Source: Opitutales bacterium (GTDB taxonomy: Bacteria; Verrucomicrobiota; Verrucomicrobiia; Opitutales; Seribacteraceae). From it: DNA of 60,161 nt. The stretch spans positions 1 to 60,161 of the forward strand of contig JAQWWZ010000002.1 in NCBI GenBank assembly GCA_029254745.1, in the 5' to 3' direction. Shown piece after piece: positions 1-60,161 of the stretch (position 1 is the stretch's first letter; every line of letters starts with the position of its first letter). The translations under genes and the position numbers were made by a program. The notes under the pieces are model-generated. The model was not told the DNA's origin. It did not search any database and saw only the letters and a program-made list of their open reading frames with translations.

Positions 1-153
1 GACCACACACCAGGGTTTTGTGGCTGGAAAAAGTTTGGAAATACTTGGGTATGATTTGTCGTACCATTCTGGACAAAACCACGCGACCACATTGGCAAAG
101 GCACAATCGGCAACAAGAAGATACCAGAGGGCTGCCTCAATATTAAAAGTCAT
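1..153 (-). CDS. Small membrane protein, N-terminal part only (runs off the window)
   Basis: On the minus strand an ATG at 151-153 opens a frame without stops to the window edge (51 codons seen). The peptide starts MTFNIEAALWYLLVADCAFA and continues with a hydrophobic, Trp-rich stretch (AWFCPEWYDK, then KLFPATKPW), which looks like the first transmembrane helix and following loop of a small inner-membrane protein. It begins 9 nt after the purU stop on the same strand, so it is probably the last gene of a carB-purU transcript. An open frame on the opposite strand (to about 193) would overlap purU and looks like its shadow. The pattern resembles small uncharacterised membrane proteins of other bacteria, from memory only. 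No function can be given. Confidence 0.55.
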   Translation of the reverse strand, partial: MTFNIEAALWYLLVADCAFANVVAWFCPEWYDKSYPSISKLFPATKPWCVV

Positions 154-162
154 CAGGAAATA

Positions 163-1017
163 TCAATCGAAGACGACCGTTTTATTTTGGTAATCCAATA
201 CCCGGTTTTGCAAGTGCCTACGAACCGCGGTTGAGAGAACCAATTTTTCAAGATCTCTCCCTTTTTCAATCAGATCTTTGGGTCCATGCCGGTGACTGAC
301 ACGGGCAACATCCTGCTCGATTATTGGACCTTCGTCTAGGTCTTCGGTTACATAGTGAGCCGTGGCCCCAATTAATTTTACTCCCCGCTGGTAGGCTTGA
401 TGGTAGGGACGGGCCCCGGCAAAAGAAGGGAGAAATGAATGGTGAATATTAATCACTGGGCATCCAACCTGTTGCAAAAAAGAAGGACTCAATATTTGCA
501 TGTAGCGGGCAAGAATAACCAATTCCACCTTTTGATCCTGTAACCATGCAACTTGTTTATCTTCGACATCCTGCCTATTTTCCTGGGTAATAGGAAGATG
601 GTAAAAGGGTAAGCCGTAAGTTTCAGAAACGGGTTGTAAATAATCATGATTTGAAATCACCCCGGCAAAATCTGCCTTCCACTCCCCTGCCCTAACCCGT
701 AGAACTAGGTCGTGAAAACAATGATCCGCTTTGGATACCATGATGGCCACCTTGGGCCGTTCATTACTTAATCCGATCCGAACCTGCATATCCAATTCTT
801 GTTGAACAAAGGATACAAAATCTTCTGATTCCTGCCTTGGTTTACGATCGAGGGATACTTCCCACTCGACGCGTTGGAAAAATACATTTTCCTGACGGTC
901 CAAGTGTTGATCTGCATGTAAAACATTACCTCCACGCTGATGAATCCATGTGGACACCTTCGCCACAATTCCCGGTTTATCCGGACCGTGGAGTAGAGCG
1001 ATAACCGAGGGGTTCAT
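163..1017 (-). CDS. purU: Formyltetrahydrofolate deformylase PurU
   Basis: PurU hydrolyses 10-formyltetrahydrofolate to formate and tetrahydrofolate, balancing one-carbon pools and feeding formate to purine synthesis. The 284-residue product has the usual family length. An N-terminal ACT regulatory domain (about residues 5-85, starting ALLHGPDKPGIVAKV) precedes a formyltransferase-fold catalytic domain from about residue 88. The catalytic core NIHHSFLPSFAGARPYHQAY and the downstream LDEGPIIEQD, which carries the conserved Asp, are both present, so the enzyme should be active. It starts 18 nt downstream of carB on the same strand, so the two are probably co-transcribed. The ATG at 1015-1017 gives the natural N-terminus of the ACT domain. 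Confidence 0.95.
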   Translation of the reverse strand: MNPSVIALLHGPDKPGIVAKVSTWIHQRGGNVLHADQHLDRQENVFFQRVEWEVSLDRKPRQESEDFVSFVQQELDMQVRIGLSNERPKVAIMVSKADHCFHDLVLRVRAGEWKADFAGVISNHDYLQPVSETYGLPFYHLPITQENRQDVEDKQVAWLQDQKVELVILARYMQILSPSFLQQVGCPVINIHHSFLPSFAGARPYHQAYQRGVKLIGATAHYVTEDLDEGPIIEQDVARVSHRHGPKDLIEKGRDLEKLVLSTAVRRHLQNRVLDYQNKTVVFD

Positions 1018-1035
1018 GCGTGAATGAACATTACA

Positions 1036-4000
1036 TTATCGGGCGTAGTCCTGCAGAGACTTAACCGAAAACTTCCGGTCTTTCAGCGAACGTATTCCAT
1101 CCAGGGCGGCGAAGGCCGAACCCAGTGTGGTGATCACCGGTACGCTATTTAATACCGCTTCACTCCTAATCCCATTCTCATCCCGCCTGGGAATCAAGCC
1201 CAGTGGAGTGTTGATCACCATTTGAACTTTTCCGTTCTTGATCAGATCAGCCACATTTGGTCGTCCCTCACTTATGCGCAATGTAGTAGCGGCTTGAATC
1301 CCGTTTTCGTTAAGAAATTTTGCAGTACCTTCAGTGGAGGTGAAAGAAAAACCAAGTGCGGAAAGACCTTTAGCCACTTCCAATGCTTTGGGCTTATCTG
1401 AGTCTTTCACACTAAGAAATACATTACCCTCAAGGGGTAAGGATGGCTTGGCCGCCATTTGAGTCTTGGCATAAGCCATACCGAAATCCTCATCCTGCCC
1501 CATTACTTCCCCTGTGCTTCGCATTTCAGGTGTGAGCACAATGGGAGAACCGGGGAATTTACTGAAGGGGAAAACTGCTTCCTTGATGGCCCAATGCTTT
1601 GGTATAATTTCTTCGGTAAAGCCGAGATCTTTAAGCGTGGCTCCCGCCATGACCCGTGCACCCAACTTAGCAAGTGGTACTCCTATAGCTTTGCTGACAA
1701 AGGGAATCGTACGAGAGGCACGAGGGTTTACCTCGATCAAAAATAAATCTCCGTCCTTGATCGCATACTGGACATTCATCAGTCCAATTACTTTTAACGC
1801 TTTAGCAAGATCGTAAGATGCCTGTCTTACTTCATCGAGCATTTCCTTGGATAGATCATGAGGCGGCATAACCATAGCCGCATCTCCGCTGTGTACACCG
1901 GCAAATTCAATATGTTGAAGCATGCCACCTACCACAGAAGTTTCCCCATCCGAAATACAATCAACATCAAGCTCGATTGCTTCTTCCAAAAATTTATCCA
2001 ACAAGACAGGTTTTCCTGGAGCGACCGCAAAGGCTTCTTTGACAACCCCATTTAATTCATCTTCATCATACACGATGAACATACCCCGTCCTCCCAATAC
2101 AAAAGATGGACGTAGAAGAATGGGATACCCAATACGGGCCGCTTTTTCCGCGGCTTCATCTGGATGCATCGCGGTCTCATTTTGGGGCTGTTTAAGGCCA
2201 ACCTGATCAAGGATTTGTTTAAATTTTTCCCGGTCTTCTGCCAGGTCAATACTTTCGGGCGAGGTACCAATCACATTGACTCCCGCCTCCTTCAACCCGG
2301 CTGCAAGATTGAGAGGCGTCTGACCACCGTATTGTACGATGGCACCGTCACACTTTTCCTGCCGGTAAATTTCTAAAACATCTTCCAAGGTAAGGGGCTC
2401 AAAATATAAACGGTCGGAGACATCATAATCAGTGGAAACTGTTTCGGGGTTAGAGTTGACCATAACCGTTTCAAATCCAGCGTCTCGAAGTGCGAGGGAT
2501 GCATGCACACAGCAGTAATCGAATTCAATGCCCTGACCAATCCGATTTGGACCTCCTCCAAGAATCATAATTTTCTTGGCATCCGAAGTATTGATTTCAT
2601 TTTCATCCCCATAGGAAGAATAATAATAGGGAGTGAAGGCTTCGAATTCAGCTGCACATGTATCAACTAAGCGGAAAGTGGTAGCTAGCCCCAGAGACTC
2701 GCGTTTTGCCCGGACCTGGGGGGGCTCACAATTCCAGTGATCTGCGAGCTGCCGATCGGAAAAACCGGCTTCTTTGGCTTGTTGAAACAATTCAGCATCC
2801 ACAGAATCAAGGGTGGTCAATTTGATTTGTTGTTCTAGCTCGAAAATCTGTTGCAGTTGGGTGGTAAACCAAAGGTCAATCCCTGACTGTTCGGAAATCT
2901 GTTCGGCATCCATGCCTATTTCAAAAGCCTTGTATAAATAAGTGGGCCGTTCCGCTGACGGGCGTTTCACACCAGCCTTGATCGCAGATTTATCAAGATC
3001 TTGACCTGCCAATTTTCCTGCTTCAAAACCATCAAGTCCAATCTCCAGGGACCGCATCGCCTTTTGAAAGGATTCCTTAAATGTGCGTCCTATAGCCATA
3101 GCCTCCCCCACTGATTTCATTGCAGAAGTGAGAGTAGAATCGGCCTCTGGGAATTTCTCGAAGGTAAATCGTGGCATTTTGGTAACCACATAATCAATAG
3201 ATGGCTCAAAGCAGGCGGGAGTCTCTTTGGTTACATCATTCTGTAATTCATCCAATGAGTAACCAACGGCCAATTTGGCCGCAAACTTGGCGATGGGAAA
3301 ACCAGTGGCTTTGGAAGCGAGGGCAGAACTTCGGGAAACGCGCGGGTTCATTTCAATCACCACCATGCGGCCATTTTCAGGATTGGTGGCAAACTGAATA
3401 TTACTTCCACCGGTTTCCACTCCGATTTCCCGAATACAGGCAAAAGAAGCATCCCGCATAAGTTGAAATTCTTTGTCGGAAAGGGTCATCGCTGGGGCAA
3501 TGGTGATAGAGTCACCCGTGTGCACACCCATGGGGTCAAAGTTTTCAATGGAACAAATGACCACGCACTGGTCCTTATAGTCGCGCATGACTTCCATCTC
3601 GTACTCTTTCCAGCCAAGCAAGCACTCTTCCATGAGAACTTGACCAATGGGGGAAGCTTCCAGTCCCTGTCTCATCATGGTGTCAAATTCTTCACGATTG
3701 TAGGCGATACCTCCACCTGTTCCCCCAAGGGTAAATGCAGGACGCAAAATGAGTGGAAAATCCCCAAGCTCATCGAGATGGGAATGTGCTTGCTCCAAGG
3801 TCGTAACCGAAAAAGAAAGGGCCACATCCAAACCGATCTCCAACATAGCCTGCTTAAAGAGCTCGCGATCCTCCCCTTTCATGATGGCCGCAGGCTTGGC
3901 CCCAATCATTTCCACCCCATATTCTTCTAAAATACCGGCAGCATGAAGCTCCAAAGATAAATTGAGCCCAGTCTGCCCACCAAGAGTGGGTAGTAAAGCA

Positions 4001-4251
4001 TCAGGTCTTTCTTTCTCAATAATCGCGGTCACGCTCTCCACCGTAAGGGGTTCCACATAGGTGGCATCGGCAAACTCGGGGTCCGTCATGATGGTAGCAG
4101 GGTTACTGTTGACCAAAGATACCCTGTATCCCTCTTCCCGTAAAGCTTTACAGGCTTGGGCTCCACTGTAGTCAAATTCACAGGCCTGCCCGATGATGAT
4201 CGGACCTGAACCAATAATTAAAATATGCTCGATGTCGTTACGTTTAGGCAT
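1036..4251 (-). CDS. carB: Carbamoyl-phosphate synthase large subunit
   Basis: CarB makes carbamoyl phosphate from bicarbonate, ammonia and two ATP for pyrimidine and arginine synthesis, with the amidotransferase subunit CarA, which is not in this window. The 1071-residue product is full length. It shows the two homologous synthetase halves: the first begins with [20 protein letters not shown] near residue 17, the second with [17 protein letters not shown] near residue 565. The paired motifs [11 protein letters not shown] and [12 protein letters not shown] are present. A C-terminal MGS-like allosteric domain (about 935-1071, [20 protein letters not shown]) follows. The start ATG at 4249-4251 is preceded by about 130 nt of non-coding DNA that must hold the promoter for carB, purU and probably the partial membrane gene. 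Nothing looks truncated. Confidence 0.97.
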
Positions 4252-4383
4252 GCGGAAAAATCAATACATTTAAGTTTGGGCGAGAAAACCGTAGTTCTTT
4301 AAATCTCTTTTAGGCATCCGAATCAATTTCATTCGAACATTTTAGCCAAAATTCGCTTTTTTTTTCAACGAAGGGTAAAAAAT

Positions 4384-5055
4384 TTAAGCAATGGGGGGAA
4401 GATCTCCTCCACCTGCGACCTTCACCATTGCATCTTTGATCTTATCCCCTCCACTTACAAGTTCGATCGTTTTGTCAAAAGTGAAGACATTCCGAAGGGT
4501 TTCGATAATACAATCAACTAAATCTTCCCTCGGTAAATAGCCATGAAACCCAAGCTTTTCTGAAGCTTGTATTCTCCCAGTCCCTCTTTCGTCCAACAGG
4601 GTCCCGGGGGCAAGAATGGTAGAGTCTAGAGTGGTGGAACGTAAATATCCATCAGCTACACCCTTTGCCCTTAAATAATGCTGAATCCGGGGGGATTCAC
4701 TTGCTGGGTCTGCTCCAATCGCACTGACCATCACAAATCTTTTCACTCCCTCCTTCTGACAATCCTTCATTAACCGAATCGCTGCATTTTGGTCAACATC
4801 GGTGGTTTTTTCCGGACCGGTTTGCCCTCCAGATCCCGCAGTAAACACAACGGCATCAAGCCCAGGCAAGTACTTACCTACTCCTTCCTCTAAGTCTCCG
4901 GTAACTGCAGGCACCCCAAGTGCTGTAAATTTCATTTGCTGCTTGGCATTACGAATTAAAGCAAGGGGAGAAAAACCATGGGCAGCCCAAAGTTTTCCAC
5001 TCAAAATTGTTCCTACTTTCCCATTTGCCCCTGCAATTAACACCTTCATCCTCAT
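4384..5055 (-). CDS. NAD(P)-binding Rossmann-fold protein (SDR/NmrA-like)
   Basis: This is a 223-residue atypical short-chain dehydrogenase or NAD(P)H-binding protein. The N-terminal nucleotide-binding motif is MKVLIAGANGKVGTILSG (G-x-x-G-x-x-G). It is followed by a LDAVVFTAGSGG strand-loop and by VKRFVMVSAIGADPAS, the position of the family's active-site Ser. A Tyr occurs in the segment IQHYLRAKGVADGYLR, as in the YxxxK-like helix of YwnB/NmrA-type proteins. Substrate unknown; members range from flavin reductases to redox sensors. The frame extends upstream to 5085, but the Rossmann strand normally starts right at the N-terminus, so ATG 5055 (or 5049) is preferred over the basic MPFTRDGHTK extension. 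It stands alone, divergent from gltX. Confidence 0.85.
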   Translation of the reverse strand: MRMKVLIAGANGKVGTILSGKLWAAHGFSPLALIRNAKQQMKFTALGVPAVTGDLEEGVGKYLPGLDAVVFTAGSGGQTGPEKTTDVDQNAAIRLMKDCQKEGVKRFVMVSAIGADPASESPRIQHYLRAKGVADGYLRSTTLDSTILAPGTLLDERGTGRIQASEKLGFHGYLPREDLVDCIIETLRNVFTFDKTIELVSGGDKIKDAMVKVAGGGDLPPIA

Positions 5056-5398
5056 CTTAGTATGACCATCTCTTGTGAATGGCAAGGCATAGCTCCCCTG
5101 TCATTTATCCCGACCAACAGCAAGAGCACCAGAAACTCATTATTGCTCGCAACACCCGAGGCCATAACTCCGCTGTTCAACCCACTGTAAAAACAAATAT
5201 CCGCACTCATCACTTACCCTTTGGCTCCAGAAAGTGGTAGCCAACTTACTGGGTAAAAAACTGTTTTTGCAACTGCAACAGGAATTCTTTCGTGGATAAC
5301 TTTACCTAGAAAGTAATTACCCGAAAAGAACAGAGTAAAAGCACCGATTTTGTTCGTCCTTCCTTCTTTTAAATTCTATAAGAATGTTCTTTTTGATT
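5056..5398. other. Divergent promoter region without a convincing gene
   Basis: About 340 nt separate the NAD(P)-binding gene (minus) from gltX (plus) and must hold both promoters. Two antisense open frames overlap here: a plus-strand frame of 53 codons (ATG 5079, stop 5238-5240) that is rich in His, Gln and Arg, and a minus-strand frame of about 52 codons. Each is mostly the shadow of the other and neither has a recognisable motif or ribosome-binding site, so neither is called. No riboswitch or strong hairpin is evident. Confidence 0.5.
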
Positions 5399-6910
5399 AT
5401 GACCCCTACCGTACGCACCCGAATTGCCCCTTCTCCGACCGGAGCTCCCCATGTTGGGACTGCCTACATGGCTCTTTTCAACCTTGCCTTTGCCCGCAAG
5501 CATGGCGGGCAAATGGTCCTGCGAATCGAAGATACCGACCGTCAACGATCTAGCCCCCAATCCGAGCAGGCAATTTTGGATGCCTTACAATGGTTGGGGA
5601 TAGAGTGGGACGAAGGCCCCGACTGTGGAGGTAATCATGGACCATACCGGCAAAGCGAGCGTCTTGAATTCCATCAAGCCGAAGTAAACCGCCTTGTGAA
5701 CCAAGGAGATGCTTATCTCTGCTTCTGCACCACCGAACGATTGGAGCAAGTCCGAAAGGAACAGATGGCCAATAAAGAAACGCCCCGCTATGATGGACAC
5801 TGCCTCAACCTGAGCACAGAAGAAATAGAAAAAAAGAAAGAACAGGGAGATCCGTATGTTGTTAGGATGAAGGTCCCCACCGAGGGCGAATGTGTATTTA
5901 CCGATGAGTTACGCGGAGAGGTCAGAATCGACTGGAAACAAATCGACCACCAAGTTATACAGAAATCGGATGGGTACCCTACCTACCATTTGGCCAATGT
6001 TGTCGATGATCACAGGATGGAAATATCGCATGTTATCCGGGGAGAAGAGTGGATAAGTAGCACTCCTAAGCATGTCTTACTATACCAGCAACTTGGATGG
6101 GATGCCCCCTCTTTTGCTCACTTACCACTACTTCGGAATCCGGATAAATCAAAATTATCCAAGCGAAAAAACCCAACCGGTATATTTTACTATCGTGATG
6201 CAGGGTTCTTGCCGGAAGCCATGTTAAATTACCTGGGTATGATGGGCTACACCCTGCCCGACCAAAGAGAAATATTTTCACTGGATGAATTAAGCGAAAG
6301 CTTTGAAATTAAAAGAATGAGCCTGGGGGGACCAATTTTTGACTTAGCTAAATTAAAATGGTTAAATGGCCGATACTTGCGAGAAAAGCTTGATTCTGAT
6401 GAGGTGGTTAACCGCTTGGTTGACTGGAAGGCAAATAAAGAAAAGTTTGCTCAGGTTCTAGAACTCGCACTGCCAAGACTTGAAACCTTTTCTGATTTCT
6501 TTCCCTTGGCTCATCACATGTTTGAAGAATGCCCAATCTACTCAACCGAAGATTTGATCGGTAAGCAAGAAGCCCAGTTCGTTACTCGTTTGCTTAAAAT
6601 TGCCGAATGGGAATTGGAGAAGATAAAAGATTGGAAGCGGGATGCATTAGCCGAACTCTTTCAACATATGGCAAAGGTCGAGGAAATGAAATTAAAAGAT
6701 TTATTACGGCCATTCTTCTTTGCCATTTCCGGCAGTGCAGTCTCGCTCCCACTTTTTGATAGCGTGGCACTCCTGGGTCCTGACTTAAGCAGAGTTCGCT
6801 TGCGAAATGCCTTACATAAACTAAGCGAAACGGGAGCGAGCTTAAGCAAAAAAGGTTTGAAAAGTTTAGAAAAAGAATACCGGTCAGCCTACGGCAACCG
6901 AATTGATTAA
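5399..6910 (+). CDS. gltX: Glutamate--tRNA ligase
   Basis: A class I aminoacyl-tRNA synthetase that charges tRNA-Glu with glutamate. The N-terminus [20 protein letters not shown] contains the HIGH-equivalent (HVGT). The KMSKS-equivalent is SKLSKRK near residue 245, followed by the typical [20 protein letters not shown]. The C-terminal third is the helical anticodon-binding region. At about 503 residues it has normal family length. An ATG at 5384 would add MFFLI, but the family norm of starting two or three residues before VRTR favours ATG 5399. glnS follows after 17 nt, so the two ligases are probably one operon. With a dedicated GlnRS next door this enzyme is likely discriminating (Glu only); this is inferred from context. 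Confidence 0.95.
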
Positions 6911-6927
6911 GAAAAGAAATTACTACC

Positions 6928-8625
6928 ATGGTCTCAGATACAGAAGAATGTTCCGAAGAAAAACCTTTGGATTTTATACGCACCAAGATCAAACAAGATC
7001 AGGAAAGTGGAAAAAATGATGGACGGGTCCACACTCGTTTCCCGCCAGAACCCAATGGGTATCTGCATCTTGGGCATGCGAAAAGTATTTGCTTAAATTT
7101 TGGGATAGCCAAGGAATTCGATGGGGTGTGCAACTTACGGTTGGATGATACCAATCCAAGTGCAGAAAAGACTGAATACGCGGAAGCCATCATGGAGGAT
7201 GTTCGCTGGTTGGGCTTTGATTGGGATGACCGCCAGTTTCATGCCTCAGATTATTTCGGACAGTTTTATAAATGGGCGATTCAACTCGTTGAGAAAGGCA
7301 AAGCTTATGTTTGTGATCTCAGCTTTGATGAGATGAGAGCTCATCGGGGAAATCTTACCGAACCGGGTAAAGCAAGCCCTTCCCGCGATCGATCCGCCGA
7401 GGATAACCTTTTACTTTTGGAAAGAATGAAAAAGGGAGATTTCCCTGAAGGCTCCAAGACCTTGCGTGCGAAGATAGACATGTCTTCCCCCAACCTCAAT
7501 CTTCGAGACCCTGTATTGTATCGAATCATTGAGCAAAACCATGCAAAAACTGGGGATCATTGGAAAATCTACCCATCCTATGACTTTGCACATGGACAGT
7601 CAGATTCCCTGGAAGGAATCACCCACTCTCTCTGTACTTTAGAATTTGAGCACCACCGCCCTCTTTATGACTGGTTTTGCGAAAACCTTGGCATTCACCA
7701 TCCCCAACAAATTGAATTCGCACGGTTAAACTTAAATTATACGATTATGAGTAAGCGTAAGATGTTACGCTTGGTCGAGGAAGGACATGTGAGCAGTTGG
7801 GATGATCCAAGAATGCCCACCCTTAGCGGAATGCGTCGTCGGGGCTTCACTGCTCAATCCATTCGCAATTTTTGTGACCGCGTGGGATTGGCCAAGCGAG
7901 AAAATGTGATTGAAATGGAACTTCTCGAATATTGCTTGCGAGACGACCTCAATAAACAGGCTGTTCGGAAGCTCGGTGTCTTAGATCCCTTGAAGGTAAC
8001 TATTGAAAATTACCCTGAAGGTCATTCTGACCAACTAGATGCCGTCAATAATCCAGAAGACCCAGAGGCAGGATTCCGCACCATTTCATTTTCCAAGGAA
8101 ATCTTTATTGATAGAAATGACTTCATGGAACAACCTCCCAAAAAGTATTTCCGCCTGGCTCCAGGGAAAGAAGTAAGGCTAAAATATGCCTTCTACATAA
8201 CTTGCAAAGAAGTCATCAAAGATGCCCAGGGAGAAATTGTGGAACTAATTTGCTCCTTTGACCCCGAAAGCCGAGGAGGCGACACAGCTGATGGAAGAAA
8301 AGTGAAGGGAACCATTCAGTGGGTGGATGCACAAACAGCAATTCCTTGCCGCACTCATTTGTATGATCGTCTTTTTTCGATCCCAAATCCTGATGATGGC
8401 GAAGTTGGCAAAGATTTTACAGATTACCTCAATCCTGAATCACTGACAGTACTCGAGAAAGCTCTGGTTGAACCGAGTGTACAAGATTTAGCGGTTGGTC
8501 AACCCTTCCAACTTGAAAGAATTGGATACTTTTGCATCGACCCAAAATCAACAGAAGATGACAGTCTTATCCTAAATCGTAGCGTTGCGATGCGTGACAG
8601 TTGGGCTAAAAAGACAAAAAAGTGA
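6928..8625 (+). CDS. glnS: Glutamine--tRNA ligase
   Basis: GlnRS charges tRNA-Gln directly, unlike the indirect GatCAB transamidation used by most bacterial phyla. The 565-residue product has the bacterial/eukaryotic GlnRS features. The class I signature [20 protein letters not shown] lies near residue 36, with [19 protein letters not shown] after it. The motif [20 protein letters not shown] follows in the catalytic domain, and the KMSKS-equivalent is IMSKRKM near residue 272. The C-terminal beta-barrel anticodon domains are complete ([20 protein letters not shown], then [13 protein letters not shown]). It begins 17 nt after gltX at ATG 6928. The family is generally considered to have entered bacteria by transfer from eukaryotes. 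Whether this genome also has gatCAB cannot be seen here. Confidence 0.96.
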
Positions 8626-8736
8626 TTAAATGTATAATAAAACAAGCAGATTCATGCTTGCCATTAGCAATCCATTTGAGATTATTTAAGAACTATTGTT
8701 ACCCCAAAAGTATCAATCACACAGCCCAAATAATAT

Positions 8737-10302
8737 ATGAGTAATAAAGATTCTGAACCGGATATGAAATTGTTTTGGGGGTGTTTTATCGCCCTCATCA
8801 CCACGGCCTTTGCTTTCATTACGAGAGCCTTCCTTGTAAACGCAGAGCCTTTTTGGCCAAGTACTTTTGGTTTGGACCAAGTCCAAGCACAAGAACTTTT
8901 TGGTGCAGGGATATGGCCCTTCGCAATAAGTATCATCGTGTTCAGCCTCATTATTGATAACATTGGATATCGGGCAGCCATGATTTTCAGTTTTGTCTGT
9001 TATGCCGGCTACGCATTTCTCGCGTTCCAAGCTTACGGTATCGTAATGGCAGAGGGTTTAGCTGGTGAGGAGTTAAAAACTGCCCAAGGCTTAGCGTATG
9101 ACCGCCTCTATTGGGGCTCTGTCATTCTTGGTCTTGGAAACGGAACCGTGGAAGCTTTCATCAACCCGGTGGTTGCTACCATGTTTAAAAAAGACAAAAC
9201 CAAATGGCTCAACATTCTGCATGCTGGATGGCCAGGTGGTTTGGTAATTGGGGGAATCCTAACCATTCTCTTAGGAGCACAAGCAGCCGAAGACTGGAGA
9301 ATTCTTATCTATCTCATCGCAATTCCTGCTGTTGTTTACCTGCTCATGCTCATGAAAGCAAAGTTCCCTGTTAACGAGCGCGTGGAGTCAGGTACATCCT
9401 ACAAAGAAATGCTTGCAGAATTTGGTGCCATTGGTGCCCTCATTGCGGGATACTTAATTTACAGGCAGCTTGGGATGGTATTTGGATGGGATGATAACAT
9501 CGTTTACCTTCTTACTGCAGTTTCAACGATTGCCTACTTCCTTTATTGCAAATCTTTGGGTCGCCCCCTCTTAATTTTCATGTGCATCATTATGGTTCCC
9601 TTAGCTACGACTGAACTGGGTACGGATGGTGCAATATCTGGGTTAATGGAAGAACCGATGAAAGCCGCTGGCTACAATGGTCTCTGGGTGCTTATTTACA
9701 CTTCAGCAATTATGATGGTCCTTCGCTTTTGGTTTGCTGGGCCGATTGTTGCAAAACTTGGACCATTGGGTCTCCTAGCCACCTCTGCAGTTCTTGCTAT
9801 TGCCGGACTTTATCTCTTGAGTTCCGCTACCGGTCTCACCATGATTTTTGTTTTTGCAACCCTTTACGGTTTTGGAAAGACCTTTTTCTGGCCAACAACT
9901 CTTGGGGTAGTATCTGAACAGTGTCCCAAAGGTGGAGCCCTTACCCTAAATGCGATCGCCGGTATTGGTATGCTAGCGGTTGGTATCTTGGGTGGCCCGG
10001 TTATTGGAAAAATGACGGAAGATTCGATTAAAGCTTCCGTGGAAGCTACGACCACAGAGGAAACCTACACATCTATATCCAATGGCGACACCTACTTTCT
10101 CGGCGAATACACTGCAGTAGATCCAGAAAAGGTGGCTGCTTTACCCGCTGAGAAACAACAAGAAGTTAAAGAAAGCATTCAAAGTGGAAAGCAAGGCTCA
10201 CTCGCAAGTGTCGCCGTCTTTCCGGTCTTTATGCTTGTCTGCTACCTCGCTCTCATTTTCTACTTCAAAGCAAAAGGGGGATACAAGCCGGTCGAGATAT
10301 AA
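8737..10302 (+). CDS. MFS transporter, probable sugar or sugar-derivative permease
   Basis: A 521-residue polytopic membrane protein of the major facilitator superfamily. About 12 hydrophobic segments are visible, the first being LFWGCFIALITTAFAFITRA. Loop features include FSLIIDNIGYRAAMIF, matching the D-x-x-G-x-R type loop after helix 2, and a Gly-rich helix LNAIAGIGMLAVGILGGPVI in the second half. A soluble acidic insertion (about residues 430-485) lies between the last two helices. The substrate cannot be read from sequence. The next gene is a Gfo/Idh oxidoreductase, a combination common in this lineage for uptake and oxidation of a sugar, sugar acid or inositol. A hairpin terminator follows, so it is probably transcribed alone. 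Confidence 0.85.
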   Translation: MSNKDSEPDMKLFWGCFIALITTAFAFITRAFLVNAEPFWPSTFGLDQVQAQELFGAGIWPFAISIIVFSLIIDNIGYRAAMIFSFVCYAGYAFLAFQAYGIVMAEGLAGEELKTAQGLAYDRLYWGSVILGLGNGTVEAFINPVVATMFKKDKTKWLNILHAGWPGGLVIGGILTILLGAQAAEDWRILIYLIAIPAVVYLLMLMKAKFPVNERVESGTSYKEMLAEFGAIGALIAGYLIYRQLGMVFGWDDNIVYLLTAVSTIAYFLYCKSLGRPLLIFMCIIMVPLATTELGTDGAISGLMEEPMKAAGYNGLWVLIYTSAIMMVLRFWFAGPIVAKLGPLGLLATSAVLAIAGLYLLSSATGLTMIFVFATLYGFGKTFFWPTTLGVVSEQCPKGGALTLNAIAGIGMLAVGILGGPVIGKMTEDSIKASVEATTTEETYTSISNGDTYFLGEYTAVDPEKVAALPAEKQQEVKESIQSGKQGSLASVAVFPVFMLVCYLALIFYFKAKGGYKPVEI

Positions 10303-10324
10303 AAGTTACCTTTATTAACTTTAC

Positions 10325-10359
10325 AAAAAAAGCCATATCCTTTGGGATGTGGTTTTTTT
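10325..10359 (+). terminator. Rho-independent terminator after the MFS gene
   Basis: A-rich left arm AAAAAAGCCATATCC, a TTT loop, and right arm GGGATGTGGTTTTTTT form a stem with G-U pairs ending in a T-run. It lies 22 nt after the MFS stop and upstream of the Gfo/Idh gene, so the two genes have separate transcripts or partial read-through. Confidence 0.8.
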
Positions 10360-10419
10360 GTAATTACACAACTCCCTCAATTATACTTAAATAATATATA
10401 ACCCATCAAAGAATAAATT

Positions 10420-11601
10420 ATGGCTACTAAAAAACCATTGCGAATTGGATTAATTGGATACGGCTTTATGGGGCGTACTCACTCCAACGCCTTCCGTAAG
10501 GTTCCTAACTTCTTCCCCGACCTGAAGTACAAACCTGAACTTGCAGCTGTTTGTGCCCGAAATAAAGAACGAGCTGAAGGCTTTGCAGAACAATGGGGTT
10601 ATGAGTCTGTGGAAACCGACTGGAAAAAACTCATTGCACGGGATGATATTGATGTTATCGATATCGCCGCCCCGAATAATGTACACCACGAAATTGCCAT
10701 CGCCGCAGCCAGAGCGGGTAAAGCAATTCTTTGCGAAAAGCCTCTCGCGTTAGACTGCAAAGAGGGAGAGGAAATGGTTCGTGAAGTCGAAAAAGCAGGT
10801 GTACCCAATATGGTTTGGTACAACTACCGCCGGGTCCCCGCTGTTACCATGGCCAAGGAAATGATTGATGAAGGCCGTTTGGGGAAAATCTATCACTATC
10901 GGGCAAACTTTCTTCAGGACTGGACGATCAATACAGATTTACCCCAGGGGGGAGAAGGTTTATGGCGTTTGGATGCCAAGATTGCAGGAAGTGGAGTTAC
11001 AGGCGACTTACTGGCCCATTGTATTGACACTGCAATTTGGTTGAATGGCCCGATCGTGGAAGTCAGTGCCATGACTGAAACTTTTGTAAAAGAACGGGTT
11101 CATACTAAGACTGGAAAGAAAGCGAAGGTTACGATTGATGATGCCTGTGCATTCTTAGCTAAATTTGCCAATGGTTCTCTGGCCATATTCGAATCTACTC
11201 GCTATGCCCGTGGACACAAAGCGTTATACACTCTGGAAATTAATGGAGCAGATGGCTCTCTAGCTTGGGATCTTCATGATCTTCACAGACTTGAGTACTA
11301 CGACTATGACAAGGAAGACCCAAAGACTCGAGGGTGGAGATCGATTCATGTTTCAGACAATGGAGGTGAGCACCCCTACATGGATAAATGGTGGGTACCT
11401 GGTCTTAACATTGGGTATGAGCATAGTTTCATCAATCAATTTGCTGACTTTATTGATGGTTATGGTTCCCGCAAAAAACGCCCATTACGCCCCGACTTTA
11501 GGGATGCTTTAGAAACCCAGTACATCTGCGAGGCGGTTTTAGACTCGGCAAAATCAGGTCGCTGGAAAAAAGTAGGTAAGATCCGCTCCAAAGCGAAATA
11601 A
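10420..11601 (+). CDS. Gfo/Idh/MocA-family oxidoreductase
   Basis: An NAD(P)-dependent sugar, inositol or amino-sugar dehydrogenase of 393 residues. The N-terminal Rossmann motif is [16 protein letters not shown] and the family EKP motif is [11 protein letters not shown] near residue 108, whose Lys is the conserved substrate-contacting residue. The C-terminal alpha/beta domain contains [19 protein letters not shown], with the His-Asp type catalytic region (GDLLAHCID), and ends with the [19 protein letters not shown] helix typical of this group. The start ATG at 10420 follows an AT-rich promoter-like stretch. Upstream is an MFS permease, so this probably oxidises the imported compound. The exact substrate is unknown. 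Confidence 0.92.
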
Positions 11602-11632
11602 AGTTAGGAAACATCGGACTAAATTTGTAAAG

Positions 11633-11664
11633 AAAAGCCGGGGCTTTATGCCTCGGCTTTTTTG
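11633..11664 (+). terminator. Rho-independent terminator after the Gfo/Idh gene
   Basis: GCCGGGGC and GCCTCGGC form an 8-bp stem (one G-U) with a TTTAT loop. It is flanked by AAAA on the left and TTTTTT on the right, and lies about 30 nt past the stop codon. Confidence 0.85.
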
Positions 11665-11723
11665 TACCTCCATTATCTATGATTAATCTTGCCCTTTTTT
11701 GTGTTTGAAAAAAGGGTTTGAGG

Positions 11724-12956
11724 ATGAATTCCTTTTTTTACTTTTTATTCTCGTTTATTGTTCTTTTTTCAATTTCCTACGGCGATGACTGGCCCAATTG
11801 GCGTGGATCCAATAGGGATGGTCTGTCAAAAGAAACCGGATTATTACAGGAATGGCCAACAGGCGGCCCCCATAAGATTTGGTCAAGTGACAAAGCTGGA
11901 CTAGGGTACTCTGGCTTTTCAATTTCGAATGGGACACTTTTCACTCTTGGAGCTTTTGAACAAGAAGAACATCTTCTTGCATTTGATGCCGCCACTGGAA
12001 AAAAATTGTGGTCTTTGCCGGTTGGTAAATTATTAGCTAACAGTTGGGGAGATGGTCCAAGAATGACTCCTAGTGTGGCGGATGGGAAAGTCTATGCCTT
12101 GGGAGGCAAAGGGAGTCTACTGTGCGTAGATGCCAGGACAGGCAAAAGAATTTGGCAGGTTCACATGGTTAATGATTTAGGGGGTAAGGTACCAAATTGG
12201 GGGTACACTGAATCCGTTTTAGTTGATCAGGACCGGGTTATTTGCACCCCTGGCGGGAAGAGAGGAGCGATTGCCGCTCTTGATGCCAAAACAGGAAAGG
12301 TTTTATGGAGAAGTACAGAGTTCACGGATGAAGCACAGTATTCTTCCCCGATCGTAACCACCCACAAAGGTAAAAGGCAGTACATTCAATTGGTCATGAA
12401 AAACCTAGTCGGTATTGAAGCAAACTCTGGAGATTTACTTTGGCAATCTCCTTGGTCCGGAAGGACCGCAGTTATTCCCACCCCGATTTATGACCATGGC
12501 TATGTCTTTATCACCACAGGCTATGGAGTGGGGTGTAAATTAGTCAGCATTGAAAATGGAGGAGCGAAGGATGTGTATGAAAATAAAACCATGAAAAACC
12601 ACCATGGTGGTGTGATTAAACTTGGAGACTTTCTCTATGGCTACTCAGACGGATACGGTTGGGTATGCTTGGATTTCAAAAAAGGGGAGCTTAAATGGAA
12701 TGAGAAAAAAGCATTGGGTAAGGGTGCGATCGCTTATGCCGATAACCGGTTTTATTGCCTAAGCGAAAGAGATGGGAATGTTGTACTTATTGAAGCCAAC
12801 CCAGCAGGTTGGAAAGCACGGGGGGAATTTACTATATCACCCCAAACCAAGAAACGAAGCACAAGGGGTAAAATTTGGACACATCCTGTAATCTCAAACG
12901 GAAAGCTGTATCTCCGAGATCAGGAACTTATACACTGCTACGATCTGGCAAAATAA
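11724..12956 (+). CDS. Secreted PQQ-binding-like beta-propeller protein
   Basis: About 410 residues with an N-terminal signal peptide (FFYFLFSFIVLFSISYG, cleavage before DDWPNWRGSNRDG). The DWPNWRG opening and repeated blades (AFDAATGKKLWSLPVG, CVDARTGKRIWQVH, ALDAKTGKVLWRS) are typical of the PQQ-like/PQQ_2 propellers that are very abundant in Planctomycetes and Verrucomicrobia. Such proteins are usually periplasmic, and most lack evidence of binding the PQQ cofactor. The function here is unknown; binding or a scaffold role in carbohydrate use is possible. An in-frame TTG lies two codons upstream, but ATG 11724 with an AAGGG seven bases before it is the better start. It ends 4 nt from the convergent sufT. 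Confidence 0.85.
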   Translation: MNSFFYFLFSFIVLFSISYGDDWPNWRGSNRDGLSKETGLLQEWPTGGPHKIWSSDKAGLGYSGFSISNGTLFTLGAFEQEEHLLAFDAATGKKLWSLPVGKLLANSWGDGPRMTPSVADGKVYALGGKGSLLCVDARTGKRIWQVHMVNDLGGKVPNWGYTESVLVDQDRVICTPGGKRGAIAALDAKTGKVLWRSTEFTDEAQYSSPIVTTHKGKRQYIQLVMKNLVGIEANSGDLLWQSPWSGRTAVIPTPIYDHGYVFITTGYGVGCKLVSIENGGAKDVYENKTMKNHHGGVIKLGDFLYGYSDGYGWVCLDFKKGELKWNEKKALGKGAIAYADNRFYCLSERDGNVVLIEANPAGWKARGEFTISPQTKKRSTRGKIWTHPVISNGKLYLRDQELIHCYDLAK

Positions 12957-12960
12957 AAGA

Positions 12961-13506
12961 TTACTCCAGCCCCAGAACTTTTTTTCCTTCCTCAGAAATC
13001 ATACGGGGGTTCCATACAGGATCCCATACAATCTCGACTTCCGCAGAATCAACCTCAGGCAACGCAAGGATTCGTTGTTTTGCATCATCGGCAATGACGG
13101 GCCCCATACCGCATCCTTGAGCGGTAAGGGTCATTTTCACCGAGATATGCTTCGCTTTCTCACCCTCTTCAACCTGCATGTCATAAATAAGGCCGAGATC
13201 TACAATATTGACTGGAATCTCAGGATCATAACACCCACGCATTGCTTCCCATACTTGATCTTCACTAAAAGGTCCTTGGTCTTTTGCTGGCTCTTTCGTC
13301 GATAGAACCTGTTTTTTGACTTCTTCTCCCAGTGCATCAAGGGCCTCTTGCCCTACCCTGTACATACCATTGGCATCACGGAGTGTAATGGAACCACCCA
13401 GTGATTGAGCAATGGAAAAAGAGGCTCCCTCGGCCAAGGTAATTTCATCTCCCGCAGGAATAATCGTGGCAACGCAATTTTTTTTAAGAGTAATTTCTTT
13501 CGTCAT
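12961..13506 (-). CDS. sufT: Probable Fe-S cluster assembly protein SufT (MIP18/DUF59)
   Basis: A 181-residue protein with the SufT arrangement. The N-terminal segment ITLKKNCVATIIPAGDEITL ... SIAQSLGGSITL lies over about residues 4-50. It is followed by a MIP18-family (DUF59) domain at about 90-180, with YDPEIPVNIVDLGLIYD and MTLTAQGCGMGPVIADDAK, the latter containing the conserved Cys. SufT-like proteins help mature Fe-S proteins and usually sit in suf operons; here no sufBCD is adjacent, although sufS lies about 35 kb away. The frame extends upstream to 13575, but ATG 13506 matches the family N-terminus and avoids overlap with sppA. It lies directly downstream of sppA on the same strand. 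Confidence 0.88.
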   Translation of the reverse strand: MTKEITLKKNCVATIIPAGDEITLAEGASFSIAQSLGGSITLRDANGMYRVGQEALDALGEEVKKQVLSTKEPAKDQGPFSEDQVWEAMRGCYDPEIPVNIVDLGLIYDMQVEEGEKAKHISVKMTLTAQGCGMGPVIADDAKQRILALPEVDSAEVEIVWDPVWNPRMISEEGKKVLGLE

Positions 13507-13541
13507 AATAAAGATATATATGCTATTTACACCAAAAGGAA

Positions 13542-15395
13542 TCAGTCGATAAAGCCAAATCCTCTTCGGTACCAAGGTAAAATGCCATAAGCTTGCCTAG
13601 GATCATTAAGGCTTTGCAGGAAGGAAAGGTAATGCTGAATCTCGTTTGTTATTTTGGTGACTGATCCTGATTTCTTAGGCAAGTATTTCGGAGATGTAGT
13701 GGATGACACTTCAAACATTTCTTCGAGTGCATGCAAAGGGGTTTCGACTCCAGGAACTTCAACGACTTGATAATTATCTCCGATTTCTGCAAGTTTGACT
13801 GCTTGAAGCACCGCTGCCTCAATACCTCCAAAACCATCAACTAAACCCTCGGCTTTCGCATCTATACCAGTCCAGACTCTCCCCTCTGCAATTGACAGAA
13901 CTTTTTCTATTTCCATATTTCTGGCCGTTGCAACTAAGTGAATAAATTTCGCATATAGTGATTCAACATGCTCTTGAATAACAGTCAGTTCTTGAGGTGA
14001 TTTGGGCCTCGATACAGACATAATATCCGAGTGATCATGGGTCTTTACCGCATCCCAGTATAAACCATATCCGGCTGCTATATTCTTGAAGTTGGGCAGT
14101 AAGCCAAAAACTCCAATCGATCCGGTTATGGTTTGCTTGGATGCGAGCAGGCGATCGCACTCAGTCGCAATCCAATACCCACCAGATGCGGCAACCGAGC
14201 CCATTGAGACTACAACTGGAACCCCATCTTGCCGTACCCTGCGAAGTTCTTGAAGAATGGCATCTGACCCCGAAACACTGCCACCAGGACTATTGACCCG
14301 TAAGACAATGGCTCGACAATTTTCATCAGCACGAGCCTCCTGTAAGCGATTGGCAATTTGATGCCCTCCAACCGCCTCCCCGTCATCCCCCCAACCATCA
14401 ATAATAGCACCTTCTACATAAATGATTTTGATTTTTGGAGTTTCGGTTCCTATTTCTTGGGCAAGCTTTTCTTGGGGATTTGGGCGATCAAGGTAGTCAA
14501 TAAAATCGATCTCGATAAAACTAGACTTATCATCAAAGGAGCCAAGTTCGATAAGCTGATCAACCATTTGGTCATACGGAGCAATTAAATCCACAAGCTT
14601 ATGCTCCAGTGCCTCCTCTGGTTTGTAAAGATAGTCTTTGGCAAGTTTTTGCCGGATTACTTTTTGGTTTACTGAGCGATTCTTGGAAATAGTGGAGACA
14701 TAATCGTTCCACCTCAATCGAAGAAGGCGATTTATTTGCGCACGGTTTTCATCACTAAATTGAGTTGAGATAAATGGCTCAACGGCTCCTTTAAATTCTC
14801 CAGTTCGAACGACCTGTATACCGATTCCATATTTGTCAAAAGCTTCGCCGAAAAACATAGCCTCACTGGATAGACCTTTAAGAAGTAAACTACCGCTTGG
14901 GTCCATGGATAACTGATCGCAGAGTGAATAAACTAAATAGTCGAGTTGCGAAGGATTGCGCATATATCCGATGACTGGCTTTTTTGATTTTTTAAAGTCA
15001 GTTATTCCTTGTAAAAGCTCTTGTACGGCAGCGTATCCACAACCATATCCGGATGGCATAAAGCCACCTTTGATAAATAAGGCATTAACCTTGGGATCTG
15101 ATTTTGCTTTTCGCAAAGCTTTAAGCACTTCCCACAGATGCATCTGCGGAGGCTCCTGCTCATCTGTAAGCGCCTGTCTTGTCAATTCTTCAAACCCAAA
15201 ACCACCTGGTCGATCGGTAAGATTCATGGTAAGATTTATGGTAAGAATAGAATCAGGCTGATGCTCTACCTTTGCTTCATCCACAAGGGATGCAATCAAC
15301 GCACCAAGTAAGAATAGAGAAACGACGGCGAAAAGAATGCTGGAAACCAGAGTGACCGCCATTCGTGTTAAGATATCCTTAAAAAATGATTTCAT
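13542..15395 (-). CDS. sppA: Signal peptide peptidase SppA, 67K type
   Basis: A membrane-anchored serine protease of family S49 that degrades leftover signal peptides. The 617-residue product is the long, tandem-domain form. An N-terminal transmembrane anchor (VTLVSSILFAVVSLFLLGALI, about 14-34) is followed by two ClpP-like S49 domains. The general-base Lys is expected in TGEFKGAVEPF of the first domain. The nucleophile Ser is in GSVAASGGYWIATECDRLLA of the second, followed by TITGSIGVFG. Both catalytic residues are thus present. It is divergent from the conserved gene at 15480, with 84 nt shared for promoters. sufT follows, probably in the same transcript. Confidence 0.94.
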   Translation of the reverse strand: MKSFFKDILTRMAVTLVSSILFAVVSLFLLGALIASLVDEAKVEHQPDSILTINLTMNLTDRPGGFGFEELTRQALTDEQEPPQMHLWEVLKALRKAKSDPKVNALFIKGGFMPSGYGCGYAAVQELLQGITDFKKSKKPVIGYMRNPSQLDYLVYSLCDQLSMDPSGSLLLKGLSSEAMFFGEAFDKYGIGIQVVRTGEFKGAVEPFISTQFSDENRAQINRLLRLRWNDYVSTISKNRSVNQKVIRQKLAKDYLYKPEEALEHKLVDLIAPYDQMVDQLIELGSFDDKSSFIEIDFIDYLDRPNPQEKLAQEIGTETPKIKIIYVEGAIIDGWGDDGEAVGGHQIANRLQEARADENCRAIVLRVNSPGGSVSGSDAILQELRRVRQDGVPVVVSMGSVAASGGYWIATECDRLLASKQTITGSIGVFGLLPNFKNIAAGYGLYWDAVKTHDHSDIMSVSRPKSPQELTVIQEHVESLYAKFIHLVATARNMEIEKVLSIAEGRVWTGIDAKAEGLVDGFGGIEAAVLQAVKLAEIGDNYQVVEVPGVETPLHALEEMFEVSSTTSPKYLPKKSGSVTKITNEIQHYLSFLQSLNDPRQAYGILPWYRRGFGFID

Positions 15396-15479
15396 ACAGG
15401 TTCTTAAAAAACCTTTATTTTCCGGATTCGTCGAAGAAAAACTTTGCCTGTCTTTAAAAAGAGCGCAAGTTAGCCACTG

Positions 15480-16931
15480 ATGAACGAAGAAGAATTAACT
15501 GTGGAAAGAAAAGCATTACGAATCAACCTTGATTCAAGTAAATATGGTACTTTTGCAGAAATCGGTGCCGGCCAAGAGGTAGCCCGTCACTTTTTCCAAG
15601 CTGGAGGTGCAGCTGGTACGGTTGCCAAAACCATGTCTGCCTACGACATGAAGTTCAGCGATGCAATTTATGGTGAAGCGGGCAGGTATGTTTCTCGTAA
15701 ACGACTTGTTCAAATGATGAGCCATGAATACGGTTTGCTTGAAAAGCGTCTGTCCGATGCCCGGGGTGACGAAACTTATTTTTTTGCTTTTGCCACCACG
15801 GTTTCAGCTCTTAATTATCAGAAAACAAATGAATGCCATGGTTGGATGGGTATACGCTTTCAAATCGAGCCCAATAGTCCATTTCATGATATCATTCTTC
15901 ATGTAAGAATGTTAGACCGCGAGAATCGCCTTCAGCAAGAAGCGATTGGGATGCTCGGGGTAAACCTCGTATACGGTGCCTTTCACATGGCGGAAAACCC
16001 AAAAAAATTCATCACCGGCCTGATTGATGACATCGGAGAAGAGAGAATTGAAGTGGATATGATTGAATTCAATGGGCCGGACTTTGAGAAATTTGACAAC
16101 CGGATTTTGTGCTTAAATTTAGTTGAGTGCGGATTATCCAACGCCATTATGTTCAATCGTGAAGGTTTTATTGTTCAGGCGGCTGAAGAGCTTTACAAAA
16201 AATCATGCCTTATCGAACGCGGTAGTTTTAGACCGGTTACCCAAGTCAATTTGGACATGCTTGAAAAAGCGAAAACTCAATTTGTTTCTCGAGATGATGT
16301 GGAAGGTGAACAAGTTGAAGTGTTTATGGAGCTTACCCTGGGCAATTTACTCACGGAAGGAGATATTGACCCTGAAGACTTCCTCGCCCGTATTGAGGTA
16401 ATTAATGCATGCGGGTACGGGGTATTGGTATCTAACTATTTTGAATACTTCCGCTTATCAGCCTATCTCCGCAGGCATGTAAAAAAACCGATAGGAATGG
16501 TAATGGGGTTAAATAACCTCGCAGATATTTTTAAAGAGGAATATTACGCAAAATTAGACGGAGGGATCCTCGAAGCTTTTGGGGTGCTATTTAAAGAAAA
16601 TGTCAAAATTTACTCCTATCCGATTGAGCTCGAAAATTTTGAACGCTACCGCAAGCAAATAGGTCGGGGAGATAATGTTGAAACCGAAGTCAGTAATGAC
16701 GGGCTTGTTACCATTGATAACCTCCTCGTTGCCCCAAACTTAAGAAACCTCTACAAATATGTCAGAGAAAATGGATTTCTCATTTCGATTGATGATTGTA
16801 ACCGTAAAAACATGCAGCTCTTTTCGAGGGATATATTAGAGCGAGTCAAGACACGAAGTAATGGTTGGAAGGAAAGCCTACCGGCCTCTGTGGTTGCAAT
16901 GATTGAAAACAAGGGGCTTTGGTCCTGCTAA
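15480..16931 (+). CDS. Conserved uncharacterised protein (483 aa)
   Basis: A soluble 483-residue protein without signal peptide or membrane segment. It belongs to a conserved family that I recognise from Opitutae-like and other bacteria. Databases label members inconsistently as TonB-dependent receptor or nicotinamide-nucleotide adenylyltransferase; neither label is supported here, as there is no beta-barrel pattern and no HxGH motif. Strongly patterned segments include YGTFAEIGAGQEVARHFFQA, GGAAGTVAKTMSAYDM, DECHGWMG-like ECHGWMGIRFQ, QQEAIGMLGVNL, LVERGSFRPVTQ-like IERGSFRPVTQVNLDML, and VLVSNYFEYFRLSAYLRRH. The high conservation and the Gly-Ala-Gly stretch suggest an enzyme, but no reaction can be assigned. 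It is transcribed divergently from sppA. Confidence 0.85.
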   Translation: MNEEELTVERKALRINLDSSKYGTFAEIGAGQEVARHFFQAGGAAGTVAKTMSAYDMKFSDAIYGEAGRYVSRKRLVQMMSHEYGLLEKRLSDARGDETYFFAFATTVSALNYQKTNECHGWMGIRFQIEPNSPFHDIILHVRMLDRENRLQQEAIGMLGVNLVYGAFHMAENPKKFITGLIDDIGEERIEVDMIEFNGPDFEKFDNRILCLNLVECGLSNAIMFNREGFIVQAAEELYKKSCLIERGSFRPVTQVNLDMLEKAKTQFVSRDDVEGEQVEVFMELTLGNLLTEGDIDPEDFLARIEVINACGYGVLVSNYFEYFRLSAYLRRHVKKPIGMVMGLNNLADIFKEEYYAKLDGGILEAFGVLFKENVKIYSYPIELENFERYRKQIGRGDNVETEVSNDGLVTIDNLLVAPNLRNLYKYVRENGFLISIDDCNRKNMQLFSRDILERVKTRSNGWKESLPASVVAMIENKGLWSC

Positions 16932-16942
16932 AATCCCTGTAA

Positions 16943-17581
16943 ATGTATCTCAGTAACCGCAAAAGAGTACATTTGGTTTTAAACTATTTAGTACGAAACC
17001 CTTCTAGTATTGTCCGGTATGTACGGGATTGTTACTTTGGTAAAAGCCCTTTGGATAAAGGTCTACCTTGGTGGTCTTATGAAGCTATCGACTGGGTCAA
17101 ACAGTATTTAAAGCCTCAGGCTAAGATCTTTGAATGGGGTTCGGGTGGGTCCACCGTGTTCCTTTCCAAATATTGTCAGCAGCTAATTTCTGTTGAAAAT
17201 GATGAGGAATGGATGGGTAAAACCAAAAAACAATTGGAATCAAAAAGAATAGAGAATGTGACTCTTGTAAAAAAAACACTAAATTTAACAAACGAAAACC
17301 AATTTAAAGAGTGTGGTTATTTTAAGGCTTTATCTGAAAATTATAATTTTATCGTTATTGATGGAGAGGATGCTTTTGGCCCTGATTGTTTATGGTCTTC
17401 TAGGGAAACATGTTTTGAAAGAGCAGAAAACTGGATCAATCCACAAGGCTTTATTTTAGTCGATGATTCCTGGAGGTATCCCAAAATTTTAAAATCTACA
17501 AAGGCTAAAAAAGTTATTCGCTTTCAAAGTATTGGCCCATGTCGTAAGGGGGTGACGACAACGGACTTGCATTGTTATTAA
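16943..17581 (+). CDS. Class I SAM-dependent methyltransferase-like protein
   Basis: A 212-residue protein with a Rossmann-like methyltransferase core. Motif I is AKIFEWGSGGSTVFLSKYC (E-x-G-x-G-x-S), followed by LISVENDEEWMGKTKKQL (the acidic motif II position). A later IVIDGEDAFG and FILVDDSW occupy the positions of motifs IV and V in FkbM/class-I-like transferases. The substrate is unknown; relatives are often found in glycan or lipid modification loci. The gene starts 11 nt after the preceding conserved gene and overlaps the convergent nuclease gene by 4 nt at its end. By eye it is richer in A and T (AAA, ATT, TTA codons) than its neighbours, suggesting separate origin. Confidence 0.75.
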   Translation: MYLSNRKRVHLVLNYLVRNPSSIVRYVRDCYFGKSPLDKGLPWWSYEAIDWVKQYLKPQAKIFEWGSGGSTVFLSKYCQQLISVENDEEWMGKTKKQLESKRIENVTLVKKTLNLTNENQFKECGYFKALSENYNFIVIDGEDAFGPDCLWSSRETCFERAENWINPQGFILVDDSWRYPKILKSTKAKKVIRFQSIGPCRKGVTTTDLHCY

Positions 17582-18486
17582 AACTTGAAGTCTGCATAAA
17601 CCATACGATGATCAGAAGCCATCAATGTATGGTAACCATCATATATTCTGGCTGTGTCAGTCGTGTAATGCTTTTGCATGCTTGGTGAAACTAAGAGATA
17701 GTCCAACCTGGCATAACTGTCTTCCTTGGCATAATAATGAGTCCAAAAGTGACGATTCTGGTCTTGGCAGGGAAGCATAGATGAGAGTGTTGTTTCACTA
17801 ACTTTCATAAACCGCCTTAAAGCTTGGGAATTTTTATGATCATTAAAATCACCAGCGACGATATAACGAGGGTGAGTAGAAGGTGGATATTTTCCCCGGA
17901 TAAAATCACGCATAGCTCGGGCCTCTTTTTCTCTGCGAAGATTAGCCTCTGGGTCATCTTTTCTTTCCGTCCACTTACTTTTTAAGTGCAAGTTAAAAAT
18001 CGACCAGCTCTGCCCATTTGTTTTGAAATTGATTTCCATAAGACCACGGCTTGGTTTCTTTTTTTCACCAAAATAAGTAAAGGATATGTCCACATGCTCT
18101 AGAACTGAATGGAAAGGAACTTTCGAAAGAATAGCGAGATGCCTTTGTTCCTTCTTATAAGAGCCATGCATCCAAGCAGAATATAAAAACTGAGTTCCTT
18201 GCGTCACATTTAAATCCATCCATAACTCATTCAAAAATGGTTCATCCCCTATCTCCTGAATGACAAGAATATCGGGATTCACTTGGTTAATCATCGAACG
18301 AAGGGCACGCTTTTCTTTGGACGGTTTGGGATAATCTCGCCTCCACTTTCCGTCAACCCACCGATCCATGAGCAGGTAATTTTCTACATTAATCGAAGCA
18401 ACTCGGAGAATGTCTGCCTTTGCAAGGCAGACAGAAAGAAGAGACCCAAAAAATAAAAAAAGAAAAAGTTTACTTCCCTCGACCAC
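17578..18486 (-). CDS. Secreted endonuclease/exonuclease/phosphatase-family protein
   Basis: A 302-residue member of the EEP superfamily (DNase I, AP endonuclease and phosphodiesterase fold) with an N-terminal signal peptide (KLFLFLFFGSLLSVCLA). Conserved motifs in order are RVASINVENYLL (Asn), ILVIQEIGDE (metal-binding Glu), FNLHLKSKW (His), IVAGDFNDHKNS (Asp and Asn), DYLLVSP, and MASDHRMVYADFKF (catalytic Asp-His). All key residues are present, so it is probably an active periplasmic or secreted phosphoesterase or nuclease. It starts with GTG at 18484-18486, overlapping the end of the upstream SHD1 gene by 17 nt, so the two are probably translated in concert. Confidence 0.87.
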   Translation of the reverse strand: MVEGSKLFLFLFFGSLLSVCLAKADILRVASINVENYLLMDRWVDGKWRRDYPKPSKEKRALRSMINQVNPDILVIQEIGDEPFLNELWMDLNVTQGTQFLYSAWMHGSYKKEQRHLAILSKVPFHSVLEHVDISFTYFGEKKKPSRGLMEINFKTNGQSWSIFNLHLKSKWTERKDDPEANLRREKEARAMRDFIRGKYPPSTHPRYIVAGDFNDHKNSQALRRFMKVSETTLSSMLPCQDQNRHFWTHYYAKEDSYARLDYLLVSPSMQKHYTTDTARIYDGYHTLMASDHRMVYADFKF

Positions 18487-20227
18487 GAGAAATATTAACT
18501 TGGAGACGATTACTCTTCGATATCGTCAACCTATCTTTATACTCATCAAAATCTCCAGTCCGGCGGGCATTGTACGCATCTTCTGTCCGGTGAGTAAGGT
18601 GAATGCCTTGAAAAGGAAAAGTTCCGCTATACCCTTTGCTCCATGTTAAATACATTTTTCGCGTACTGGATGGAGTTACTTTAATGGAATGAGATCCAAA
18701 AGGAGTACCGGTAAATTCAGCAGACTTGATAGGATTCCAATCCGTACCTTTCGCTTTATTCATGATATCGGTCCATTTTGTCATCATATCAATTGTTTGC
18801 CTCTTGGATTCGAGTGGATCGAGATACATCACTCCATTCCCTACCAATGGTTCGATATCTTTCATAGCCATATTGGTAACATTTGGGATAAAGTTTGGAG
18901 AATAAAAGGATATAGACAGGGTGGTAGGGAATTTTTCCGACCTCTTTTCATTCACTTTGCCCCAAAAGCTTAAACCTCGGTGGGAAATATCCATATTAAA
19001 CTCAAAGGTCGCACCGTTGTCCAATGTACCGGTGACAGTAGTTTTTTCTCGTTCCATGGAGACTTGAGGGGGAGATTTAAAAGAAGCAACCCTTCGATCG
19101 CTCCACCCTCTGGTTTTATCATCAGGGGTGGGATCATACCAGGTGCGAAAGTGAACAGCAAGGGGACGACGCTGTGCCCGTTCACCTTCGGCTGAATCTT
19201 TATCTGCAGAAGCGTTTTTCAACCAAATCCTCACATCTTTACCATTCGAACTTAAGGCCACATCATAAACAGCACTCTCAAGTACAGAGTTATAGTTTTT
19301 CCATTTTCCGTCTAGATATCGTGGTAAAACAGCCGAAGACTTCAATAAACCTTCATCATCCCTTTTCCCCTCCAGATACGGTCCAAGCCTGGGAGCTTTG
19401 GGTGTTAACTTTACTTTCAATTTTTTTAACCCTTCGGCCATGGATTGAGATTCAAGACTCAGTCTTTCCCAGGGAATTTCAATCGGTCGGTTAGGACTCC
19501 TTTTCATCAGCACAGTCACAGCATTTTCGCTAGTATCAACAAAGGCTGCTTCAATTGTGTTACCATCAGAGCTTGTCCAATCCAGATAGCGTTTAAGGTC
19601 ATCGGGCTTGAGTTCGGGAATCTTTACATTCTTTCTTTGCTTTGCTAGTTCCCCCTGTGCTTTCCTCTTTTTAAGAACAATGCCATGAAGTTTCTTTGCT
19701 AGAGCAACTGATTTATTTGAAAGAAGACTCAATGGGATGGTCTGCTCTGCAAGTGACCCTTTTGTTCTAATATTCAGATCTTGGTCGTCCAAGGATGAAA
19801 AGATTGCGTACAGGGTTCGATCATCAACACTCTTCCATTCATATTCTGCTTCTAAAACCGAATCATCAGTTAATATTTTCGGAAGGGCTGGTTTCTCCAC
19901 TGGCTTGGATGAGCCCGAAGCGGGAGCAGGTCGTGCTGGGGTTGGGGTTGGGGTTGGCGACACTGGGGGTGCGGCTGCTACGGGTGCAACCGAAGCGGCA
20001 AGCTGACGGGCTAAATTTTGGGATTGAGGGCTAAAGTATGAAAGGTCTAAGGGGAAATCTTTTCCGTTCATACGAATAGTTAGAAATGTTCCCTCAAGTT
20101 TTACAAAAGATGCCTGTAATGTACGCCCTTGGGTATCTGTCCAGGAATGAATTGTTTGGGCAAATAGCCCAAGTTGGCCGAATACAAAAACCAAAGAAAG
20201 AACAAGGTATTTATTGAAAACATTCAT
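18470..20227 (-). CDS. Secreted protein with three SHD1 domains
   Basis: A 585-residue exported protein: signal peptide KYLVLSLVFVFGQLGLFAQ, then three SHD1 (SLA1 homology domain 1-like) repeats. The first begins TIHSWTDTQGRTLQASFV, the second AEYEWKSVDDRTLYAIFS, and the third RYLDWTSSDGNTIEAAFV. Repeats 1 and 2 are separated by a Pro/Thr/Ala linker (PTPTPTPARPAPAS). The C-terminal 270 residues form an unrecognised, probably beta-rich domain. SHD1 domains are frequent in Planctomycetes and Verrucomicrobia secreted proteins, with unknown ligand. An upstream ATG at 20266 exists but would place a charged segment before the signal peptide and overlap the preceding gene, so 20227 is preferred. It follows the glcD-like gene by 16 nt. 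Confidence 0.85.
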   Translation of the reverse strand: MNVFNKYLVLSLVFVFGQLGLFAQTIHSWTDTQGRTLQASFVKLEGTFLTIRMNGKDFPLDLSYFSPQSQNLARQLAASVAPVAAAPPVSPTPTPTPARPAPASGSSKPVEKPALPKILTDDSVLEAEYEWKSVDDRTLYAIFSSLDDQDLNIRTKGSLAEQTIPLSLLSNKSVALAKKLHGIVLKKRKAQGELAKQRKNVKIPELKPDDLKRYLDWTSSDGNTIEAAFVDTSENAVTVLMKRSPNRPIEIPWERLSLESQSMAEGLKKLKVKLTPKAPRLGPYLEGKRDDEGLLKSSAVLPRYLDGKWKNYNSVLESAVYDVALSSNGKDVRIWLKNASADKDSAEGERAQRRPLAVHFRTWYDPTPDDKTRGWSDRRVASFKSPPQVSMEREKTTVTGTLDNGATFEFNMDISHRGLSFWGKVNEKRSEKFPTTLSISFYSPNFIPNVTNMAMKDIEPLVGNGVMYLDPLESKRQTIDMMTKWTDIMNKAKGTDWNPIKSAEFTGTPFGSHSIKVTPSSTRKMYLTWSKGYSGTFPFQGIHLTHRTEDAYNARRTGDFDEYKDRLTISKSNRLQVNISRGRGK

Positions 20228-20243
20228 GATGGTAAAATTTTTG

Positions 20244-21680
20244 TTATGTCTCCCACGGAAGGTCAACCTTTAGTTTTTTTGTTTCCCAAGGCTTAAAAAC
20301 TTCAAAGATTTTACCCGGGTTCAAAATACCTTTCGGGTCGAGACTTTTTTTGATCGAAAGCATCGCATCCCACTCTGCCTGATTGAACTGTTCTTGCACA
20401 AAAGGTGTCTTAGCCAACCCCACCCCATGTTCACCACTAATTGCCCCCCCCAATGAAATTACTGTACTCATAAGCTTGGTGAGTGCTTTAACTGAACGCT
20501 GGGTTTCATCAGCATCCTCCTCATTGTACATGAAATTAACGTGAAGGTTTCCATCCCCACAGTGCCCAAACACTCCTATTTTTAAATCAAATTCAAGTCG
20601 TAATTCTTCCACAAATGCCACAAGCTCAACCTGCTTGGCCAGAGGCACGACAATATCTTCATTTAACTTGGTTGTTGCCAGTTTCTTCATCGCTGAAGAA
20701 CCTTGGCGCCGCACCGCCCATAATCTTTCCGCTTCTTCCTCTGATTCTGCAGATCGATGGGCCAAAGCATTTTCCTTCATCCATGATTGGAGCAGCTTGG
20801 ACTGGCGATAAACCTCTGATTCTTCTCCATCGAGCTCGATCAATAGCATCGGGGATGCCGGTACTCCTTCAAATACTTTTTCTCCCACATAATCTTGAAG
20901 GCAATTAATTGTCCACTTATCCATATACTCAAGAATAGAAGGTCGAAGATTCAACCTCGACAAGGCAAGTGGGGCAGATAAAGCCGTTTGGTCATTCCCA
21001 AAAGCCGCCAAAAAAGTGGATCGGTAAGTGGGGTATTCTATTAAACGAAGAGTTACCTCCGTTACGACCCCGAGAGTGCCTTCGCTGCCTATCCAAAGAT
21101 CACGAACATTGTAAGCCGTGGCAAATTTCCGGGTTGCCCTTCCCCAAGTAACTTTTTCTCCAGATGCAAGATAACCAGAAAGTGCCAAAACATAATCTCT
21201 GGTCACACCATACTTTACACATCTTAATCCTCCAGCATTGCAGGCAATATTTCCTCCAATGGTGCAAAAATCTTTGGACGATGGATCAGGTGGGTAAAAA
21301 AGACCAACTTCCTGCACTTCTTTTTGAAGATTTGAAACAATTACACCAGGTCCGCAACGGGCAACCCGATTCTTTTCATCCACTTCGAGGGAGTCGAGTT
21401 TGCGTAAGTCCAATACCCACCCTCCGCAAATTGGCGTAGCACCACCAGTTAAGCTGGAACCAGAACCTTTGGTGGTCACAGGTATTTCAAATCGACTTGC
21501 TAGTTTAAGCACATCTCCCACCTCTTCAGGTTTTTCAACCTGTACACAAGCAGCAACTTCTCCAGCTACCTTCAAACCATCATGAGAGGCTGAAAACAAT
21601 TCATTAGGGCTTACTTTAACGAGGTCCCCAAGCTGTTCCTTCAAGATAGTTGTCGCTTTGGATAGGTTGGATAAATTCAC
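20244..21680 (-). CDS. FAD-linked oxidase, GlcD / D-lactate dehydrogenase type
   Basis: A 478-residue flavoprotein that oxidises a 2-hydroxy acid (glycolate, D-lactate or similar). The N-terminal PCMH-type FAD-binding domain includes TTKGSGSSLTGGATPICGGW and FCTIGGNIACNAGGLRCVKY, followed by LWIGSEGTLGVVTEVTLRL. The C-terminal FAD-oxidase domain includes VFGHCGDGNLHVNF and GGAISGEHGVGLAKTPF, both expected around the flavin. It has the typical GlcD length. The partner subunits GlcE and GlcF are absent, which fits a stand-alone D-lactate or D-2-hydroxyglutarate-type dehydrogenase as well as GlcD. It sits between exbD and the SHD1 gene on the same strand; a functional link is not evident. Confidence 0.88.
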   Translation of the reverse strand: MNLSNLSKATTILKEQLGDLVKVSPNELFSASHDGLKVAGEVAACVQVEKPEEVGDVLKLASRFEIPVTTKGSGSSLTGGATPICGGWVLDLRKLDSLEVDEKNRVARCGPGVIVSNLQKEVQEVGLFYPPDPSSKDFCTIGGNIACNAGGLRCVKYGVTRDYVLALSGYLASGEKVTWGRATRKFATAYNVRDLWIGSEGTLGVVTEVTLRLIEYPTYRSTFLAAFGNDQTALSAPLALSRLNLRPSILEYMDKWTINCLQDYVGEKVFEGVPASPMLLIELDGEESEVYRQSKLLQSWMKENALAHRSAESEEEAERLWAVRRQGSSAMKKLATTKLNEDIVVPLAKQVELVAFVEELRLEFDLKIGVFGHCGDGNLHVNFMYNEEDADETQRSVKALTKLMSTVISLGGAISGEHGVGLAKTPFVQEQFNQAEWDAMLSIKKSLDPKGILNPGKIFEVFKPWETKKLKVDLPWET

Positions 21681-21732
21681 AAAAAAATTGAAGTCCTTCT
21701 CTGATCAATGGTTCATAATGCGAGTCATAGGA

Positions 21733-22152
21733 TCAGATGGCTTTTGTATCTAAGCTTAATTTAGTGAGATTTCGAGCCTTCAGCATGTTGATCACATCGA
21801 AGACCTTTTGGTACCTCAAAGAACGGTCACCCCGAATGTGGATCACAGGTTTTTCTCCTTCTCTGCTCGCTACTTCGTCCAAGCGGACTTCTAGCTCAGC
21901 CTTGCTGATTGGATCCTGTCCCCAATGGTACATACCCTTCGCATCGATGGTAATAAATTGATCATCTAATTTTGGGGGTGGTTGGGTATCATTCGATGAT
22001 TGGTCTGGCAGATCAATTCGATTGTACTGCTCGATCACCGGGGTGGTGATCATAAAAATAATCAGGAGCGAAAAAGCCAGGTCAATGAGAGGAGTGACAT
22101 TGAGGTCAGATATAACCGCCAACTTATTGGCTCTCTTGAAGTCTCTAGCCAT
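21733..22152 (-). CDS. exbD: ExbD/TolR-family energy-transduction protein
   Basis: A 139-residue single-span inner-membrane protein. A short cytoplasmic N-terminus (ISDLNVTPLIDLAFSLLIIF) contains the conserved Asp at the start of the transmembrane helix, which carries protons in ExbD and TolR. A periplasmic domain follows with the typical IHIRGDRSLRYQKVFDVINM and ends GLTKLSL-like (NLTKLSLDTKAI). With ExbB, encoded 8 nt upstream, it forms the proton-driven motor that energises TonB or Tol-Pal systems. No tonB, tolA, tolB or pal gene is in the window, so the partner is unknown. Confidence 0.9.
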   Translation of the reverse strand: MARDFKRANKLAVISDLNVTPLIDLAFSLLIIFMITTPVIEQYNRIDLPDQSSNDTQPPPKLDDQFITIDAKGMYHWGQDPISKAELEVRLDEVASREGEKPVIHIRGDRSLRYQKVFDVINMLKARNLTKLSLDTKAI

Positions 22153-22160
22153 GAAAAAAA

Positions 22161-22853
22161 CTAGGCGTTCTTCTCCAACTCAATTCGATCAGCAAGGTTG
22201 CTTGCAAAATTCTCAAGTTTGGTCATCTCCCCCCTGGCTTTCCCTAAAAGCCCATTGTATGCGAACACAATGGGTATGGCGACACAAAGGGCTGCTACTG
22301 TCGTAAGTAAGGCACCAGACACGCCAGGTGCCAGATGCTCAATCGTAGCACCTCCACTCTCCATGGTACCAAAAGCGTCCATCACTCCCCACACTGTGCC
22401 CAAAAGACCAAGAAAAGGAGCACCCGAAACGATGGTGGCTAACCAAAACATTTTTCCTTCATAACGGTCTCCAACCTCGGCAAGTGCCCGACGAATTGCA
22501 TTTTCTACATAATTCATACGTACTTCCCCCGTAGCTTTTGTCCTTCGGGCCGCGTCCATTGCCCGAGAACAAAGGATAAGGTAAGGGCTACCTTCGCCAG
22601 CAAACAAAGCATCGTCGTAGTCAAATATAGAGGGGAGATCATTTATCCTCTTTTGGTCTCTTGCATTATTATTTGCTGCTTTTTTTAGCTCGGTGTACTT
22701 AGATAGCATTAGGCTCAAGGCGTAACAATTCATTACTCCCAATAAAATAATGACGACTTTCCCTGCCATATTTGAGTCTACAAAATAGTCGAGCAGTCCT
22801 GTCTCTGCTATAAAAACTACACTTACAAAATTCGATTCTATTCCCAAGTTCAT
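22161..22853 (-). CDS. exbB: ExbB/TolQ/MotA-family proton channel protein
   Basis: A 230-residue membrane protein with three main hydrophobic segments: VVIILLGVMNCYALSLML near the N-terminus, then FWLATIVSGAPFLGLLGTVW, then GALLTTVAALCVAIPIVFAY. The GLLGTVWGVMDAF and LTTVAALCVAIP motifs are those of the ExbB/TolQ channel helices. A cytoplasmic domain separates helices 1 and 2, as usual. The gene is followed by exbD with 8 nt spacing. The 78-nt stretch upstream, to the first possible start of the divergent kinase gene (143 nt to its preferred start), must hold both promoters. Confidence 0.92.
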   Translation of the reverse strand: MNLGIESNFVSVVFIAETGLLDYFVDSNMAGKVVIILLGVMNCYALSLMLSKYTELKKAANNNARDQKRINDLPSIFDYDDALFAGEGSPYLILCSRAMDAARRTKATGEVRMNYVENAIRRALAEVGDRYEGKMFWLATIVSGAPFLGLLGTVWGVMDAFGTMESGGATIEHLAPGVSGALLTTVAALCVAIPIVFAYNGLLGKARGEMTKLENFASNLADRIELEKNA

Positions 22854-22996
22854 ATTCTTACTTTTTTAAACACCACTACCCTTTTCTCACTATTTCCCGT
22901 CTTTTAATCAATTAAAAATTAAGCCACACCTTGAGATTGACGAATCATGAGCGATTAAGTTTGCCCCATTCAGCAAACAAATTTAGGCAAACAAAC

Positions 22997-24115
22997 ATGA
23001 GAATCTCTCAAAAAATTATCTCTGAAATTAATCAAAATCCTTTCTCCACCACAGGAAAGTCTTCGGTCGTAGGGTTAGACGGCTTTGTAGACAAGATTGT
23101 TACCCCTGTTGATAAGAGGCATGGACAGGCTGAAAATTTTGATGCAATTGAAACCATTGCTGATTTAGGAGAGAGGGTATCAGCGGCAGCTGGCAAAAGT
23201 GCCAATATCGAACTTTTCCCACGCTTTGAAAAATTGGGGGGGAATGGACCGATTATGGCCAATGCCATGCTATCTCTTGGTCTGTCTGTTCGCTACATTG
23301 GAGCATTAGGCAACCCCACCATTCACACTGTCTTTGAAGAATTTGCTCAGAAAACCAAGGCGGTTTCTCTTGCCGAGTCAGGTATCACAACTGCATTGGA
23401 ATTTAAAGATGGTAAACTCATGCTGGGCAATACCCGCAGCTTGGAGGAAATTGACTTTTCAAGAATTATTGAGTGCTGCGGGGAAGGTAAGTTTATAGAA
23501 ATGATGGCGAACACTGATGTAGTCGCAGTCGTCAACTGGACAATGATTCCCAAAATGACATCTATCTTGGTTGAACTTGTGGATCGTATCCTACCCAACC
23601 TCCCTCCTCGCGACACCCGGTCTTTCTTTTTTGATCTCACCGACCCAGCTAAGAGATCCAAAGAAGACATTTTTGAAGTTTTAGAGGTTATTAGCCGATT
23701 CCAAGCTCATGCTGAGGCAACCCTTGGTCTTAACTACAACGAAGCCTTACAAGTTTGCGAAACATTGGGACTTAGCGGAGGAGACAAAAGTGAAGATTCC
23801 CTGAAAAGAATGGCGAAAGAAATCAGAAAGAAATTAGAAATTTCTTGCGTGGTGGTTCACCCGATTGACTCTGCTGCCTGTGCAACTAAGGACGGAGAGT
23901 GGTGGTCTGAAGGCCCCTACACCGAAAACCCAAAAATCACAACGGGTGCCGGTGATCACTTTAATGCAGGCTTTTCCACCGCTAGACTCTGTGGTTTTTC
24001 TCCCCTTACTTCTCTTGCACTGGCTACCTGTACATCCGGACATTATGTCAGAACAGCACAGAGCCCGAGTACGGGTCAAGTAATCGAACTTTTAAAACAA
24101 GCAACTATTATATAA
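22997..24115 (+). CDS. PfkB-family carbohydrate kinase
   Basis: A 372-residue ribokinase-like sugar kinase. The N-terminal glycine motif VGLDGFVDKIV and the substrate-site motif KLGGNGPIMANAMLSLGL are followed, near the C-terminus, by the PfkB signature KITTGAGDHFNAGFSTARL. That signature carries the catalytic Asp and anion hole (GAGD). The sugar specificity cannot be inferred; the fold covers fructokinase, ribokinase and adenosine kinase. An in-frame TTG at 22931 would add 22 residues without similarity to the family, so ATG 22997 is chosen. tmk begins 4 nt downstream, so the gene is probably first in a kinase-tmk-holB-HIT transcript. Confidence 0.88.
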   Translation: MRISQKIISEINQNPFSTTGKSSVVGLDGFVDKIVTPVDKRHGQAENFDAIETIADLGERVSAAAGKSANIELFPRFEKLGGNGPIMANAMLSLGLSVRYIGALGNPTIHTVFEEFAQKTKAVSLAESGITTALEFKDGKLMLGNTRSLEEIDFSRIIECCGEGKFIEMMANTDVVAVVNWTMIPKMTSILVELVDRILPNLPPRDTRSFFFDLTDPAKRSKEDIFEVLEVISRFQAHAEATLGLNYNEALQVCETLGLSGGDKSEDSLKRMAKEIRKKLEISCVVVHPIDSAACATKDGEWWSEGPYTENPKITTGAGDHFNAGFSTARLCGFSPLTSLALATCTSGHYVRTAQSPSTGQVIELLKQATII

Positions 24116-24118
24116 TTT

Positions 24119-24769
24119 ATGAGTCATGAAACTGGCATTCTAATTTCCTTCGAAGGTTCCGAAGGGTGTGGTAAATCAACGCAAATTCGACGATTAGCTG
24201 ATCGCTTAGAAGATGAAGACCACCGTGATGTTGTCGTCACTCGTGAGCCTGGAGGGACGGTTATAGGCGAGGATATCCGGCATCTTTTAATGCACGCAGA
24301 TTCTTCCAAGAATATTTTCCCAGAAACTGAACTTCTCCTGTTTGCCGCAAGTCGAGCTCAACTCGTACGCGAAGTAATCTACCCATCCGTACAAGATGGG
24401 AAAATTGTTCTTTGCGACCGTTTCCTGGATTCGACAACTGTCTACCAGGGAGTTGCCAGGCAAATTGCAGATGACCCTGTTACTCAAATCAACGCATTTG
24501 CTGTCGGGGATGTGGTTCCAGACTTAACCGTGGTTCTTGATATTCCCCCCGAGGTTGGTCTTGAACGTATCAAGCACAGAGTTTCTGATATGCCAGACCG
24601 AATGGAGCAAGAAAATGTTGAATTTTATGGAAAAGTCAGAGAAGGGTATTTGCATTTGGCAAGAAGCTTACCTGACCGATTTTTCGTGGTTGATGGATTA
24701 GGAGAAGTCGATGATATCGAAATTCTCATCTGGAATGAGATCCATTCCCGCTTTTTCAACGAAGACTAA
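24119..24769 (+). CDS. tmk: Thymidylate kinase
   Basis: Phosphorylates dTMP to dTDP for DNA synthesis. The 216-residue product has the P-loop ISFEGSEGCGKSTQI, the dTMP-binding DR-E motif VVTREPGGTVIGEDIR, the helix AASRAQLVREVIYPSV, and the second DR motif VLCDRFLDSTTVYQG. LIVLDIP-like TVVLDIPPEVGLERIKHR follows with the lid region. All catalytic elements are present and the length is normal. It starts 3 nt after the PfkB gene and is followed after 5 nt by holB, the conserved tmk-holB pairing of many bacteria. Confidence 0.97.
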   Translation: MSHETGILISFEGSEGCGKSTQIRRLADRLEDEDHRDVVVTREPGGTVIGEDIRHLLMHADSSKNIFPETELLLFAASRAQLVREVIYPSVQDGKIVLCDRFLDSTTVYQGVARQIADDPVTQINAFAVGDVVPDLTVVLDIPPEVGLERIKHRVSDMPDRMEQENVEFYGKVREGYLHLARSLPDRFFVVDGLGEVDDIEILIWNEIHSRFFNED

Positions 24770-24774
24770 AGATC

Positions 24775-26057
<1,283 letters not shown>

Positions 26058-26072
26058 TGGTACATTTCTCCC

Positions 26073-27116
26073 GTGAATAAAACATTTTTTATATTGGGCT
26101 TTTTCTTATGCCTGCATGCATGGTCTGACCAAATTAAAACTTTGGACGGCTCCATTCTCCAAGGTGACATCCTTGGAATGTCTGATGGAAATATCAGCAT
26201 TGAAACCCCCTATGCTGGAACCTTGCATATTCCTGAAGGTTACATTTCTGCTATTTCAAGCTCCCGCGTATTATCCTTAAGAACTGAAGACAACCGAACT
26301 TTTCGGGGAAAAATAGACTTCTTGGAAAATGGGACTTTCTCTCTAAAAAATCAAAGTGAAACCTTCTCCCTTCCTATGGTTCGCCACCTATGGCATGAGG
26401 ATGCAGACGACCCCCTTATTCTTACTGCCCAACAAAATGCCGAAGCACTACTTTTAAAGTGGGTCCATGCACTTGGGCTAGACCTCACGGGGTCTTCTGG
26501 AAATGTTGATAATCTTGGGCTTGGTATTCGGCTGGATAGTTCCTTTGCAAATCAATTTCGAGGGTATGACTTTTACCTCTCGTACAACAAGACAGACAAT
26601 GACAATATAGCTGTAGAAAATGAAACAAAAATTGGAGCCGAGTATGATTCTCGCTTTTATGACACCCTCTCTTGGTACGCCAAGGCTGATCTTGAAAATG
26701 ACAAACTAGAAGAAATTGAACTGCGGGCAACCACAGCATTGGGTTTAAAATATAACTGGATTGAAGAACAGGATTACAAAATCGCACTTCGTTCAGGTTT
26801 GGCATTTAGGTATGAAAAGTCGGGTATATCTGAGAGCAAAGATCAAAATGATCCTGCCATTGATTTGGGTTTGGAATACTCTCACGATGTAAAAGATTAC
26901 CTCTCGCTCGAAAGCGACCTTACTATCATCCCAAGCTTGAACAACTTAGATAAATTCTTACTTTCGAGCGATACAGCCGTAGTCTTTCCGCTAACAAAAG
27001 AAATAAATTGGAATGTACGATCAGGCTTAGCAGGAACCTACAATTCAACTCCTGTAGAAACAAAAGAGGAGGTAGATATAAAGTATTACATCCGTCTAAT
27101 CTACTTATTTAAATAG
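26073..27116 (+). CDS. Outer-membrane DUF481-type protein
   Basis: A 347-residue exported protein. A signal peptide (KTFFILGFFLCLHAWS) is followed by about 100 residues of small beta repeats (IKTLDGSILQGDILGMSDGN, then RTFRGKIDFLENGTFSLKNQ), resembling the DUF/SHD1-like strands seen in other secreted proteins of this group. From about residue 125 a DUF481-type region (SSGNVDNLGLGIRLDSSFAN, then alternating aromatic and polar strands such as FYLSYNKTDNDN, LSWYAKADLENDKL, YNWIEEQDYKIAL) predicts an outer-membrane beta-barrel. The C-terminus KYYIRLIYLFK is aromatic, as for barrels. It starts with GTG 26073. A function in salt or envelope stress has been suggested for DUF481 proteins but is not shown. 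Confidence 0.8.
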   Translation: MNKTFFILGFFLCLHAWSDQIKTLDGSILQGDILGMSDGNISIETPYAGTLHIPEGYISAISSSRVLSLRTEDNRTFRGKIDFLENGTFSLKNQSETFSLPMVRHLWHEDADDPLILTAQQNAEALLLKWVHALGLDLTGSSGNVDNLGLGIRLDSSFANQFRGYDFYLSYNKTDNDNIAVENETKIGAEYDSRFYDTLSWYAKADLENDKLEEIELRATTALGLKYNWIEEQDYKIALRSGLAFRYEKSGISESKDQNDPAIDLGLEYSHDVKDYLSLESDLTIIPSLNNLDKFLLSSDTAVVFPLTKEINWNVRSGLAGTYNSTPVETKEEVDIKYYIRLIYLFK

Positions 27117-27284
27117 GCAACACTACTACCTCTTGAGCCCTGTAGGAATCAAGTCGAAATAAGAAAATATTTCATTCAGTAAAGATCCCAACTGCCCAAG
27201 TAGCAAACATAGCAAGGCAATCATAAAAATGAAAAATAAGGGCTGTGGGAATGAGCTTTTCACAGAAAATATATAAAGTTCTGC

Positions 27285-28550
27285 CTATTTACCTTTTTGC
27301 TGTATCCACCTTAAAGCTTCCTCAAACCTTCGGTCATCTAGGTTTTGCTCAGATAAGTTAATTGTTTTTCCCCCTCGTCCTTGATTCCAATCCTCTGCCT
27401 TTTGTAAAGAGTTAAGGTTTCCTTTATGTTCCACTTTTATCTTTGATGTTTTGGGCTGACGGTTGAGAAATATCTTGGCTTTCCTGAAATCAGATGCAGA
27501 CCCTTTGCTCGTAGGGATTGATTGATTTTCAGTCTTGAATTTTGCCCTGGTTACTTCCTCTGATCGTAAAAGTTCAGCCTTCCATCCTAAAACAACCCCT
27601 GCCCTTTCCGTAAAATTTAACTCTGCGTGCTCATCCTGAAAACCTGCATTTTGCTCGCCCCCCGTTATTTCCTCCACAGATGCCGACCTGTTTCCTGATT
27701 GTAAAAAAGAAATGGAATGCTCCAGATTTGTGACAGGTGCCACCACTCCTTTAAACTGTTTGCCTAGTTTTTGCGTACCTGCAAATGGGAGTGCATGATT
27801 TGGCTTGGTTCCGATTTGGTTAGACTCACCTTTTTCACCTTGATGCGGTTTGCTCTTGATTAAAGAAACTGATGGGGGGGAACCTTTCTGTCCATGTTGG
27901 TGTTTCTCTGGAAGTTCTTTTTTCTGAGAATGTATTGGTTGATCTTGGGATTTTGAAGGTGGTGGCAAGAATTTCTTTTTGTTTTTTTGGTTTGATGGGT
28001 TTCTTTTCTTTTCAGGAATCGTCTGCTTATTACCGATGTCCAAATTTTTAGGTACTGGTAGACCTTGTTTTTTTGATTTAGATTTTAATAAGATAGTAGA
28101 AGCATCTAAGACACTGCTTATGTTTTTATCAACTTGGGCAGAGGAATCAGTAGCAGGAATTTTCAGTTTGATTTCAGGAAAGGTATGAACAGTGGATTTC
28201 TGCTTTCGCAAAGATGTTTTTTTCCTCTCAGGTACAACCGATTCTTGGGGACCTGCTATTTCCCTCCCTTTCTTTTTGGTTCCCTTTTGATATTTTCTTT
28301 CTTCATTTGAGGAAATAAGGCCATCAGCAATATCGGTCTCAACCAAGGCATTTCCTACCTCGTTCAATTTACCAGATGAGGCAGTTAAGAGTTCTTTCGG
28401 TGAAGGCGTCGATGTATCAGTTGAAGAAAAAGATCTGGCCAAACCCGTGCTTGAGCTAGTTGGTAGGGGATCAATTCTCTTTTGGGCACAATTAGTACAC
28501 AGCAGGCTCAAACCACAAAGGATAAAAGCCTTATGTACTCCAAAAAACAT
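27285..28550 (-). CDS. Low-complexity putative lipoprotein, unrecognised
   Basis: A 421-residue protein with an N-terminal hydrophobic segment (AFILCGLSLLCTNCA) that may be a lipoprotein signal, although the lipobox is poor. The remainder is unusually rich in Lys, Ser, Pro, Gln and Asn (for example QKTIPEKKRNPSNQKNKKK) with no folded domain recognisable. The end (KAEDWNQGRGGKTINLSEQN, then RRFEEALRWIQQKGK) may be a short helical motif. Its ATG overlaps the stop codon of the upstream coiled-coil membrane-protein gene (TAATG), indicating translational coupling, so the product probably works with that protein, perhaps as a cell-wall-spanning or peptidoglycan-binding tether. This last point is inference. 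Confidence 0.7.
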   Translation of the reverse strand: MFFGVHKAFILCGLSLLCTNCAQKRIDPLPTSSSTGLARSFSSTDTSTPSPKELLTASSGKLNEVGNALVETDIADGLISSNEERKYQKGTKKKGREIAGPQESVVPERKKTSLRKQKSTVHTFPEIKLKIPATDSSAQVDKNISSVLDASTILLKSKSKKQGLPVPKNLDIGNKQTIPEKKRNPSNQKNKKKFLPPPSKSQDQPIHSQKKELPEKHQHGQKGSPPSVSLIKSKPHQGEKGESNQIGTKPNHALPFAGTQKLGKQFKGVVAPVTNLEHSISFLQSGNRSASVEEITGGEQNAGFQDEHAELNFTERAGVVLGWKAELLRSEEVTRAKFKTENQSIPTSKGSASDFRKAKIFLNRQPKTSKIKVEHKGNLNSLQKAEDWNQGRGGKTINLSEQNLDDRRFEEALRWIQQKGK

Positions 28551-31297
28551 TAGCGGGGATTTTCTTTGCTTTGAACACTGAAAGGGTTCAATGCTTCAAC
28601 AAATAAATCCATGGCAAGCCTTAATGTTGAGTCACCTGGTTCACTAGAAGTAATCTTAACCGCAAATGTTCCGGTTCGACTGCCTTGAATTCCACTTTTG
28701 CAGTCCAGAGAAGTGAACGATTCAAAACCAAGTGATTGACTTAAATTAATTCTCTCCAGCAAGCGAACTACGCTTTGGTAATCTAATCTCTGCAGGAAAA
28801 TTTCCACAAATTCACCATAAACGCCAGATAAACCAGAAGAGTTGGGACTATCCCGAAATTTTTCTAGCAAACTTGCTATTTTAAACCCAAACCCAGCATC
28901 CAACATTGTAGTCCCATAATCATATTCTCCCGTTACAGAAACCCCATCTACACTCGCTTTTGCTTTAATCGTAACATCACAAGACAAGAACTTTCGAAAG
29001 GTGTTCAATAATTCTGTTTCATCCACTGATTTTTGGAATGGACTAAAGAAATTATCGGCAAAAAGGAAAGCGGCTACATCATAATCGTTTTTCCGTAATG
29101 AAGATGCAAGCTTAGGGTGGAGATCATTTGAGACCTGTCCGTATTGAAAAATCTCTTTCATTTCATTTTTCAGAAAGCGAGAATCTGGTTGATCGGACCA
29201 CCAAGAAGTAAGAAGTACCAAACAGTTTTGGTCTATCCCGATCGAAATATGAGCGGACTTGTGATGAATAGAATGAAAATCAGGAAGCGTATTTTCATAC
29301 ACCTTCCAACTAGGCATTTGGGATTTTAAATCTAACTGATTGAAAATAAAATTTTTTACCCGTTGGTCGTCACCGATCGGCAAAACCAAGCCAAATAGAA
29401 CATCACCCGGACGTTTTTCTTGGTAAAGATTACCCGGTAACTGCATGAAGTAAAGCACCCGCCCGTTGGGTTGAATTCCACATGATTGAGGATCCCACAG
29501 CATATCTTTAAAAAATGGTACTTTGGAAAGTAATTCCATAGGTAAAATCTTGGGCACACCGACTTCCTCAACCATCCGAAGGCTTGAAAAACTACATACG
29601 CCAAATGCATTTTTCGGCACATATGCCAAAGCACGATCATCAAGTTTACTGGATGCCAAATCATCTATAATAACAGCTTTCTTCACTCCCTCAGTGGCAA
29701 CGCCCCGAGACTGACCATCAGGCAAAGTATGATAGATCCCGTAAATCAATGCCCCTACAATTAGAAGAACAAGGTAAGGGCTAGGGCTTTGGGTTTTCGC
29801 CTTTTCTGAAGAAGTTTCTTTTTTTACATTTCCTTGGTCAACACCCTCTGAGTTCTTACGCATAAGTGAAGCATTAAATGCAATCACCAAGGTCACGGCT
29901 AAAGGATCGAATACCAGCACTAAGATCAAGATAAACCACTTAACCACCCGGTTGACTGCGTCATTCATTGCTTCCTCAATCAAGAGAGGGTTCTCGGTGG
30001 CTTCTGCGGCTGCCACTTCAGGGTCAAATGCCCGAGCAACAAACTTAAAAGATCCAATATCGGTGGCACGAATTTTACCCTCTATTTCTAAGATCCTCCT
30101 CTCTGCCTCCTCCTTTTTACCCTGAAGTTCACTTTTTTTCTCTTCTAATTCTGCAGAGCTATCAGGGCCAAATGCCGAAGTAGTTTCACTCATCATAGTA
30201 ATTTTCTTGCTCGCTTCTGCAATTTCAGACTCCAAAGACTTAATTCTGTCATCAACGGAAGATCTTGCCTTCTGTAGGTTTTCCAAAGCGGTTTTCACAT
30301 TATCCGCTTGCTCCGCACTTCCTGTGGTTAACCCGGTTATTTTTTGGTTCGCATCTGAAATTTCTGATTGGATAGATTCAATTCTTACATCCAATGATTC
30401 ATACCTTATATTCAAATCATCACGGGCTTTTTCAACGGCAACATTGATTTCCGAAAGAGATCCGCGTAAGCCCTCTCTCTCCTCCGCCTGAGTCTTGAGC
30501 AATTCGGATGCTTTCTTAAAACCATTTTCTTTCAAAAATCCGCCAGGTCCTTGATCTCGATAGACTTTTACTGCAGCATCCAATTCCTCCAGCCTTTGAC
30601 TACTTTTTTCTTCCTTCGCTAATTCTTTCTCAATCCTCTGATTGATTTCAGATTTTACCTCCTTACGGTTATCTTCCAATTTGGAAATGTCTGCACGACG
30701 AATCTTGATGACTTCTTCGAGTCTCTTCTTTTCTTCTTCTCGTTTTTGCCGTTCCCCAACGATTATTTGATCAGTCTCATCCGCGAGGCGTGCTTTTGAT
30801 TGTTCCGCCGAGGCGATATCTTTCCTTCTTTCTTCGATATATTTTTCGAGACGAATTCTCTCCTCACCTTGCTTTTCTTCTCGAAGTAATGATCCTCTTT
30901 GCCCAGATACTTGATAGGCTTGAACAAGACGGTCAAACTCTCCTTGCTGCCTTTGTAAACTAACGATCTCTTTTTCATATCCTTCCACTTGACTAAGAGT
31001 TTCCTCAAAAGCTTGTGAAAGGTATCCATAAATTCCTGCAGAGGTAATACCAATCAGCAAAGCCACCGCGATCAGTAAATATGTTCTTAGCGTTTGATTA
31101 CAGGTTTTCCAATGCCGATAGAGAAAAGAAGCAGCCACCAGCTTCCCAAACTCCAAGCTGGATGCCATTATAATAATCGGAATGGTAAAGGAACTAACAG
31201 CACCGAAGGTGAGGGCTATGCCTCGAACGCTAAAGTATGCAGCACACCCAGCAATAAAAAGGGCCGATGCTCCAATAACCAAAGTAAATGGTTTCAT
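28550..31297 (-). CDS. Large coiled-coil inner-membrane protein with phage-like membrane segments
   Basis: About 915 residues. Three N-terminal helices (LVIGASALFIAGCAAYFSV; IPIIIMASSLEFGKLVAASF; LLIAVALLIGITSAGIYGYL) flank the motif GKLVAASFLYRHWKT. A long charged coiled coil (about 97-440, Glu/Lys/Arg rich) follows, then two helices (WFILILVLVFDPLAVTLVIA; YLVLLIVGALIYGIYHTLPD). The C-terminal 370-residue soluble domain (starting near DDRALAYVPKNAFGVCSFSS) is unrecognised. The motifs GKLV..FLYR.W, ITS.GI.GYLS and VFDPLAV match, from memory, uncharacterised proteins of marine phages; the C-terminal domain looks cellular. An upstream ATG at 31348 would place a short leader before the first helix; ATG 31297 gives MKPFTLVIGA and is preferred. 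The lipoprotein gene is coupled downstream (TAATG). Confidence 0.8.
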   Translation of the reverse strand: MKPFTLVIGASALFIAGCAAYFSVRGIALTFGAVSSFTIPIIIMASSLEFGKLVAASFLYRHWKTCNQTLRTYLLIAVALLIGITSAGIYGYLSQAFEETLSQVEGYEKEIVSLQRQQGEFDRLVQAYQVSGQRGSLLREEKQGEERIRLEKYIEERRKDIASAEQSKARLADETDQIIVGERQKREEEKKRLEEVIKIRRADISKLEDNRKEVKSEINQRIEKELAKEEKSSQRLEELDAAVKVYRDQGPGGFLKENGFKKASELLKTQAEEREGLRGSLSEINVAVEKARDDLNIRYESLDVRIESIQSEISDANQKITGLTTGSAEQADNVKTALENLQKARSSVDDRIKSLESEIAEASKKITMMSETTSAFGPDSSAELEEKKSELQGKKEEAERRILEIEGKIRATDIGSFKFVARAFDPEVAAAEATENPLLIEEAMNDAVNRVVKWFILILVLVFDPLAVTLVIAFNASLMRKNSEGVDQGNVKKETSSEKAKTQSPSPYLVLLIVGALIYGIYHTLPDGQSRGVATEGVKKAVIIDDLASSKLDDRALAYVPKNAFGVCSFSSLRMVEEVGVPKILPMELLSKVPFFKDMLWDPQSCGIQPNGRVLYFMQLPGNLYQEKRPGDVLFGLVLPIGDDQRVKNFIFNQLDLKSQMPSWKVYENTLPDFHSIHHKSAHISIGIDQNCLVLLTSWWSDQPDSRFLKNEMKEIFQYGQVSNDLHPKLASSLRKNDYDVAAFLFADNFFSPFQKSVDETELLNTFRKFLSCDVTIKAKASVDGVSVTGEYDYGTTMLDAGFGFKIASLLEKFRDSPNSSGLSGVYGEFVEIFLQRLDYQSVVRLLERINLSQSLGFESFTSLDCKSGIQGSRTGTFAVKITSSEPGDSTLRLAMDLFVEALNPFSVQSKENPR

Positions 31298-31419
31298 ACT
31301 TACTTTTCTCAGAATTATGATGGACTGAAAACAAGAACTTATTCCCAAGAGTATTATTTATTCACGAAATGATCTTTTCCGTTTCCACTCGGGCATGAAA
31401 ATACTTTGATGATACTTGG

Positions 31420-32970
31420 ATGGATTATCACGATTTTTTTACTAGTATTGACTGGATAGTGGTGGGTGCTTATTTGGCCCTTACCACTTGGGTGGGTCAC
31501 CAATTGAAGGGAAAGCAGTCTACGATCAAAGACTTCTTTCTAGGGGGCAGATCTTTACCCTGGCTTGCCGTAACCGGCTCGATTATCGCCACAGAGATAA
31601 GTGGTGTTACTTTTATAGGAGTTCCTGGCATGGTTTACGCAGCGGGTGGAAACTTTACTTACCTTCAATGGGGAATTGGTTCGATTATTGCCCGAATTTT
31701 AGTGGGTATCTTCTTTGTCAAAGTTTTCTATGAAAGAGAAATTTTTAGCCCCTATGATTACATGGGAAATCAATTAGGAGAAGGTGCAAAACGGTTGGCC
31801 ACTCTCATCTTTCAAATTGGAGGTATTCTTGGACAAAGTGTTAGAGTTTTAGTCGCCGCTCTGGCTCTCAAAGTAGTAACTCCTCTAGAGTTCGACCATT
31901 GTATCTGGATTATTGGATTCTTTGCCATTGGTTGGACATTGATGGGAGGTATGAGAACCGTAATTTGGACTGATGTCATGCAGTTTTTTCTCTTTGTCAG
32001 TGCTGGTCTGTTTTCTCTCTTTTGGATTCTGTCGTCCCTCGATGGAGGCTGGAAAGAAATGATTGAAATCGGAAACTCTGCTGATAAGTTCACCCTCCTT
32101 AATCTTACAACAGACCCAGCAGTTGGCTTCACTCTATGGGTTGCGATTATCGCTGTACCCTTTCAAAACTTAAGCGCTTTTGGGGTCGATCAGTTAAATG
32201 CTCAACGAATGTTTTGCTGTCGAGATGAAAAAGATGCCCGCAAAGCAATGATCGCAAGCTCCGGTGCTCTCATCCTTACACTACTCATGCTCTTTGTGGG
32301 GGCTGCCCTCTTTGCCTATTACGAACCGATGAGAATGTCTGGAGCTGAACCGCAGGTCTTTGCTAAAGATTCAGATTCTATTTATCCTGTTTGGATTGTG
32401 ACCGAGTTACCAGTTGGGTTAAGGGGACTTATTCTTGCGGGTGTTTTTGCCGCAGCCATTTCTAGTCTGGACTCTATACTCGCCGCACTTTCTCAGACTA
32501 CATTGAGCTTATTTAAAGACAGGTTTGCTAAAAATGAAGAGAAGAAAAAGCTGCGTTTTTCCAGACTATTGGTTCTATTCTGGGGGATTCTGTTGTCTGC
32601 CTTTGCCATAGAACTCGACACTCTTCGAGGTAATGTAGATGTGGTCAAGTTGGCATTTGGAATGATTTCTTACACAACTGGGCCTATGTTGGGGATGTTT
32701 CTAGCCTCATTGCTCACCCCTAAAGCGAGCGCTAAAGGTCTATCTTTGGGATTTCTTGCCTCTTTCTTGCTCGTCGGAAGCCTCCGGCCAGACTTTTATC
32801 AAATCCTGATTAATTATAACATCATCACAATTCAAGACGCATTGGAATGGAGCTTCCTCAAAGATAATCACGGTAAGCTAGCAATTGTCATCAATACCGT
32901 TTGGGCCTGGCCCCTTACTGTTTTTATAACTTGGGGCATGGGTGTTTTGGTGCCGAAAAAGAAAATTTAA
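31420..32970 (+). CDS. Sodium:solute symporter (SSS family)
   Basis: A 516-residue polytopic protein of the SLC5-like sodium:solute symporter family. Typical features are YLALTTWVGHQLKGKQSTIKDFFLGGRSLPW (read as two pieces, VGHQLKGKQSTIKDF and FLGGRSLPWLAVTGS), SIIATEISGVTFIGVPGM in helix 2, FQIGGILGQSVRVL, and AAISSLDSILAALSQTTLSL in the sodium-binding helix 9 (Ser-Ser pair). The substrate is not deducible from sequence, but the hexosaminidase-like gene beginning one base after the stop suggests an amino sugar or chito-oligosaccharide product. The start ATG 31420 is divergent from the coiled-coil protein gene. Confidence 0.9.
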   Translation: MDYHDFFTSIDWIVVGAYLALTTWVGHQLKGKQSTIKDFFLGGRSLPWLAVTGSIIATEISGVTFIGVPGMVYAAGGNFTYLQWGIGSIIARILVGIFFVKVFYEREIFSPYDYMGNQLGEGAKRLATLIFQIGGILGQSVRVLVAALALKVVTPLEFDHCIWIIGFFAIGWTLMGGMRTVIWTDVMQFFLFVSAGLFSLFWILSSLDGGWKEMIEIGNSADKFTLLNLTTDPAVGFTLWVAIIAVPFQNLSAFGVDQLNAQRMFCCRDEKDARKAMIASSGALILTLLMLFVGAALFAYYEPMRMSGAEPQVFAKDSDSIYPVWIVTELPVGLRGLILAGVFAAAISSLDSILAALSQTTLSLFKDRFAKNEEKKKLRFSRLLVLFWGILLSAFAIELDTLRGNVDVVKLAFGMISYTTGPMLGMFLASLLTPKASAKGLSLGFLASFLLVGSLRPDFYQILINYNIITIQDALEWSFLKDNHGKLAIVINTVWAWPLTVFITWGMGVLVPKKKI

Positions 32971-32971
32971 T

Positions 32972-34768
32972 GTGAACAAACAACTGCAGATTTTTCCAAA
33001 GCCTCAAAAAATCTCTTTCTCACCGGGCTCATTCACCAAAACCCGAATTTGGGAAATTCATGTACTTGAACCCCATTTTGAAAAAGTTGTCCATGAGACA
33101 TTAAAAAGTAATGAGCAAAACTTTTTCACCAATAGCACCCAGCCAACGCTATTAGTGAAAAAAAAGCCACAGACAAATATCGAAGGATACCGTTTGGAAA
33201 TAGATACTAACCAAGTGCGAATCGAAGCCTCCCATCAAGCAGGAGTTTTCCGGGCACTCAATACCCTCGCGAAAATTGTCCAAAATAGTACCAGTCAAAA
33301 GAAAATTCCATGTGCGAGAATTGAAGATTATCCAGTTTTCAAACGTCGGGGGTTTATGCTTGATGTAAGCCGGTGCAAAGTTCCAAATATGCAAAGTATT
33401 TGGGAGCTTATCGATCTGTTAGCGAAGCTTGGATACAATGAGTTACAACTTTATGTGGAGCATACATTTGCCTTTGCCAAACACCCCATCGTTTGGAAAG
33501 AAGCATCTCCGCTGACAGGGGAAGAGATCAGGCAAATAGATGAGTATTGTAAAAAGAAATTCATTGAACTTGTGCCCAACCTCAACTCATTTGGACACTT
33601 CGAGAGGTGGCTTAGGCATGTTGCTTACCATAACCTGGCCGAGTGCCCCAATGGCTTTCGCAGGGATGAGCCGTTTATGGAAAGAGACCATGGGAGTACC
33701 CTCAAACCAAACCAAGAAAGCTTGAATTTCATGGACCTCCTTTATCAGGAATATCTACCCAACTTCAGCTCCTCAAACTTTAATGTTGGCATGGATGAGC
33801 CTTGGGAACTTGGACAAGGTTGGAGTTCGGAGAAGGTAAAGACCCACGGTAAAGCCAAAGTATACCTTGAGTACCTCGATGGCATCCGGGGCTTGGTGGA
33901 AAAACATGGAAAGCACATGCAGTTTTGGGCAGATGTCCTGCTGGAAGAACCGGAAAATGCAAAGCTCCTCCCCCCATCAGCAAAACCAATAATTTGGGGC
34001 TATGAAGGAGACCATCCCTTTGCTGAACAAGCTGAAATTATATCTTCCTGTGGATTGTCTTTCTGCCTGGCTCCGGGAACAGCGACATGGCGAAGTTTTT
34101 CAGGGCGATGGCCGACAGCGAGGCAAAATCTTGCCAATGCGTTCACCCACGCCTTTAAACATCATGCTGATGGTATTCTTCTCACAAGCTGGGGAGATTG
34201 TGGTAATCATCAACCATGGCCTATTTTTTACCCCTCCCTTTTTCTTTCCGCTCAGTGGGGATGGCGAAATCAAGACATTGATGATCAAACACTGGCCAAA
34301 GAAATTAATTCATCCCTTTGGTCTACTACATCTTCAGATCCAGCAGGGTTACTCATTGAGCTCGGCAAACTCGATGAAATACTCGGTGCTATGATCCCAA
34401 ATGCAAGCCTTGCATGGAATATTTTATTCAGCTCACAACCTGAGAAAATGCCTGGATTTCTCAAAGAAAATTTCACTGCCGATAAACTAAACCAAGGGAT
34501 TGAGCACCTCAATTCTCTGCAACAAGACTTGGAAAAAATCCCCAATTTTGAAGGAAAAGATGAGTTCCAAAAAGAAATCTCACTTGGAATTGATTTAAAC
34601 TTGATCAGTCTGCAAAAAGGGATTGCACAGATGAGCTCTCTCCCATCCCCAGAAAATAACGCAACAGACATAGTGAAGCGTTTTGAAAGTAACTGGAGCC
34701 AAAAAGCTAGATCCGGTGGCCTTAAAGAAAGCAGCATACTTTTAAAAGATGCCCTGATGTCTACATAG
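32972..34768 (+). CDS. Glycoside hydrolase family 20-like beta-N-acetylhexosaminidase
   Basis: About 598 residues. The N-terminal alpha/beta domain (QIFPKPQKISFSPGSF and YRLEIDTNQVRIEASHQAGV) is the GH20b-type chitobiase domain 2. It is followed by the TIM barrel starting VFKRRGFMLDVSRCKVPNM. The general-acid region is NFNVGMDEPWELGQG with the Asp-Glu pair of GH20; the common form is H-x-G-G-D-E, so the Met-Asp-Glu here is a variant. The preceding ELVPNLNSFGHFERWL fits substrate-binding strands. It releases terminal GlcNAc or GalNAc, if active. The symporter stop and the GTG start at 32972 are separated by one nucleotide, so the pair is one transcript; a longer frame start at 32942 would overlap the symporter. 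No secretion signal is seen, suggesting cytoplasmic trimming of imported oligosaccharides. Confidence 0.82.
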   Translation: MNKQLQIFPKPQKISFSPGSFTKTRIWEIHVLEPHFEKVVHETLKSNEQNFFTNSTQPTLLVKKKPQTNIEGYRLEIDTNQVRIEASHQAGVFRALNTLAKIVQNSTSQKKIPCARIEDYPVFKRRGFMLDVSRCKVPNMQSIWELIDLLAKLGYNELQLYVEHTFAFAKHPIVWKEASPLTGEEIRQIDEYCKKKFIELVPNLNSFGHFERWLRHVAYHNLAECPNGFRRDEPFMERDHGSTLKPNQESLNFMDLLYQEYLPNFSSSNFNVGMDEPWELGQGWSSEKVKTHGKAKVYLEYLDGIRGLVEKHGKHMQFWADVLLEEPENAKLLPPSAKPIIWGYEGDHPFAEQAEIISSCGLSFCLAPGTATWRSFSGRWPTARQNLANAFTHAFKHHADGILLTSWGDCGNHQPWPIFYPSLFLSAQWGWRNQDIDDQTLAKEINSSLWSTTSSDPAGLLIELGKLDEILGAMIPNASLAWNILFSSQPEKMPGFLKENFTADKLNQGIEHLNSLQQDLEKIPNFEGKDEFQKEISLGIDLNLISLQKGIAQMSSLPSPENNATDIVKRFESNWSQKARSGGLKESSILLKDALMST

Positions 34769-35936
34769 AAAAATTATCTACTGTGGGTAATTCTTTCGCA
34801 ATCGCATCCGCCAAAATCCTGCCTTTGCTTGTTAGCTTCCAGTTGTCTGCTTTATCTATCATCTCTTCCATTTGAAGCTTGTGGAAAAAAGTTTTAATCT
34901 CTGAAAAGTGCTGCTTATCTACATTAAACTTTTGCCCAATTTCGTCCAAACAAATACCTTGATTCATGCGAAGACCAAACAGAACCGCATCATTCGCCAA
35001 TTCATAGGGTTGTAGTTGCTCAAACTCAGCAAACTCGGGTTCCATTGATTGCTCCCATTGCTTGGCCCACTCTTCCACATTCGCGAGATTCTTTCGCCGA
35101 ACGCCCTGAAATTGAGTGGCAGCAGATGGCCCATATCCGATCCAATCATTCATCGCCCAGGTGTTGATGTTATGCAAACAGGCCTTACCCTGCTTAGCAT
35201 AATTGGAGACCTCGTATTGTGGGTAACCACATTGCGGTAAGAACTCCCATGCTTTTTCGTAGTATGTGGCTTCTTTTTCAGGATTAATTTTCACTTTCCC
35301 CTCCGAGAGTTTTACAAAAAGAGCGGTATCTTCCTCAAAAGTAAGACAGTAAGTAGAGATATGATCGGGGTCGAGTTGCACCGCACATTTTAAATCTTCT
35401 TCCCACATTTCTAGACTCTGCCCAGGGGCACCAAACAGTAAGTCGATATTTACTGAGGAAAACCCCGCATCTCGAATCAAAGAATAAGCACTGAGGGCTC
35501 GATCCACTTCATGAGCCCGACCGAGCTCTTTCATCAATTGAGGATTGAATGTTTGAATCCCTAAAGATATCCGAGTCACTCCAATTTCTTTAAAATTCCT
35601 TAATTTATCAGGTGTGATTTCAGAGGGTGCAATCTCCACACTCCACTCCATCAAGTTTTCTAAATTTTGAGTATGAATAATTTCGCCCAACCGCAATATT
35701 TGCTCTGGACCCAGAAGACCGGGTGTTCCACCACCAATAAAAATTGTAGAAAATGATTGGGCGGGTGAAAGGTACTCCATTTCCAGGTTTAACCCGCTAA
35801 AAAATAAATCAAATCCCTTTTTGCTTGGTCTCTCTTGGTAAAATGCGCAAAAGTCACATGTCGTAGAACAAAATGGAACATGTACATACATCCCTAGGCT
35901 CGAAAGTTGTCCTGTCTCTTTACTTTTTTTGAGCAT
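34761..35936 (-). CDS. hemW: Radical SAM family heme chaperone HemW
   Basis: A 391-residue radical SAM protein of the HemN/HemW family. The cluster motif is YVHVPFCSTTCDFCAFYQE (C-x3-C-x2-C), followed by TIFIGGGTPGLLGPEQILRL, MEWSVEIAPSEITPDKL, and GVTRISLGIQTFNPQLMKEL. A C-terminal HemW-type winged-helix domain (about 290-391) follows. Members formerly called coproporphyrinogen III oxidase are now mostly regarded as heme chaperones; the sequence (no HemN-specific N-terminal extension) fits HemW. It overlaps the convergent hexosaminidase gene by 8 nt and is divergent from the lipoprotein gene with about 35 nt between starts. A shorter start at 35891 (MYVHVPFC) is possible. Confidence 0.93.
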   Translation of the reverse strand: MLKKSKETGQLSSLGMYVHVPFCSTTCDFCAFYQERPSKKGFDLFFSGLNLEMEYLSPAQSFSTIFIGGGTPGLLGPEQILRLGEIIHTQNLENLMEWSVEIAPSEITPDKLRNFKEIGVTRISLGIQTFNPQLMKELGRAHEVDRALSAYSLIRDAGFSSVNIDLLFGAPGQSLEMWEEDLKCAVQLDPDHISTYCLTFEEDTALFVKLSEGKVKINPEKEATYYEKAWEFLPQCGYPQYEVSNYAKQGKACLHNINTWAMNDWIGYGPSAATQFQGVRRKNLANVEEWAKQWEQSMEPEFAEFEQLQPYELANDAVLFGLRMNQGICLDEIGQKFNVDKQHFSEIKTFFHKLQMEEMIDKADNWKLTSKGRILADAIAKELPTVDNFSM

Positions 35937-35971
35937 TGTGTAGACTTGGATTCGTTATCTGTAAATTAATC

Positions 35972-36880
35972 ATGAAATTAAAAATCAAACTAATCTCTTT
36001 TATCAGCTTGTCACTAAGCTTGTTTATTTTATCGAGTTGCAATAGGCCGAGCTTTATCAATTTGACCTCGTCTAATATTAGTCAAAATCCATCCGGTATC
36101 TATACTCTGCAAACAGAGGTTGATCTGCAGGACAGAAAGATTTTGCCCCAATCGATCCTGGTTAATCTAGTGGTTGGAGGAGAGAAGGTCTCCATGGTTC
36201 AAGACCCTGTTAACCCATTCCTGTGGAGTTGTGATTATAAATTGCCTACCGGTTTTGATGAAGCAACCTATTACTTTGAAGCTTCGTACTTAAAAGAAAA
36301 AGATAATGGAGCACAGTCGCAGAGATCTTTAAAAAGTGACCTTCAGGTTTTTCGTTTAGAAAACCGATATGTTGGTAATCTCGCATCATACCGCGGACCC
36401 GTTGGAGTTGAAATTGCAGTCCAAGGGCGTGGCCTCACAAAATACGATTCCATTACCATAGGTGAAGAGCAAGCAAGTACCCGATACCTCTCGGAAAATG
36501 AGCTTCGGTTTACAATTCCCTCCTTACCTGCCGGAGTGGATTACCCAGTGCAATTAATAGGTGGTCCCCATGGTGCCTTGGATATAGGAAATTTTAGGGT
36601 AGATGAAAGTGTCCTCAGTGTTGTCCCTAATTCTCTAGACATCCAATCCGGGGATTCCGCCACGATATTATTTAAAATTGATTATGAAGCCCCCAGCGGA
36701 GGCATTCCAATAGATATAAAAACCAACATCCCCAAATCACTTGTCATGCCGGAGGCATTAATCGCAGAAGGTGATAAAACAGTAAATATCCCAGTTCGGG
36801 GAGGAGAAGCTGGTGTGGGTAAAATGATTATAACCGCTTCGGGCTACGAGCCAGTCGAAGTCCCTGTAAAAGTATTTTAA
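35972..36880 (+). CDS. Lipoprotein with IPT/TIG-like domain
   Basis: About 302 residues. A lipoprotein signal (ISFISLSLSLFILSSCNRPS, lipobox LSSC, acylated Cys) precedes three beta-rich regions: an N-terminal domain (residues about 25-130), an IPT/TIG-like segment (GPVGVEIAVQGRGLTKYDSI and YLSENELRFTIPSLPAGVDY) at about 140-200, and a final Ig-like repeat (VVPNSLDIQSGDSATILFKI). This architecture is that of surface or periplasmic adhesion and binding proteins, function unknown. An upstream in-frame start at 35936 exists, but ATG 35972 places the signal sequence at the N-terminus. It is followed 19 nt later by a glycosyltransferase gene. Confidence 0.8.
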   Translation: MKLKIKLISFISLSLSLFILSSCNRPSFINLTSSNISQNPSGIYTLQTEVDLQDRKILPQSILVNLVVGGEKVSMVQDPVNPFLWSCDYKLPTGFDEATYYFEASYLKEKDNGAQSQRSLKSDLQVFRLENRYVGNLASYRGPVGVEIAVQGRGLTKYDSITIGEEQASTRYLSENELRFTIPSLPAGVDYPVQLIGGPHGALDIGNFRVDESVLSVVPNSLDIQSGDSATILFKIDYEAPSGGIPIDIKTNIPKSLVMPEALIAEGDKTVNIPVRGGEAGVGKMIITASGYEPVEVPVKVF

Positions 36881-36899
36881 CACTTCGAGCACTTTTGGA

Positions 36900-37772
36900 G
36901 TGAATGCGTCCGCCCGAGCGCACGCCTTTGATATTTCTGTCATCATTCCTTGCTACAACCGAGTTGAATTTCTTAGGCAGGCCCTACTTTCAGTTTCAAA
37001 GCAAAGCCTTTGTCCGACTGAAATCATTGTAATTGATGACGGTTCTGTAACGCATCTGGAAAAAAAACTAGCCTCTGAATTCCCTCATACTCTCTGGTAT
37101 CGGCAACAAAACCAAGGCGTGTCCTCAGCCAGAAACCTTGGAATCCAAAAAGCCCAATGCCCATGGGTTGCTTTTTTAGACTCAGACGATGAGTGGAAAC
37201 CAGAGAAATTAGAAAAGCAAATTAGGTTCCATAAAAGCCATCCAACTATTCTTGCTTCTCACACCGATGAAGTGTGGGTAAGAAACGGCAATCAAGTATT
37301 GCCTCCCAAATACCTAAATAAAGCACCGGAACAACTTTTTAAAAGATCACTAGAGCGATGCTTAATCTGCCCATCCTCTGTTCTCCTACATCATTCTATC
37401 TTTGAAAAGTTTGGATGCTTTGATAAAAATCTTCCCGTCTGTGAAGACTATGACTTATGGGTGCGGATTTTATTAAAAGAATCCTTTGGATACATCGATG
37501 AAAAACTCGTTGTCAAACATGGTGGGCACTCGGACCAATTATCGAGACAGAATTGGGGCATGGATCGTTTTCGGGTTAAATCTCTAGAAAAATTAGTGGA
37601 AAAGGGTGAAATTCCTTCCGGTAAACAAGAAGCTATCTTGTCTATTCTAGTTCAAAAATGTAAGATTCTTTCTAAAGGGTTCAGGAAGCATAATAAAGAC
37701 AAACAGTCCGAAATGTACCTTCAACAATCCTTTAAATATCACAATTTATTGCATACCTTACACAGAGATTAA
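36900..37772 (+). CDS. Family 2 glycosyltransferase
   Basis: A 290-residue GT-A fold glycosyltransferase. It has the N-terminal motif ISVIIPCYNRVEFLRQALLS, the nucleotide-sugar-binding region TEIIVIDDGSV, and the DXD-type motif WVAFLDSDDEWKPEKLEKQ. FDKNLPVCEDYDLWVRILLK gives the ED-type catalytic base region. No transmembrane helix, so it is a cytoplasmic enzyme adding sugars to a glycan or lipid carrier; the acceptor is unknown. It starts with GTG 36900. The phosphorylase gene follows 4 nt after its stop. Confidence 0.9.
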   Translation: MNASARAHAFDISVIIPCYNRVEFLRQALLSVSKQSLCPTEIIVIDDGSVTHLEKKLASEFPHTLWYRQQNQGVSSARNLGIQKAQCPWVAFLDSDDEWKPEKLEKQIRFHKSHPTILASHTDEVWVRNGNQVLPPKYLNKAPEQLFKRSLERCLICPSSVLLHHSIFEKFGCFDKNLPVCEDYDLWVRILLKESFGYIDEKLVVKHGGHSDQLSRQNWGMDRFRVKSLEKLVEKGEIPSGKQEAILSILVQKCKILSKGFRKHNKDKQSEMYLQQSFKYHNLLHTLHRD

Positions 37773-37776
37773 ATAA

Positions 37777-38589
37777 ATGAATTTCATCATTGCCTTACAA
37801 GCAGAAGCCAAGCCCTTGATTGATGCACTGAAATTGAAAAAGGTGTCAGGTTCCCTCCCCTTCCCTACTTTTCAAAATGACAACCACCAACTTGTTGTCT
37901 CTGGTATTGGAAAAATTGCATCCGCTGGAGCAACTGGTTTTTCACTCGGAAAAAGTCACGCTCAAGATCACCCTTTCCCATTTTTAAACATCGGCATCGC
38001 CGGGCATGGATCCTTGGGTGTAGGGACTCTATTTATTGCAGACCGTATCTTCTCGGAAAACCATAGTTCTATCTATTATCCTCCGCAGCTTGTAGATTCC
38101 GAAATCATAAGATCCCCCCTGCAAACTTGTGAGCTACCGAATAGGGATTATCAGGAGAAAAAAGGGTATGATATGGAAGCCCACAGTTTTTATACCACTG
38201 CCTCCAAGTGTGTAACTCGGGAATTGGTCCAAGTTATAAAAATTGTATCTGACAACTTGCACCAACCGCTTGATACTTTTAATCCGAAGGTCGTATCAAA
38301 ATTGGTCGAAACAAATCTTCCCACCATTCTTGGTTTGGTCAGAAGCTTGGAAAAGTTAGCCAATGAAATTTCTCCGGATCGTGAGACATTAGCTTTTAGA
38401 AGAGATGCATTACATTCTCAAAACTTTACTGAAACTCAAACCCACCTTCTGGTTCAACTGCTAAACCACTCAAAGTCTTTCGATATAGAAGAGGCTAAAA
38501 TCCTACAATCTTTGAAGAATGAAAATAGTGCAAAATCAGCATTAAAAGCTCTTGCTCATTTGATCGAACCTTACCGAATTCTATCATGA
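37777..38589 (+). CDS. Nucleoside phosphorylase-superfamily protein (HpnG/MTAN-like)
   Basis: A 270-residue protein of the purine-nucleoside phosphorylase/MTA-SAH nucleosidase superfamily. Features are the N-terminal FIIALQAEAKPLIDALKLKK (family A-x-x-x-E-x-x-x motif), LVVSGIGKIASAGATGFSLG, LNIGIAGHGSLGVGTLFIAD (phosphate or ribose binding), and KGYDMEAHSFYTTASKC, which contains the conserved Met-Glu contacting the ribose hydroxyls. The substrate is unknown; the superfamily includes enzymes acting on nucleosides, futalosine and the hopanoid precursor (HpnG). The C-terminal extension (about 165-270) is helical and not typical. Its stop overlaps the ATG of the SPL-family gene (ATGA), showing tight translational coupling. 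Confidence 0.8.
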   Translation: MNFIIALQAEAKPLIDALKLKKVSGSLPFPTFQNDNHQLVVSGIGKIASAGATGFSLGKSHAQDHPFPFLNIGIAGHGSLGVGTLFIADRIFSENHSSIYYPPQLVDSEIIRSPLQTCELPNRDYQEKKGYDMEAHSFYTTASKCVTRELVQVIKIVSDNLHQPLDTFNPKVVSKLVETNLPTILGLVRSLEKLANEISPDRETLAFRRDALHSQNFTETQTHLLVQLLNHSKSFDIEEAKILQSLKNENSAKSALKALAHLIEPYRILS

Positions 38590-39590
38590 TCGAATATATT
38601 TATTTCGAAGTGGGCATAGAAGACCATCCTCGTACTCAAGAATTTTTCCGTCGTTTTCCAAAGGCGACAAAAATTCCCTGCAATCACTACAAAGAGGTAT
38701 TTAACCCGAGAGGACAAAGTTTCAGGCTACAAAAGAAGAATCCCGCCCTTATACTAGCAAAACAAAACGGAAAAAAAATTCATCCTATTCCTGCAAGCTA
38801 TGGGGTTGGAGGGTCTCAAAACTTCTATTTTTCTCATCTCCTGAATTGCCTCTATGATTGCAGGTATTGTTTTTTGCAAGGTATGTTTCCGTCCGCTCAT
38901 TATGTCCTTTTTGTAAACTTTGAAGATTTTCAATCAGAGATTAAAAAAAAGCATGATGATTTAGGAGATAGCCCCAGTTGGTTCTTTTCAGGTTATGACT
39001 GTGATAGCTTGGCACTGGAATCGCTTACCGGCTTTGCCCAAGATTTTATTCCATTCTTTCGAAAATTACCAAACTCATGGCTTGAGATTCGGACAAAAAG
39101 TATAGCTAGCCAAGTATTGGAAAAAACAGATCCATTGGATAATGCAGTGGTTGCATTCAGTTTTACCCCAGAAGAAATCAGCCAGCAACTAGAGCACAAG
39201 GTTCCCTCTGTACAGTCCCGTATTAAAGCGATGAAAAAACTGGCGAATCTTGGATGGAAGATAGGCCTCCGGATTGATCCAATCATTGATTGCGTCGACT
39301 TCAATACTCGCTATGCCAAACTCTTTGAACAATTAATTACGGCACTCCCTGCAGAGTCGCTGCATTCGGTTAGCTTGGGTGCTTTCCGTATGCCCACTGG
39401 CTTTTTCCGAAGCATCCAAAAGCTTTATCCAAAAGAACAATTATTTTCCGGAAAATTAGAAAAGAAAAATGGAAATATTGCTTATCGTGCAGAGATTGAA
39501 AAGGAAAGGATTTCTACCTGCCAATCGCTTCTACTGTCGCACATTCCTAAAGAAAAACTCTACCTTTGTGACCCTGTTGAAATAAAATAG
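38586..39590 (+). CDS. Spore photoproduct lyase-family radical SAM protein
   Basis: A 334-residue protein of the SPL radical SAM family. The cluster motif is LLNCLYDCRYCFLQGMFPSA (C-x3-C-x2-C), preceded by YGVGGSQNFYFSH, as in spore photoproduct lyases. The middle contains WFFSGYDCDSLALESL (S-adenosyl contact region) and AFSFTPEEISQQLEHKVPS, then LGWKIGLRIDPIIDCVDFN. Classical SPL repairs thymine dimers in spores, but such proteins in non-spore-formers have unknown substrates. The ATG overlaps the stop of the phosphorylase gene, so both products should function together. Typical SPL length is a few residues longer. It is followed by a tRNA gene on the same strand. Confidence 0.87.
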   Translation: MIEYIYFEVGIEDHPRTQEFFRRFPKATKIPCNHYKEVFNPRGQSFRLQKKNPALILAKQNGKKIHPIPASYGVGGSQNFYFSHLLNCLYDCRYCFLQGMFPSAHYVLFVNFEDFQSEIKKKHDDLGDSPSWFFSGYDCDSLALESLTGFAQDFIPFFRKLPNSWLEIRTKSIASQVLEKTDPLDNAVVAFSFTPEEISQQLEHKVPSVQSRIKAMKKLANLGWKIGLRIDPIIDCVDFNTRYAKLFEQLITALPAESLHSVSLGAFRMPTGFFRSIQKLYPKEQLFSGKLEKKNGNIAYRAEIEKERISTCQSLLLSHIPKEKLYLCDPVEIK

Positions 39591-39656
39591 ATATCAACAC
39601 GACTATCCGATTGCATTTTATAAAACAATTTACTAATTTAACATAAATTGGATTTC

Positions 39657-39732
39657 GCCACCTTAGCTCAGTTGGTAGAGCGCCTCACTTGTAATGAGGA
39701 TGTCGTCAGTTCGACTCTGACAGGTGGCTCCA
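39657..39732 (+). tRNA. tRNA-Thr (anticodon UGU), CCA encoded
   Basis: The full cloverleaf can be drawn: acceptor stem GCCACCT/AGGTGGC, D-stem GCTC/GAGC, anticodon stem CCTCA/TGAGG with loop CTTGTAA (anticodon TGT), T-stem GTCAG/CTGAC with loop TTCGACT, then T, then CCA. TGT decodes ACA (Thr). The tRNA ends 2 nt before the stop codon of the convergent cytochrome gene. Confidence 0.97.
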
Positions 39733-39734
39733 TT

Positions 39735-42041
39735 TTATTTTGAGTTTTCCCCTTGAAAAACTTGTCCCTTAATTTCTGATAACCAAGAAATATACTGGGG
39801 GTTATTAGGTACAAGTTGGACTATTTTCTCAGCATAAGGCAATGCCTCATTCCACTTTTGTGATTGTAAAAGTAACTGAACAAGGTTTTGCAAAAATTCT
39901 GGGTTATCTGGTTGCAACCCAATAGCTTGACGAAAAGAATTGATTGCATCTTCAACTTTCCCGTTTTTCCAATAGGCAATCGCTAGATTATTAAACACAC
40001 GAGGGTTTTCCTGCCAATAAGCAGAAGCTCTTTCCAAAGAACGAATGGCTTCAGGAATACGCTTCTCATCTTCTGCCAATAATAATCCCAAAGAGTAGTG
40101 AATTTGTCCCCAAGTTGGTTGCAAGCGGGCTGCTTCCCTTAAAAAACTTTCAGCTTCCTTGCTCTTTCCTCTTCTGCTCAATAGGGTAGCCAAATTCATA
40201 CGGGCAGGCACATAGGTATCCTCCCGACGAATAGCCTGCCGATAATGCTTTTCAGCCTCGAGAGGAAGGTTTTGATTTTCAGCTAGAATTCCGAGTGAAA
40301 GATTAGACTCTGGCCTATCAAGATTGCTCATGTAGCGAAGCTTGAGTTCTTCAAAAACTTTTCTGAAAAGTTTAAAATCTGAGGGAGAAAATAAGGCATG
40401 AGGTGCTCGGGAAAGTAGGCGAGCAGCTTCGGTGCGTACGGAGCGAATGGGATCGCTGAGTACCTTTACCAACTCTGGGTAAATTTCCGAAACAGGCATC
40501 CCCTCTAATTTGGATAGAGCTGCGACCCGAATGACGGACTGATTAGAATCAAGATTTCTCTTTGCCTCCTCAAAACTGATATCACTTATAAACCGGCGCA
40601 AAGCAAGCATCGCTCCAGCTCGCGTAAATGCAGGCGATTCCAAATCTCGACAGGTATCAAGCAAAAGCTTTTCAGCTTCCGGTCTTCCTTTCCGAAAAGC
40701 ATGAAAAGCTTCGGGGTGCCTTACCTCTTTGGCTCGGTCTGGTCCCTTAAATTTCGTAATCGCATCCGCTGCCCATTGGGGGTTTTTATCTTGGTGGCAT
40801 TGATTACATGCATTTGGAGACCCAAATCGTACAGAAAGATCGGGGCGGGGAATACGGATACTGTGATCCCTGCGATCATCGATACCCATGTAGGTTTTGT
40901 GGGGCATATGACATTCAACACATTTTGCCCCCTCTGTACCCATAGGGTGAAAATGATGGGAAGGAGAATCGAAACCGAGTGGGTTTTTATCATTGGGGAC
41001 ATGACAACGGGTACAAAGCTGATTATCATAAGTATGTAACTTCACTGTATGTGGATCATGACAATCAACGCATTTTACTCCTTGATGGAACATCTTGCTT
41101 TGAACATAAGATCCATAAACATAAACTTCATCGTCAATCTGACCGTCCACATGATAAGTTGGAACTTGCATATCGGGTGACCACGGTTGCACAACTTCAG
41201 GCAAAAAATGATCCAAGAAAGAACTTCCTGCATGATGTCCGGGGTGAACAAAACTTCTCCTCGCATGACACTTGGCACAGGTTTCAATCTGAGCAATATT
41301 GGTGCTGTTTACATCGGCCAGTGCAAAACTCGGCATTTCTTTAAAATCACTCCCCCGCCTTGCAAGCTCCACGTGTTCTCGACCTGGACCGTGACATGAT
41401 TCACATGAAACATTAATTTCAGAATATGCAGTAGAAAAACTTTGAGATGTATTATCAAATTTTTTCCTCAGATTGGTGGAATGGCAATCGGCACACATGT
41501 GATCCCAGTTTTGCAGAGAACGAGTCCAAAAGAGAGGATCCGATGGGGCAATTTTTTCATCTGGATACAAATGATACCATTCTTTTTTCTCAACATCCCA
41601 ACAGGTTGGAAGAACTTGCATACGACCGTCAGGAAATTTCACCAAATACTGCTGAAGGGGTTCCCAACCAAATGTGTAAGCGACTTCGAAAACCTCCATA
41701 TCCCCTGATTGATTTTCGGTTTCTACCAAATATTTATCACCCTGCCTAAAAAATTTGGTGGTCACTCCATAATTAACAAAAATAGAGTTATTAAAGTCTG
41801 CTCGTACTGTCTGATCATCCGGTAATTCCATCGCATGAAAATGGTGGGATTCTTTCCATTTACTATGAGCTTCCTGGTGACATTCTGCACAAGACGTTGA
41901 ACCAACATGGTCATTTAACCTGTATAACTCATTGTCTGTCTCAGAGGAACTTTCTACTGAGTTAAAGCTTTGCTTTTTTTCGCACGAAACACAGACCCAC
42001 AAGACGATATTGATTAGAATAATCTTAATAGAAAATGTCAT
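39735..42041 (-). CDS. Octahaem cytochrome c lipoprotein with HEAT and TPR repeats
   Basis: A 768-residue exported protein: signal with lipobox-like end (VLWVCVSC), then eight CxxCH haem-binding sites (CAECH, CADCH, CESCH, CAKCH, CVDCH, CTRCH, CVECH, CNQCH) over about residues 50-420. Domain pieces are VGSTSCAECHQEAHSKWKES, VSCESCHGPG, and FHPMGTEGAKCVECHMPH. The middle part has HEAT-type repeats (LRRFISDISFEEAKRN, then VLSDPIRSVRTEAARLL). The C-terminal 200 residues have TPR motifs (AEKHYRQAIRREDTYVPARM, then AINSFRQAIGLQPDNPEFL). Similar octahaem proteins include c554- and hydroxylamine-oxidoreductase-like electron carriers; the repeat fusion is typical of Planctomycetes and Verrucomicrobia. 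It likely acts in periplasmic electron transfer; the partner is unknown. Confidence 0.9.
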   Translation of the reverse strand: MTFSIKIILINIVLWVCVSCEKKQSFNSVESSSETDNELYRLNDHVGSTSCAECHQEAHSKWKESHHFHAMELPDDQTVRADFNNSIFVNYGVTTKFFRQGDKYLVETENQSGDMEVFEVAYTFGWEPLQQYLVKFPDGRMQVLPTCWDVEKKEWYHLYPDEKIAPSDPLFWTRSLQNWDHMCADCHSTNLRKKFDNTSQSFSTAYSEINVSCESCHGPGREHVELARRGSDFKEMPSFALADVNSTNIAQIETCAKCHARRSFVHPGHHAGSSFLDHFLPEVVQPWSPDMQVPTYHVDGQIDDEVYVYGSYVQSKMFHQGVKCVDCHDPHTVKLHTYDNQLCTRCHVPNDKNPLGFDSPSHHFHPMGTEGAKCVECHMPHKTYMGIDDRRDHSIRIPRPDLSVRFGSPNACNQCHQDKNPQWAADAITKFKGPDRAKEVRHPEAFHAFRKGRPEAEKLLLDTCRDLESPAFTRAGAMLALRRFISDISFEEAKRNLDSNQSVIRVAALSKLEGMPVSEIYPELVKVLSDPIRSVRTEAARLLSRAPHALFSPSDFKLFRKVFEELKLRYMSNLDRPESNLSLGILAENQNLPLEAEKHYRQAIRREDTYVPARMNLATLLSRRGKSKEAESFLREAARLQPTWGQIHYSLGLLLAEDEKRIPEAIRSLERASAYWQENPRVFNNLAIAYWKNGKVEDAINSFRQAIGLQPDNPEFLQNLVQLLLQSQKWNEALPYAEKIVQLVPNNPQYISWLSEIKGQVFQGENSK

Positions 42042-42750
42042 TTTAAGTTTTCTTTTTGCTTGAAGTATAGGGTTTAAGCAATGCCCAACAAATAATTTGA
42101 CTCTTTTTTTTACTTATAAAAAGATATGGTCCATGGTGAAGATCAGATTTGACTACATATTTAAGGATTATTCTTTTGATACTCGGATCATTGCACTACA
42201 GGTACCCCTTGGTATTGAGTAAGAAATAAGAGGTAAAAATTGGCATTGACCAACTTGGAAGCCTTTTCAGAAATCTTTCATACAAAGAGGCTTTTGATAC
42301 CAAAATAATTGCTCACAAAGTCAGCTGAAAATATAACTGAATTCATTGACTTTCAAGTTAGACCAAAGTAAGCGGGCAAATTTTGCGAAACCAATAGCCG
42401 GTCATGCAAAAATATCCGCCAAAAAAACGCCCAACCTTGGGCATAATTATATAGCAAGAATTTGTGGTTTAAATTTGGCTAAATATTTCGGCCCACTGTT
42501 GACGAAAGCATTTTTTGGTACTCAAAACCAATTGATAAATTACCACACTTATCAATAATTAAATTCTCTAAATACATGTTAAAAACCTAACAAATCAAAG
42601 CAGTATCAAAATTAAATATTTTTTTTCCAAAAACGAAAGATTTTAAAACATATTGGAATATATTAACAGCATGATTTCAATACCAAGCAAAAACCTGCAG
42701 CACCATAGAAAAATCTTGCCATGCAAGTTTAATCGCATCAAATTTATATA
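42042..42750. other. Long AT-rich intergenic region upstream of the DUF1553 gene
   Basis: About 700 nt between the start of the cytochrome gene (minus) and the DUF1549/1553 gene (plus). It is AT-rich and holds both promoters. A small hairpin (GCCCA-ACCT-TGGGC) lies at about 42429-42442. Only short frames exist, such as 30 codons from 42133 (MVKIRFDYIFKDYS...) and a TTG-started 70-codon frame from 42346. Neither has a recognisable product. No tRNA or known riboswitch was seen. Confidence 0.5.
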
Positions 42751-45270
42751 ATGAAAATCTTCCACGCTTTTGTTTTATTATGTTCATTTCTTTCAGTTTC
42801 TTACGGATCAACTGAAAGAGATTTTCATTCAATAAACGGACAGAAAATCAAAGGTCTTGTGGAGAAGTTTTTTGAAGATGGTGATATTCTACTTCGGAGA
42901 AGTAAAGACAAACAACTTTTTCGGATTAGCTTGGATATTTTCACAGAAGACGACCAAGCATTTGTAAAGAACAACTTTGCTCCAAACCACGATGCCTTAC
43001 CCGAGTTTCAAAGACCTCTCTCACCATCTGTTCTCAAAGCCAACTCCCGCTACATAGACAGCTTAATCGATCAAAGAATCGGATCGTACAGACTTCGCCC
43101 TAACAAAGTTGCGAGTGAAGAAGTTTTCCTTAGGAGAGCATATTTAAAAATAATCGGTCGTATTCCTACTTTTGATGAGGCCAACGAATTCTTAGAAAAC
43201 CGGGACAGGTCTACGAAAAAGTCTGAACTCATTGACAAACTTTTAGGCAGTCATGGGTATGTAAGTCACTGGTTCAACTTTTGGGCAGACATTTTGCGAG
43301 CCAAACAAAATCTTGGGAACCGTGTTTCTGGAAGGCCTTACATTGATTACATCCGTGAATCGATCGCCACCAACAAGCTTTATGATGTTTGGGTCAAAGA
43401 AATGTTATCTGCCTCCGGCCCCATGTGGGAACGAGGAAATGGTGCAGTTGGTTATTTTATTCGCGATCGAGGTATGCAATTGGACAATATGTCAAATACA
43501 GTTCGAGTTTTCCTCGGAACAAGCTTGGAATGTGCCCAGTGCCATGATCACCCGTTCGACCGCTGGTCACAAAAGCAGTTCTACGAAATGGCAGCCTTTA
43601 CCGAAGGAGCAGGTAACTCTGGTTACAATACCGGTGAAAACATGAGTACTTTCAATAAACTTGTTCGAGCTGAACGAAAAAGGATGAACAGAGAGGATAA
43701 TGTCAATGCCTCTGAGCGAATTAGGCGGGCAAGTTTAAATTTCAATGACATTATGGGTATCGGTTTGGCAAGCATGGGCAATGGAAAGATCAAGCTGCCC
43801 GGTGACTATCAATATGATAATGCCTCCCCCAATCAGGAGATAAAAGCTTCCACAATCTTTGGTCTCACCGCAGAACTTGATGAAAACCTCAAGGTTACGG
43901 GTTCAAGATCTTCTTATGCAAATTGGGTAGCCTCTGAGTCTAACCCTAGGTTTACCGCCGTTATTGTGAACAGACTATGGAAAGAAGCCTTTGGGCTAGC
44001 ATTCATCGAACCATTGGACAACATGATTGATGATACCATGCCCACGCACCCCAAACTGCAGCTTCACCTTGAGAAAGTTATGGTGGCACTAAATTACGAT
44101 ATAAAAGAATTCTTGCGTATAATTTACAACACCCAAGCATTTCAACGTGAGGCTCCCAAACCAGATATGATGGCTCGCGATAACAAAGACACAATTATGC
44201 CACCGGAAGTTAAGTGGGTACTTGCCGGCCCAAACCTAGAAGCTCCAACTCGTGGAAGTATTCCCTATTTTTATCAGGGACCACTTATGGAAAGAATGTC
44301 TGGTGAGCAGCTCTGGGATTCTTTAGTAGCCCTAAACTTTTCAGATGTAGACACACGACAAATTAAAAGAGGAGATTCTTACAGTGCCTATGAAAGCTAC
44401 CTTGAAATGACAGGGGAAGAATTATTTGCTTTAATGATGAAACGCGCGGGGCTACAGGCTGGTGCGACAGCAGCTCCAAAAAAAGAAATGGAAATGGCTT
44501 CAAAACTTGGTGAACCTATCAACGCTGAATGCCCACTTAAACCTGGTCGTGCGATTGATCCATCCTTGAAAGCGCTTAATGAAAAAGGTGAAACCATTGG
44601 GTTTTGTTGTCGTTCTTGCCTGAACCGTTTCAAAGAAAGCCAACCTCGCCCAGCTGGTTCAACCGCATCGAAGGAAACAGATATGAAGTTCGGTGACCCT
44701 ATCAATTCAGACTGCCCGATCAAACCTGGCCGTCCTGTAGATCCGTCTCTTTTAGCTTTGAACGATGACGGCGATACTGTAGCTTTCTGCTGTCGCTCTT
44801 GCTTGAAACAGTTTGAACAGAAACAAAATGCGCCCCCAGAAGTCGCTAAAACATCCGCCAAACCTGCTCATGACTATGGGAATTATGTCAGGGATCAAAA
44901 CTCCATACGAGCTTCCGAAGTTGGTTCTCCAGCACCAGCGGGGCACTTAATCAGAGAGTTTGGGGCTTCTGATAGAGATCAAATTGAGGGGAGCCACAAA
45001 CAGGCATCGGTCACACAAGTTCTAAATCTTTTGAACGGATATGTTGAAAAACAATTACTCAAGAATGACAAGGTGCAGATACTTGAAGTCGTTAAAAGAG
45101 GCAAAACTATAGACACCAAAATCGAAAATGCATTCCTTGCTGTTCTGAATCGAGAACCGAGCAGCTCAGAAATTCGGACATTTAAGGATGCGGTGCGTGG
45201 AAGTAGTCATCCAGAAAAAGACTTAATTTGGGTACTGGTTAATAGCCACGAGTTCCTGTTTGTTCAATAA
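42751..45270 (+). CDS. Secreted DUF1549/DUF1553 protein with SHD1 and tandem YHS-like modules
   Basis: An 839-residue exported protein. Signal peptide (KIFHAFVLLCSFLSVSYG), SHD1 domain (about 25-78, FHSINGQKIKGLVEKFFEDG), DUF1549 (about 100-290, with SASGPMWERGNG and LGTSLECAQCHDHPFDRWSQ) and DUF1553 (about 385-830, FTAVIVNRLWKEAFGLAF). Inserted in the DUF1553 part are two copies of a 61-residue module: FGDPINSDCPIKPGR... then FCCRSCLKQFEQK (residues about 587-632 and 648-692). Each copy carries CP and FCC..C, like YHS/TRASH heavy-metal-binding domains. Such proteins pair with DUF1501 proteins in Planctomycetes and Verrucomicrobia. No enzymatic role is established; metal or redox binding is inferred. 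DUF1501 follows after 44 nt with a good AAGGAGA ribosome-binding site. Confidence 0.88.
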   Translation: MKIFHAFVLLCSFLSVSYGSTERDFHSINGQKIKGLVEKFFEDGDILLRRSKDKQLFRISLDIFTEDDQAFVKNNFAPNHDALPEFQRPLSPSVLKANSRYIDSLIDQRIGSYRLRPNKVASEEVFLRRAYLKIIGRIPTFDEANEFLENRDRSTKKSELIDKLLGSHGYVSHWFNFWADILRAKQNLGNRVSGRPYIDYIRESIATNKLYDVWVKEMLSASGPMWERGNGAVGYFIRDRGMQLDNMSNTVRVFLGTSLECAQCHDHPFDRWSQKQFYEMAAFTEGAGNSGYNTGENMSTFNKLVRAERKRMNREDNVNASERIRRASLNFNDIMGIGLASMGNGKIKLPGDYQYDNASPNQEIKASTIFGLTAELDENLKVTGSRSSYANWVASESNPRFTAVIVNRLWKEAFGLAFIEPLDNMIDDTMPTHPKLQLHLEKVMVALNYDIKEFLRIIYNTQAFQREAPKPDMMARDNKDTIMPPEVKWVLAGPNLEAPTRGSIPYFYQGPLMERMSGEQLWDSLVALNFSDVDTRQIKRGDSYSAYESYLEMTGEELFALMMKRAGLQAGATAAPKKEMEMASKLGEPINAECPLKPGRAIDPSLKALNEKGETIGFCCRSCLNRFKESQPRPAGSTASKETDMKFGDPINSDCPIKPGRPVDPSLLALNDDGDTVAFCCRSCLKQFEQKQNAPPEVAKTSAKPAHDYGNYVRDQNSIRASEVGSPAPAGHLIREFGASDRDQIEGSHKQASVTQVLNLLNGYVEKQLLKNDKVQILEVVKRGKTIDTKIENAFLAVLNREPSSSEIRTFKDAVRGSSHPEKDLIWVLVNSHEFLFVQ

Positions 45271-45314
45271 TTTGAAACCAAACCATTTATAAATACTAAT
45301 TAAGGAGACATCAC

Positions 45315-46613
45315 ATGAAATTATCACCAAACACTATTGACGAACTTGGGCGTCGAGAATTCATTGCTAACGCTGCAAAAGCCTGCCTCGGAGTTGGTCT
45401 TATGCCCATGGCTGGTTCTTACATTCACAACAGTGTTAAAGCTCTTACCCCTGGGGCTAGACCAGCAGCAGCAAGACATGTCATTTATCTGAACATGTCT
45501 GGTGCTATGTCTCACCTAGATACATTCGGGCCTAAACCAAACAACCCTGACATTCAAGGCCCTGTAGAATCGATTGCAACCAGTGCAGATGGTGTGATTT
45601 TATCGGAAAACCTTCCTCTCACCGCTCAGCACATGCACAACTCGGCTTTGATAAAAACCATGGTTACAAGCCAAGGTGCACACATGCAAGCCAGTTACTT
45701 GATGCACACGAGCTATCTTAAACGGGGAACAATTGTGCACCCAACATTTGGAAGTTGGGTATCAAAACTTTCAGGTCCAATAAACCGAACTATTCCCCGT
45801 AATGTAAAGATCGGTGGTGGTGGTGGTGGTGCCGGTTTCCTTGAAGCTGAACACGGTGCCCTTCCCATAGGAAATCCCAAGTCTGGTCTCGCAAACAGTG
45901 CCATGGCCTCATACTTGGATCAAGAGTCATTTGGAAATCGTATTACTATGGCTGAAAAGCTAAATGTTAACTTCACTGCCCAATACCAACAAAAACAAGT
46001 CCGAGCTTATTCCAATCTTTACAAAGACGCGATCAAGTTAATGGATAGCGATGACCTCAATGCTTTTGACATCACCAAAGAGCCTAAGGCGATGCATGAT
46101 CTGTATGGCACTTCCAATTTTGGACAGGGCTGCCTTTTGGCCCGCAGGTTAGTTGAAAACAAGGTTCGTTACATTGAAGTATCCCGTGGCGGTTGGGATA
46201 CCCACGGTAATAATTTTGAAGCTGTTGCCAATAACTGTGCAGATGTAGACAAAGCACTTGGTGCATTACTTTTGGATTTAGAAATGAGAGGATTGCTTAA
46301 GGAAACTTTAGTGGTATTAACATCTGAGTTTGGCCGCACTCCAAATATCAACGCCCGCGATGGTCGTGACCACTGGCCTTACTGCTTCACCGCATTCATG
46401 GCAGGAGGTGGAGTCAAGGGTGGCACCAGCTATGGGGAAACGGACGACAGAGGTCGTTTACCTTCGGAAGGTAAACCAATTAAGCCAGAAGACCTAAACG
46501 CAACCATAGCATATCTTTTGGGATTGCCGCTTAATGATGTTCAGTACTCACCTTCGGGCAGACCTTTTACCGTAGCACACAAAGGGGAACCGTTGTTTGA
46601 TGTCATCGCGTAA
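45315..46613 (+). CDS. DUF1501 family protein
   Basis: A 432-residue member of the DUF1501 family, sulfatase-like fold proteins that always accompany DUF1549/1553 proteins in Planctomycetes and Verrucomicrobia. The N-terminus GRREFIANAAKACLGVGLMP resembles a twin-arginine signal (Arg-Arg-Glu-Phe), suggesting Tat export. Characteristic segments are HVIYLNMSGAMSHLDTFGPK, PRNVKIGGGGGGAGFLEAEH with a glycine run, RYIEVSRGGWDTHGNNFEAV, and VLTSEFGRTPNINARDGRDHW. The Asp, His and Glu of the last motifs are like metal-site residues in alkaline phosphatase folds. Function unproven. The ribosome-binding site AAGGAGA lies 9 nt before ATG 45315. The cytochrome gene follows after 18 nt. Confidence 0.92.
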   Translation: MKLSPNTIDELGRREFIANAAKACLGVGLMPMAGSYIHNSVKALTPGARPAAARHVIYLNMSGAMSHLDTFGPKPNNPDIQGPVESIATSADGVILSENLPLTAQHMHNSALIKTMVTSQGAHMQASYLMHTSYLKRGTIVHPTFGSWVSKLSGPINRTIPRNVKIGGGGGGAGFLEAEHGALPIGNPKSGLANSAMASYLDQESFGNRITMAEKLNVNFTAQYQQKQVRAYSNLYKDAIKLMDSDDLNAFDITKEPKAMHDLYGTSNFGQGCLLARRLVENKVRYIEVSRGGWDTHGNNFEAVANNCADVDKALGALLLDLEMRGLLKETLVVLTSEFGRTPNINARDGRDHWPYCFTAFMAGGGVKGGTSYGETDDRGRLPSEGKPIKPEDLNATIAYLLGLPLNDVQYSPSGRPFTVAHKGEPLFDVIA

Positions 46614-46631
46614 TTTTGGGAAATTTGATTA

Positions 46632-48740
46632 ATGGTTAAGACCAGCTTCCCACTCTTAATTCTAATCTTTTTTTCTAGCTTTCTCGCTTATGGAACCGAA
46701 CCTTTTAGGGTTTTTAAAACCCCCAAAGGACAGTCATTCGAAGGACAAGCTGTAGGTTATGAGGGTCAAACCTTTATACTTTCTAACAAAAGTGGGAAGT
46801 TTTTCAAGGTTCCCCTGAACGCACTGTCCAAAGAGGATCAAACTTATTTAATCAGTGGAGCAAGGTTGAATCGTATCCCTAAAGGAATGCCCACCAAGCT
46901 CCCATCCTCTTCATCTGAACCCACCAAAGCAGGTGACGGCGACACAGTTTCAACCAAAGGGATAGATTTTCACTCTCAAATCATGCCCATTCTGGTCCAA
47001 AATTGTAATGAGTGCCACCAAGCTCCTTATGAAAAAAATGGGCGTATAAAGAAACCAAAAGCTGGGCTTAGGTTTGATAATTACAAAATGCTCATGCAGG
47101 GATTTGGTGATGACCCAGTCGTTATCCCCGGGGATGATGAAGGAAGCTTGTTAATGGAAGTGGTGACTCTTCCTGCCAATGACGATATGATTATGCCACC
47201 CAAAGGAGATCCTCTATCCGCAGAGCAGATTAGCCTCCTTCGCCGTTGGATACTTGAAGGTGCCACAGAAAAACCATCTGGAAGAGTTGTCACTACTGCG
47301 GCATCACCAACGGCTGCAACTGCGGAAGCTTCAGATTCTGATGAAATCCGAAAATCACCACCACCTATAAAAGTTACCTTTCGGCCTGGCTCTTTTTTCT
47401 CGCATGTCCCGGTTTTACTAGGTGTGAGCCTAGAAGAAGCCATGGCAAAAGCTGCAGAATCAAAACCGAAACCAGGAGAACCCATTGATTTTGATAAGCA
47501 TGTCTTACCCATTCTCGAAGAAAGGTGTAATGACTGCCATCACGCCCCTTTCGACCGGTCTGGGCGACTTGTTAACCCCAAAGCAAGCCTAAGATTTGAT
47601 AGTTTTGTCGAGGTGATGAAGGGAAATTTAGACGGTCCTGTTATCGTGGCTAATGATCTAGAAAAAAGCCGCCTCTACTCCGTTCTAAACCTCCCTGAAG
47701 ATGACGATTTATTCATGCCCCCCAAAGGTGGTCCTGTTGAAGCGGAAAAAATTGATATTATCAAAAGATGGATATCTGAGGGTGCCCAACCCTCAAAAAA
47801 CAGTATATCCGCGTCTAAGGGTGGTATACCAGCACCTGATGAACCGGTCAGTTTTAACCATCATATTTTACCACTCTTTGAAAAGAAATGCCTCGAGTGT
47901 CATGGTGCTCCTTATGTAAGAAATAGTCGTACGATTAAACCAAAAGCAGGTTTACGGCTAGATACCTATGAATGGGTGATCAAAGGAAACCTTGATGGTA
48001 TGATCGTTACCCCGGGCGATCATACCGATAGCACCTTATACAGTGTGGTCACTCTGGACAAAGAAGACCCGGAAATTATGCCTCCTAAAGGCGGGCCTTT
48101 GGTCGAAGATGAAATTACCATGATAAAAAGATGGATTCTCGAAGGTGCATCCGAAAAACCAGCGGCAACAGCAGCGGACCCGAATGCCGCCCCAAAGCTA
48201 ACAAGCGCTAAACCGGTGTTAGCGACTACTAATTCTAAAACTTCCATCTTGGATATAATTTCCAAGAGGCTCAGTAGTCCATCCAAGTCATCTTTAAAAG
48301 CAGCTGAAAAAACCGGGGCCCTTGTTCGCCCACTTTCAGAAAAAAGCCCACTTGTTAGAGCCGAATTTTCTTCCTTTTCAAGTGAAGTACAAGACTCCAA
48401 CCTTGGGGCTTTCAGTGGGATCAAAAACAACATCTCCCACCTCGATGTTTCTCGTACGAAGATTACCGATAAAACTCTTAGCGTTGCCGGTGGATACCCG
48501 AATCTGACCTGGATTAGTGCAAGGAACACAAAAGTTTCTGATGGTGGACTCAAGTATTTGTCCAAATTGAAGTTTTTACAGTATTTAAATCTTTCGGGAA
48601 CTCAAGTATCAGACAAAGGAATGAGAGATCTAGCTTCAATCAAGACCCTCAATGAGATATACCTATGGAATTCCAAAGTGACTGAGTCAGGAGTAGAGAA
48701 ACTAAGACAGAATTTGCCAGACGCTAAAATAATTTTCTAG
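46632..48740 (+). CDS. Secreted SHD1 / triple planctomycete-type cytochrome c / LRR protein
   Basis: A 702-residue exported protein. A signal peptide (SFPLLILIFFSSFLAYG) and SHD1 domain (about 22-75, RVFKTPKGQSFEGQAVGYEG) come first. Three PSCyt1-like modules of about 100 residues follow, each with one haem site: CNECH (Cys at about 125), CNDCH (about 299), CLECH (about 420). Each module has a distal methionine in MPPKG, the probable sixth ligand (DDMIMPPKG, DDLFMPPKG, PEIMPPKG). The C-terminus has leucine-rich repeats (LDVSRTKITDKTL, LNLSGTQVSDKGM). It closes the DUF1549/1553-DUF1501 operon, so the three products probably form a surface complex; electron transfer is inferred from the haems. 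Confidence 0.88.
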   Translation: MVKTSFPLLILIFFSSFLAYGTEPFRVFKTPKGQSFEGQAVGYEGQTFILSNKSGKFFKVPLNALSKEDQTYLISGARLNRIPKGMPTKLPSSSSEPTKAGDGDTVSTKGIDFHSQIMPILVQNCNECHQAPYEKNGRIKKPKAGLRFDNYKMLMQGFGDDPVVIPGDDEGSLLMEVVTLPANDDMIMPPKGDPLSAEQISLLRRWILEGATEKPSGRVVTTAASPTAATAEASDSDEIRKSPPPIKVTFRPGSFFSHVPVLLGVSLEEAMAKAAESKPKPGEPIDFDKHVLPILEERCNDCHHAPFDRSGRLVNPKASLRFDSFVEVMKGNLDGPVIVANDLEKSRLYSVLNLPEDDDLFMPPKGGPVEAEKIDIIKRWISEGAQPSKNSISASKGGIPAPDEPVSFNHHILPLFEKKCLECHGAPYVRNSRTIKPKAGLRLDTYEWVIKGNLDGMIVTPGDHTDSTLYSVVTLDKEDPEIMPPKGGPLVEDEITMIKRWILEGASEKPAATAADPNAAPKLTSAKPVLATTNSKTSILDIISKRLSSPSKSSLKAAEKTGALVRPLSEKSPLVRAEFSSFSSEVQDSNLGAFSGIKNNISHLDVSRTKITDKTLSVAGGYPNLTWISARNTKVSDGGLKYLSKLKFLQYLNLSGTQVSDKGMRDLASIKTLNEIYLWNSKVTESGVEKLRQNLPDAKIIF

Positions 48741-48870
48741 CTGCCCTCCTCTCTTTTTTTCTTCAACTAAAAAGTAGAAATAACTTATTCCACGGAGGTT
48801 GTCCTCACGAAGTACATCTGCTAATATGTAGTGTTCCCTGCTTTAAATTCTCCGTAAAATATTAAATTCC

Positions 48871-50085
48871 TTGAAAATAAAAGATATAAGAAGTGATTTC
48901 CCCATCCTAGATAGGATGAATCGCGGTAAGCCAATCGCATATTTAGACAACGCAGCATCATCCCAAAAACCTACTTGCGTAATCGATTCGCTGTCTGACT
49001 ACTATCAGCGATTCAACTCCAATGTACATAGAGGAATCTATGAACTCGCTGAGGATGCCGAGTCACTCTACACCAATGCTAGAAAATGTATTGCGAACTA
49101 CTTATCTGTGGAAAACAACGAAATCATTTTTGTCCGAGGTGCAACTGAGGGATTAAATCTCATTGCTAATACGCTTGGTCGCTCCCAGCTAAAACGGGGC
49201 GATGTTGTCATCCTTACAGAAATGGAGCACCACGCAAATATCGTTCCGTGGCAAATGATTTGCGAGCAGGTTGGAGCTACCATTGAAGTTATTCCAGTTT
49301 TACCAGACGGGTCATTGGATCTAGAAAAACTCTTCAATTCTCTAGCCAATGGGAAAGCCCGAGTTTTATCAATTTGTGCAACTTCTAATACCCTAGGTAC
49401 CGTCAACCCAATCAAAAAAATTACTGAAGAGGCCCATAAGCATGGTATTTTCGTGGTGGTGGATGGTGCGCAAAGTATGCCGCATGAAAAAATAAATCTA
49501 TCTGAAAGTGGGTGCGATTTTTTTGTCTTTTCTGGTCACAAAGTATTTGGTCCCATGGGGATTGGTGTTGTATTTGGTAAAGCCTCAATACTAGATATTC
49601 TTCCTCCTTATCAAGGCGGGGGTGACATGATTGATCAAGTTAGCTTTGAAGGAACGACCTTCGCCCCATCACCCCAAAGATTTGAGGCGGGAACCCCAAA
49701 TGTCGCTGGGGCTATTGGTCTAGGACGAGCTATTCAATACCTTAGTCAACTCGATATGCAAGAGGTCCAGGTGCACGAACGAAAACTGTTAAAGGAAGCC
49801 CAAGAACAACTCCATCAAATTGATGGTTTTAAAGAATACGGAACAACCGCGAATAAAGCAGCTGTCTTGTCCTTTACAATAAGCTCAGTTCACCCCCACG
49901 ATGTAGCATCGATACTGGATGCAGAAGGTATTGCGATTCGGACTGGTCATCATTGCTGCCAACCGCTTATGAAAAGCCTTGGCGTAGAAGCCACTGCCCG
50001 GGCATCTTTTGCATTTTATAACACCCCCGAAGAAACCGAACGCTTTGTGAAGGCGGTTAAAAAATCTGTAGCGATCTTAACCTGA
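48871..50085 (+). CDS. sufS: SufS-type cysteine desulfurase
   Basis: A 404-residue PLP-dependent class V aminotransferase that liberates sulfur from cysteine for Fe-S cluster assembly. Typical motifs: IAYLDNAASSQKP near the N-terminus, NVHRGIYELAEDAESLYTNA, and DFFVFSGHKVFGPMGIGVVF, which contains the Schiff-base Lys. IAIRTGHHCCQPLMKSLG has the catalytic Cys in the SufS-type RxGHHCxQP context. The length agrees with SufS. A TTG at 48871 is the only in-frame start that preserves the N-terminal family sequence (IKDIRSDFPIL). No sufBCD or sufE is adjacent; sufT is about 35 kb away. Confidence 0.93.
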   Translation: MKIKDIRSDFPILDRMNRGKPIAYLDNAASSQKPTCVIDSLSDYYQRFNSNVHRGIYELAEDAESLYTNARKCIANYLSVENNEIIFVRGATEGLNLIANTLGRSQLKRGDVVILTEMEHHANIVPWQMICEQVGATIEVIPVLPDGSLDLEKLFNSLANGKARVLSICATSNTLGTVNPIKKITEEAHKHGIFVVVDGAQSMPHEKINLSESGCDFFVFSGHKVFGPMGIGVVFGKASILDILPPYQGGGDMIDQVSFEGTTFAPSPQRFEAGTPNVAGAIGLGRAIQYLSQLDMQEVQVHERKLLKEAQEQLHQIDGFKEYGTTANKAAVLSFTISSVHPHDVASILDAEGIAIRTGHHCCQPLMKSLGVEATARASFAFYNTPEETERFVKAVKKSVAILT

Positions 50086-50112
50086 ACTTGGAATTCACCG
50101 TAAAACGCTGGC

Positions 50113-51495
50113 CTATCTCTTAATCCATGGTGAACGGGCATTGGTTGTAATTTCTTCATCCACTTGATTCATTCTATTTTTCATATTCTCGACAACTTCA
50201 GGCTTTTGGGAGGCCAAGTTATTTCTTTCTCCCAAGTCTTTATCAAGATTGAAGAGAAAAACTTCGCTGCTCCGAGATGAGGTTCCCTTTTTTTTCTTCA
50301 TTAACAGCTTCAAATTGCCCTGGCGGATACCTTCCGCATCTCCCCTAGAGGAGTAATGAATAAATTCAGACCTCGGCGGTTCCCCTTTGCCGCTAAAAAG
50401 ACCACTGGCATCAACTCCGTCAATTTTCATTCCCTCCGGCAACGCCTTTCCAGTGATCGAGGCAAAAGTAGGAAGCAGGTCAATCGTACCGATTAATTCA
50501 TCACACACTGTGCCCGCCCGTATGCCAGGACCACGTATCACACAGGGCACACGCTGTCCCCCTTCGAAAGTAGTATTTTTGCCATCTCGCAGAGGTCCGG
50601 CCGATCCCGCATGGTGACGAAAGGATAACCATGGTCCGTTGTCAGTGGTATAAATTACATAAGTTTTACCGGTCAGTTTAAGTTCATCCAATGTGTCCAA
50701 TATCCTACCCACTTCAGAATCAATATGTTGGATTGTATTTATGTAAGCATTTTTTGGATTAGGGTCACGAACTTCATCGGGAACATACAGAGGGATATGG
50801 GGCATCGAGTACGGAATGTAGATAAAAAATGGTTTTTTCTGATTTACTTTTGCAAAATCGATCGACTTTTGAGTGCAACGGCGGGTGATGGTTCGTTGAT
50901 CCACCGGTAACTCAACAATTTTTTCGTTCTCATAAAGCGGAGTTTTCCATTTGGTGAGAGTAGATTCAGGATCTGCCCAAAGGTCATCCATTCCAGCATG
51001 TCCACCCGGAGGTTTTCCTCGGTTGTTCGGGTGGTTCATATCATTAGAATACGGTATTCCGAAATAGGTATCAAATCCGTTGGAAGTAGGCAGAACTTCT
51101 CGGTGATGGCCAAGGTGCCATTTTCCAAAACACGCTGTGGCATACCCAAGAGACTTGAAATGATCTGCCATGGTGTATTCCTTTGGATTTAATCCCTTGA
51201 GGGAACTGGGAAAGAGAACATGTTGATGCATCCCAACTCTTTTGGGGTAACATCCAGTTAGTAAAGCAGCCCTTGAAGGTGTACAAACTGGTGAAGCAAC
51301 CATAAAACTGGTAAACTTTTTTCCCTCCTTTGCAATACGATCAATGTTAGGCGTATTTATTGTAGTTGAGCCAAAACAACTTAAATCACCATACCCTTGG
51401 TCATCCGTAAAAATGAGTATAAAATTGGGCTTATTTTCACACCATAAGTTTGTCAGCGAAAAAGCAAAATATATGATAGTTAGCAGTTGTTTCAT
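50113..51495 (-). CDS. Secreted sulfatase (formylglycine-dependent)
   Basis: A 460-residue arylsulfatase-family enzyme with N-terminal signal peptide (LLTIIYFAFSLTNLWC). The metal-binding start NFILIFTDDQGYGDLSCFGS is followed by the modification motif SPVCTPSRAALLTGCYPKR, whose Cys in C-T-P-S-R is converted to formylglycine. Further conserved segments: ATACFGKWHLGHHREVLPT (Lys-His), VIYTTDNGPWLSFRHHAGSA (Asp-Asn), and RVPCVIRGPGIRAGT. All catalytic residues are visible. It presumably removes sulfate from sulfated marine polysaccharides or glycans; substrate unknown. No sulfatase-maturing enzyme gene is adjacent. It is divergent from the VOC gene. Confidence 0.92.
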   Translation of the reverse strand: MKQLLTIIYFAFSLTNLWCENKPNFILIFTDDQGYGDLSCFGSTTINTPNIDRIAKEGKKFTSFMVASPVCTPSRAALLTGCYPKRVGMHQHVLFPSSLKGLNPKEYTMADHFKSLGYATACFGKWHLGHHREVLPTSNGFDTYFGIPYSNDMNHPNNRGKPPGGHAGMDDLWADPESTLTKWKTPLYENEKIVELPVDQRTITRRCTQKSIDFAKVNQKKPFFIYIPYSMPHIPLYVPDEVRDPNPKNAYINTIQHIDSEVGRILDTLDELKLTGKTYVIYTTDNGPWLSFRHHAGSAGPLRDGKNTTFEGGQRVPCVIRGPGIRAGTVCDELIGTIDLLPTFASITGKALPEGMKIDGVDASGLFSGKGEPPRSEFIHYSSRGDAEGIRQGNLKLLMKKKKGTSSRSSEVFLFNLDKDLGERNNLASQKPEVVENMKNRMNQVDEEITTNARSPWIKR

Positions 51496-51584
51496 AATCC
51501 ACTCGTTGAAGATAATTTGGAAAATGGCAACCCCGTATAAGAATCATTTTTTATTTTTTATTAGCTAAGGCGATTAATTCACCG

Positions 51585-51621
51585 TTGAACAAATTATTCC
51601 AGAGGTTAATAATAATACTGT
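51585..51621 (+). promoter_or_regulatory. Possible sigma-70-type promoter of the VOC gene
   Basis: TTGAAC (51585-51590), a 17-nt spacer and AATAAT (51608-51613) resemble -35 and -10 elements. The -10 ends 8 nt before the ATG, so a transcript from here would be nearly leaderless. No ribosome-binding site lies at the usual distance. Confidence 0.3.
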
Positions 51622-52182
51622 ATGACATTCAAACTGATTCTAAAGTCGGCTAATTTCATTTTTTGTTTCTTTGGCTTTACCCTTGCGGCGCAGACTAATT
51701 TCCCAAAACAGACTATAGACCTGGGTCTTGTAGTTTCAGACCTCAATCAATCTTTAGATTTTTATAAAGAAGTCGTTGGTTTTAGAGAAATTGAAGGCTT
51801 TGAGGTAAAGGGGAGTTTTCCACAAGCTGTCGGTTTGACTGATGGTGCTCAACTTACCATTAAAGTTTTGGTCCTAGGAGATAATGAGACAGCAACCAAA
51901 CTCAAAGTTATGAAGGTAAATTCTAAAAAGGAAGCAAAAGAGATAAGCCAACCCTTTATCCATACTATCACCGGCTTTTCTTACATCACTGTATTTGTAA
52001 ACGATGTGGATAAAATATTAGACAACGCTCAAAAAAAGGGACTCAAGCCTTACGCAAAGAGTCCTCAAATACTGCCACAAGGATTCCCGCAAGATCTTTG
52101 TCTCCTTATGCTCAAAGATCCAGATGGTAACTTTGTTGAGATTGTGGGTCCAAATACCAAGTTGTTACGAGTTCAAGAGTAG
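51622..52182 (+). CDS. Secreted VOC (glyoxalase/dioxygenase-like) protein
   Basis: A 186-residue protein of the vicinal oxygen chelate superfamily with an N-terminal signal peptide (LKSANFIFCFFGFTLAAQ). The fold motifs are IDLGLVVSDLNQSLDFYKEV, giving the first betaalphabetabetabeta unit, then ITGFSYITVFVNDVDKILDN, and the end LMLKDPDGNFVEIVGPN, with the conserved Glu metal ligand in the second unit. Export of a VOC protein is unusual, because glyoxalase I-type enzymes are cytoplasmic. Substrate unknown. No operon partner; it is divergent from the sulfatase gene. Confidence 0.85.
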   Translation: MTFKLILKSANFIFCFFGFTLAAQTNFPKQTIDLGLVVSDLNQSLDFYKEVVGFREIEGFEVKGSFPQAVGLTDGAQLTIKVLVLGDNETATKLKVMKVNSKKEAKEISQPFIHTITGFSYITVFVNDVDKILDNAQKKGLKPYAKSPQILPQGFPQDLCLLMLKDPDGNFVEIVGPNTKLLRVQE

Positions 52183-52397
52183 CTGATTACGACAAAATGG
52201 GCAGCTTTCGTTGTTCTACATCTTCAAAGTAGTTTTTTTTAAACATCTGCACCATATGATTATTTTTGGCATGGTAGATGCAAACCCTTGTTCTCAAATG
52301 GTTCAACTTAACTTAAATCTTAATTTAGTGTCCTAAACTTGGGTTTCGAATTGATTAGTAATATAACTTCTGAAATAATCTTACCTTTGGTGGAAAA

Positions 52398-53042
52398 ATG
52401 ACAAAAACAAACAAATTCAAATCAGTACTTAAAAAACACAATCCATTTTCTTCTGGAAAGAATAAAAGTAATTGTGACCTGACTCATACACCTCAGGTTG
52501 GACAGACCAGCGTGCCTTTGCCTGGGAATGCCCCAGCTAGGACTTACCAATCTAATGATTTACCTACTATACTCTTTCTCAGCAAAAGAGGTATGTCTAG
52601 GTCCCCTCTTGCCCAAGAAATAATGAGAGACCTCATTCAAAAATCTTCTTACTTTGGCCGTGTTCGTGTTTCATCCAGAGGAGTAAACATTGCCTACAAT
52701 GACTGCTCAGTCGATGGAAGGATGCAGTCCTATTCCTCTAAACTTGGGCTAATTCTCCACGGTTCCTCAAAATTTGCAACGGTTCCCGAACTTGCAAACG
52801 CATCGCTTATTGTAACGATGGATGCGGACAGTGAAGATTTTGTAAAAATTCACAAACACGCTGTCCGTGGACAGGTGAAGCCATTGGGCATTTTTCTTTC
52901 CCCAGGCTGCGAACCGCACATTCAAGATCCTTACGAGCGAGGTGAAGATACGGATGTAGACGATCGTTATGAGCAAATCATTGAATCTGTTTCCATGGCT
53001 TGCTCTAAATTACTGGAGTCACTCCCAAGCTTAGTTCTGTAG
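52398..53042 (+). CDS. Low-molecular-weight phosphatase-like protein lacking the catalytic Cys
   Basis: A 214-residue protein with the LMW protein-tyrosine-phosphatase/ArsC fold. A low-complexity N-terminal extension of about 55 residues precedes the domain. The P-loop, normally C-x-G-N-x-C-R-S-P, reads LFLSKRGMSRSPLAQEIMRD: the nucleophile Cys is Ser62, Asn is Gly65 and the second Cys is Ser67, while Arg68-Ser-Pro is kept. The general-acid motif is present as IQDPYERGEDTD. SMDADSEDFVKIHK-like VTMDADSEDFVKIHK is the substrate-loop region. With Ser instead of Cys it should lack or have very low phosphatase activity and may bind phosphate-containing ligands. The ion-channel gene follows 75 nt downstream on the same strand. 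Confidence 0.85.
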   Translation: MTKTNKFKSVLKKHNPFSSGKNKSNCDLTHTPQVGQTSVPLPGNAPARTYQSNDLPTILFLSKRGMSRSPLAQEIMRDLIQKSSYFGRVRVSSRGVNIAYNDCSVDGRMQSYSSKLGLILHGSSKFATVPELANASLIVTMDADSEDFVKIHKHAVRGQVKPLGIFLSPGCEPHIQDPYERGEDTDVDDRYEQIIESVSMACSKLLESLPSLVL

Positions 53043-53117
53043 TTCTCTAGTTCTTCTTTGGTTGACTGTCACGGACAGAGCCCTCCACTTTTTGTACAAA
53101 AGCAGAATTTATAAGAA

Positions 53118-54020
53118 ATGATAGAATTTTGTAAATCTGTTTCAACGAGTGCTCTTTTCCAAAGATTCATCATTGCCACCATATTACTGGCTGGTATCGT
53201 GGTCGGAGCCCAAACCTATGATGGTTTTGCACTCCGGAACCAAGGAGTCCTGCTTGTGCTTGACCAAGCTATAGTGGCAATATTTGCCATAGAAGCTTTG
53301 ATTAAAATTACAGCTGAGGGTAAGCGTCCTTTTCGTTATTTTAAGAACCCTTGGAATGTCTTTGATTTCATCATCGTTACCGCTTGTCTCATTGAGCCAT
53401 TTATTCAGGTAGGTGGTACTTTTTTACCCGTACTCCGACTTGCAAGAATATTGCGTGTCCTTCGTTTGGTTACCGCTATTCCCAAACTCCAACTTTTGGT
53501 GACATGCCTGCTAAAAAGTCTCCCTTCTATGTTTTATGTGAGTATTTTATTATTTTTATTATTTTACATCTACGGAACAATGGCAGTCTTTTTCTATGGC
53601 GAGAATGATCCAATTCACTTTCGTAATTTACAAACTTCTATTCTTTCTTTGTTTCGTGTCGTGACTTTAGAAGATTGGACTGATGTGATGTATATAAACA
53701 TGTATGGTTCCAATCATTACGGTTATTCAGATTTAGATTTAGACATATGGAATCCTGAATCGACTGCATCTCCCACAGGTGCTGCACTTTTTTTTGTAAG
53801 TTTTGTTCTAATTGGCACTATGATTGTCCTTAATTTAGTAATCGGGGTAATTATGAACAGCATGGAGGAATCAAACGCAGAAATGGCTATCAAGCAGGAA
53901 CTTCTAAAAAGAAAGTCTAACCCTGAACCCCTTCGTGATGGGATTCACGACCTTCAAGTAGAGTTGAAAAAAATGTCAAAAGAAATGGATGTTATAAAGA
54001 AAATGCTCGAGAAAAAATGA
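53118..54020 (+). CDS. NaChBac-type voltage-gated ion channel
   Basis: A 300-residue six-helix channel of the bacterial voltage-gated sodium channel family. The voltage-sensing S4 has Arg at four positions spaced by three (PVLRLARILRVLRLVTA, residues 107, 110, 113 and 116), then the S4-S5 linker AIPKLQLLVTCLLKSLPS. The pore has SLFRVVTLEDWTDVMYINMY, with filter TLEDWT (residues 183-188), followed by S6 (SFVLIGTMIVLNLVIGVIMN). The C-terminus is a charged coiled coil (about 250-300, LQVELKKMSKEMDVIKKML) for tetramerisation. Most sodium-selective members have TLESWS; the acidic Asp next to the Glu here is unusual. A loop of about 25 residues between filter and S6 is longer than in NaChBac. Confidence 0.9.
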   Translation: MIEFCKSVSTSALFQRFIIATILLAGIVVGAQTYDGFALRNQGVLLVLDQAIVAIFAIEALIKITAEGKRPFRYFKNPWNVFDFIIVTACLIEPFIQVGGTFLPVLRLARILRVLRLVTAIPKLQLLVTCLLKSLPSMFYVSILLFLLFYIYGTMAVFFYGENDPIHFRNLQTSILSLFRVVTLEDWTDVMYINMYGSNHYGYSDLDLDIWNPESTASPTGAALFFVSFVLIGTMIVLNLVIGVIMNSMEESNAEMAIKQELLKRKSNPEPLRDGIHDLQVELKKMSKEMDVIKKMLEKK

Positions 54021-54464
54021 TCCAAAAATCATATAAATTCTCTCTTTCTTTATCTTAACCTTCTTTTTATACTTTATTTACTCATTTCTACAATCTAGGC
54101 AGACAAGGAATAAACGAGGACCTTAGGCATCCCACACCCAAGATGCTCCATACCTGCGATCATTTTACTCTTTTGGCATCCGATAGACTTCCAATCTATC
54201 CACCACTCTCTCCTCTTTTTAAGCTACGCAAGTGTGAAGCTTGATTTGTAAAATAGTACAAATTTAACCATCGCCCAAATACCCTCATTTAGCGGTTACG
54301 CCCTCAGGTTATCTAGAACAGTCGGAGTCCATAACAACAAGGTAAGAATCAAAAAATATGCACCCTTTACAATATAAAGTAAGAACTGATTCTATAGTAG
54401 TCAAATTTTGAACCACCTTTCCTTTTGCCAAATATAAAAAATTATTCATTCTAAGGATATTAAA
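54021..54464. other. Intergenic region upstream of leuS
   Basis: About 440 nt with no recognisable gene. It must contain the leuS promoter; a ribosome-binding site AAGGA lies 7 nt before the leuS ATG. A segment ATAGA-CTTCCAA-TCTAT (near 54180-54200) mimics an anticodon arm but has no partner D, T or acceptor stems. The leader is long for a single gene, so an untested regulatory element is possible. Confidence 0.5.
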
Positions 54465-57038
54465 ATGGCTGAAAACGACATCATATATGACTTCTCTTCC
54501 ATCGAAAAAAGATGGCAAGAGTATTGGGAACGCGAAAAAACCTTTCTTGCGGAGGATCAAGCAGAGAAACCAAAGTACTATGCTTTGGATATGTTTCCCT
54601 ATCCATCTGGTGCAGGTTTGCACATAGGCCATCCTGAAGGCTATGTAGCATCAGACATCCTGGCACGGTATAAGAAATCTTGTGGTTTTAATGTTTTACA
54701 CCCGATGGGATGGGATGCATTCGGTTTACCTGCTGAACAATATGCCATCAAAACCGGCACACATCCCTCTGTAACCACCAAGGCAAATGTTGATAATTTT
54801 CGTAGACAGATTAAGAATCTCGGTTTTGCAATAGACTGGGATAGGGAAATCAACACCACTGATCCTGGCTACTACCAATGGACCCAATGGATCTTTCTTA
54901 AACTCTTCCAACGTGGCTTGGCTTATGTAGATGAAAAGCCAGTCTGGTGGTGCCCCAATTTAAAAGCGGTTCTTGCCAATGAGGAAGTGGTCAATGGGAA
55001 ATCAGAAGTGGGCAATCATCCAGTCGAGCGACGAAACCTTCGACAAGTCGTACTCCGAATCACCGCTTATGCAGACAAACTGCTCGAGGGATTGGATGAT
55101 CTGGACTGGCCAGATTCGACCAAGCGCCAGCAAAAAGCATGGATTGGAAAATCCAAAGGTGCAGAGGTTGAGTTCCAGGTAGATGAAAGCGATGAAACTC
55201 TCAAAGTTTATACAACCCGGCCAGATACATTGTTTGGAGCAACCTACATGGTTGTAGCCCCAGAACATCCCCTGCTTGCTAAATTAGTCATTCCAGAAAA
55301 AGCCGACGAAGTAAAAGTTTACATCGAAAAGGCTGCTAAAAAAAGCGACCTCGATCGTACTGATCTGGCCAAAGACAAATCAGGCGTTTTTACAGGCAGC
55401 TATTGCACTAACCCTGAAAACAGAGAAAAAATTCCTGAATGGGTTGCCGATTATGTTTTAATCAGCTATGGCACCGGTGCGATTATGGCTGTCCCTGCGC
55501 ATGATGAACGGGATCATGAATTTGCGGAAAAATTTAACATTCCCATAAGGCGTGTCATTGCGCACCCGGAAGGAGATGAGAAAAAAGGCCAGCTCCCCTA
55601 CTCCGGAGCTGGAAACATGGTCAATTCAGGAACCTACAATGGTCTCGATGCAAATAGTTGCAAAACTCAGATCATTGCTGACTTGGAATTGAAAGGAACC
55701 GGTAAGGGTGCAATCAATTATAAACTTCGGGATTGGATTTTTTCCCGCCAACGCTACTGGGGAGAACCCATCCCCTTGGTCTGGGTAAGCCAAGCGGATT
55801 TTGAAAAAGCCAATGCCACAGAGGGGATTATCAAAGATTTGCTACCTGAAAATGAAGTAACTTCAGACAAGGAAGGGGAAATTGTTTACGCTCTTCCCCT
55901 TCCCGCCTCCGAGCTTCCCCTTAAACTTCCGGAAGTGGAAAATTATCAACCGGCTGGCACAGGAGAAAGCCCCTTGGCTACGATTACTGATTGGTTGGAG
56001 ATTTGGTTTAATTTGAAGTCCGGACAATCCGTTTCCAGAACCGAGCCGAAACCTAATGGAGATTATTGGGTATCTGCCACCCGTGAAACCAACACCATGC
56101 CCCAATGGGCAGGTTCCTGCTGGTACCACTTGCGTTACCTGGATCCGACCAATTCAGAGCATCTTGTCTCACCTGAAAAGGAAGCCTACTGGGGGAGCCC
56201 AGATTTCTACATCGGAGGGGCTGAGCATGCGGTGCTACACTTACTCTACGCCCGGTTTTGGCATCGTTTTCTGTATGATGAAGGGATTCTGCAAAACCCT
56301 GAGCCCTATAAAAAACTTTTCCACCAGGGACTAATCCTTGGCGAAGACGGAAATAAAATGTCTAAAAGCGTGGGTAATGTGGTCAGCCCAGATGTAGTGA
56401 TCGACGCATATGGTGCTGACTCGCTCCGACTCTTTGAAATGTTTCTGGGACCCCTGGAAGCAGTCAAGCCATGGAGTGAAAAAGGAATTGAAGGGGTTCA
56501 TCGATTCCTCCGTAAAGTTCACCGGGAATGCCTAAATCGAAAGAAACACATCGATGGAGAAGAAACCAACAAAGAAACCCTTCGGGTCCTCCATGAAACC
56601 ATCCTCAAAGTAACGGAGGCAATTGAAGATCTTCGCTTCAATGTGGCGATTTCACAAATGATGATCCTAATCAACCAATTACAAAAGGCGGAAAATTATT
56701 CTCTAGATACGATTAAATCATTGCTTCAACTCCTCGCACCTCTCGCTCCTCATCTAACCGAAGAGCTCTGGGAAAAACTAGGTGAGAAGCCGTCCATTGT
56801 TAATCACCCCTGGCCAGTTGCCCGGAAAGAATTGCTAGTGTCTGATGAAATCACCATCGTGTTTCAAGTAAATGGAAAATTACGCGGACAAGCACAATTC
56901 CCAAAAGGTATTGAAAAAAATGAGGTAATTTCAGCAGCCAAGCAGGATGCAAAAGTGAAAAGTTTTTTGGAAGGTAAGGAAATCGTCAAAGAAATCTATG
57001 TTCCTGGTAAGTTGGTAAACCTCGCGGTCAAGGGCTAA
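54465..57038 (+). CDS. leuS: Leucine--tRNA ligase
   Basis: A class I synthetase charging tRNA-Leu, with an editing domain. The 857-residue product is full length. The HIGH-equivalent motif DMFPYPSGAGLHIGHPEGYV is near residue 42, with FNVLHPMGWDAFGLPAEQYA after it. An editing CP1 domain (about 220-420) includes YTTRPDTLFGATYMVVAPEH and GTGAIMAVPAHDERDHEFA. LGEDGNKMSKSVGNVVSPDV has the KMSKS motif, followed by the helical anticodon domain, and the C-terminal VQVNGKLRG-like FQVNGKLRGQAQFPKG. The gene has a ribosome-binding site AAGGA at 54453-54457 region. lpxI begins 11 nt after its stop. Confidence 0.97.
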   Translation: MAENDIIYDFSSIEKRWQEYWEREKTFLAEDQAEKPKYYALDMFPYPSGAGLHIGHPEGYVASDILARYKKSCGFNVLHPMGWDAFGLPAEQYAIKTGTHPSVTTKANVDNFRRQIKNLGFAIDWDREINTTDPGYYQWTQWIFLKLFQRGLAYVDEKPVWWCPNLKAVLANEEVVNGKSEVGNHPVERRNLRQVVLRITAYADKLLEGLDDLDWPDSTKRQQKAWIGKSKGAEVEFQVDESDETLKVYTTRPDTLFGATYMVVAPEHPLLAKLVIPEKADEVKVYIEKAAKKSDLDRTDLAKDKSGVFTGSYCTNPENREKIPEWVADYVLISYGTGAIMAVPAHDERDHEFAEKFNIPIRRVIAHPEGDEKKGQLPYSGAGNMVNSGTYNGLDANSCKTQIIADLELKGTGKGAINYKLRDWIFSRQRYWGEPIPLVWVSQADFEKANATEGIIKDLLPENEVTSDKEGEIVYALPLPASELPLKLPEVENYQPAGTGESPLATITDWLEIWFNLKSGQSVSRTEPKPNGDYWVSATRETNTMPQWAGSCWYHLRYLDPTNSEHLVSPEKEAYWGSPDFYIGGAEHAVLHLLYARFWHRFLYDEGILQNPEPYKKLFHQGLILGEDGNKMSKSVGNVVSPDVVIDAYGADSLRLFEMFLGPLEAVKPWSEKGIEGVHRFLRKVHRECLNRKKHIDGEETNKETLRVLHETILKVTEAIEDLRFNVAISQMMILINQLQKAENYSLDTIKSLLQLLAPLAPHLTEELWEKLGEKPSIVNHPWPVARKELLVSDEITIVFQVNGKLRGQAQFPKGIEKNEVISAAKQDAKVKSFLEGKEIVKEIYVPGKLVNLAVKG

Positions 57039-57049
57039 CCAAAAATTTC

Positions 57050-57892
57050 ATGTCCCGATTTCTCCCCGACACTTTTGATGCGAGCCGTCCACTCGCCCTA
57101 ATTGCCGGACAGGGAAACTATCCGATTTTGCTCGCAGAAAGAGCTCGAAAAGCGGGCATTAAACTTTGCCTGATCGAATTGGGAGGAGAAACCTCGCCTG
57201 AACTCATTTCATCCTTTTCCGAACACCTAAGAACAACAGTCAAAGTTGGACAGGTCGGAAAACTTCTAAAGGAATTAAAAAACTTCAACGCTGGCTATGC
57301 GGTAATGGCTGGTCAAGTAACCCCTGGTAAACTCTTTCGTGGCTTGCTTCCCGACCTTAAAGCTATCCGGATGTTGGCTGGTTTGGATCGTAAAAATGCC
57401 GAGACCATATTTGGTGCCATTGGAGATGAGATCGAAAATTCCGGGATTCATTTACTTGATGCCCGTGTTTTTATGGACGAGGATCTCGCCAAAGAAGGGT
57501 TGATGGTAAAAGGAAAGGAAAAGATCGAACCCGAACACCTGGCCCATGGAATTGAGATTGCCCGGGAAAATGCCCGACTTGATGTGGGGCAGGGAGTTGT
57601 GGTAAGTCGGGGGACAGTCTTGGCAGTTGAAGCATTTGAGGGAACCAATGCCATGCTCGAACGAGCCGGAAAATTCGGTGCAAAAAACTCCCTTTTTGTA
57701 AAACTTGGAAAACCAAAACAGGACACCCGCTTTGATGTACCAGTTTTTGGAATGCAAACCTTAGAAGCAATGAAGGAGGCAAATATTGGAAGTACCGTCC
57801 TTGAATCTGATTCTGTGCTTATTTTAAACCGAAAAGTTGTCGAGAAACGGGCACAACATCTCGGTATATCCCTGAGCGGGGTAACCCTTTGA
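57050..57892 (+). CDS. lpxI: UDP-2,3-diacylglucosamine pyrophosphatase LpxI
   Basis: Hydrolyses UDP-2,3-diacylglucosamine to lipid X and UMP in lipid A synthesis, as an alternative to LpxH. The 280-residue product has the DUF1009/LpxI fold. Conserved segments are ALIAGQGNYPILLAERARKA at the N-terminus, GYAVMAGQVTPGKLFRG, NSGIHLLDARVFMDEDLA, GQGVVVSRGTVLAVEAFEGT, and the C-terminal DTRFDVPVFGMQTLEAMKEA. The Asp and Glu residues expected at the metal site lie in the last two motifs. It supports an outer membrane with lipopolysaccharide. It starts 11 nt after leuS at ATG 57050. Confidence 0.93.
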   Translation: MSRFLPDTFDASRPLALIAGQGNYPILLAERARKAGIKLCLIELGGETSPELISSFSEHLRTTVKVGQVGKLLKELKNFNAGYAVMAGQVTPGKLFRGLLPDLKAIRMLAGLDRKNAETIFGAIGDEIENSGIHLLDARVFMDEDLAKEGLMVKGKEKIEPEHLAHGIEIARENARLDVGQGVVVSRGTVLAVEAFEGTNAMLERAGKFGAKNSLFVKLGKPKQDTRFDVPVFGMQTLEAMKEANIGSTVLESDSVLILNRKVVEKRAQHLGISLSGVTL

Positions 57893-58115
57893 AAAGAGGA
57901 GACTTCCACCTTCGCCGTACATCGCATTCATAAGTTGTATGACCTTCCAGGTCTAGGTGGGTACCCTCGCTTCGCCTTTAGTCTTCCGATTTACGGCCTG
58001 ACTGCAAACGGTGGTCGATAGGTTCCCTGATAAGTAGGAGTAAGGAAAATAACGAATGAAACTTCTCGAACGATGCAGAAGTCGAACCTTAAAACTAAAT
58101 CATTTAAGAGATTGG
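57893..58115. other. Structured intergenic region between convergent genes
   Basis: About 220 nt without a gene, where a short terminator would be expected. The left part can fold: CCACCT (57906-57911) pairs AGGTGG (57955-57960), enclosing CATA/TATG (57929-57941) and GACCT/AGGTC (57941-57953) hairpins, then a GGGTACCC palindrome (57959-57966). It could be an unidentified RNA, a repeat unit, or a divergent terminator. No match to a 6S, SRP or RNase P signature was recognised. Confidence 0.4.
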
Positions 58116-58928
58116 TCAAGTTGCGTTCTTCTTCCCATAAGGCTGTGCTTGAAGAGAAAACCTGAGTAATGCATGGGTTCGAGAATAGAGGACATCACAG
58201 GCGGGGTTTTGGCTTTCTTTGAGCAAAGAAATTTTATTTTTAATTGAAGAATCGACCAGCACAACATCTCTCATAAGCAAATACTTGTCTGAATAATCCT
58301 CAAGTATCCCGGATTCAAAAATTTCTCCGGATTCAGCCATTCTTTCAACTACCACAAGTTTACCCCGGTATTTCTCCAATATGGGCTCCCATGCATTAGG
58401 AACCAAACCGGTCATATTCGACTGCAATTCATAAAGTCTATGATCAGCATCCTTCGTCTGCCCAAATCTAGTTTGTTTGCTCACTGAACCTATGATTGCC
58501 TTAAGGGCTTGTCCAAACGAATCCCGCAGCATGTTGTATGAATTAAGAGAGAACCTCTTAACTCTATTCCATAGTGGAGGGTGGAGCAGTTTCTCCCTTT
58601 CTTTTTTCCATTTCACTCCGGCTCTGGTATCAGGATCTGGGGCTTGGCGGATAAAATAACTAAGGTTTATCAACTCCGCTGCGGGAAAAATTCTGGAATG
58701 TACAATTCCGCAACTGATCTTATTTTCCGCCAACTTGCTGACCTCTATGCCTTGGGCAAACACCTTTAGTTCTCCGCAAATCCACTTGTCCTCGGCAATA
58801 GGAAACAGAACTTTATCTCCATGAAATTTTTTTAAACAGGGATCACAAGTCCTTCTTTTAATTAATGCACCTACAAGGGCAGAGAAAAAGAGTAAAAAAA
58901 GAGGAATCCAAAAGCCTAAACTATCCAT
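58116..58928 (-). CDS. Uncharacterised membrane-anchored protein
   Basis: A 270-residue protein with one N-terminal transmembrane helix (WIPLFLLFFSALVGALI) followed by a CDPC pair (residues 28-31) that may bind metal or form a disulfide. A globular domain with ILEKYRGKLVVVERMAESGE and GILEDYSDKYLLMRDVVLVD looks like a beta-barrel or Sm-like segment, since the pattern resembles small RNA/peptide-binding barrels. No family was recognised. The gene is convergent with lpxI and divergent from the lipoprotein gene at 59028. Confidence 0.75.
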   Translation of the reverse strand: MDSLGFWIPLFLLFFSALVGALIKRRTCDPCLKKFHGDKVLFPIAEDKWICGELKVFAQGIEVSKLAENKISCGIVHSRIFPAAELINLSYFIRQAPDPDTRAGVKWKKEREKLLHPPLWNRVKRFSLNSYNMLRDSFGQALKAIIGSVSKQTRFGQTKDADHRLYELQSNMTGLVPNAWEPILEKYRGKLVVVERMAESGEIFESGILEDYSDKYLLMRDVVLVDSSIKNKISLLKESQNPACDVLYSRTHALLRFSLQAQPYGKKNAT

Positions 58929-59027
58929 TACGAAAATTTAATTATTCCCAAAATTAGATCCACTCCTATTCGAACTTGCAATAAGAACATTACCTTGTTT
59001 GCATATACTTAACCACCCCACCTGCCC

Positions 59028-60104
59028 ATGATTTCCCTTTTTCCTTCACGTTTGTTTTGCCTCTCACTGCTGGCTCTTCTGATATTCAGTTGCTCGGATG
59101 AAAAGCCCGAACCCGAGGAAACAACCACCCTGCCTCCCACGGTTGAAAAAAAAGCTGAGGTTGTAGATACACCATCAGAACCCGTGCCTGTCGTGTACAT
59201 TGAAGAACTCGATCAATACCAGGAATATTTCAAGGAACAGCACGAAACCAGTTTCAGCCATGTAACTAAAAAAAATTGGTCGAGTTTTACAGCAGGTAAA
59301 GATGGCATACTTACAAAGATCCTGCTTTATGGTAAACCAAACTACATGATCTCAGAACATTATGGATCGAGTATGAGTGGCTTTATCCGAGCAAACAACC
59401 CTGATACCGGCCCCAAATATGGTGAGTGGAGCATCAGCCGGGATGAAATTATTGACCAATTGGCTGTTCAAGGATTGACCGAGATAGATCGGGGTTGGAT
59501 AACTTTACAAATGAGGGGTGAAATACCTCAACAAAAAGGAAGGCTGTACTTCATTGTATGTGATAAGATTAGTGATAAACGCTCTTGGTTTGGGGCCTTT
59601 GCTTTTGCTGAAGGGAACACCTACAAAAAAGGCAGGTTTTGGCTTCATCCCGAACATGATCTTGTATTTCGAACCTATGTTGGAAAAACCGCAGATCAAT
59701 TAGACAAAGAACAAAAAGGTGAACCACTTTTCGATTCCGCTACCGCATCCCTAGTTCCCTCCAATGATATCCCAGAGTCTCCCAAACCGATGATTGAACT
59801 GAGTAATAACTTTTTGGCTGCTCCAAACATCAAAGATGATTCCCCTAGTCAGGAAGTTCTCAGCGAGCAAACCGATGAACCACTTTACCAACCTGCCACT
59901 CAAGAAATTGGGCAACCCAAAGGGAATGAATCCCTGATTGAAATTATTGAAGAACCACAGATCTCCGAGCCAGTCGTTACTGAGGAAGTAACTCCCGATG
60001 CAGTCGAAACTACTGAACCGATTGAAGTTATTGATCCTGTGGAAGAAGAAAAGGCTCCACAGCGCAGCCTTTTCGAACGCTTTTTTAAAAACAAGGCGGA
60101 GTAA
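59028..60104 (+). CDS. Putative lipoprotein with acidic C-terminus
   Basis: A 358-residue exported protein: lipoprotein signal (LFCLSLLALLIFSCSDEKPE, lipobox IFSC) and a Pro/Glu/Thr linker. The middle domain (about residues 60-235) includes RGWITLQMRGEIPQQKGRLY and GAFAFAEGNTYKKGRFWLHP. The C-terminal about 100 residues are acidic (Glu, Pro, Val, Thr rich, for example VTEEVTPDAVETTEPIEVID) and end in a basic FERFFKNKAE. No domain is recognised. It may act at the outer membrane; the acidic tail suggests a flexible tether. The tRNA gene on the opposite strand follows 26 nt after its stop. Confidence 0.75.
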   Translation: MISLFPSRLFCLSLLALLIFSCSDEKPEPEETTTLPPTVEKKAEVVDTPSEPVPVVYIEELDQYQEYFKEQHETSFSHVTKKNWSSFTAGKDGILTKILLYGKPNYMISEHYGSSMSGFIRANNPDTGPKYGEWSISRDEIIDQLAVQGLTEIDRGWITLQMRGEIPQQKGRLYFIVCDKISDKRSWFGAFAFAEGNTYKKGRFWLHPEHDLVFRTYVGKTADQLDKEQKGEPLFDSATASLVPSNDIPESPKPMIELSNNFLAAPNIKDDSPSQEVLSEQTDEPLYQPATQEIGQPKGNESLIEIIEEPQISEPVVTEEVTPDAVETTEPIEVIDPVEEEKAPQRSLFERFFKNKAE

Positions 60105-60112
60105 AAATTTCT

Positions 60113-60135
60113 ACCACTTTTTCAAAGAAGTGGTA
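60113..60135 (-). terminator. Hairpin next to the 3' end of the minus-strand tRNA
   Basis: TACCACTT and AAGTGGTA form an 8-bp stem with a TTCAAAG loop; on the minus strand it is followed by a short run of T (ATTTTT). The stem includes the tRNA discriminator base and CCA, so it may stop transcription just past the tRNA. Confidence 0.4.
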
Positions 60136-60161
60136 CCAGGGGGCGGACTTGAACCGCCGAC
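60131..60161 (-). tRNA. tRNA, 3' end only (runs off the window)
   Basis: Read on the minus strand, GGCGG-TTCAAGT-CCGCC is a perfect T-arm followed by the acceptor strand CCCTGGT, discriminator A and an encoded CCA. The 5' part and anticodon lie outside the window, so the amino acid cannot be assigned. Confidence 0.85.

Follow-up and report, generated by a model that had tools for sequence, protein, structure and literature searches.

Paired TRASH/YHS-like Modules Inside a DUF1553 Protein of an Opitutales Bacterium and Their Association with PSCyt Haem Proteins

Background

The TRASH superfamily, with its YHS-type domains (PF24273, PF04945), comprises small units of ~45 residues that carry the pattern C...C-x3-C, fold as a beta-hairpin plus helix and often occur in tandem in metal-transport proteins. 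According to PMC4999995, L24 is placed in the TRASH family, the copper chaperone fold of NosL is derived from duplicated TRASH-like units, and the TRASH/treble-clef group consists for the most part of structural zinc sites through which contacts are made. The YHS domain appended to the adenylyl cyclase of Mycobacterium phlei is described in PMC4626032 as a probable Cu2+ sensor with the ligands D178, C181, C204 and C208, such that an acidic or Cys ligand precedes the first Cys by three positions. A separate group, the PSCyt2-PSD1 proteins of Planctomycetes and Verrucomicrobia, combines PSCyt2 (DUF1549) and PSD1 (DUF1553) domains; according to passages of PMC5615132, the PSCyt/PSD proteins mix their domains freely and have functions that are reported as unknown, and the partner domains that it gives are CBM and protein-interaction domains, not YHS/TRASH.

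We describe here a locus in which these two sets of parts meet. It lies in a 60,161-nucleotide stretch of DNA from an Opitutales bacterium (assembly GCA_029254745.1, contig JAQWWZ010000002.1), to which we refer throughout as the window. The host protein resembles other PSCyt2-PSD1 proteins in that both domains score over their cut-offs, a CAQCH motif is present and a DUF1501 gene follows downstream, but its PSD1 domain is split by two putative metal-site modules. These share the Cys pattern, approximate size and tandem arrangement of TRASH/YHS domains, may have a similar fold to judge by their predicted beta-beta-alpha elements, and differ from them in having Asn instead of Asp or Cys three positions before the first Cys, in an extra vicinal Cys (FCC), in missing the PF04945 cut-off and in being located inside a haem-c protein that is presumably exported. 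The M. phlei cyclase is likewise a protein with an appended module; however, it is an intracellular signalling enzyme with a D-x2-C ligand pair where the window modules have N-x2-C, and NosL is a fused single fold whereas the window has two free modules. The same module type is joined to c-type haem domains in a set of PSCyt1-LRR-YHS proteins (loci L132, L194, L204 and others), whose base architecture is that of the third gene of the window operon, although there it is the PSCyt1-LRR protein that carries the module, in a C-terminal position, and not a DUF1553 protein that holds it internally. A search of open-licence PMC text found no paper that joins YHS/TRASH to DUF1549, DUF1553 or PSCyt1, and an electron-transfer role for TRASH modules is not described in the literature that was found. 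The parts (TRASH/YHS, PSCyt2-PSD1 and the mixing of PSCyt/PSD domains) are known, the architecture is new and the exchange of a module for a haem domain is unusual.

The host protein and its operon

The features of the locus, all on the plus strand, are the following.

42751..45270, plus strand: host protein of 839 residues, with a signal-like N-terminus, PSCyt2 (DUF1549) and an insert-split PSD1 (DUF1553) (open reading frame, Pfam)
43054..43605, plus strand: PSCyt2/DUF1549, residues 102-285 (Pfam, 144.4 bits, E 6.1e-42)
43531..43545, plus strand: CAQCH c-type haem motif, residues 261-265 (sequence)
43906..44193, plus strand: PSD1/DUF1553 part one, profile positions 2-99 (Pfam)
44503..44643, plus strand: TRASH/YHS-like module 1, residues 585-631, N..CP....G..IGFCC..C...F (Pfam, sequence, predicted beta-beta-alpha in AlphaFold2)
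44686..44826, plus strand: TRASH/YHS-like module 2, residues 646-692 (Pfam, sequence, predicted beta-beta-alpha in AlphaFold2)
44857..45189, plus strand: PSD1/DUF1553 part two, profile positions 143-242 (Pfam)
45315..46613, plus strand: DUF1501 protein, directly downstream of the host gene (Pfam, E 4e-104)
46632..48740, plus strand: PSCyt1-LRR protein, third gene of the operon, with three PSCyt1 haem domains and leucine-rich repeats (Pfam)
47004-47207, 47526-47729 and 47889-48092, plus strand: PSCyt1 haem domains of the PSCyt1-LRR protein (Pfam)

Both PF07583 and PF07587 score above cut-off in the host protein (144.4 and 97.5 bits), and the second of these matches, PSD1, consists of two stretches with both modules between them. 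A first-pass annotation of this DNA had proposed modules interrupting a DUF1553 protein beside a haem-protein operon, and Pfam and the neighbouring genes agree with it on both counts, the PSD1 profile being split (43906-44193 and 44857-45189) around the modules. An NCBIfam search gave no match above cut-off. The motif CxxCH is the attachment site of c-type haem. Among the 11 Cys residues of the host, one lies in the N-terminal signal-like segment (called by eye from its hydrophobicity), two are those of CAQCH and the remaining eight fall within the modules; since all non-haem Cys residues of the presumed mature protein are thus in the modules, we count their distribution in favour of a metal site. 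The host is presumably exported to the periplasm.

The gene order is well conserved. DUF1501 and PSCyt1-LRR genes follow directly downstream in 29 of the 30 loci of relatives, the exception (L114) stopping at a contig end; SufS comes next in 26/30, and a divergent multihaem-TPR gene stands upstream in 15/30, counted as seen with some sequence missing. The number of CxxCH motifs in the PSCyt1-LRR partner ranges from one to three between lineages, and the number of modules in the DUF1553 protein varies likewise. To judge by weak Pfam matches, the DUF1501 protein may be alkaline-phosphatase-like.

A diverged tandem repeat of the TRASH superfamily

The two modules are in the same frame, with CPLKPGR starting at 44530 and CPIKPGR at 44713, so that they are spaced by exactly 183 nt, or 61 codons. 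Over the core, 29 of 47 residues are identical, a value reached by none of 100,000 shuffles (the best had 12); over the full 61-residue unit the identity is 30/61 for protein and 103/183 for DNA, and it is because of this divergence at the DNA level that Tandem Repeats Finder did not report the repeat. Both the two copies with a 61-residue, 183-nt period and the position (44509-44825) that the first-pass annotation had given them stood up, the latter to within a few residues of the module cores. An assembly artefact or one-off duplication as the origin of the repeat was ruled out, given that relatives have it too.

The annotation's assignment to a YHS/TRASH type holds in part. On the isolated region, TRASH_HVO_1752_C (PF24273) scores 38.7 bits against a cut-off of 27 (27.5 on the whole host), but YHS (PF04945) reaches 25.2 bits, below its cut-off of 30.3, and the modules are therefore placed in the TRASH superfamily and not in PF04945. 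By their sequences they are divergent, treble-clef, YHS-like members at the superfamily level. The profile zf-FCS stops at 22.3 bits against a cut-off of 22.4, and other families score lower. Proteins reached with the module alignment include two (L132, L125) that are over the YHS cut-off, and two others (L078, L080) that read by eye as a P1B-ATPase-like and an RND membrane-fusion-like protein. Profile searches of solved structures gave weak matches to zinc proteins only (best E 0.033), of the zinc-finger or zinc-ribbon type: ZMYM5, Ta0938, RLP24 and RPA12. The main matches in a sequence search of solved structures with the window pair, artificial alpha-repeat proteins, were set aside as chance matches through 'DPSL.AL' repeats.

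The modules of 33 proteins were compared: a named set (largely from the genomes of the distribution search described below), two further family genomes and the window. The Cys triad C...C-x3-C is kept in 48/48 module copies, and within the longer pattern N-x2-C-P ... F-C-C-x2-C the N, the first Cys and the P are likewise present in 48/48 and FCC in 47/48; the copies were gathered by a pattern in which the N, the first Cys and both outer Cys residues are obligatory, such that copies without these would escape, and the protein sequences of relatives were additionally read by eye. The one FCC exception, module 2 of L048, retains the outer two Cys residues of the motif and has lost one. Relative to the ligand set of the M. 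phlei YHS domain, the modules have Asn in the position of the acidic ligand and one more, vicinal Cys; the residue three positions before the first Cys is Asn in 48/48 and never Asp or Cys, which counts against a metal site.

In the AlphaFold2 model of the host (29 sequences, mean pLDDT 76.2), beta-beta-alpha elements are predicted at residues 603-630 and 664-692, with a pLDDT of ~80-87 for the modules and values below 50 for the linkers 571-586, 632-645 and 695-708. The pair modelled alone gave identical elements at a mean pLDDT of 76.5 in the best of five models (56-68 in the other four). The modules are accordingly modelled as tethered on flexible or disordered linkers. Foldseek searches of the PDB with the whole host and with the module pair gave no match with E < 0.001; the list for the pair consists mostly of ribosomal L24e and RLP24, all of them weak. 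With VIA, the module pair matched NosL at Z 3.4 and L24e/RLP24 at Z 2.0-2.7, below an unrelated ciliary chain at Z 4.2, and the NosL and L24e matches came from the search with the pair, not from the whole-host model. Such as they are, these weak matches of a predicted fold agree with the sequence assignment.

Distribution among relatives

The host was searched for in 57 genomes, 37 of which belong to the same genus or family. At least one module is present in 31/31 relatives' copies that could be read across the insert site (including L030, which has ambiguous module residues and was read by eye), so the insert is not specific to a strain. Among the 37 genus or family genomes, copies were read across the site in all but six (G014, G019, G023, G024, G025 and G033, some of them incomplete). 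The first-pass annotation had regarded an insert universal in the family, with an established other role, as fatal to its reading; the insert is indeed universal among the 31 orthologues read, and no other role is established for it. The 33 compared proteins have two modules in 15 cases, one module in 11 and, in 7, a single module preceded by a CxxCH domain, several of the reading frames being cut by contig ends and L106 lacking its upstream part. The nearest named relatives are Opitutales MAGs and single-cell genomes, for which 'marine' is an interpretation.

Eleven open frames in the window's own genome match PSD1 (two at contig ends), and the sole other module matches there come from a 149-aa protein on contig C9 (L047:7458-7907, minus strand). 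This exported-looking protein has two YHS-like modules and a YHS score of 30.9 bits, over the cut-off; its second module is degenerate, with FWSSSA replacing FCC..C.

Exchange of a module for a haem domain

In seven of the 33 proteins (L089-L093, L095 and L096) the site of module 1 is taken up by a different segment, in which CMSCH or CMNCH occurs along with KEMPP. This segment matches PSCyt1 (PF07635) along its length at 14.4-21.7 bits in the four that were scanned (L089, L091, L093 and L095; L031 is the same protein as L095), which is below the cut-off of 22, and the CxxCH motif is present. In the module tree the remaining module of these proteins groups with the second modules (support 97/95 for six of the seven, 93/78 for L095). 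In a host tree with the insert removed, the two-module proteins of the window, L086 and L087 group with the haem-domain protein L095 at 100/100. Grouping all four haem-bearing rows of this tree together is rejected by the AU test (p 0.00125; the group was defined after the tree had been inspected), and hence the haem/module state changed at least twice, through replacement or through recombination of one lineage with another. At the insert site of L014, the closest module-free paralogue in the window's own genome, there is a segment of unrelated sequence, from which we conclude that the PSD1 loop is permissive.

Modules joined to haem proteins elsewhere

The association with haem domains extends beyond DUF1553 proteins. 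A CxxCH motif is found in 8 of 36 module loci of other kinds, as fusions to PSCyt1-LRR proteins (L132 and L150 were checked with Pfam), and PSCyt1-LRR proteins elsewhere bear their modules at the C-terminus. Among 246 genomes of Planctomycetota, 89 contain a match to the module at E <= 1e-5. Of 29 new best loci from that phylum, nine encode hosts with CxxCH; PSCyt1 is over its cut-off in 9/9 of these, and YHS is found at E <= 0.001 in 8/9. The CAQCH[DN]HP motif of DUF1549 is absent from all 29 (no host frame was found for L213). As a measure of scale, PSCyt1 matches number 15 in the window's own genome and 53 in G034. Together with the haem-c domain found in place of module 1 in relatives, these fusions strengthen the link to a haem-containing complex that the first-pass annotation had drawn.

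DUF2231 membrane proteins are also among the module hosts. Module and DUF2231 occur together in L124-L126, L142, L150, L198 and L200 (judged by sequence in L124, L126 and L142), sometimes along with PSCyt1 in one protein.

Possible roles of the modules

The reading that we favour, with confidence about evenly balanced against doubt, is that these are thiolate metal-site modules that serve a PSCyt redox complex as mobile cofactor or docking arms. The tandem duplicates, on their disordered linkers, would be carried on a variable loop within a PSCyt2-PSD1 haem-c protein that is presumably exported. Each would most likely bind one thiophilic ion, with Cu(I) or Zn(II) favoured because three or four thiolates are available; the putative ligands are C594, C619 and C623 in module 1 and C655, C680 and C684 in module 2, and C620 and C681 might act as an extra thiol ligand or as a redox partner. 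The partners in a putative periplasmic complex would be the DUF1501 protein and the multi-haem PSCyt1-LRR protein, with the PSD1 slot open to metal modules and haem-c domains alike. Metal binding, the identity of the metal and the cofactor or docking role are in this scheme presumptive. Haem replacement, PSCyt1 fusion and the conserved operon were all counted for the link between module and haem, and the finding of a haem-c domain in place of module 1 hints that the two belong to a single redox machine. Weighing against the reading are the missed PF04945 cut-off, the Asn ahead of the first Cys, the weakness of the structural matches and the score of the replacing haem domain, which stays under the PSCyt1 cut-off. 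Because the module is tied to PSCyt proteins by insertion, fusion and haem exchange, it offers a handle on the function of the complex.

The modules might instead be structural zinc fingers for docking, in which Zn(II) would provide stability and the fingers would contact proteins or glycans with no part in redox or metal traffic. We regard this as unlikely, although the mostly structural zinc sites among the TRASH/treble-clef relatives (PMC4999995), the zinc-type character of the weak PDB matches, the flexible linkers and the variable copy number all suit it; the exchange with haem-c and the repeated fusion to PSCyt1 indicate cofactor-bearing roles, and the extra vicinal Cys (47/48) would be superfluous for a structural site.

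Our preferred redox-complex reading could be taken further, with the PSD1 loop as an exchangeable cofactor socket in which a c-type haem and a TRASH thiolate site, the latter probably for copper, would interchange in evolution because both pass electrons to and from the PSCyt haems. This seems to us improbable; if the module were an electron-transfer site, the TRASH/YHS group would gain a function beyond sensing and trafficking.

A periplasmic sensor or chaperone of copper (or another metal), in line with the sensing or delivery suggested in the first-pass annotation, would regulate or load its partners, for example for haem-copper oxidases; this we consider similarly improbable. The case for it draws on the probable Cu sensor of M. 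phlei (PMC4626032), on NosL among the weak structural matches, on relatives of the module in what look, by eye, like metal-efflux proteins, and on the copper background of the lineage. In five family genomes (G000, G016, G017, G031 and G034) COX1 and SCO1 were each found in 5/5, a CusA-type RND pump was above cut-off in 1/5, and the heavy-metal P-type ATPase model TIGR01525 matched in 0/5 as against 14/14 controls; the lineage therefore probably uses copper without recognisable P1B export, to judge by these profiles, a background that is compatible both with and without a copper role of the modules and neither proves nor excludes one. On the other side, there is no recognised copper gene among the profiled genes of the conserved operon (by which a copper-resistance operon was also ruled out), SCO1, encoded elsewhere (contig C52), is already a delivery route, and the M. 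phlei case is a fusion to an intracellular signalling enzyme whereas the host here has no signalling domain.

That the PSD1 loop simply tolerates insertions, the modules being passengers with no specific role in the complex, is very unlikely, for while the variable copy number (one, two, or one beside a haem domain), the varying linkers and the unrelated segment of L014 would fit a site at which any passenger is tolerated and replaced, neutral passengers would decay, and at least one module persists in 31/31 relatives read, with the triad intact in 48/48 copies and a single Cys loss seen only in module 2 of L048.

Additional observations

At window positions 45813-45831 the triplet GGT is repeated perfectly (6.3 copies), giving the DUF1501 protein a stretch of consecutive glycines. 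Host residues ~790-838 (window 45120-45260) have a weak sequence likeness to DUF4214/phycobilisome-linker domains, which is also seen in L094 and L100 (in L100 the linker similarity, again weak, is located around residues 127-173), and phycobilisome linkers are included in the weak Foldseek matches of the whole-host model. Loci L118-L122, L127 and L131 (for example L119:3499-6126) represent a different system, of long Opitutales proteins, mostly ~870 aa, with one C-terminal module; the protein of L119 has Ig-like and TSP3 repeats, and its upstream genes resemble, by eye, those for TolR/ZorB-type membrane proteins.
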